IMG/VR virus record: IMGVR_UViG_3300033153_007767
Span: 1 to 28,123 of that record
Reading direction: 5' to 3' (one strand)
Length of the DNA: 28,123 bases
Source of the DNA: a virus
Made by a program: the position numbers and the translations under genes. The notes under the pieces were generated by a model. That model was not told the origin of the DNA. It saw only the letters and a program-made list of their open reading frames with translations, and did no database searches. Position 1 is the first letter of the stretch. The number at the start of each line of letters is the position of its first letter. Below, one piece after another: positions 1 to 28,123 of the stretch.

Positions 1-17
1 TCGAATTGTGTCGGCAT
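1..17 (-). CDS. 5' end of a gene running off the left edge
   Basis: Only the first five codons (MPTQF) are inside the window, so the product cannot be named. The start is supported by a Shine-Dalgarno sequence (AGGAG) about eight bases upstream of the ATG and by a complete promoter of the shared palindrome-plus-TATA type further upstream at 67-108. The gene therefore seems to belong to the same co-regulated set as the 156-, 44- and 86-residue genes. Confidence 0.55.
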
Positions 18-66
18 TTTCTCACGCTCCTAATTTATTTGTTGTAATTATGTAATGTTCTATCAG

Positions 67-108
67 CATATAAATGTTTCTATTGATAGGTTGGACCAAC
101 GGTCCAAC
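67..108 (-). promoter_or_regulatory. Promoter with GTTGGACC palindrome, left-edge gene
   Basis: On the - strand the palindrome GTTGGACC-N3-GGTCCAAC (90-108) is followed 15 bp later by a TATA box (CATTTATATG, 67-76). The predicted transcript start near 45 leaves a short leader before the ATG at 17. Spacing and half-sites match the promoters at 659-701, 881-922 and 1249-1289. Confidence 0.7.
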
Positions 109-109
109 T

Positions 110-158
110 TAGTTTCTCAAAAGAGAAAGAAAGAAGAAGGGGATTTTTATTTATCCCC
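110..158 (-). terminator. Hairpin plus pyrimidine tract after the 156-residue gene
   Basis: On the - strand a GGGGAT/ATCCCC stem (139-144 with 153-158, 8-nt loop) overlaps the stop codon at 151-153. It is followed by a long T/C-rich run down to about 110. The layout resembles an intrinsic terminator, and a similar stem occurs at 1888-1919. Confidence 0.5.
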
Positions 159-621
159 AACGATTAATTTCCTTTTGATAATTTTCGTTGATTTTGTCGA
201 TTTGTGTTTGTGTTGGTGGTTTTCCGTAAAGTTGTTTTGGTGGGTTTTTCATTCGTTCTTTTAGTGTTTTAAGTGATAATTTTATTGCCTGTTCTTTTTT
301 TGGTTTTGTGTATGAATTTGCGATTTTCTCCAAAATTAAATGTTTGTTTTCATAATTTAATCTTGGGTCATATTTGGTTTCAGATTGAATATTAAATCTC
401 GTCATAAAATCTTTTATGCCGATAAATTTATATTCAAATACATTCGTTCCAAATTGTTTTTTTAGTTGTGCGATTGTCATTTTTTCGAGTATTGGTTTAA
501 TATCTTTTATGCTGTGGGGTTTTGTTTGTGGTTGTGCTTTTGGTTGTTTTTCATCTGCTTTATTTTCGGACATAGATTTAATTACGCCCTCGATAATTTT
601 TTTCATTTCACTTTCTTTCAT
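151..621 (-). CDS. Hypothetical basic protein, 156 aa
   Basis: I do not recognise this protein. The chosen start (MKESEMKK, ATG at 619-621) has an AGAGGT Shine-Dalgarno site about eight bases upstream and lies downstream of the TATA box at 660-668. The longer open frame back to 705 would be translated from promoter DNA and is rejected. The N-terminal third (about residues 18-40) is Lys/Gln/Pro-rich and probably disordered. The rest is Lys-rich and predicted mainly helical, without membrane segments or signal peptide. The gene is monocistronic, with its own palindrome-containing promoter and its own terminator hairpin. A small regulatory or nucleic-acid-binding protein is possible, but no motif shows it. 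Confidence 0.65.
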   Translation of the reverse strand: MKESEMKKIIEGVIKSMSENKADEKQPKAQPQTKPHSIKDIKPILEKMTIAQLKKQFGTNVFEYKFIGIKDFMTRFNIQSETKYDPRLNYENKHLILEKIANSYTKPKKEQAIKLSLKTLKERMKNPPKQLYGKPPTQTQIDKINENYQKEINRWG

Positions 622-658
622 TTTTTGATTACCTCTATTATTAGGTAATACGAGTGTA

Positions 659-701
659 GTATATATAGTTTGGGGTTGCTGGGTTGGACCGTGGGTCCAA
701 C
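659..701 (-). promoter_or_regulatory. Promoter with GTTGGACC palindrome, 156-aa gene
   Basis: The palindrome at 683-701 (8-bp arms, 3-bp spacer) is followed on the - strand 15 bp later by the TATA box CTATATATAC (659-668). The expected start of transcription is near 638, giving a short leader that carries the AGAGGT site before the ATG at 621. Confidence 0.72.
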
Positions 702-712
702 TCATCTCTCCA

Positions 713-727
713 TCTAAAAAAATTAGA
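713..727 (-). terminator. Short hairpin with T run after the 44-aa gene
   Basis: On the - strand the sequence TCTAA-T5-TTAGA overlaps the stop codon (723-725). The run of seven T residues (716-722) is the type of oligo-T signal that stops archaeal RNA polymerase. It separates the gene from the next promoter. Confidence 0.4.
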
Positions 728-857
728 CTAAACCAGATAGTGGATTTTTCTCACCACAATAACATTTTCCGTCTGCCTCAACTGCATTTCCACATTCACA
801 AGTGTAGAAACCTTTTTCCTCGCATTCTCTTAATGCCGTGTGTATTGATACTACCAT
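723..857 (-). CDS. Micro zinc-ribbon protein, 44 aa, probably leaderless
   Basis: The product is a 44-residue protein with a C-X-C pair (Cys20, Cys22) and a second C-X-C pair (Cys32, Cys34), plus Cys12, which together look like a single zinc knuckle. The ATG (855-857) is chosen because the TATA box at 881-889 lies about 27 bp upstream, so the transcript should begin at or next to the start codon. No Shine-Dalgarno site is present, as expected of a leaderless mRNA. The longer frame to 971 would run through the promoter and palindrome and is rejected. Small zinc proteins of this kind often act as transcription or protein-interaction modules in archaeal viruses; that role is inferred. Confidence 0.6.
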   Translation of the reverse strand: MVVSIHTALRECEEKGFYTCECGNAVEADGKCYCGEKNPLSGLV

Positions 858-880
858 AATATAAGATATATCATATTGAG

Positions 881-922
881 TATATAAAGATTGTGGTTGG
901 TAGGTTGGACCAGGGGTCCAAC
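881..922 (-). promoter_or_regulatory. Promoter with GTTGGACC palindrome, 44-aa gene
   Basis: The palindrome at 904-922 (3-bp spacer) is followed on the - strand 15 bp later by the TATA box CTTTATATA (881-889). The predicted transcript start coincides with the ATG at 857. Confidence 0.72.
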
Positions 923-952
923 TCAATGATCCAAAAAATAAAGAAAGAATGT

Positions 953-1213
953 TTATGGGAATGTCATACAAGGATCTATTAATATATCAAAGTTACAAGT
1001 AGTGTCATTGTATTGCACTCGTATCATTCCTGATGATATAAACATTCCATTTTTTAATTTGTTTTCTGCTTGTAGCGATCCGATTTTATTTGATATAGAA
1101 TAAAATACCTCATCAGCATTTATAAATATTCCAGGATTTAATTCCTCGAGTATTTTAAATATATATTTTGCTTTTTCACGCATATTTGATTGATTTGTTA
1201 TTCTTTCTATCAT
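953..1213 (-). CDS. Hypothetical protein, 86 aa
   Basis: I do not recognise this protein. The ATG at 1211-1213 (MIERITNQ) is preceded by a strong GAGGTGAT Shine-Dalgarno site with about six bases of spacing. A GTG nine bases further upstream lies inside that site and is unlikely to be the start. The N-terminal half (MREKAKYIFKILEEL) is predicted helical and the C-terminal half beta-rich, suggesting a compact alpha/beta domain. There is no signal peptide or membrane segment. It has its own palindrome-containing promoter, and a T-rich tract follows the stop codon. It probably belongs to the same early regulon as its neighbours. Confidence 0.65.
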   Translation of the reverse strand: MIERITNQSNMREKAKYIFKILEELNPGIFINADEVFYSISNKIGSLQAENKLKNGMFISSGMIRVQYNDTTCNFDILIDPCMTFP

Positions 1214-1248
1214 TTTTATCACCTCTATTACTATGTATCAGGTATCAG

Positions 1249-1289
1249 TATATAAAGGTTTGTATTCTAAGGTTGGACCAGGGTCCAAC
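1249..1289 (-). promoter_or_regulatory. Promoter with GTTGGACC palindrome, 86-aa gene
   Basis: The palindrome at 1272-1289 (2-bp spacer) is followed on the - strand 15 bp later by the TATA box CTTTATATA (1249-1257). Transcription should begin near 1227, leaving a leader that contains the GAGGTGAT site. Confidence 0.72.
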
Positions 1290-1303
1290 TTAGCTCTCTA
1301 TAT

Positions 1304-1311
1304 AAAAAAAA
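1304..1311 (-). terminator. T8 tract after the 30-aa zinc-ribbon gene
   Basis: Eight consecutive T residues on the - strand, about 20 bases after the stop codon at 1332-1334. This is sufficient for factor-independent termination by archaeal RNA polymerase. No hairpin is evident. Confidence 0.35.
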
Positions 1312-1331
1312 TAATAGTGATGATCAGATAG

Positions 1332-1424
1332 TTACTCGACCCAATCACCACATACTGGACAAACATCATCATCTATTGGGATGACGATCGTGCCACAGTT
1401 ATCACATTCAATAGGTTCTGTCAT
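1332..1424 (-). CDS. Micro zinc ribbon, 30 aa, leaderless
   Basis: The gene encodes a 30-residue protein that is little more than one zinc ribbon: Cys7-X2-Cys10 and Cys22-X2-Cys25, each pair followed by a small turn residue, with an acidic loop between. The TATA box at 1447-1456 is centred about 27 bp upstream of the ATG, so the mRNA should be leaderless; no Shine-Dalgarno site is present. Unlike the three genes to its left, no GTTGGACC palindrome sits at the standard position. Isolated zinc ribbons of this size may bind DNA or polymerase subunits. The function is inferred from the fold only. Confidence 0.6.
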   Translation of the reverse strand: MTEPIECDNCGTIVIPIDDDVCPVCGDWVE

Positions 1425-1446
1425 AAAGGGGTGTATGGTGTATGGG

Positions 1447-1456
1447 TTTATAAATG
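1447..1456 (-). promoter_or_regulatory. TATA box of the 30-aa zinc-ribbon gene
   Basis: CATTTATAAA on the - strand, centred about 27 bp upstream of the ATG at 1422-1424, which predicts a leaderless transcript. Confidence 0.5.
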
Positions 1457-1557
1457 TTGTTATGCCAGAAAAATAAACTAAATATAAAAGCAAATATTCT
1501 AATGAACTTTTTAAGCGCGCGCGTGGGGTGTCTGTGGTTGCACTCTCTTATATATGA

Positions 1558-1653
1558 TTATTTATATAAATCGTTATATATACATATAGAGGGCATATTA
1601 ATCATTCTTATGTGGTATGTTACCTCTCTCTCTTTATGTGTGCTATACGCCAT
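1558..1653 (-). CDS. Possible 31-aa peptide
   Basis: A short frame starting MAYSTHKE has a well-spaced GAGGT Shine-Dalgarno site five bases before the ATG and an AT-rich TATA-like box (CATTTAAATAC on the - strand, near 1686-1696) about 37 bp upstream. The predicted transcript start would fall just before the Shine-Dalgarno site. The peptide resembles nothing I know and its C-terminal half is unremarkable. The signals are suggestive but the length is within chance. Confidence 0.3.
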   Translation of the reverse strand: MAYSTHKEREVTYHIRMINMPSICIYNDLYK

Positions 1654-1725
1654 CTTATACCTCTTTAAATGGAATGTTTTAAGAGTATTTAAATGTTTTT
1701 TTATATTTGATATGGATAAATTTGG

Positions 1726-1844
1726 GGTCCAACTCTTTATCGTGTGCCGTGCTAACACGTGTAGGGTCCAACCTATGATTGAGGTCCAACCCATCGGTGA
1801 GTTGGACCGGTGGTGTCACTGAGTTGGACCCGCGAGAGTCCAAC
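1726..1844. repeat. Cluster of six GTTGGACC half-sites
   Basis: GGTCCAAC occurs at 1726-1733, 1765-1772 and 1783-1790; GTTGGACC at 1801-1808 and 1823-1830; and a one-mismatch copy (AGTCCAAC) at 1837-1844. The third and fourth copies form an inverted pair with a 10-bp spacer in the opposite polarity to the promoter palindromes. The last two form a promoter-like palindrome with a 6-bp spacer. No TATA box lies 15 bp from either pair. The same protein that binds the four promoters could bind here, for example as origin iterons or as a switch region. Confidence 0.65.
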
Positions 1845-1887
1845 CTATCGATCTAATATATAACAAACAAAATAAAAGTAAAGAGGT

Positions 1888-1919
1888 GGGGATATATGAA
1901 TCTGAAAACACATATCCCC
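1888..1919 (-). terminator. GGGGATAT hairpin after the microgene operon
   Basis: An 8-bp stem (GGGGATAT at 1888-1895 with ATATCCCC at 1912-1919) with a 16-nt loop lies 20 bp beyond the stop of the last microgene. On the - strand it is followed by a T-rich tract. The stem resembles the one at 139-158. A competing reading, a 22-codon + strand peptide, is noted among the rejected items. Confidence 0.4.
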
Positions 1920-1938
1920 GTATCAGATCAATCTTATT

Positions 1939-2028
1939 TTAAAGATCGTTTCTATTCAACTTAATGAATAGTTGTATTGCTTTATGCAATTTTTCATTTT
2001 CTATTTGTTGTTTTGTTCTTGGTTTCAT
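1939..2028 (-). CDS. Hypothetical basic peptide, 29 aa
   Basis: Short basic peptide (MKPRTKQQIENEKLHKAIQL...), predicted to be a single helix. Its ATG overlaps the stop codon of the preceding gene (ATGA), and a GAGGAG Shine-Dalgarno site lies seven to eight bases upstream inside that gene, so translation is probably coupled. It is the last member of the five-gene overlapping string. No function can be assigned. Confidence 0.5.
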   Translation of the reverse strand: MKPRTKQQIENEKLHKAIQLFIKLNRNDL

Positions 2029-2201
2029 TCTTTACACTCCTCTATAGCATCATCATAGTATTGTTTAAAATTATTCCATTTATAACCTAACACCCAATTT
2101 AGAGTTATTATTTTATCTAATGTTTTTGTTGTATTATCTATTGGGTATCCATTGAATATTAATTTATTTCTATATTCTTTTATTTCATCTATTGATTTCA
2201 T
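2025..2201 (-). CDS. Hypothetical protein, 58 aa
   Basis: A small acidic protein starting MKSIDEIKEYRNKL and ending EECKE, predicted to be two or three helices, with no membrane segment. The ATG at 2199-2201 has GGAG six bases upstream. An alternative ATG four codons earlier (2211-2213) overlaps the end of the previous gene and is also possible. It sits in the middle of a string of overlapping microgenes that look translationally coupled. The family is not recognised. Confidence 0.55.
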   Translation of the reverse strand: MKSIDEIKEYRNKLIFNGYPIDNTTKTLDKIITLNWVLGYKWNNFKQYYDDAIEECKE

Positions 2202-2203
2202 TT

Positions 2204-2329
2204 TTAACTCCATTCTGCATCATCAAATTCATCACTCAAATCTAATAAGCATATTAATCTTAATTTTTGATCTTTTGTATAATGTGGATCGTCCTCAATT
2301 CTTTTTTTCATTCTCTCTCTTATATCCAT
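2204..2329 (-). CDS. Hypothetical acidic protein, 41 aa
   Basis: A 41-residue protein with a basic first helix (MDIRERMKKRIEDD) and an acidic C-terminus (DLSDEFDDAEWS). Its ATG follows directly on the stop codon of the upstream microgene (TAAATG), and GGAG lies about nine bases upstream inside that gene. Such spacing is typical of coupled phage genes. No family is recognised. Confidence 0.5.
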   Translation of the reverse strand: MDIRERMKKRIEDDPHYTKDQKLRLICLLDLSDEFDDAEWS

Positions 2330-2413
2330 TTATATCAACTCCATTTCTTTTTGTATATCTAATTCTATCATATATTCATCAAATTTATTTCCTTCTTTTA
2401 TATCATATTTCAT
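2330..2413 (-). CDS. Hypothetical peptide, 27 aa
   Basis: A 27-residue acidic peptide (MKYDIKEGNKFDEYMIELDI...) with a good Shine-Dalgarno site (GGGGTGG, five to six bases before the ATG) that lies within the last codons of the preceding zinc-ribbon gene. The stop codon abuts the next ATG. Its place in the coupled string is the main reason to accept it. Function unknown. Confidence 0.45.
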   Translation of the reverse strand: MKYDIKEGNKFDEYMIELDIQKEMELI

Positions 2414-2415
2414 TT

Positions 2416-2526
2416 TTACCACCCCATTTCTAATACACAATCAGAGCATACTGGTATCCCATCATATTTTACATCACAACAAAAGTTATATTTTTGTTTT
2501 CCACATACTGGACAAGTTTTTCTCAT
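2416..2526 (-). CDS. Micro zinc-ribbon protein, 36 aa
   Basis: A 36-residue protein with Cys5-X2-Cys8 near the N-terminus, Cys16-Cys17 in the middle and Cys27-X2-Cys30 near the C-terminus, consistent with one four-cysteine zinc ribbon. A GAGGGAT Shine-Dalgarno site lies four to five bases before the ATG. It opens the overlapping string of five microgenes. Transcription could come from the preceding 196-residue gene by read-through, because the TATA-like box at 2536-2546 is too close to the ATG to serve it. It is the third micro zinc ribbon of the left arm. Function inferred only as zinc-binding. Confidence 0.55.
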   Translation of the reverse strand: MRKTCPVCGKQKYNFCCDVKYDGIPVCSDCVLEMGW

Positions 2527-2540
2527 TTTATCCCTCTATA

Positions 2541-2571
2541 TATAAAGAAAATAATAAAGGGTTTTATCCCT
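2541..2571 (-). terminator. Hairpin and T-rich tract at the end of the 196-aa gene
   Basis: On the - strand AGGG-ATAAAA-CCCT (2558-2571) overlaps the stop codon at 2564-2566 and is followed by a T-rich tract (TTTATTATTTTCTTT). The stem is short, so it may act as a weak attenuator that lets the microgene string be read through. Confidence 0.4.
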
Positions 2572-3154
2572 CTATCAGTTTTATTATTTGTTGTCTTGTT
2601 TCATTGCCTGTTAGTATATCGTGTATGTGTGTTGGTATTATCATAAGGTTGTTTGCTACATTCCTTATTTCATTGCCTATTGCTTGTTTTATATGGTGTG
2701 TTGTAAATCCTTCTTCTACAAATATTGATACATACCAAAACTTTTTATTATCGTGTTGTTTGGTTACAAGTTTTAAATGCTTGTAGCCATATACATTATA
2801 CACATAAGCAATATAGATATGTAAGTTTAATATGGTTGCTTTGTTTTGTAAAGCCATATATGTATTATCAATAACAACCTTACCAGTATCATAATATTTT
2901 TGATTTATCAAATAATAAAAGGTATCATAAAAATCAGTTTTTGATAAATCATTTTTAAGTTGCTCAATAACTGTTTTTAATTTTGTTGCTATTGTTTCAG
3001 TTTGTGGGAAACTAAAAAATCTTGATTTATCTCTTTTACCTAATACTATATTCCTTAAATCAATAATTTTATCGTTCTTTATTTCAGGAATTAATTTTAA
3101 AATTCCTGTTGTGTTGGTGGCTTCATTTTCAGATTTTGATTTTTGTGTTTTCAT
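2564..3154 (-). CDS. Hypothetical protein, 196 aa
   Basis: I do not recognise the family. The start (MKTQKSKSENE, ATG 3152-3154) follows a GAGGT Shine-Dalgarno site by about seven bases and lies at a suitable distance from the TATA box at 3188-3198. The frame open to 3187 would start inside the leader. The first 25 residues are Lys/Ser/Glu/Asn-rich and probably disordered. The remainder is a mixed alpha/beta domain with a beta-rich centre (residues about 85-150) and a helical C-terminus (IGNEIRNVANNLMIIP). No Cys clusters, nucleotide-binding motif or membrane segment is visible. It is the first gene of the left arm read from the divergent region and so is probably expressed early. Confidence 0.7.
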   Translation of the reverse strand: MKTQKSKSENEATNTTGILKLIPEIKNDKIIDLRNIVLGKRDKSRFFSFPQTETIATKLKTVIEQLKNDLSKTDFYDTFYYLINQKYYDTGKVVIDNTYMALQNKATILNLHIYIAYVYNVYGYKHLKLVTKQHDNKKFWYVSIFVEEGFTTHHIKQAIGNEIRNVANNLMIIPTHIHDILTGNETRQQIIKLIEG

Positions 3155-3187
3155 TTTGGTTACCTCAACCCTGTAAGGACTTACCAA

Positions 3188-3198
3188 GTATATATAAT
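3188..3198 (-). promoter_or_regulatory. TATA box of the 196-aa gene
   Basis: TTATATATAC on the - strand. A transcript start about 26 bp downstream (near 3166) would give a short leader containing the GAGGT site. No GTTGGACC palindrome lies at the standard distance, so this gene is outside that regulon. Confidence 0.5.
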
Positions 3199-3383
3199 TT
3201 TCCCCAATTTTTACTATTTGTATATCTTTTTAGATGTTTTTTTATATGCTCTTTTATGTATTTTTAGCCAAACATAAACGAATTTTAGAATTTTTTTAGG
3301 TTGAGAAATAGCAGCTAAGTTACATCTCAAAACTATAACGATCACTTCAAACCTTCTCTTCACCCAGTAATCTCAGCCCCGAA

Positions 3384-3400
3384 ACTTTCCATATATGGAA
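3384..3400. promoter_or_regulatory. Palindrome TTCCATATATGGAA, copy 1
   Basis: A perfect 14-bp palindrome, with ACT in front also conserved, so 17 bp are identical with the copy at 3590-3606. It lies about 75 bp upstream of the TATA box at 3474. It could be an upstream operator that cooperates with copy 2. Confidence 0.6.
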
Positions 3401-3577
3401 CGACGTGCTCTATAATATTATAACGGAAACCCGAATCTAAACGCCTCTTATTCTAAATATGACACACAAGTAGTATATAAAGCTTTCGGTGGCCTCTCGG
3501 AGGGATTTATAAATCACCAAAATAAAGTTACCGGGTAATACGTATATGAGGAAGACTAAAATATATATACAAAAGTA

Positions 3578-3606
3578 TATGTATATAATACTTTCCATAT
3601 ATGGAA
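3578..3606 (+). promoter_or_regulatory. Late-operon promoter with overlapping palindrome, copy 2
   Basis: A TATA box (TATATAATA, 3582-3590) is followed immediately by the second 17-bp ACTTTCCATATATGGAA element (3590-3606). The palindrome fills the space between the TATA box and the expected transcript start near 3612. A protein bound there would block polymerase recruitment, so repression is the simplest guess. The transcript would have a leader of about 65 nt before the gene at 3677. Confidence 0.5.
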
Positions 3607-3676
3607 ATTAGATTATTTCAGGAGAGCCAAGAATGGCGGGTTAGGGGTAGGCAAATAAAATAAAAATGTGATAAAT

Positions 3677-4255
3677 ATGACGAAAGAAAACAAACTCATA
3701 CAATATAATTTACAAGACGAAGCAATAGATCTTCGTAAGCGTGGGAGTAGCTATTTAGAGATAGCTGAGACACTAAAGAAAAATCATCCAAAGATTGATG
3801 ATATTCAAAAGTTATCGCAGATGTCTGTTATGAGATTCCTCGATGGAAACAAAGAACGTGAACTACAAGAACAAGTAGATCTCGGTGGAGACCCAGTAAA
3901 GGATTTAACAGAAGAATTCTGTACAGCTGTAAGAGACATAAACGATAGATCAAAAACTATATATAATTATTCGATGAGATTCCTTGACAAACTTAAAAAA
4001 GAGAATAAAGACAATCCCTTAATCTTAAAGGCAATTAAAGGAGTGAGTGATTCTCTCGCTGAAGAGAGAAAAAATATGATAGCCCTAAAGCAATTTGGTG
4101 AGAAGCGCAGTATGACTATCCAAAACATAAATCTCAAGAAAGAGATACATGTAAAGAATATGCTAATGTCGTTCTCGAAAGATTTAAATAAAGAGCTATG
4201 TCCTAACTGCAGAGCTAAGATGCCTGCAATATTAGGTAAATTAGAAGAAGTATAG
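3677..4255 (+). CDS. terS: Probable terminase small subunit
   Basis: A 192-residue protein in the usual place of the small terminase, two genes ahead of the large subunit. The N-terminal part (residues about 8-55) looks like a helix-turn-helix: a Leu/Ile-rich first helix, the turn GSSYLEIAETL, and a second helix ending SVMRFLDGN. The rest is a long helical, charged region suited to ring-forming oligomerisation, and the end carries a C-X2-C pair (LCPNCRAK). The ATG at 3677 is chosen because GTGAT lies four bases upstream; the GTG at 3668 is part of that site. TerS would recognise viral DNA and regulate the motor. A different DNA-binding regulator is the main alternative. Confidence 0.6.
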   Translation: MTKENKLIQYNLQDEAIDLRKRGSSYLEIAETLKKNHPKIDDIQKLSQMSVMRFLDGNKERELQEQVDLGGDPVKDLTEEFCTAVRDINDRSKTIYNYSMRFLDKLKKENKDNPLILKAIKGVSDSLAEERKNMIALKQFGEKRSMTIQNINLKKEIHVKNMLMSFSKDLNKELCPNCRAKMPAILGKLEEV

Positions 4256-4266
4256 GAGGTCAATAA

Positions 4267-4509
4267 ATGGCAAATAAGAAAGCACCAAAAATGGTCCCAG
4301 CTTATGAATTATCAATAACAATGAAAAAGTTCTTTTATGAATTGATTATAGTTGGATTTATAGCTTCATTAACTTGGTATATGTCATCAGGTGTAGAATT
4401 ACTAAGTTTAGAATTTCCAGCATATGTTGGAATTATATCATTATCAGTAGCTATAGTTGCAGCGTTCATAAATTATTTAAAGAACCACAACAAAATGAAA
4501 GAAATTTAG
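4267..4509 (+). CDS. Small two-helix membrane protein (holin-like)
   Basis: An 80-residue protein with a basic N-terminus (residues 1-20), two predicted transmembrane segments (about 23-43 and 51-72) joined by a short loop, and a charged C-terminus (KNHNKMKEI). Topology and size match class II holin-like proteins, but nothing in the sequence identifies a holin. A strong AGGAGGT Shine-Dalgarno site precedes the ATG. It lies between terS and a second small membrane protein, ahead of the large terminase. A role in lysis or in membrane-associated assembly is inferred only from topology. Confidence 0.6.
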   Translation: MANKKAPKMVPAYELSITMKKFFYELIIVGFIASLTWYMSSGVELLSLEFPAYVGIISLSVAIVAAFINYLKNHNKMKEI

Positions 4510-4585
4510 ACTCACGTAGAGCACTAACGAAGTTGTATGTTTCACGAGAAAGATGATATGTGATATATAACAAGAGGAAATAAAA

Positions 4586-4705
4586 ATGGCAGAAAAAGAA
4601 ACAGACTACAAAGATCTAGTATTCAAGGTAGCTCTCACCATTGGTGCGATGTACCTTTTAGCAAATTTACTAGATTTGTCTTGGACAATCTCAATGGGTT
4701 TATAA
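4586..4705 (+). CDS. Single-pass membrane microprotein, 39 aa
   Basis: A 39-residue protein: a charged start (MAEKETDYKDL) followed by one hydrophobic segment (residues about 12-37). An AGAGGAAA Shine-Dalgarno site lies about six bases before the ATG. A terminator-like hairpin follows the stop, so this gene appears to close the first transcription unit of the + strand. It may pair with the adjacent 80-residue membrane protein, for example as a holin/antiholin couple, but this is only inferred from adjacency. Confidence 0.5.
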   Translation: MAEKETDYKDLVFKVALTIGAMYLLANLLDLSWTISMGL

Positions 4706-4738
4706 ACTCGATGATGATTGAGTCTTGAACTTGATTTG

Positions 4739-4770
4739 CTGGGTGAGACTCCCAGTTATGTTTTTTATTT
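4739..4770 (+). terminator. Hairpin with T tract before the large terminase
   Basis: CTGGG-TGAGACT-CCCAG (4739-4755) is followed by TTATGTTTTTTATTT. This has the form of an intrinsic terminator or attenuator between the terS/membrane genes and the large terminase gene. No separate strong TATA box for the terminase was found at the right distance, so partial read-through is likely. Confidence 0.5.
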
Positions 4771-4782
4771 ATAAAGGTAATC

Positions 4783-6198
4783 ATGGATTTAACAGAAGAG
4801 CTTCAATTATTTAAATACTTATCAGATCCAGTTGAAACAATGACTGGATTATTAGAATTAACTTGCGAACCATTCCATCAGGAGTGGATAGACTTAATAG
4901 AAAAGAATGACTTCGTTGCTTTATTAGCTCCTAGAGGACATGGAAAGACTACCATTGTTGGTGGTTACATTATATGGAAAGTATTACAAAATCCAGATGT
5001 TCGTGTTCTTATTGTGACAATTAACCAAGATAAGGCAAATGAAATGATGATGTTCGTTCAACGTCATTTAGAGGCGAATGAAGGACTATTAAAAATTTTC
5101 GGTAACCAAAGGAGTTACTCTACATGGTCGAAATCTTCATGTCGTGTCGCTCCGTGTAAGAGAACGACTAAAGAACCGACTTTGAGTGTTCTTGGTGTTA
5201 CATCATCTATGGTTGGTGGTCATTACGATTTAGTCATCTTAGATGATATTGCAGATGCAAAGAACTCAAGAACAGATTATAGAAGAAAAGAATTAGTTAG
5301 ATGGTTCAACCAAACATTGATGCCTATGCTTGAACCAGAAGGAAAGGTAATTTCCATAGGAACTAAGTGGCATCAAGATGATATTCATTCTTACTTTCAA
5401 CGCCTTCCTGGGTATGAAACCCGTGTGTATAAGGCAATAATAGAGGAACCTGATGATGAGGGAATAGGAGGTAAAGCTCTATGGCCAGATAGGTTCTCAT
5501 TCGAAAAATTAGATGTATTAAGAAAAACATATGGTAATGTATCATTTATGATGCAATACCAAAATGAATATATTTCAGATGAAGAGTCCCCAATCAAATA
5601 CGATTGGGTACAAGCTGCGGTAAATGGATATAAAACGCCAGAACCTCCATATAAAAAATATATGGGAGTTGACTTAGCTTCGAAGGGAGAGGAAGCAGAT
5701 TATTTTACAATATCTATAATAGCAGTAAAAGATGGAATCGCTTATTGTATTGATGGTTTCCGTGGACACATATCAATGCATAGACAATTTCAAGTGATAA
5801 AATCTTATGTTGAAAAACATAATCCAATAAAGATTGGAATAGAATCGGCAGCACAACAAAAGATGATAACTGATCAATTTATTGAAGAGAATCCAACTCT
5901 TCCAATAATTGAGATAAAGTCATCTATCGTCAATGATAGGATGTCTCGTGTAATGAGACTTTCTGTATTATTCGAAACAGGCAGAATATTATTAAATCCA
6001 TCGCTTTTACAATGGACGGATGAATTAATATCTTTCCCAAGAGGTTCTCATGATGATACAATCGATTCTTTATCATTTGCCGTTCAAGTATCTCAAGAAA
6101 TGGATGAAGGAAGAATAGATTGGGAACGAGTCCCTGATTTAATAACAACAAGCAGATCAAGGAAATCCCCGAATATGTATAATGTTGTAAAAATATAG
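4783..6198 (+). CDS. terL: Terminase large subunit
   Basis: This 471-residue protein is the ATP-driven DNA-packaging motor and headful nuclease. The ATPase domain shows a Walker A motif (residues 49-57, APRGHGKTT), a Walker B motif (149-155, DLVILDD) and a coupling motif (191-197, SIGTKWH). The nuclease domain shows an RNase H-like acidic set: Asp297 in MGVDLAS, Glu354 in IGIESA and Asp424/Asp425/Asp428 in SHDDTIDSL. Length and domain order are normal for the family. The ATG follows GGTAATC. The end is 12 bp from the Alba gene, with the portal gene directly after. Function is secure; the exact subfamily is not determined. Confidence 0.96.
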   Translation: MDLTEELQLFKYLSDPVETMTGLLELTCEPFHQEWIDLIEKNDFVALLAPRGHGKTTIVGGYIIWKVLQNPDVRVLIVTINQDKANEMMMFVQRHLEANEGLLKIFGNQRSYSTWSKSSCRVAPCKRTTKEPTLSVLGVTSSMVGGHYDLVILDDIADAKNSRTDYRRKELVRWFNQTLMPMLEPEGKVISIGTKWHQDDIHSYFQRLPGYETRVYKAIIEEPDDEGIGGKALWPDRFSFEKLDVLRKTYGNVSFMMQYQNEYISDEESPIKYDWVQAAVNGYKTPEPPYKKYMGVDLASKGEEADYFTISIIAVKDGIAYCIDGFRGHISMHRQFQVIKSYVEKHNPIKIGIESAAQQKMITDQFIEENPTLPIIEIKSSIVNDRMSRVMRLSVLFETGRILLNPSLLQWTDELISFPRGSHDDTIDSLSFAVQVSQEMDEGRIDWERVPDLITTSRSRKSPNMYNVVKI

Positions 6199-6210
6199 GA
6201 AGTCAGTAAA

Positions 6211-6492
6211 ATGGAAGGAAGTCACGAAGTTTTCATTGGAAAGAAGGATATATCTCGATACATATCATCCTGTTTCTTCGCATTGAATAAATTTGATAAA
6301 GTTAAACTCATCTCACGTGGGTCTCATGTAAAAAAGTCGTTGGATATTCTTGCGATTCTAATAAGAGAAAATCTTGATGATGTTGAATATAATATTATAG
6401 TAAAAAGTGAACCCTTCGAGGGCAGATTTGTTACTGCGTTAGAGATTGATCTTACCGGTACAAGAAAAGAGGAAGAAAAAAATAATGGTTAA
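6211..6492 (+). CDS. Alba-family DNA/RNA-binding chromatin protein
   Basis: The 93-residue protein matches the archaeal Alba fold along its length: VFIGKKDISRYISS near the N-terminus (the IGKK lysines, here 11-12, contact nucleic acid in cellular Alba), a second helix, the strand-turn KLISRGSHVKKSLDIL that replaces the usual ARGRAISRAVD, a variable hairpin, and the last strand VTALEIDL. A GGAAG site precedes the ATG, and the gene overlaps the portal gene by 8 bp. Cellular Alba coats DNA and RNA as dimers. Placed between terminase and portal genes, this copy may act on packaged DNA or on viral chromatin; that role is inferred. It is strong evidence for an archaeal host. Confidence 0.85.
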   Translation: MEGSHEVFIGKKDISRYISSCFFALNKFDKVKLISRGSHVKKSLDILAILIRENLDDVEYNIIVKSEPFEGRFVTALEIDLTGTRKEEEKNNG

Positions 6493-7942
6493 ATTTAAAT
6501 TACCTAAAATATTTCCTGAGAAACAATCCAAATACTTAACAAAAGGAGGTAGACCAAAAACAATCATTGCTACTGGACAAAAATCAGAAGGTGGCAAAGG
6601 TGGAGATACAACACGAACAGAAAAGAAATTAAAAAGTTATTGGGATTATTACGAAGGTGAAGGAATAATATTCGCTTCAATAAGCATTACTGCTTGGAAT
6701 ACTGTTATGGTTGGTTATCACTTAACATCAGAAGATGATGGAGCCAAGGAAATAGTCCAACAAGCATTTGATGCTACTGATATCGATGGAGCTATTTTAG
6801 ATAATACAATTTATGCTTTAGTCTTTGGTGATTCATTTGTAGAAAAACTTAAAGGAACAACTGAAGGTACAAAATCGATTAATTATTTTGATCTTCATAC
6901 AATAGATCCAATAACAGTATTAGCGAATACTGATGAATTTGGAAGAATCACTGGATATCAACAAAAGATTGGTGGTAAGGTATTACCAACAAAATTGAAA
7001 CCAGAGCAAGTCATGCACTTCAAATTCTTTCCAAAACCATCAACTCCTTATGGGGTATCATTATTACAACCTTCAATTGATACAATAGATAGAAAAGTTA
7101 AAACAGATGAGTCGTTAGCTAATGCTATCCAAAGGCATGGAACCACTAAGTATGTGGTATCAGTTGGAAATGATGAAGAAATACCACCTGAATCAGTCTT
7201 TACTTCAATAAAAGCAAAATTAGAAGATATAGATTCACAAAATGAATTTATCATACCAGGTTTAGTTAGTATAGACACTATAGATGATAAAGGAATTCAG
7301 GGAGTAAAAGAGTATTCAGATTACTTCCAAACACAATTAATTGTTGGATTATTATGTCCAGAGGAAGCTCTTGGACAAGGAAGAGGCTCTACAGAAGCGA
7401 CATCTAAGGTAAAAGAGATAATGTATGAGCGATTTATCAAGTCAATTCAACATAAAATTGCAACAAAGATGAAAAAAGAGCTAATTGATCCAATTCTTAT
7501 CGAAAATGGTAAAGAACCTGGTTTAGTTGGTATGAGATTTAATTCTGTAACAGATGCTGATGAAGCAGTAAAGGCAAAATGGATGGGTAATCTCTTAAGA
7601 GGGTTCCCAACTGGAAAAATGCCATTTACAATAAATGAGGTTCGTTCAGTATTCGATTATCCTGCAATAGAAGGTGGAGATGAGCTTATGGAACAAGGAG
7701 ATGGCCTAGAAGACAATAAACCGGCTCCAGCAGGCGGAAATGGGGCAAAAACACCTAAAAGTGACGAAAAAGGCACAAAAACGGACAAAAAGAGTGAAAA
7801 AACACCAAAAACGGACAAAAAAGCATCAAAATCATCAAAATCGGTAGAAAAAGAGCTTTATTTACGTATTTTAAGAAGAGTACAAGACTTAGAAGATGAA
7901 CTAGATGATGTTAAAGAAAGGAGTGATTTGAATGGGCAATAA
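6485..7942 (+). CDS. Portal protein
   Basis: A 485-residue portal protein that forms the dodecameric channel at the capsid vertex and docks terminase. The body (residues about 45-400) has the family pattern, with an early helical wing region (ASISITAWNTVMVG), the middle GDSFVEKL segment, a VMHFKFFP.PSTPYGVSLLQPSIDTID region, and the helical stem/crown. The ATG at 6485 follows GAGGAAG and overlaps the end of the Alba gene; a TTG 13 codons earlier is rejected. After about residue 425 there is a tail of Lys/Thr/Ser repeats (GTKTDKKSEKTPKTDKKASK), then a short acidic coiled coil. That tail is unusual for a portal and could contact DNA or scaffold. Confidence 0.9.
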   Translation: MVKFKLPKIFPEKQSKYLTKGGRPKTIIATGQKSEGGKGGDTTRTEKKLKSYWDYYEGEGIIFASISITAWNTVMVGYHLTSEDDGAKEIVQQAFDATDIDGAILDNTIYALVFGDSFVEKLKGTTEGTKSINYFDLHTIDPITVLANTDEFGRITGYQQKIGGKVLPTKLKPEQVMHFKFFPKPSTPYGVSLLQPSIDTIDRKVKTDESLANAIQRHGTTKYVVSVGNDEEIPPESVFTSIKAKLEDIDSQNEFIIPGLVSIDTIDDKGIQGVKEYSDYFQTQLIVGLLCPEEALGQGRGSTEATSKVKEIMYERFIKSIQHKIATKMKKELIDPILIENGKEPGLVGMRFNSVTDADEAVKAKWMGNLLRGFPTGKMPFTINEVRSVFDYPAIEGGDELMEQGDGLEDNKPAPAGGNGAKTPKSDEKGTKTDKKSEKTPKTDKKASKSSKSVEKELYLRILRRVQDLEDELDDVKERSDLNGQ

Positions 7943-8453
7943 GTATATTATCCATAAATTAACCAAAAAATTAGAATTTAATGATAAAATTATCCAAAAA
8001 TACGGAGATGCTCGTGTTTATAGGGATTGTATTATGTTAACTCCGGGATCTTGGACAGATTCTTTATCACATGTCCCAATAGAGTACACTGCAGACGAAT
8101 TAGCGATGTCTGCCACGACATGGATTGCCAATCATTTAGATTTGGATCATTCATTTAAAACTCTAGATAAGATTGGTTATGTTGAGAATCAACATTGGTA
8201 TGATAATTCAGTTATGGGTGATGTTTACATCCATCCAATAACACAAAATGCTCGAGATACCATAGCTCAGATAGATTCTGGAAGAATTAATGAATTATCG
8301 GTAGAATTGATGTCAATGGATGAATATGACTACGAAAATGACAGAATGCTTGCAACTGATATAAAATTCTTAGGATTAGCAGTTGTCACAGCTGGCGCAT
8401 GTAGAGACACTAAAATAACAAATAATCCAAATTATGTAAAAACAGAATATTAG
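7932..8453 (+). CDS. Prohead protease-fold protein, possibly catalytically reduced
   Basis: A 173-residue protein with the layout of herpesvirus-assemblin/HK97-type prohead proteases: an early beta region with TPGSWTDS, then LDHSFKTLDKIGYV with candidate catalytic His73, then GRINELSVEL with candidate Ser123, and the closing strand LGLAVVTAGACRDTKI. In the second protease-like gene of this window (10546-11754) the equivalent strand carries a Glu (FEISVCHRP) where this protein has Gly148, so the third catalytic residue may be missing. It overlaps the portal gene by 11 bp. It may be an active maturation protease or a structural relative; the family assignment rests on motif order alone. Confidence 0.6.
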   Translation: MGNKYIIHKLTKKLEFNDKIIQKYGDARVYRDCIMLTPGSWTDSLSHVPIEYTADELAMSATTWIANHLDLDHSFKTLDKIGYVENQHWYDNSVMGDVYIHPITQNARDTIAQIDSGRINELSVELMSMDEYDYENDRMLATDIKFLGLAVVTAGACRDTKITNNPNYVKTEY

Positions 8454-8461
8454 GTGAATAA

Positions 8462-8623
8462 ATGGTAAATACAGGAGATAAGAAAACAATATGCTCTTTT
8501 TTTAAAGAGTGTAGCCAATATGGATATAAATGTAAAAATTGCTGCTGGAATGCAGATAATCAATTGATTGATTACTATGAGCAAAAGGAGACTTCTGATG
8601 GTTATACAAAAAGGCGAGCATAA
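8462..8623 (+). CDS. Cysteine-rich small protein, 53 aa
   Basis: The 53-residue product has five cysteines (residues 12, 18, 25, 28 and 29) in its first half, ICSFFKECSQYGYKCKNCC, which suggests one zinc or metal site, and a polar C-terminal half. GGTGAAT lies three to four bases before the ATG and eight bases after the preceding stop, and TAA directly abuts the next ATG. It sits in a tight head-gene operon. It is not a family I can name. Confidence 0.6.
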   Translation: MVNTGDKKTICSFFKECSQYGYKCKNCCWNADNQLIDYYEQKETSDGYTKRRA

Positions 8624-8941
8624 ATGAGTGATTCACCATTATGGATTCTTGGTTGTGAGCTTTGTAAGTTATATATTGCTTGGGATGGCTCAACAAAATT
8701 ATATTGGCCGGAAAACTCTAGAGATATACAAAAATCTGAATTTATCATAATAGATTGCCCAACATGTGGAAAACCTACTGTTGTTTATAGGGATCATGTA
8801 TCATCAATATTAAGCGAATCTTGGGGACGTATTCTATATAGATGCCGCAAGATATTTGGAAATAGTATAAAATTACATATTATTAGTAAATGTGAGAGAG
8901 AACACCTTAATTATCATATAGTTAAGGAGGAATTCAAATGA
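8624..8941 (+). CDS. Zinc-ribbon protein, 105 aa
   Basis: A 105-residue protein with Cys11-X2-Cys14 and Cys45-X2-Cys48, forming a probable zinc ribbon, separated by a segment rich in aromatic residues (DGSTKLYWPEN). A basic helical C-terminal half follows (SWGRILYRCRKIFGN). The ATG abuts the stop codon of the preceding gene, and the stop overlaps the next ATG by 4 bp (ATGA), so expression is probably coupled. Possible roles include nucleic-acid contact or virion assembly, but nothing decides between them. Confidence 0.65.
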   Translation: MSDSPLWILGCELCKLYIAWDGSTKLYWPENSRDIQKSEFIIIDCPTCGKPTVVYRDHVSSILSESWGRILYRCRKIFGNSIKLHIISKCEREHLNYHIVKEEFK

Positions 8942-9402
8942 TAACAAACATAGAAAAAAATGTTAGAGCACTAACAAATATCATATTTAGAGATCTTGAA
9001 ATAGTCAGTTATGGAGATAGAATGAAAACTGGCAAAGATGCAGCAATAATCTTAAATGGTAACCCAATACATGAATATCTAGGGATATCTCGGATGGATT
9101 GGGAGATAATACCATATGAAAAATATGGAACAATAAAATTAACCTGTTGTCGAGCAAATGGGCAAATTCTCTTCAATAAAGAAAAACAAGAAATAGAGGA
9201 TTATGTTCTAACTATAGATAAACCAATAAAGAAAATTCATATCGATTATAAAGGGTTATCTGTTATATCAGATAATACTCCACTAAATACTAAGATAATT
9301 AAAAATGGAAGAGATATAACTAAAGATTTGTCAATTGGTTATATATCATCAACAATTGGTGATGCTGATACTATTACAGAATTACAAATTATATTAGCTT
9401 AA
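8938..9402 (+). CDS. Hypothetical protein, 154 aa, tail-tube-like C-terminal motif
   Basis: I do not recognise the family. A TTAAGGAGG Shine-Dalgarno site precedes the ATG. The protein is predicted to be largely beta (IKLTCCRANGQ, YVLTIDKPIKKIHIDYKGLSVI) with a helical N-terminus. Its last strand contains GDADTITE (residues 141-148), the same eight residues found near the C-termini of the two tail-tube proteins at 16110 and 16598. It also has the same upstream context of a hydrophobic strand with paired serines. A virion beta-sandwich protein, such as a head or neck spike, is a reasonable guess. It sits between zinc-ribbon and prohead-associated genes. Confidence 0.6.
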   Translation: MITNIEKNVRALTNIIFRDLEIVSYGDRMKTGKDAAIILNGNPIHEYLGISRMDWEIIPYEKYGTIKLTCCRANGQILFNKEKQEIEDYVLTIDKPIKKIHIDYKGLSVISDNTPLNTKIIKNGRDITKDLSIGYISSTIGDADTITELQIILA

Positions 9403-9421
9403 ATATTAAGGACGTGGGAAA

Positions 9422-9637
9422 ATTCCTACACCAAATAAAAATGAAAAGAAATCAGATTTTATAAGCAGATGCATTCCTATAGTAATGAAAGAGGGGAAGA
9501 AGCAAGATCAAGCTAGTGCGATCTGCTATTCTTTTTGGAAAAACAAAAATAAAAAGAAAAATTCATATAATGATGTTATTGAAATCCTTGAAAGTATATC
9601 TTTAAATTTAGAGAATATTTCAAAGAATGTTAAATAA
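9422..9637 (+). CDS. Small phage morphogenesis-region protein with apparent ATT start, 71 aa
   Basis: The frame reads (I/M)PTPNKNEKKSDFISRCIPIVMKEG...DQASAICYSFWKN. Small proteins with this pattern, MP.P..GE....F..RC...V..EG...DQ..A.CYS.W, are common in the head modules of tailed phages and usually begin with ATG at the residue before Pro. Here the codon at that position is ATT (9422-9424); no ATG, GTG or TTG is in frame between it and the upstream stop, and the first in-frame ATG would delete the conserved N-terminus. A purine-rich GGACGTGGG segment lies just upstream. The C-terminal third is Lys-rich, then predicted helical. Function is unknown. Confidence 0.6.
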   Translation: MPTPNKNEKKSDFISRCIPIVMKEGKKQDQASAICYSFWKNKNKKKNSYNDVIEILESISLNLENISKNVK

Positions 9638-9653
9638 GAGAGAGTGATGTTAT

Positions 9654-9833
9654 TTGTCATTAATTGGTGGTTATAGAACTTCAGGAACCACTTCAGGTAG
9701 TTCTTGTAGTGATAGAATAATAAATTTTAGTGGATTCGCAGTATCAGGTTTATCTGATAGTAACGTATTAGCAGTTTGCATGTATGCATGGGACTCTAGT
9801 ATTGATAAATGGATTCCATATGATATAAGGTGA
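9654..9833 (+). CDS. Small beta-rich protein, 59 aa, TTG start
   Basis: A 59-residue protein rich in Ser and Gly (SLIGGYRTSGTTSGSS) with a C-terminal half typical of small beta proteins (VLAVCMYAWDSSIDKWIPYDI). The proposed TTG start has GTGAT five bases upstream, and the in-frame stop three codons before it limits other choices. It lies between the 71-residue phage protein and the cupin gene in the same operon. It may be a virion component, but no family is recognised. Confidence 0.5.
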   Translation: MSLIGGYRTSGTTSGSSCSDRIINFSGFAVSGLSDSNVLAVCMYAWDSSIDKWIPYDIR

Positions 9834-9837
9834 TGAT

Positions 9838-10260
9838 ATGGAAGAATCTGAACATTTAAAGAAATTAGAAGAGATTATTCCAAGATTGAAAGTAAAAGAT
9901 GAACATAATTGTGAAGTTACATACGAATCAGATGGAGAAGGAACCTTCATTGGGTTTGGATTACATAAAGAAAAGGGTGTAGCAGTGCAACGAGTGTTTA
10001 TGAGTAAAGGGACTAATATCCCAGAACATCAACATTCAGAGAATGAATATGCATTGTGCTATTCTGGAAAATTTGAATTAATAACAGAAGGAAATAATGT
10101 TATGGTAAATGGAACTAAATCAGAATCTCCACATATATTAACTCCAGGCGATGCAGCATTTTTCCCTCCTGATACTAAACATTCAGCAATTATACTGAAA
10201 GATACATGGATAGTGTGTGTAACAATACCAGCTTCCGAGGAGTATCCAGATGCCAAGTAA
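9838..10260 (+). CDS. Cupin-domain metal-binding protein
   Basis: A 140-residue single-domain cupin. Motif 1 reads GTNIPEHQHSENEYALCYSG, with His64, His66 and Glu70 as metal ligands. Motif 2 reads LTPGDAAFFPPDTKHSAI, with His115 as the last ligand. The N-terminal helix (residues 1-20) is charged. An AAGGTGAT sequence precedes the ATG, and the gene's last 11 bp overlap the next gene. Cupins are diverse, ranging from sugar-binding to dioxygenase and transcription-factor domains. No substrate is implied here. Its place among head genes suggests a virion-associated or host-metabolism role. The domain is secure; the function is open. Confidence 0.85.
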   Translation: MEESEHLKKLEEIIPRLKVKDEHNCEVTYESDGEGTFIGFGLHKEKGVAVQRVFMSKGTNIPEHQHSENEYALCYSGKFELITEGNNVMVNGTKSESPHILTPGDAAFFPPDTKHSAIILKDTWIVCVTIPASEEYPDAK

Positions 10261-10546
10261 TGACGCAACCATGGCTGGAATTATAGTGGCTTTAGAGAAC
10301 ATCAAAGATGAGCTAAAGCGAGATCATAAACGATTAGATAGTATTGATAGTAAATTAGACAATCATGTTACTCACATAGAACATAGATTGACACAAATTG
10401 AGACAACTTTATCAACAATGAAGAATACAAATAAAAATATTACTGAACTAACAACAACAATCAAAAATTTAAAATGGATTGTTGGATCTATATTTCTTAC
10501 TATTATAGGTATTTTTGGTATGGTTTTTGTTCAAATGGTGTTTTAA
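10250..10546 (+). CDS. Coiled-coil protein with C-terminal membrane anchor, 98 aa
   Basis: A 98-residue protein of the XhlA/hemolysin-like layout seen in phages: an amphipathic, heptad-patterned helix (residues about 12-72, IKDELKRDHKRLDSIDSKLD) followed by one transmembrane segment (about 75-96). A GAGGAG site precedes the ATG, and the gene overlaps the cupin gene by 11 bp. Its stop codon shares one base with the next ATG (TAATG). In phages such proteins take part in lysis or membrane tethering, but here it lies among head genes. Function is therefore uncertain. Confidence 0.65.
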   Translation: MPSNDATMAGIIVALENIKDELKRDHKRLDSIDSKLDNHVTHIEHRLTQIETTLSTMKNTNKNITELTTTIKNLKWIVGSIFLTIIGIFGMVFVQMVF

Positions 10547-11754
10547 TGACTGAACTTATACATATGCCGTTATCTCTCAGAGGAGGATTTCATGTCCTTG
10601 AAGAGATACACGAGCCAGAAAGAATTATTGCGGGTTACGCTTCTATTATTGAGGTAGATAAACAAGATCACTTTATCCCAAAAGAGGCATTAGAAGATGG
10701 AATGCGATCTCTACTTGAGGACTCTGATTATGCAAATATAATGATGACACATAAGAATGTTCAAATAGGAAAAGTTATTCCAGAATATAGTGGAGTAAAA
10801 ACTCATGTAGATGATAATGGATTATTCATTGTTGTAAAGATGAGGAATAATTTAGATATCGCTAATGAAGTTTGGGAAAAGATTCTCAATAATGAACTTA
10901 ACGGATTCTCTATAGCAGCAGAAGTCTTAAAATCTCGTGGAGAGTGTAATGACGAGAAATGCTGGAAAGTTATAGAAAAAATGAACATATTTGAAATTTC
11001 TGTATGTCACAGACCCATTAATTCAAAATCTGGGTTTGTCGTTATATCAAAGGGAGAAGATCTCCCTGATAATGTAATTGAAGATGTATATAAAAACGTA
11101 GGTAATAAAATGACAGAAGAAAAAACATCTCCTTCTGAAGTTGAGAAAGAAGTGGTAATCATCGAAGAAGATACGGCTACACAAAAAGTTACAGAGACTA
11201 CAGAAAAGAGTGAGTTTAACATAGAAGCTGCAATTGATGAGCTAAAGAGACAAGTATCTGCTCTTACTGGTATTGTTATGGATATGAACAAGCCTCCAGA
11301 ACCTGAAGTAATAGAAGAAATAACAAAGAAATCTGATGATGAGTGCGTTGATTGTGAAGATAAAGTAAAGGAAATAATCAAAGAAGAAAAAGTTGATGAT
11401 CCTTTAGAAGCTATCAAAAAATCAATAGATTCTATACTTTCACGATTAGACAAAGAAGATAAGACAGGTGAATTAAGTGTAGCGATAAAAGCAAGAGATG
11501 ACAAAATCTCAGCGTTAGAGACTAAATTAAATGTTATTGAAAAAGCCGGTGATGAAATAGTAGAGACAAAAGATGAGCCTAAAGAAGATCCAAAAGAAGA
11601 TACACCAGTAGAGCAAAAGAAAGATTCAGAAGAAAAAGAGCATGTTGAAGCAACTAAAGAAGATCCAAAAACTCTTACAAATGAAGAATCTACTGAAGTT
11701 AAAATGCAGAGCCCAATCATCATAAAAGACGGTATGGTAAGTGCGAATAAGTAA
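10546..11754 (+). CDS. XkdF-like prohead protease with C-terminal scaffold-like region
   Basis: A 402-residue protein. Residues 1-170 resemble phage XkdF-type serine proteases of the assemblin/HK97 prohead fold: RIIAGYASIIEVD, MMTHKNVQIG with His69, LNGFSIAAEV with Ser122, and FEISVCHRPINS with Glu150, giving a plausible His-Ser-Glu triad. Residues about 175-400 are acidic, low in aromatics and rich in Lys/Glu/Asp/Thr, with heptad-like helices, as expected of an internal scaffold. The ATG at 10546 overlaps the preceding stop by one base; upstream codons in this frame are rejected. It directly precedes the decoration and capsid genes, so a fused protease-scaffold that is cleaved during maturation is likely. 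Confidence 0.8.
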   Translation: MTELIHMPLSLRGGFHVLEEIHEPERIIAGYASIIEVDKQDHFIPKEALEDGMRSLLEDSDYANIMMTHKNVQIGKVIPEYSGVKTHVDDNGLFIVVKMRNNLDIANEVWEKILNNELNGFSIAAEVLKSRGECNDEKCWKVIEKMNIFEISVCHRPINSKSGFVVISKGEDLPDNVIEDVYKNVGNKMTEEKTSPSEVEKEVVIIEEDTATQKVTETTEKSEFNIEAAIDELKRQVSALTGIVMDMNKPPEPEVIEEITKKSDDECVDCEDKVKEIIKEEKVDDPLEAIKKSIDSILSRLDKEDKTGELSVAIKARDDKISALETKLNVIEKAGDEIVETKDEPKEDPKEDTPVEQKKDSEEKEHVEATKEDPKTLTNEESTEVKMQSPIIIKDGMVSANK

Positions 11755-11793
11755 TATATGTTATTTGTAAAATAAAATAAGAGGAAATAAAAT

Positions 11794-12210
11794 ATGACAT
11801 ACACCGCACCAACGGATGATATTTTATATAATGATGATGGAGTCCTATATGGTTATGAAGCATCTGGTGAAATTTTTAAAGGACAAGTTGTTTCTGTAAC
11901 TACAAAAACTGGTTCTAAACAACCATTTGTTTGTGAGACATACGCTGTTACAATACCAACAATAGCAAACGTCGGAGTCGCAGTTTTTTATGCTGAAGAT
12001 AATGATATTGCAATTGCTGGCCCTGGTTGCATCGTAAGATGTATAGTTGCAGCCGCTTCGGTTTGTACTGCTGGAGATACTCTATGGCCATCAGGTAATG
12101 AAGGTAAAGTCGCCAATATTTATACAATTGGAGATGCTAACGTACCTTGTGGAGTAGCTTTAGAAACACAAGCAAGCGCAGATGGTACAGTACTAATGAT
12201 GGTTAAATAA
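11794..12210 (+). CDS. Capsid decoration protein (DUF2190-like)
   Basis: A 138-residue, Gly/Ala/Val-rich beta protein of the small phage decoration type: YEASGEIFKGQVVSV, then repeated short strands and GDTLWPS.NEGKV and VPCGVALETQASADGT. Such proteins sit on the outer capsid surface and stabilise it. It lies immediately before the capsid gene, as in many tailed viruses, with a strong GAGGAAAT Shine-Dalgarno site. The stop is followed by one of three related T-rich 3' elements (12221-12233). The family is inferred from composition, size and position. Confidence 0.75.
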   Translation: MTYTAPTDDILYNDDGVLYGYEASGEIFKGQVVSVTTKTGSKQPFVCETYAVTIPTIANVGVAVFYAEDNDIAIAGPGCIVRCIVAAASVCTAGDTLWPSGNEGKVANIYTIGDANVPCGVALETQASADGTVLMMVK

Positions 12211-12220
12211 TCATAAAATT

Positions 12221-12240
12221 ATGTTTTAATGTTATTTCTT
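12221..12240 (+). terminator. 3' element ATGTTTTAATGTT, copy 1
   Basis: ATGTTTTAATGTTATTTCTT begins 10 bp after the stop codon of the decoration gene. Near-identical elements occur at the same distance after two other genes (13311 and 17075). The T-rich sequence fits archaeal oligo-T termination or mRNA 3'-end processing. Confidence 0.5.
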
Positions 12241-12246
12241 AATGTA

Positions 12247-12263
12247 ACTGTTTTTTTAACAGT
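12247..12263 (+). other. ACTGTT/AACAGT hairpin before the capsid gene
   Basis: An inverted repeat ACTGTT-T5-AACAGT lies between the decoration and capsid genes and abuts an ATG at 12264. It could end the upstream transcript or shield that ATG; this favours the later capsid start at 12291. Confidence 0.35.
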
Positions 12264-12290
12264 ATGTCTTTAATAAAAAGAAGAATATAT

Positions 12291-13301
12291 ATGACAACTT
12301 TGACGAAATTGTTAGAATACGGGTTTGCTGGACCTAATGAACAGAAGAGAATACTAAAATCTTATGGATTCAAGAAAACACTAGAAGGCAAAATTGCATT
12401 TGATAAAGAAGGTGAAGAACTTGGGGATGCTCACGCTCTTTTACAATCTGATGCACAAGCAATTGCTGATAGTACTTTAGTCCAAGAAGAGGTATACAAC
12501 ACTGTTATAGAAGGTACAGAACCTGTAAGATGTATGAGAGATGTTTTCCCAGTAGTCGCAACTGATTCATATTCAGTTAGATTTGTAAAAGGAGAAGTCG
12601 GAACATATGCAGATAAAGTGAGTGAGGGTGGAGCGATACCAATCGACACACAAACTTACACTAAGCAGGATATCACAATAGATAAATATGGAACCCGTCC
12701 ACTAATTACAAATGAATTAATTGAAGATGGATTATTCGATGTCGTAGATTTGGAGTTAAGAAAAGCTGGAGCTAGAATGGAGAATAAACTTAATAGAGTA
12801 ATTCTTTATCAGATTCTACAAGGAACTTATGCAATTGCAACAAACACCTTGAATCCCGCTGGCCCACATATCGCAATTAGTGATTATGCCAGAGCTATAG
12901 CTTTAGTAAAGGATGACAACTTCATTCCAGACATAATGGTAACTCACCCAATAGCAGAAGGATACCTATTACAAGATTCAAATCTTGCATATGCATCATA
13001 CGCTAATGGAACAGAAGCTCTACGTGGTGGATCTATTGGTTCAAGAATTCTTGGATTAAAACCATACACCTGTACAGCAACAGATGCTGCAGATCCAACT
13101 TGGGATGATACGACAGCTGCAAGTGATGTAACATCATTTATTTGTTCTAAGAATGATCTTGGAGTTCTCTGTATGAGACGAGATTTAACTGTTGAGCAAT
13201 ACGATGATCCGATACATGACCTTATTGGAATGTCCCTTACCATGAGATATGGTTGTGACGTCCTTAATGAGTTAGCTGGTTGTATAATTTATCACAAGTA
13301 A
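12291..13301 (+). CDS. Major capsid protein (HK97 fold)
   Basis: A 336-residue protein that builds the icosahedral shell. The start MTTLTKLLEYGF is preferred; the ATG nine codons upstream (12264) lies against a hairpin and lacks a Shine-Dalgarno site, but cannot be excluded. The N-terminal arm (residues about 1-75) is helical and charged, and could act as a delta-like scaffold domain. The body shows typical HK97-like elements: EPVRCMRDVFPVV, an extended-loop region rich in Gly and Thr, GTRPLITNELIEDG, and the spine-helix and P-domain region MENKLNRVILYQIL. Decoration and protease-scaffold genes precede it. Assignment rests on length, pattern and gene order. Confidence 0.85.
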   Translation: MTTLTKLLEYGFAGPNEQKRILKSYGFKKTLEGKIAFDKEGEELGDAHALLQSDAQAIADSTLVQEEVYNTVIEGTEPVRCMRDVFPVVATDSYSVRFVKGEVGTYADKVSEGGAIPIDTQTYTKQDITIDKYGTRPLITNELIEDGLFDVVDLELRKAGARMENKLNRVILYQILQGTYAIATNTLNPAGPHIAISDYARAIALVKDDNFIPDIMVTHPIAEGYLLQDSNLAYASYANGTEALRGGSIGSRILGLKPYTCTATDAADPTWDDTTAASDVTSFICSKNDLGVLCMRRDLTVEQYDDPIHDLIGMSLTMRYGCDVLNELAGCIIYHK

Positions 13302-13310
13302 TTAATTTTT

Positions 13311-13330
13311 ATGTTTTAATGTTTTTATTA
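13311..13330 (+). terminator. 3' element ATGTTTTAATGTTTTT, copy 2
   Basis: ATGTTTTAATGTTTTTATTA begins 9 bp after the capsid stop codon. It is identical over 19 bases with the element at 17075-17093. Confidence 0.5.
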
Positions 13331-13408
13331 TCAAAATGTTTGGTTGTATCATTTAATTGATATATCCAAGATATTGAATAAAAAAATAATATAAAAGGAG
13401 AAATAAAC

Positions 13409-13690
13409 ATGGTAGGTTCAAAAATACCTGTATTAGAAATAGAAAATTATTTAGTTACTAAAGATGGTAGAGGAATCTTAATGTACGATGATGGAGTAAA
13501 TGCTCATATTGGAGATTATTGGACTGGGATATCATCTCAAGCCACTGGAGCAGATAAAAAATTCTTCTCTGCACCAAGTTCATCTGGTTATATTGGAGTT
13601 CATATAATTTCTGGTAGTACTTACGGACCAACTGGAGCCATTTACTATATACCATTATATAGTGCTTTAGATATAAATAATTCATCTTAG
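13409..13690 (+). CDS. Small beta protein, paralogue A
   Basis: The 93-residue protein shares its pattern with the next gene: GSKIP.LE.E at the start, TKDGRG, then SSSG...H..SGSTYGPTGA.YY.PL near the end. It is beta-rich, with a Ser/Gly-rich middle. A strong AAGGAG Shine-Dalgarno site precedes the ATG. The location between capsid and connector genes suggests a virion accessory or decoration protein. The family is not recognised. Confidence 0.7.
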   Translation: MVGSKIPVLEIENYLVTKDGRGILMYDDGVNAHIGDYWTGISSQATGADKKFFSAPSSSGYIGVHIISGSTYGPTGAIYYIPLYSALDINNSS

Positions 13691-13699
13691 GTGATTAGA

Positions 13700-13969
13700 A
13701 TGCCTGGTTCAAAAATACCTGAATTAGAAGTAGAAAAAACAACTATAACTAAGGATGGAAGAGGGTTTGTGTTTCATGAGTCTGGAAGGATGTCAAGTGA
13801 TTGGAGTGGATTTAGTTATTCTGGAGGAACAGTAGGAGGCAGACATTTTCTCTGTGCTGCTAGTTCATCTGGTTGGTTAAAAATTCATTTAGTATCAGGA
13901 AGTACTTACGGTCCGACTGGAGCATCTTATTATGTACCTTTATTTAGTTCTAGAGATACTACATTATAG
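13700..13969 (+). CDS. Small beta protein, paralogue B
   Basis: This 89-residue protein is a tandem paralogue of the preceding gene; GSKIP.LE, TKDGRG and the block HLVSGSTYGPTGASYY are shared. The chosen ATG (13700) has GGTGATT four bases upstream, partly inside the stop of the previous gene; a GTG nine bases earlier lies in that site. Middle residues differ most, with SGGTVGGRHF in place of a charged stretch, suggesting the surface loops have diverged. The two may form a mixed complex on the virion. Confidence 0.7.
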   Translation: MPGSKIPELEVEKTTITKDGRGFVFHESGRMSSDWSGFSYSGGTVGGRHFLCAASSSGWLKIHLVSGSTYGPTGASYYVPLFSSRDTTL

Positions 13970-13976
13970 GTGAATT

Positions 13977-14234
13977 ATGTTACATGGTCGTGGTGAACAA
14001 TATTGGATGACAAAAACATACGAGGACGATCGTCTAAAAGCTTTGGATGATAGAACATTATTTACTGATGAGGATCTTGATGAATTAGATATAGAAGATA
14101 CTCAAGGTGTTGGTAAATATGATGTTGACACATGGACAGTAAAACAGAATCCATTTCCAATAAATACTTCAGTAAGAAAGAAAATCAAAATTGATGTTAG
14201 GAAATCGCGACCACAAGTTGGTGGAGCTGATTAA
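13977..14234 (+). CDS. Hypothetical acidic protein, 85 aa
   Basis: An 85-residue protein with an acidic centre (TDEDLDELDIEDT) and a basic C-terminal part (SVRKKIKIDVRKSRPQ). It is predicted to be mostly disordered with a short helical part. Its start follows an AGGTGAA Shine-Dalgarno site eight bases after the previous stop. It sits directly before the head-tail connector gene and could be a small neck or scaffolding protein, but no similarity is recognised. Confidence 0.6.
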   Translation: MLHGRGEQYWMTKTYEDDRLKALDDRTLFTDEDLDELDIEDTQGVGKYDVDTWTVKQNPFPINTSVRKKIKIDVRKSRPQVGGAD

Positions 14235-14236
14235 TT

Positions 14237-14650
14237 ATGGTAGATTATTCACCAACAATGGTTAATGAAGTAGATGTAAGAAATTTCTTTTCACCTCCAA
14301 TAGAACATGATGATGTTTCTAAAGCTGAATTGTTAATCAAAATAGAATCAGTTGAGAAATATGTCTCAACTGTATTTAGTGTAACCTCTGCATCAGATGG
14401 GAGAATCCCATGTTTACTATTAATTGCAGCAAAGATAATTCAAACACCAGGTTTAGCAAATAAGTATTATACATTGAGTTATGAAAAGCTCGGTGATTAT
14501 TCTTATACATTAGCACAACCAATATCTAGAGGAACAGATGTACAATCATCACCCTTTGTGATATCACGAACTTGGGAGAGGATGGCTCTTGATATGCTAG
14601 TTAAACTATCAGCAACATCAAGGTATCCATTTGAAAAAGTTAATGAGTAA
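14237..14650 (+). CDS. Head-tail connector (adaptor) protein
   Basis: A 137-residue mainly helical protein in the place and size range of phage gp6/gp15-type adaptors, which form the ring under the portal. It begins MVDYSPTMVNEVDVRNFF and contains an amphipathic helix (KAELLIKIESVEKYV), a central LLLIAAKIIQTPG segment, and a C-terminal helix (RMALDMLVKLSATS). The ATG is three bases after the preceding stop. The end overlaps the HNH gene by 8 bp. The exact family cannot be verified without a search. Confidence 0.7.
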   Translation: MVDYSPTMVNEVDVRNFFSPPIEHDDVSKAELLIKIESVEKYVSTVFSVTSASDGRIPCLLLIAAKIIQTPGLANKYYTLSYEKLGDYSYTLAQPISRGTDVQSSPFVISRTWERMALDMLVKLSATSRYPFEKVNE

Positions 14651-14885
14651 ATATAAACGACCAGATAAAAGATATCCAGAAAATTGGAATTCTATGAGAC
14701 ATCCTATATTCCGTGAATGTGGGTATAGATGTCAAATGTGTCAAAAGTACAAAAAAGGAGAATTACATCTCCATCATATAGTACCTCTTGGCTCAGGTGG
14801 TTCAAATTTTAGGTATAATCTAATACCATTATGTAAGGATTGTCACTTTGATGTTCATCATAAAAAAGGGAAAATAAAATTATGA
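14643..14885 (+). CDS. HNH endonuclease
   Basis: An 80-residue HNH nuclease with zinc ligands Cys30-X2-Cys33 and Cys64-X2-Cys67. The nuclease motif consists of HLHHIVPLGSGGS (His44/His45), the central Asn59 and DVHH near the end. The ATG at 14643 overlaps the connector stop; a TTG four codons upstream is rejected. Phages often place HNH genes near terminase genes, where they help cleave DNA at packaging. Here the gene lies between two head-tail connector genes, a place compatible with a mobile origin or with a packaging role. Confidence 0.9.
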   Translation: MSKYKRPDKRYPENWNSMRHPIFRECGYRCQMCQKYKKGELHLHHIVPLGSGGSNFRYNLIPLCKDCHFDVHHKKGKIKL

Positions 14886-15199
14886 CATTTGAATCTCTAT
14901 TAGTTCATAAGGTGAGTTCACAAACTAAGGTATCATCTCAAAATGCTCTTGGTGAATGGTCTTATTCTTATACTGATAATGCAGCAATAACTTGTCGTTG
15001 TAGTCCAGTGACTGCTTCACAAACAATGCTAATTTCCGGTTGGTATGATGATGTAAAGTACAATTGTTTTATGGATGATTCAGAATCTGTATCTCGTGGT
15101 GATAGATTAGAATATAGTGGTGATACATATCGTGTAAAAGATATAATATTAGATTCTTCAACTCATCATAAAACTGCATTATTGGTGTTGATTGCATGA
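14882..15199 (+). CDS. Head closure (stopper) protein
   Basis: A 105-residue beta-rich protein whose pattern fits the small head-closure family: SSQNALGEWSYSYTDNAAITCRCSPV, the middle DDSESVSRGDRLEYSGDTYRVKDI and the C-terminal TALLVLI strand. Such proteins form the ring that plugs the channel after packaging. It overlaps the HNH gene by 4 bp (ATGA) and the next gene by 4 bp, so the connector genes are tightly coupled. Assignment is from order and pattern. Confidence 0.7.
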   Translation: MTFESLLVHKVSSQTKVSSQNALGEWSYSYTDNAAITCRCSPVTASQTMLISGWYDDVKYNCFMDDSESVSRGDRLEYSGDTYRVKDIILDSSTHHKTALLVLIA

Positions 15200-15678
15200 A
15201 AAGTAATCCAATGAGTTTTTGGTTTGCTTTTGATGATAAAAAATTAGCAAGACATCTTAGGAGATTGGAATTAAAAGCTAGAACAGCTGCACCAGCTGCT
15301 GTTAAAGAATTATGTGAATTAATAGATGAAAGAGCTATGGATAATCTTGATTCTAAAGTAAAATGGGGACACTCTATAGAACATGAGAATATAAGAGATA
15401 CTTTTGATTATTCTGAAATCGAAGATACTGGTAGATATTTCAAGAGAACTGTAAAGTATACATCACCACATGCATGGATTGTTGAGCATGGTGCATTAGG
15501 GGAATCACCAGAGAGTAAAAGTGGTAAATTATATCCAATAGGACAGGAACAAGGAAATGCTCAAGCATTTGTAAAAACATTTAAATTACAAGAAGGATAT
15601 CATTATCTAGAAAATGCAATGAAAAGTATCACAAAATCAGAAATTGATAGAATATTCTTTAAAAATATGGAGATATAA
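15196..15678 (+). CDS. Tail completion / neck protein (HK97 gp10-like)
   Basis: A 160-residue protein with the features of the HK97 gp10 family: an N-terminal helix (KKLARHLRRLELKARTAAPAAVKEL), a beta-rich middle containing YTSPHAWIVEHGA, and a C-terminal helix (YLENAMKSITKSEID). The SPHAWIVEHG segment resembles the family's conserved Y...VE.GT region. It overlaps the genes on both sides by 4 bp and 1 bp. It would help join head and tail. Assigned on pattern and location. Confidence 0.75.
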   Translation: MKSNPMSFWFAFDDKKLARHLRRLELKARTAAPAAVKELCELIDERAMDNLDSKVKWGHSIEHENIRDTFDYSEIEDTGRYFKRTVKYTSPHAWIVEHGALGESPESKSGKLYPIGQEQGNAQAFVKTFKLQEGYHYLENAMKSITKSEIDRIFFKNMEI

Positions 15679-16070
15679 TGTCTTACTTAGCAACTTTAAG
15701 TATAAGAAACATTCTAATAGCATCTAGTGCGTTAACTTCACAAGTTAGTACTTCTAACATAAAATCTGGATGGCCAAAAGAATTAGATTCTTTTCCTTCA
15801 ATATTAATTAGTCAATCTTCAGGAACAGACACTGGATTCTTAGGATACAGAGTAGGTGGATTAAGAAGAGAAGAGGTATCAATTCAAGTAGATATTTTTT
15901 CTAGAGATACTCGTAAAGAGGTTTTAGATATAGGAGATACAATCGTTCCGATTATTATTTCATCAATGTCTGCAAAAAAGACAAGCGACACTGATATGTA
16001 TGATACAAGTTTAAATGTATATAGGAAAACACAAATTTATTCATTTACGATGGAACATGATGATTATTAA
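15678..16070 (+). CDS. Tail terminator protein
   Basis: A 130-residue protein in the tail-terminator position, between the gp10-like gene and the tail-tube genes. It has alternating strands and helices (WPKELDSFPSILISQSSG, GLRREEVSIQVDIFSRDTR, EVLDIGDTIVPIIISS) as in gpU-like terminators, which cap the tail tube and set its length. The ATG shares one base with the preceding stop. The family is inferred from order and secondary structure. Confidence 0.65.
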   Translation: MSYLATLSIRNILIASSALTSQVSTSNIKSGWPKELDSFPSILISQSSGTDTGFLGYRVGGLRREEVSIQVDIFSRDTRKEVLDIGDTIVPIIISSMSAKKTSDTDMYDTSLNVYRKTQIYSFTMEHDDY

Positions 16071-16109
16071 TGTATTTTTTGTGTATTAAATAAAGATAGA
16101 GGATAGAAA

Positions 16110-16592
16110 ATGGCAGGAACATTAACAGGAAGATACTGCAACCTATGGTTAGCTGCTCATGCCGCTGCAACACCAGTTACAAGTTGGGCTGATAAAGATC
16201 ATGCAACATTCGCTGTATCAGATTTCTCTTTAACTATGGATAGAGGAACAGTAGAACAAGAACTTATTGGCCAGATTGGAAATTATTTCGATCAAGGATC
16301 ATTAAGTATGGATGGATCTTTAACTCAATGTAGGTTTGGTGCATCAGGTAATTCTGATTTACTAGATAATATGGTAGATGGAACAGGAAATTTCAAATAT
16401 ATTGCAATATCTGGCCAAGTTGGCGATGAAGCTGATGATTTAAAATGGTATTTAACTTCGTGTCAAGTGACAGGATATGATATAACAATGGGAGATGCTG
16501 ATACAATAACAGAAGCTTCTATAGATTTTGTTGTCCTTGATCCATATAATGTAACTTACGATGCGTCAACGTATTGTATATCGGATGCGTGA
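16110..16592 (+). CDS. Tail tube protein, copy 1
   Basis: A 160-residue beta-barrel-type protein related to the next gene: both contain GTVEQELIG..GNYF..GS.S..GSLT.CR and a C-terminal GDADTITE.SIDF (residues 128-140 here). The many short strands and the location after the terminator gene fit a siphovirus tail tube, polymerised as hexameric rings. A GAGGAT Shine-Dalgarno site precedes the ATG after a 39-bp gap. Compared with copy 2 it has longer loops (WLAAHAAATPVTSWADKD). Confidence 0.8.
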   Translation: MAGTLTGRYCNLWLAAHAAATPVTSWADKDHATFAVSDFSLTMDRGTVEQELIGQIGNYFDQGSLSMDGSLTQCRFGASGNSDLLDNMVDGTGNFKYIAISGQVGDEADDLKWYLTSCQVTGYDITMGDADTITEASIDFVVLDPYNVTYDASTYCISDA

Positions 16593-16597
16593 TTTAA

Positions 16598-17065
16598 ATG
16601 GCAGGAACTACTCCAACAACTTATAGGGGAAATAATGCAATAATTGCAATAACTGCAAATGGTAGTGAAGTAAGTCATTCAACACTAGCACTTTCTGATT
16701 TTTCCTTAACATTAGATAAAGGAACAGTCGAACAGGAATTGATTGGTGAAGAAGGTAATTATTTCGTTGCAGGATCTATGTCAGCTGAAGGTTCATTAAC
16801 ATCATGTAGATTGAACAGTGGTGGAATAGGTGGACTTATTTCTGATATGCTTGGCAATTATGCAGTGACAATATCTGGATCTTGTGGAGCAAATTCATTA
16901 CACTTTTACTTTGTTAGTTCAGTTGTAACTGGATTTGATTTTAGTATTGGTGATGCGGATACGATAACTGAAGGTTCAATAGATTTTACTTTATTGCATC
17001 CTTATAAGGTATCAAGTGTGACTCACGTCGGTGATGGTGGAACAAGAATTTCAGATGGATACTAA
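16598..17065 (+). CDS. Tail tube protein, copy 2
   Basis: A 155-residue tandem paralogue of copy 1, with the shared GTVEQELIG, GSLTSCR and GDADTITEGSIDF blocks (motif at residues 118-125). A GTGAT site lies just before the ATG, and only five bases separate the two genes. Two tube proteins may build a mixed tube, as in some phages with major and minor tube subunits, or one may form the tail's first or last ring. A T-rich 3' element follows at 17075, suggesting strong expression with its own transcript end. Confidence 0.8.
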   Translation: MAGTTPTTYRGNNAIIAITANGSEVSHSTLALSDFSLTLDKGTVEQELIGEEGNYFVAGSMSAEGSLTSCRLNSGGIGGLISDMLGNYAVTISGSCGANSLHFYFVSSVVTGFDFSIGDADTITEGSIDFTLLHPYKVSSVTHVGDGGTRISDGY

Positions 17066-17074
17066 ACAGTAAAT

Positions 17075-17093
17075 ATGTTTTAATGTTTTTATT
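17075..17093 (+). terminator. 3' element ATGTTTTAATGTTTTT, copy 3
   Basis: ATGTTTTAATGTTTTTATT begins 9 bp after the tail-tube stop codon. It matches copy 2 exactly over 19 bases and copy 1 over the first 13. Confidence 0.5.
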
Positions 17094-17122
17094 CTAACTT
17101 AAATGTTAGAAGGAAATCTAAA

Positions 17123-17602
17123 ATGGTAGAAGAACAAAAAGTAATTACTCCAAAAGAAGAAATGAAGAAGTTCAAAGAAGAACTTAAAGAAAAGGAATCT
17201 AAAACAAGTCAAACTGTAATCCAACAAATAGCAACAAGAGATAAATTAGAACGAGACTATAAAGAAGATTTATTATCAGTCGAATTCTATTCATCTTCAG
17301 AGACAAAGCGAATGGTAAAAGCAAAACGACCAACACAAGAAGAGATGATGACAATAATGAGATTATCCGCAGAAGCCTCAATTTATGAGGGGAAAATGGA
17401 TTCCAAATCTCTACAAAGAATGGTTGATATATATGATAAATTACCACAACTTGCAGCAAAGCTTACAGTAGACAAAACTTTAGACGAATCATTCTGGAAA
17501 GAGTTTGTATCTTTCTCTACTCTTCAAGGATTTATCACAGAACTCATTAGAGTTACCCAAATGGGACCAATGAGTGGTGATGAAATGGAGAAATTTCGTT
17601 AA
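17123..17602 (+). CDS. Tail assembly chaperone, upstream frame (gpG-like)
   Basis: A 159-residue acidic, helical protein located between tail-tube and tail-tip genes, where tailed phages encode the short form of the tail assembly chaperone. Its C-terminus overlaps a second frame at 17574-17789. At 17591-17602 the codons AAA TTT CGT TAA allow a +1 slip from TTT to TTC that would continue as GTT AAG AGC in the second frame. The slip site is directly before the stop codon, and the tRNA for Phe pairs better with TTC than TTT. The fused product would be about 221 residues. An AGAAGGAAA Shine-Dalgarno site precedes the ATG. Confidence 0.8.
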   Translation: MVEEQKVITPKEEMKKFKEELKEKESKTSQTVIQQIATRDKLERDYKEDLLSVEFYSSSETKRMVKAKRPTQEEMMTIMRLSAEASIYEGKMDSKSLQRMVDIYDKLPQLAAKLTVDKTLDESFWKEFVSFSTLQGFITELIRVTQMGPMSGDEMEKFR

Positions 17603-17789
17603 GAGCGGATTCGGCCAGATGGAGTATAAATTGTGTGAGAAATTACACAAGACTCCCATGGAAATAGGAGATTTGAGGACAAAAGATCCTCTTGGAATAT
17701 CGTTCATTGAGCAAGCTATAATACATGAATACAAAGAAAAGGAAAAACAATACAAGGAAGCTCAAAAGAAAATGAAAAGAAAGCGATAA
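17574..17789 (+). CDS. Tail assembly chaperone, downstream frame (T-like), probably frameshift product
   Basis: This frame lies +1 relative to the preceding gene and encodes KSGFGQMEYKLCEKLHKTPMEIGDL... followed by a Lys/Glu-rich helix. The block EY.LCE.LHKTP.EI is typical of the second part of phage tail assembly chaperones. Independent starts (GTG at 17574 or ATG at 17580) have no clear Shine-Dalgarno site, so production by ribosomal frameshifting at TTT-C (17594-17597) is more likely. Functional codons would then begin near 17598. The ratio of short to fused forms usually matters for tail assembly. Confidence 0.75.
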   Translation: MVMKWRNFVKSGFGQMEYKLCEKLHKTPMEIGDLRTKDPLGISFIEQAIIHEYKEKEKQYKEAQKKMKRKR

Positions 17790-17823
17790 TGTATGTAATT
17801 TTATTTTATAATAGGAAGGATAC

Positions 17824-18492
17824 ATGACAGCAACAGTAGTAGTACATGAGATAACTGGCCCTGATGCAGTTCAGGTTTATACAACAAAAGATGATGGTGC
17901 TAATAATTCTCGATACTATACAGCAGATCACAATGATCCTGATTTGACAACTAACCCAATCCCAATTCCAAATGATATAGATGGTGGTTTAAGTGGATCC
18001 TATTGGAAAACACATTGCTTAAATGTTACGGTATCTCCAACAACATATATAGAAAATGTAAGATTCTATATTGGTTGGGACACGACACCAGTAACTCAAT
18101 GGACTCTAGGAATAAATGGAGATCATATTATATCAATATCATCGGCGTCTATAGCGGATGCTAAAGTATATTCTAATGGTATGCCATCTGGAGCTTATAA
18201 TCAAGCTGATGGTACACAAGGAACTTGTGGAAATTTCTTATCTGGTAATACAGATGGAAATTATGATCATACATTCTATTCAGGATGTGCAAATGGGCAT
18301 TACGTTAGTTCATGGAATTTCAGTTCACAAGCGACAGCAATGATGGTATATTCAGGACAAATTAACCATAATGGTTCATCAAATTCAGTTGGGCATTCAT
18401 GGTGTGTTGTAACACAAGTACTAGTAGGAAGTGGAGCAACTCAAGGTGCAAAGACTGATGTAACAGCAACATGGGTATACGACGAAGTTTAA
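17824..18492 (+). CDS. Beta-rich virion protein, 222 aa
   Basis: A 222-residue protein rich in Thr, Ser, Asn and Gly with many short strands and no signal peptide. It contains four cysteines besides several N-X-S/T sequons (NNS, NVT, NFS, NGS). The segment WDTTPVTQWTLGINGDHI and the closing TDVTATWVYDEV look like consecutive beta-sandwich strands. GGAAGGAT precedes the ATG. The position after the tail chaperones, where a tape-measure gene would normally stand, and the composition suggest a tail-associated surface protein. No family recognised. Confidence 0.65.
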   Translation: MTATVVVHEITGPDAVQVYTTKDDGANNSRYYTADHNDPDLTTNPIPIPNDIDGGLSGSYWKTHCLNVTVSPTTYIENVRFYIGWDTTPVTQWTLGINGDHIISISSASIADAKVYSNGMPSGAYNQADGTQGTCGNFLSGNTDGNYDHTFYSGCANGHYVSSWNFSSQATAMMVYSGQINHNGSSNSVGHSWCVVTQVLVGSGATQGAKTDVTATWVYDEV

Positions 18493-18558
18493 TTTTACAT
18501 TTATGTAATATGTATTTATTTTTGTATAAAATGAAAAATCAGAGGAGTCACCAATAAA

Positions 18559-19218
18559 ATGGTAGAAGAAATGGTATCCAAACCGCATGTAAATCCACTT
18601 CGCTTTATGTGGATAGCTCATTTTAACGATGGGACATCCTTACCAGAATTTGATCCATTCTTATTTAAAGTTCATCCAATGGGTGAAGTTTTTGAAAGAA
18701 GTGATAATTTAATAAAATTTGGATTATATCCAATACCTCCAACTCTAGCAAATGAGTTAAATAAAAGAAAGATTGAAACTGTAGTTTCTATTCCTTTCTT
18801 CCCACGATATGAGATAAACTTAGAAGGAGATAAACGATTGATATTCTATAGAAGGAATTTCATACATAATGAAACTTATCATAAGTGTTCAAAGTGTAAT
18901 AAAGAATTTCATGCTAGTCCTAAAATATCTAGTACAGAAAGTATACAACCATCTTATATATGTCCAAGTTGTGGTGCTTATGATATATTTATATGTAAAA
19001 AATGTAAAAAAGAGTATAATTTAATTGAGGATGCTCCCGGTTATATGTGCTCTTGTGGATCTTATTTAGGAAGAACAAAAACAACTTCTAAACAATATGG
19101 AAGAGAACGTAGGGTTCGTGAACATCATATTGGTTACCAGGAAACTGTTAAAGGAGTAAATAAAAAATCTATTCTCAAGATAGATCAAGAAGGTAATGTA
19201 GAAGTTATCTACAAATAA
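18559..19218 (+). CDS. Multi-zinc-ribbon protein, 219 aa
   Basis: A 219-residue protein in two parts. Residues 1-100 form a beta domain beginning RFMWIAHFNDGTSLPEFDP, a pattern I associate with small phage and archaeal-virus proteins of unknown role. Residues 108-170 carry eight cysteines in four pairs (110/113, 135/138, 146/149, 164/166), which should bind two zinc ions. The C-terminal 50 residues are basic (YGRERRVREHHIGYQ). A strong GAGGAG site precedes the ATG. In the tail region a role in virion assembly or nucleic acid handling is possible, but undetermined. Confidence 0.7.
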   Translation: MVEEMVSKPHVNPLRFMWIAHFNDGTSLPEFDPFLFKVHPMGEVFERSDNLIKFGLYPIPPTLANELNKRKIETVVSIPFFPRYEINLEGDKRLIFYRRNFIHNETYHKCSKCNKEFHASPKISSTESIQPSYICPSCGAYDIFICKKCKKEYNLIEDAPGYMCSCGSYLGRTKTTSKQYGRERRVREHHIGYQETVKGVNKKSILKIDQEGNVEVIYK

Positions 19219-19332
19219 AATGAATAAATTAATAATAACAACTGATGTCAACATTAACTTTTTAATGAATCGGCCTCACTCGGATGTGATTATTTGTTAT
19301 TCATCTGTCTTTTCATGTTCTAATTATAACTA
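19219..19332 (+). other. 114-bp intergenic spacer before the giant gene
   Basis: The spacer separates the zinc-ribbon gene from the giant surface-protein gene. It is AT-rich apart from a GC-richer patch (GGCCTCACTCGG near 19271-19282). A weak inverted repeat with arms near 19280 and 19306 precedes a T-rich tract, so a transcript end is possible. I find no strong Shine-Dalgarno site for the next gene. Confidence 0.3.
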
Positions 19333-19344
19333 GTGTTAGAAAGA

Positions 19345-22300
19345 ATGATATTATATATACTATTAGGATTAATAGCCCTTATTACTGGGCTTTGCTTTTA
19401 TTACCGAAAACCAATAATTTCTTGGATAAAGAAAAATAAACTCAAGATGGTTGCTATAGTTGCAACTAGTAGCATTCTTGGGACTGGTGGTTTAATTTTA
19501 TTAAATGATACTCCACCAATTCCATCGGATGAGACTTTTATATTATATGAAAGGGGCCCATTTCATAATGATTATTATAATTCAACAACAGGAAATCATA
19601 CAGCATATTTTTCTTCAGGATATGTAAATTATCAAACTGCTGAAGATGTTGGGAAAGGGTTATGGTCTACTCCAATAAATACTACTTTTATTCTTGATGG
19701 TGTTACTGATGAATTAGTAATGAATCAATCTTTATATACAATAGTTGTTGCTGCAAATCGATCTTGGTATAGAATATATCCTGATAGAAATAATGAAACA
19801 GCTTGGATTGATCTTTATATGCCAGATATTCAAGTTCCAGAACCTCCTCCAGCAGGATTTTCTGCTTTAACTCCAGGAGGCGAAGGTGATCCAGTTGATT
19901 TTTTTGGAGCAAAAGATCCAACACTAACTGATAATCAAATAGAATGGGAATATGATGATTTTTCTATATCAATTGATAATGGTGCTTCTTCTTCATATTT
20001 TATATATACATTAAATAATGCTAATGCCGCTCCATATCTCAATATGACAATCTTTACAAATAATTTAACACTTAATGAGAATGGAACTATAGATGAATTC
20101 CCAGCTGTTCATTTAACTAATAGGGTTTGGGGTTCAAATGATACTTATTGTGATTTTAATTATACATATGATAGTATTAATAATTGGTTAAATATATCAA
20201 TACCTCCAGATGAATTAGCGAAGTTAACTTATCCTATTTATATAGATCCAACTATTGAAATTGAAGGCGATCCAACTGATGGTAGACTTTCACATTCTAG
20301 TCCTGCTTGGGATACAATTAGAGAAGCTGCAGTATGTGATACTGCACGTCTTGAGGAAGTTCGTGCTCAAGATATGTGTAGAACTGATAGATGGGGAGTT
20401 ACATATAATTGGGATAGAAGTTTTTTTGAATTTAATACTAGTGAAATTCTTGATGATGCAACTATAGTAGAGGTAGTTTTACAAATTCATGGATATTCAA
20501 GGAATGCTTGTGGTGCAATAATAATTAAGGGTGATTGGGGTGATGTATTAAATGAATCTGATTGGCAAGGATTTGATCGTACTCGTGATTATACTGGAAA
20601 TTTATCGTGGCTTGTTAATGTAAATAATACAATGACTCTTAATAGTGAAGCAAGAGAAGATATAAACAAAACTGGAATGACTCAATATTGCATCCAAGAA
20701 TATTACTATGATTATGGTGATAATCAACCTGGAACTAAATTTTTTTATTCTTGTGGAGGATATTATGCTAATGCCTCAATTTTATGGCAAAGACCATTAT
20801 TAACAGTAACTTATTCAGTAGAACCGACTTTAGATTTATTTGAAGTTGTTCCTGAAGGAAATTATGAATGGGATTTAGATAATAATGATGCAATTTTTAA
20901 TTGGAGTATTACTAATCCAGATCCTGGTGAAAGATTAGATATATACATAACATTTTGTGATAATAAAACTGGGCTAGTAGCTAGAGAACCAGGTTTTGCT
21001 GATTATGATTATAGATACAATGGAACAACTAATGTAACTGATAATACTATTTTATGGAATTTTAGTGTAGCAGATTGGAAAGATTATGGTGATTCAATGC
21101 ATATGAAAGCAAAAGTTTGGGATGGATACTTTTGGTCTAATAATTTAACAGCTGATCTAGATGATGGAATTGATGGTACTAATCCAATTATAACAGATAA
21201 TCAAACTGGTTATGATCCATGGGTTGAGACTCGTACAAGTAAGACATTTGATGTTAATTTTTCTGATGCAACATCAGGTTTAGCTGATATAGAGTGTTCT
21301 GATAGTGAGGAGGGAACATATTATTCCATTGCTGCTGTTGAAAATGCTTCTAGTTATGATACTGATTGGTATCTCCCAACTGGAGTATGGGACGATTTAG
21401 AGCAAGGAAATAATACTATTCATGTTCGTACTCGTGATGAAGCTGATAGTGTATGGGTATATGATAATACAACATTTTGGATTTATAAGGAATCCTTACC
21501 GCCAACAGTTGAGATAACTGCAATCCCTTATCTTGGAAGTTATCCACAATCTATTTCAGGTAATTCTTCTGATGCAGGTTCTGGTGTTTATAATACAACA
21601 ATAACTATTTATGATGCTACTGATGATGATTACTGGACAGGAGTTGCTTGGGGTGCTGAAGTTGATTTAACTACAACACCTGATGCATATGATGGAATAT
21701 GGAGAAATTGGTCTTATGATACAAGTGGAATCGCTTGGGAGTATGGAGATATCTATTGGATAAATGCAACATCAACTGATAATGTTAGTTGGCCTAGCAC
21801 TCAAGCTCAAGAGACTTTTAAAATACCTAATATTCTATTTTCTTCGGAATATCCAGATGATACAGATACTGATGTAATGACTATGGTAAAAGATTTACAT
21901 TGTAATGTAACTGGGCACGTTTCTTGGAATATAACATTGAGAGATGAAGATTATGCTCTAGTTGAATCATCTATTGCTAGTGATACTCTAGATGGAAGGA
22001 AATGGCTTAATTTATCTACAAATCCATTCAATACAAGATATAATAAAGATTATTATTTAAATATAACTGCAACAAATGGATCAATTACACTTTATCAAAA
22101 TACATCTTTTTCAACTTGTGAGGGAGTAGGATTTATATTATTTGATAATATAACAGAAACTGTTAGTACCACTCCAAGATTTTATCAAGTTTATGTTCAT
22201 AATAAATTTAAATTATTTGCTACAGCATGGGATGATGGATTACATTCTTATGAAATAGAAACAGATAATACTTTAGATAGAATTGATCAAGATCGAACTC

Positions 22301-25300
22301 TTATTGGAGGAGAGTATAGTTATTATTCTATTAATGGTAATGATACTTATGTAGTAGTGGGATGTCGTGATAGTGCTGGTATCCATATTTATGATAATAC
22401 ATTAACATTAAATCTAAGATATTCAAATCTATCTGGATTCTCTGTATATTCAATAGATATGAATGAAACTATCATAGCGTGTGCTGTTGGAACTGATGGA
22501 TTCTATATATTAAGTACAGATGGTTCTACAACTACAATATTAGATCATACAACACTTGTTGATAGTGCAAATTGCACTGGTATTGGTATAGATGAAACTA
22601 ATAATAGAATATATGTAACCACCTCTGATAATGGAACTGCTGCCTATTCTTATAACCCTTCAACTCATGCAGTTGCTCTCATAGATGGATGGAATACAGA
22701 AACTAATTGTGAATCTAATAAAATAATTATTGATTCTGATGAAGAAATAATAATTCCAACTGAAAGTGGATTAATGACATTCACCTGTGATGGTGCAACA
22801 TTAACTAGAGAAATTGTTAATACAACTTATAATAATTATGATAATGGAGTTCTTGTAGAAGATAAATATATTATAGGAACTCATGACGAAACTGCTGAGA
22901 TTTCATCAGCAATATACCCAAATAATCTATTTGTTGTGAAGAAAACTGATAATATTTCTGATTCAAATAGAGGTTATACTAATGGTGTTGATGTAGATGA
23001 AGATGATGTTTACATAGTTATTGCTAATGAAGAATATCTACAACTTTATGGATTTGATTTATCTCCTGTAGCACCACCTGTTATAGATTTGATATATGCA
23101 GGAAATCCTTCGAATGATATAGCATCAGATACAAAAGATGGTTCTATTAGATATCTTAATCATAGTTATCATAATGAAACTTATATAAATATTACTGCAG
23201 ATATTTCTGTTCCAGAAGAAAGATATATTGGAAGATATCAAAGAACATCAGATGATAGTTATATGATTCCTACAGGAATATATAATGATTCTGATAGAGA
23301 TGCTGGTGGTTATCAACATGAAAGTAATCATACATTTGTGGCATCTCAATATGAATGTGAATTTACTGGTTATTATCATCAAGTAAGTGCATATGTAACT
23401 ACAGGTGGTCCTGGTGCTCTTTCTCCTGCATGGATTGCGTACGCTATTTATGATGATAATAATGGTGAACCTGGTGATTTATTAGGATATACTGAAAGGG
23501 GATGGCCAGGTTCTGATACATTTAATGAAACTGAAAGAGATATGAATGGTATTTCTTATTATCCAACATGTACTAATGTATGGTTTACATCAAATATATC
23601 ATATGATGCAAATGGAGCATCTATAAATAATCTTACTTTAACAGAAGGTCAGAATTATTGGTTAGTTATTGCAACAAATGATAGTCTTGGATATGTTGGA
23701 TATGGATATACTTATGGTGCTGATATTTATTGGTTAGCAGCAAATAAAATTGGAGATACTTCATATATGGCAACAGCACAATATAATTTAGAAGTAGATA
23801 TGAATTATAGTAATGTTTCTTCATTATCTTGGTCAACTTGTAATGATGCTTATTATGGTTGTATATATGCTATTGCTAATGATTCTGCTAATGATTTAGC
23901 ATCAGTTAATACTGAGAGTGCAACAGTTCAATTTTATAATGAAACTTCATGGGAAAATCATATAATGGTTAATTATGTTGATAATAATTGGACAGTGAAT
24001 ATTACAGGATTAACTAATAGTACACCATGGCATAAATTTAATATATCTGTTACTGATGAATCTCAAAATAATTTAGTATGGGAAAATTTTAGGTTCAAAC
24101 AAAATTCAGAAACTGAATATGTACAATTTAAAACAGGAGTAGTAGCAGATTATGATGATAATAATCATACTACTGATTTATATTCACCAGATTATGTATT
24201 ATATTTACAGAATGCAACATATGCAACAGCAGCATTCTATGGTGATGATGAAAATAAGGAAAGTGTATTAAGACATGAACAAGGAGTTGATGGAACTTTT
24301 GATGATACTGGTTATTGGATGAATATATATCCAGATGACACATTCCAAACTAGATATTGTCTAAAGTTTGCTGGTGGTTGGTGGGATGAAAATATATCTA
24401 TAGAAAGTGATATTGAATTAAACAATATGCTTATTCATTGGTGGACTCAAGGTGGTGATGAACCTGATTGGGATGGACAGAGAATTCATTTTGGTAGAAT
24501 GACTACTTTATATAATTTTGGTTGGTTAGAGGAAACAGGAGATCCTGATTGGAATTATGTTGAATTACAAACAAATGCTTCTACTAGAGATAAAATTATT
24601 CTTAATGTTCCTCCAAGTACGGTTTCTGGATCTGATCCTACTGGTGTTGACAATACATGTAGATTAATTAGTCAACATGTAAATATATCACAAGGAATTA
24701 CTGATTCTACATTTGATAGTAGTAGTATTTATAACTTTTTCACTGGAGTAGATGCTAATGATTCTGTTGCATGGGGACAAGCAGGTGCTATGATATTTTC
24801 TAATTATAGTTATCCAGGATATATTATATTTAATGTTCCACAAGATATATTTGATGGCACAGATAACACAACAGATAGTGATTCAGATACAATACCAGAT
24901 CATTGGGAAATGAATGGCACTTTTACTCATCCATTTGAAGAGGATACTGATAAAGATGGATATCTTGATGCAGTTGATGGTAGTCCAAATGTTTGGTGGG
25001 CATATACTGATAGAACTCCACAAATAAATGTAACTAGTGGAAGTCCTAATGCTACATCTGATGAACAGACTGCAGATTTCTCAGTAAAAATATGGGATGA
25101 AGATAATGATTTCCTAACTGCTGAATGGTGGTGGAAAAATGAGACTAATGTGTGGCATAAATTTGCCACTAATAGTAGTATAGATGTAACTGGAATATTA
25201 ACTCAAACTGAAATTACTCAAAGTGATAGTAACTTTACAACTGATGCTCATCTTTACACATGGTCAATAAATGTCACTGATGGAGTATCTTGGAAGAATC

Positions 25301-25923
25301 AATCATATTCATTCAGAGCAGAAGTAGATGAAGTCATTCAGAATGATGGTATAGATTACTTTGTTTGGTTACAAGATTCATCTGCATATCATGTTGCTCA
25401 AGAAATAGTTGGGTTTAATTCTAATTCAGAATATATCGCAATATGGGATAGATCATCTTGGGATACTAATGATTGGTTGTGGAAGAAGTATTATGGAGAT
25501 GCACATGGAACTAATTTCACGGTTGCGAAATATGATGTTATTATGGTATCTTTAGAAGATTCTGGAACACAAACTATATATATAAATGTAGACTTCGCAG
25601 ATGATTATTCTGGTGATGTAAATATGACTTTAGCTAATAATGCTAGTGATGGTTTAGGATGGAATTTCAATGCAACTGTAACATATGATTTCTCAAGTAA
25701 TCTTAATTCTACAAATGCTACAGTAGGACTTTCTTGGGATTGGGACGCAGGATGGGCAGAGGCTGTTGGTGTTTGGAATGATACCACAGAAGGTTCTCCT
25801 AAATGGGATTGGTGGTTCGCTGGATGGCCTTATAATATATTCAATACTAATATTGGACCATGGTGTGTTTTGCAATGGAAGATTGCTGATACTGTTAGAT
25901 ATTTTGATACGAGTGACTTTTAA
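19345..25923 (+). CDS. Giant membrane-anchored multidomain surface protein
   Basis: A protein of 2,192 residues from the ATG (2,196 from a GTG at 19333). The N-terminus holds two hydrophobic segments, LYILLGLIALITGLCFYY and, after a basic linker, MVAIVATSSILGTGGLILL. Beyond these the protein is beta-rich, acidic and full of N-X-S/T sequons, as in archaeal extracellular glycoproteins. Visible parts are a DNRLRE-like segment (about residues 360-490), Ig-like stretches, a beta-propeller-like region (about 930-1250) with recurring DNTL/GIGID/IYV strands, and a calcium-binding DSDSDTIPDHWEMNG...DTDKDGYLDAVDGSP segment (about 1850-1885). Its stop overlaps the next ATG. It could be a host-recognition fibre, an adhesin or an envelope/host-surface protein; domain names are inferences. 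Confidence 0.8.
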   Translation: MILYILLGLIALITGLCFYYRKPIISWIKKNKLKMVAIVATSSILGTGGLILLNDTPPIPSDETFILYERGPFHNDYYNSTTGNHTAYFSSGYVNYQTAEDVGKGLWSTPINTTFILDGVTDELVMNQSLYTIVVAANRSWYRIYPDRNNETAWIDLYMPDIQVPEPPPAGFSALTPGGEGDPVDFFGAKDPTLTDNQIEWEYDDFSISIDNGASSSYFIYTLNNANAAPYLNMTIFTNNLTLNENGTIDEFPAVHLTNRVWGSNDTYCDFNYTYDSINNWLNISIPPDELAKLTYPIYIDPTIEIEGDPTDGRLSHSSPAWDTIREAAVCDTARLEEVRAQDMCRTDRWGVTYNWDRSFFEFNTSEILDDATIVEVVLQIHGYSRNACGAIIIKGDWGDVLNESDWQGFDRTRDYTGNLSWLVNVNNTMTLNSEAREDINKTGMTQYCIQEYYYDYGDNQPGTKFFYSCGGYYANASILWQRPLLTVTYSVEPTLDLFEVVPEGNYEWDLDNNDAIFNWSITNPDPGERLDIYITFCDNKTGLVAREPGFADYDYRYNGTTNVTDNTILWNFSVADWKDYGDSMHMKAKVWDGYFWSNNLTADLDDGIDGTNPIITDNQTGYDPWVETRTSKTFDVNFSDATSGLADIECSDSEEGTYYSIAAVENASSYDTDWYLPTGVWDDLEQGNNTIHVRTRDEADSVWVYDNTTFWIYKESLPPTVEITAIPYLGSYPQSISGNSSDAGSGVYNTTITIYDATDDDYWTGVAWGAEVDLTTTPDAYDGIWRNWSYDTSGIAWEYGDIYWINATSTDNVSWPSTQAQETFKIPNILFSSEYPDDTDTDVMTMVKDLHCNVTGHVSWNITLRDEDYALVESSIASDTLDGRKWLNLSTNPFNTRYNKDYYLNITATNGSITLYQNTSFSTCEGVGFILFDNITETVSTTPRFYQVYVHNKFKLFATAWDDGLHSYEIETDNTLDRIDQDRTLIGGEYSYYSINGNDTYVVVGCRDSAGIHIYDNTLTLNLRYSNLSGFSVYSIDMNETIIACAVGTDGFYILSTDGSTTTILDHTTLVDSANCTGIGIDETNNRIYVTTSDNGTAAYSYNPSTHAVALIDGWNTETNCESNKIIIDSDEEIIIPTESGLMTFTCDGATLTREIVNTTYNNYDNGVLVEDKYIIGTHDETAEISSAIYPNNLFVVKKTDNISDSNRGYTNGVDVDEDDVYIVIANEEYLQLYGFDLSPVAPPVIDLIYAGNPSNDIASDTKDGSIRYLNHSYHNETYINITADISVPEERYIGRYQRTSDDSYMIPTGIYNDSDRDAGGYQHESNHTFVASQYECEFTGYYHQVSAYVTTGGPGALSPAWIAYAIYDDNNGEPGDLLGYTERGWPGSDTFNETERDMNGISYYPTCTNVWFTSNISYDANGASINNLTLTEGQNYWLVIATNDSLGYVGYGYTYGADIYWLAANKIGDTSYMATAQYNLEVDMNYSNVSSLSWSTCNDAYYGCIYAIANDSANDLASVNTESATVQFYNETSWENHIMVNYVDNNWTVNITGLTNSTPWHKFNISVTDESQNNLVWENFRFKQNSETEYVQFKTGVVADYDDNNHTTDLYSPDYVLYLQNATYATAAFYGDDENKESVLRHEQGVDGTFDDTGYWMNIYPDDTFQTRYCLKFAGGWWDENISIESDIELNNMLIHWWTQGGDEPDWDGQRIHFGRMTTLYNFGWLEETGDPDWNYVELQTNASTRDKIILNVPPSTVSGSDPTGVDNTCRLISQHVNISQGITDSTFDSSSIYNFFTGVDANDSVAWGQAGAMIFSNYSYPGYIIFNVPQDIFDGTDNTTDSDSDTIPDHWEMNGTFTHPFEEDTDKDGYLDAVDGSPNVWWAYTDRTPQINVTSGSPNATSDEQTADFSVKIWDEDNDFLTAEWWWKNETNVWHKFATNSSIDVTGILTQTEITQSDSNFTTDAHLYTWSINVTDGVSWKNQSYSFRAEVDEVIQNDGIDYFVWLQDSSAYHVAQEIVGFNSNSEYIAIWDRSSWDTNDWLWKKYYGDAHGTNFTVAKYDVIMVSLEDSGTQTIYINVDFADDYSGDVNMTLANNASDGLGWNFNATVTYDFSSNLNSTNATVGLSWDWDAGWAEAVGVWNDTTEGSPKWDWWFAGWPYNIFNTNIGPWCVLQWKIADTVRYFDTSDF

Positions 25924-28123
25924 TGCCTATTCCTAATTATATAGTCTTTGGTTTAATCAAAGATTCGGACTCTAATGCAGTAGATGGAGCTACAGTGTAT
26001 GCTATCGATAGGACTACTGGTGATATAAATGTAACAACACTAACAAATGCAAGTGGTGGTTATCAAATAGATTTATCAACATTGGCCAGTGTTGCTGATG
26101 ATGATTCTATAGTTATAGCATGTACTTTTAATCATGAATCAATGCACTCACCATTTACATTAGACATAAGTTCTCCATTCAAGAAAATCGATATGACGCT
26201 CTCTTGGGAAGACTATAAGAATGATTATAGCACAGATGCGTTATTAGTAAAATATGATATACCAAATAGATTTGATATAGATACAATATTAAAATCTACA
26301 GAATTAAATAAATATGATTTGGAAGCGTTCTTAAGAAAAACTGAACATAGTGAGTATTCATTAGATGTTCTTGCGCAGATGTTTGATATAAATAGTGAAT
26401 TCTTAATTAATCTTCTATTGAAATTCATTGAAGATAGATCATTAAATTTAGATATTCTAGCGCAAAAATTAGATGTCGAAGAAGAATATAATTTAGATAT
26501 ATCTACATTAATGAAAGATATTGAAATAAATAAGAAAATAGATATATTAGTTAACATTCTATTAAAAAATAATTATGATTTAGATGTGTTATTACAGGAT
26601 ACATATAGTAATGACATGGATATTAATGCATTATTATTAAAAAATCTTGGTACTAGTTCATTGAATGATATATTATTAGAAAAATATGATGTAGAGATAA
26701 AATTTGTTCTCAAAACATTATTAACTATCTTAAATTATAATAAATTTAATATTGATACACTAATAAAGAGACTTGATGTAGAAAAGTACTTTTTAATAGA
26801 TACCGCTTTAGAATTATATGATATTGAAGTTGATCAGAAAATAGATGTATTAGTTGATATATTATTAAAGAATAACTATGATTTAGATATAATGCTAAGA
26901 AAATCAGTTGATAGTAAATTTGATTTAGATTCATTATTACTAAAAACTGTTGGTACAATACATGTAAATGATATATTATTACATAAGTTTAATGTGGATA
27001 CCTCTTATATATTAAGAACTCTATTGACAATTTTAAATACAAATCAATTTAATATTGATGCATTATTAAAAAAGATGGAAGTAGAAGAACAATATATAAA
27101 AGATATATTATTGGAATTACATGATATAAAAACTAAATATAATATAGATACATTAGTTAATATATTATTAAAAAATGAATATGATTTCGATACTCTATTA
27201 AGAAAATCTGTAGACAGTAAGTTTGATTTAGATTCACTACTATTCAAAACTGTTGGGACAACATCAATTAATGATATATTACTTGAGAAACATGATGTAG
27301 AAACTAAATATAAACTTGTAGCATTTCTAAATGTATTAAATCGGCGTGGATTTAATCTAGATTTATTAATTAAACGTATGGATGTTGAAGAAGAATATTC
27401 CATTGATATTAGCTTAGAATTAAGAGATATTGAGACAAGAAAGAATTTAGATGTATTATTAAATATTTTAACAAGTAATAATTACGATATTGATACATTA
27501 TTACGGAAGTCTGTTAAGAGTGAGTTTGATTTGGATTCTCTATTATTTAAAACTGTTGGAACCACATCAGTTAATGACATATTACTTCATAAGAATGATA
27601 TCGAAACTAAATATATACTTAGAACACTATTAACTACATTAAATACTAATGGATTTAGTATAGATTCATTAATTAAGAATATGGATATAGAGGAAAAATA
27701 TTCACTTGATATTGCTTTGGAATTAAGAGATATTGAAATAAGGAAGAATTTAGATACGTTATTATCACTTTTACTAAAGAATAATTATGATATTGATATA
27801 TTACTACATAAGTCTGTTAAGACAAATTTCGATTTAGATTCTTTATTATTCAAAACTGTTGGAACATCATCATTAAATGATATCTTATTAGAGAAACATG
27901 ATATTGAAACAAATTTAATAATTGATACATTATTAGGTATGATTAATGTAAATGTATTAGATTTAGATTTACTTATTAGTAATATGAATATAAAAAATAA
28001 ATTCTTAATTGATGTTTCATTAGAGAAACAAGATATAGAAACTTCTAAAAAGTTAGATATATTATTAAAATATGTTTCATTAGTTAAATCTGGATTTGAT
28101 TCATTATTACATATGTTTAATGT
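25923..28123 (+). CDS. Repeat protein with N-terminal Ig-like domain, open at right edge
   Basis: An incomplete gene (733 codons visible, no stop before the edge). Its ATG shares a base with the stop of the giant gene (TAATG). Residues 1-95 form a carboxypeptidase-regulatory-like beta sandwich (GLIKDSDSNAVDGATVYAID, then NASGGYQIDLSTL). From about residue 105 on, the sequence consists of units of the form (L/I)D.LL.K.D(I/V)E..Y in blocks of 14-15 residues, seven blocks making a 101-residue superunit. Five close superunits and one diverged one are visible. The repeat part is Leu/Ile/Asp/Lys-rich, has few aromatic or Cys residues, and is predicted helical. A long fibre or a tape-measure-like rod is possible. 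Confidence 0.85.
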   Translation, partial: MPIPNYIVFGLIKDSDSNAVDGATVYAIDRTTGDINVTTLTNASGGYQIDLSTLASVADDDSIVIACTFNHESMHSPFTLDISSPFKKIDMTLSWEDYKNDYSTDALLVKYDIPNRFDIDTILKSTELNKYDLEAFLRKTEHSEYSLDVLAQMFDINSEFLINLLLKFIEDRSLNLDILAQKLDVEEEYNLDISTLMKDIEINKKIDILVNILLKNNYDLDVLLQDTYSNDMDINALLLKNLGTSSLNDILLEKYDVEIKFVLKTLLTILNYNKFNIDTLIKRLDVEKYFLIDTALELYDIEVDQKIDVLVDILLKNNYDLDIMLRKSVDSKFDLDSLLLKTVGTIHVNDILLHKFNVDTSYILRTLLTILNTNQFNIDALLKKMEVEEQYIKDILLELHDIKTKYNIDTLVNILLKNEYDFDTLLRKSVDSKFDLDSLLFKTVGTTSINDILLEKHDVETKYKLVAFLNVLNRRGFNLDLLIKRMDVEEEYSIDISLELRDIETRKNLDVLLNILTSNNYDIDTLLRKSVKSEFDLDSLLFKTVGTTSVNDILLHKNDIETKYILRTLLTTLNTNGFSIDSLIKNMDIEEKYSLDIALELRDIEIRKNLDTLLSLLLKNNYDIDILLHKSVKTNFDLDSLLFKTVGTSSLNDILLEKHDIETNLIIDTLLGMINVNVLDLDLLISNMNIKNKFLIDVSLEKQDIETSKKLDILLKYVSLVKSGFDSLLHMFN
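26290..28123 (+). repeat. Six 303-bp coding repeats
   Basis: An anchor (codons for VG in KTVGT) recurs at 26646, 26949, 27252, 27555 and 27858, each exactly 303 bp apart. A degenerate copy (KTEHS) sits at 26343, again 303 bp earlier. Each unit encodes 101 residues, subdivided into seven 14-15-residue blocks. The last unit runs to the window edge and is partly degenerate. DNA similarity between neighbouring units is high but not perfect, consistent with older duplications under selection on the protein pattern. Confidence 0.85.

Follow-up and report, generated by a model that had tools for sequence, protein, structure and literature searches.

Why should one perfect inverted repeat recur at one fixed distance from four TATA boxes in the DNA of an uncultivated archaeal tailed virus? 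The question is raised by the left end of the window, i.e., the whole stretch of DNA analysed here, a 28,123-base IMG/VR record classed as linear, a class that often denotes a fragment. A sequence-only reading of this DNA had proposed that the palindrome GTTGGACC-N2/3-GGTCCAAC marks the promoters of four adjacent genes and is recognized by a regulator. Pattern search of the window indeed recovered all four palindromes as exact matches at the coordinates given for them. The fixed gap claimed in the same reading was also found, each palindrome being separated from a TATA box by exactly 15 bp, and all four genes run leftward.

67-74, minus strand: TATA box 1, TTTATATG, 15 bp from palindrome 1
90-108, minus strand: putative operator palindrome 1 (N3), exact match; promoter of a leftward gene that starts at about 15 and runs off the window
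660-667, minus strand: TATA box 2, TATATATA, 15 bp from palindrome 2
683-701, minus strand: putative operator palindrome 2 (N3), exact match; promoter of gene 151-621
881-888, minus strand: TATA box 3, TTTATATA, 15 bp from palindrome 3; ATG 23 bp downstream
904-922, minus strand: putative operator palindrome 3 (N3), exact match; promoter of gene 723-857
1249-1256, minus strand: TATA box 4, TTTATATA, 15 bp from palindrome 4
1272-1289, minus strand: putative operator palindrome 4 (N2), exact match; promoter of gene 953-1213

Palindromes, half-sites and core promoters

The N3 palindromes read GTTGGACC-AAC/GTG/AGG-GGTCCAAC, and the N2 palindrome reads GTTGGACC-AG-GGTCCAAC. In dinucleotide shuffles of the window, the N3 pattern never occurred, even with up to three mismatches, and the N2 pattern occurred 0.04 times on average. 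The repeat can be extended to TRR-GTTGGACC-N2/3-GGTCCAAC-YYA, and TRR flanks most of the half-sites; the base just outside the half-site is G on the TATA-proximal side and A on the distal side of all four palindromes. On the minus strand, each promoter consists of the palindrome, 15 bp, the TATA box, and then a start codon 23-51 bp further on, with the dyad-symmetric site directly upstream of the BRE/TATA in every case. The spacer and TATA sequences on this strand are CTATCAATAGAAACA-TTTATATG and CCAGCAACCCCAAAC-TATATATA in promoters 1 and 2, and CTACCAACCACAATC-TTTATATA and CTTAGAATACAAACC-TTTATATA in promoters 3 and 4; no other TATA 8-mer of the tested types was found within 60 bp on the same side of the palindromes. 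If the palindromes were free to lie at any position from the TATA box to the stop codon of the upstream gene, the chance of the same gap at all four would be about 6e-6, a value that assumes four independent promoters. It is to be noted that the upstream sequences are not otherwise unrelated, as had been thought: with the palindrome and TATA box counted in, the second to fourth 71-nt units share 61-75% identity with the first, and part of the likeness of the promoters may therefore reflect common descent. At the N2 promoter, the 15-bp distance to the TATA box is kept by the proximal half, and the distal half is displaced by 1 bp; since only the distal half moves, the locked element is the TATA-proximal half-site and not the dyad centre.

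The core promoters were also inspected. BRE positions -3 and -4 from the TATA box carry A in all four spacers, as is expected of a BRE, and position -6 carries G in one of the four; the TATA boxes are near a consensus that may not be that of the host. Judging from these elements, an activator may not be required at the four promoters. The gene starts show either a Shine-Dalgarno-like GAGG/GGAG motif or a leaderless arrangement, and the transcript from TATA box 3 would probably be leaderless.

Counted singly, exact half-sites numbered 13 in the window, against 0.3 expected from shuffled windows, and all 13 are noncoding (by our own gene calls, about 91% of the window is coding and about 9% noncoding). 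Numerous palindromes inside genes had been named beforehand as a sign that would speak against a regulon, and within the window there were none. Five exact half-sites and a degenerate one form a cluster that was absent from the sequence-only reading.

1726-1844, both strands: six clustered half-sites, some direct and some inverted, at unequal intervals
1726-1733, 1765-1772 and 1783-1790, minus strand: exact half-sites of the cluster
1801-1808 and 1823-1830, plus strand: exact half-sites of the cluster
1837-1844, minus strand: degenerate half-site of the cluster, one mismatch

The strand-folding z-score of the cluster is -3.5. To the right of position 1830 the window holds no exact half-site, and the promoters of the structural genes on that side are thus without one. 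Given the N2/N3 spacer and the disorder of the cluster, the half-sites may be usable singly, which would be unusual for a rigid dimer.

Outside its own record, the exact palindrome was matched three times in IMG/VR, on unrelated contigs; two matches were in GC-rich DNA (63-67%) and one (L007) was a hairpin with a TTC loop, and all were judged to be due to chance. A search of 84,980 bacterial and archaeal genomes for the palindrome together with a TATA box retrieved one match, in Legionella, also judged to be chance; there is, therefore, no sign of a host regulon.

The genes at the left end are as follows.

151-621, minus strand: gene 2, basic protein of 156 aa, pI 9.8, of a divergent family; behind palindrome 2
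723-857, minus strand: gene 3, 44 aa, Cys-rich (zinc-ribbon-like); behind palindrome 3
953-1213, minus strand: gene 4, 86 aa, no family match; behind palindrome 4
1332-1424, minus strand: gene 5, 30 aa, zinc-ribbon-like; TATA-like box at about 1446-1453, without palindrome
1558-1653, minus strand: possible ORF of 31 aa downstream of the half-site cluster, coding status uncertain; TATA-like sequence at 1686-1693

Genes 2-4 had no convincing match in Pfam or PHROG, and neither a known anti-CRISPR nor an Aca8 gene was recognised here; anti-defence proteins are fast-evolving. The operator appears to be selective, since gene 5 has a TATA-like box yet no palindrome.

The operator reading and its alternatives

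We propose, with a probability of roughly 0.5, that the palindrome serves a small viral regulon as its operator, at which a dimeric regulator sits upstream of the BRE/TATA and most likely activates transcription. A sequence-specific protein, most likely viral, would bind as a dimer to the two GTTGGACC half-sites; its TATA-proximal subunit would be fixed at the 15-bp distance upstream of the TATA box, immediately beyond the BRE, where it would most likely help TFB/TBP to bind, so that the small accessory or early genes of this leftward block would be switched on together. The regulator may itself be the product of gene 151-621, in which case the circuit would be autoregulatory. The notion of a protein-bound operator, taken over from the sequence-only reading, agrees with the location of the sites, their fixed proximal spacing, their dyad symmetry, the real-looking promoters, and the absence of genic copies. 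The preference of that reading for an activator over a repressor stands on less firm ground, as it derives from the general rule for upstream binding and is weakened by the near-consensus TATA boxes and the A at -3/-4 of the BREs. Archaeal activators usually bind upstream of the BRE/TATA and recruit TBP or TFB (PMC5937170, PMC6737238), and archaeal repressors usually cover the promoter, occlude TBP/TFB, or block RNA polymerase (PMC5937170, PMC5569661). Activation is favoured because the near edge of the palindrome is 15 bp from the TATA box, outside the BRE; the effect could also be repression or modulation, since the core promoters do not look weak.

In a less probable but serious alternative, the palindrome is the operator of a repressor or autorepressor, a dimeric viral protein that would shut down early promoters of high strength, in the way suggested for Aca-like proteins; the cluster at 1726-1844 would then perhaps be a high-affinity nucleation site. 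Core promoters so near the consensus are in keeping with this, as is the finding that the promoters of anti-defence genes in archaeal viruses have sequences in common, specific to each virus and thought to be under Aca-type regulation (PMC11065993), and gene 151-621 and its relatives do lie behind such sites. However, the site in the window is upstream of the BRE, whereas the inferred repressor sites of SMV2 overlap it (PMC11065993), and the occlusion of TBP/TFB or RNA polymerase described for archaeal repressors (PMC5937170, PMC5569661) also weighs against repression here. It seems unlikely that the half-sites primarily serve a DNA-maintenance protein, as iteron- or centromere-like elements of an origin, partition or packaging site whose location at promoters is secondary. 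The six half-sites of mixed orientation at 1726-1844, with their folding score, would suit such a protein, and related viruses have dense repeats in the same region; nonetheless, an exact 15-bp distance to the TATA box at four sites is neither needed for nor explained by this role, and the operator region has no recognised gene for replication or partition.

Less likely still, one promoter was copied as a cassette and the constant spacing was inherited rather than selected. This would account for the likeness of the three 71-nt units to the first copy, but the perfect 8-bp arms have been kept while the spacer, the N2/N3 core and the flanks diverged around them, so that the arms seem to be maintained by selection; moreover, the genes downstream of the four promoters are not alike. 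Promoter duplication and operator function are compatible. The idea that the upstream transcript carries the palindrome as a 3'-terminal RNA hairpin, serving as a terminator or processing site, appears very improbable to us, even though the palindromes are perfect inverted repeats between genes and the unrelated contig L007 has the same arms around its TTC loop, as in a UUCG hairpin. In all four cases, an oligo-T or pyrimidine run lies between the stop codon and the palindrome (on the transcribed strand, 6-8 T in three cases and 25 pyrimidines in the fourth), and the upstream transcript therefore probably ends before the palindrome. A T-run after the palindrome is absent, and CTATCA.., CCAGCA.., CTACCA.. 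and CTTAGA.. follow instead; the distance from stop codon to palindrome varies (21-42 nt) where that to the TATA box is constant, and no match was found in Rfam.

Related viruses and a candidate regulator

The window encodes TerL, a portal protein (PHROG E = 1e-27) and an HK97-type major capsid protein, the nearest named relatives of which are those of haloarchaeal tailed viruses, at about 25% identity. Its structural gene block also contains a cupin-domain protein at 9838-10260 (Pfam Cupin_2, E = 7e-9) and tandem pairs of similar, apparently duplicated genes (16110-16592/16598-17065 and 13409-13690/13691-13969), and a long repetitive open frame with repeats of about 250-300 nt occupies 25924-28123 and runs off the right end. 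Relatives of the TerL were found on 14 IMG/VR contigs (37-65% identity, up to 155 kb), and the palindrome is absent from these. A TerL profile search of the genome collection found no provirus, and two large relatives had no tRNA genes that could serve as a host clue.

Four of the TerL relatives, two of which are one virus, and one contig found by its repeats have GC-rich intergenic motifs of their own, mostly beside the terminase genes: GTGGGACC/GGTCCCAC in G001/G002, GTGGGAC in G003, GTGGGGCG in G004 (16 copies vs 0.01 expected), and GGGGGTCC in G009. The GTGGGACC of G001/G002 differs from GTTGGACC by one mismatch (p of about 0.01), and is the sole relative motif closer than chance often gives; the likeness of the others, at 2-3 mismatches, was judged to be no evidence. 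In the related virus L012, GTGGGACC is enriched upstream of TATA boxes, and the nearest half-site is always GGTCCCAC, in the same orientation as in the window, with a gap that is not constant (10-50 bp at those promoters that lie closest to a site). Several repeat-carrying relatives also contain a second motif, TGCTAACAYGTAGCAYG. In L012 (1600-8000), L013 (5140-7120) and L040 (1970-3960), hundreds of intergenic bases are built from CRTGCTAACAYG/TAGCAYG units, which often abut TATA boxes, e.g., TGTCACGCAAA-STATATA; in the same intergenic DNA, GTGGGACC...GGTCCCAC occur as inverted pairs with separations from tens of bp up to about 125 bp.

Another promoter-like element, (AG)TATATAAAGnTTTCGGTGGCCTCTCGGAGGGA, or CTCCGAGAG - ACCGAAAGC - TTTATATA on the minus strand, is conserved across the virus group upstream of a small-terminase-like gene, and similar TATA-plus-TTCGG pieces occur in other L012 promoters.

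Window 3468-3510; L015 8572-8614; L012 8182-8203: second promoter-like element
L008 429-468; L050 5265-5302; L009 1095-1126: second promoter-like element
Window, about 3388-3400 and about 3594-3608; L009 1202-1217: TTCCATATATGGAA palindromes, just before the small-terminase-like gene

The TTCCATATATGGAA palindromes are followed by a block, TCAGGAG..GC.AAG..TGGCGGGT, common to the window and L009, and together they may serve in packaging or act as a regulatory block.

None of the window's proteins was recognised as a regulator by a DNA-binding fold. The small zinc proteins, which the sequence-only reading had put forward for this role, gained no support and were dropped for their size (44 and 30 aa) and, by inspection, their acidity. 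The 156-aa basic protein of gene 151-621 is the best candidate in the window, a lead with about one chance in four of being correct. Its homologues in G001/G002, G003 and G004 are 22-30% identical, and the relatives have a pI of 9.4-9.7. When the collection was scanned with TGCTAACAYGTAGCAYG alone, two new contigs were retrieved, G009 and G010; G009 encodes a homologue (E = 5e-37), and none was found in G010 (24 kb). Whole-record searches of G005, G006, G007 and G012 found neither a homologue nor an exact TGCTAACAYGTAGCAYG, and no comparable repeat was seen in the parts of these records that were read. All five viruses with a member of the family have promoter-region repeats upstream of the gene, 55-475 bp from its start, these five cases having been chosen partly for their repeats. 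Single relatives of gene 151-621, used as queries for further carriers, retrieved no new contigs. The arrangement resembles that of rudiviruses, in which the Aca8 gene sits behind a shared sequence (PMC11065993). A second small protein (MTKKEVK.. start), apparently common to two repeat-carrying viruses, is encoded at 6644-6919 of L013 and 3398-3681 of L040, also behind a repeat array.

The protein of gene 151-621 had no sequence match in PDB. Its AF2 model (pLDDT 83) is all-helical and matched no PDB chain at Z >= 5; the best rows, designed helical proteins and 14-3-3, fell below this value and are not meaningful. The model retrieved nothing from BFVD at E <= 0.001, and part 34-85 alone (pLDDT 74) had no match at Z >= 2. 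A wider and rather doubtful extrapolation is a fast-evolving operator code, in which each virus of a group of archaeal tailed viruses would have its own GC-rich half-site at the promoters of one and the same accessory region, beside the terminase genes, read by this new basic all-helical family of DNA-binding proteins. If true, such a code would allow related viruses to keep separate regulatory circuits.

Known systems and significance

The palindrome shares with operators of the TFB-RF1/Tar/Ptr2 type a dyad site upstream of the BRE/TATA and a conserved distance, in four of four promoters. TFB-RF1 (PF1088) of Pyrococcus/Thermococcus likewise has a palindrome at a conserved distance upstream of the BRE/TATA in several target promoters, including that of its own operon (PMC5937170). 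It differs in its motif, TCTGAANTTCAGA, in being cellular rather than viral, and in acting on weak BREs, unlike the BRE and TATA elements of the window, which do not look conspicuously weak. Tar (TK0271) of Thermococcus kodakarensis, an activator by in vitro transcription, recognizes TGGACA-N8-TGTCCA upstream of the BRE/TATA (PMC6737238); the TGGAC/GTCCA core is common to both, but the Tar spacer is 8 rather than 2-3, and its targets are metabolic operons. Neither a TFB-RF1-like protein nor a Tar homologue was recognised in the window.

Among viruses, the anti-defence or early promoters of archaeal viruses offer a similar case, in which small single genes share a regulatory sequence around the TATA/BRE that differs between viruses, with a putative regulator gene behind it as well (PMC11065993); these viruses are mainly of Sulfolobales/Thermoprotei, and the inverted repeats of SMV2 overlap the BRE. 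In the tailed archaeal virus HF2, intergenic repeats carry the TATA promoters of early and middle genes (PMC8707807), but they are of 58 bp and 29 bp, have other motifs, and are conserved in sequence in related viruses, whereas our palindrome is absent from the TerL relatives and the repeat-carrying ones have other motifs. Mycobacteriophage stoperators are many short sites for one phage regulator across the genome (PMC9283540); as described there they are asymmetric and monomer-bound, in contrast to the promoter sites of the window, which are palindromes fixed to TATA boxes.

The arrangement itself is already known from TFB-RF1, Tar and the shared promoters of archaeal viruses, and the motif and the gene 151-621 family were not found in the literature that was searched. 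Operators of archaeal tailed viruses have, to our knowledge, rarely been described, and almost never outside haloarchaeal viruses. With a fixed distance between palindrome and TATA box at four promoters, recruitment-type activation could readily be tested in a virus. The proposed operator, moreover, marks the small nameless genes behind it as co-regulated; early or anti-defence roles may hence be sought among them, and the finding points to one protein family, that of gene 151-621, as the possible regulator.
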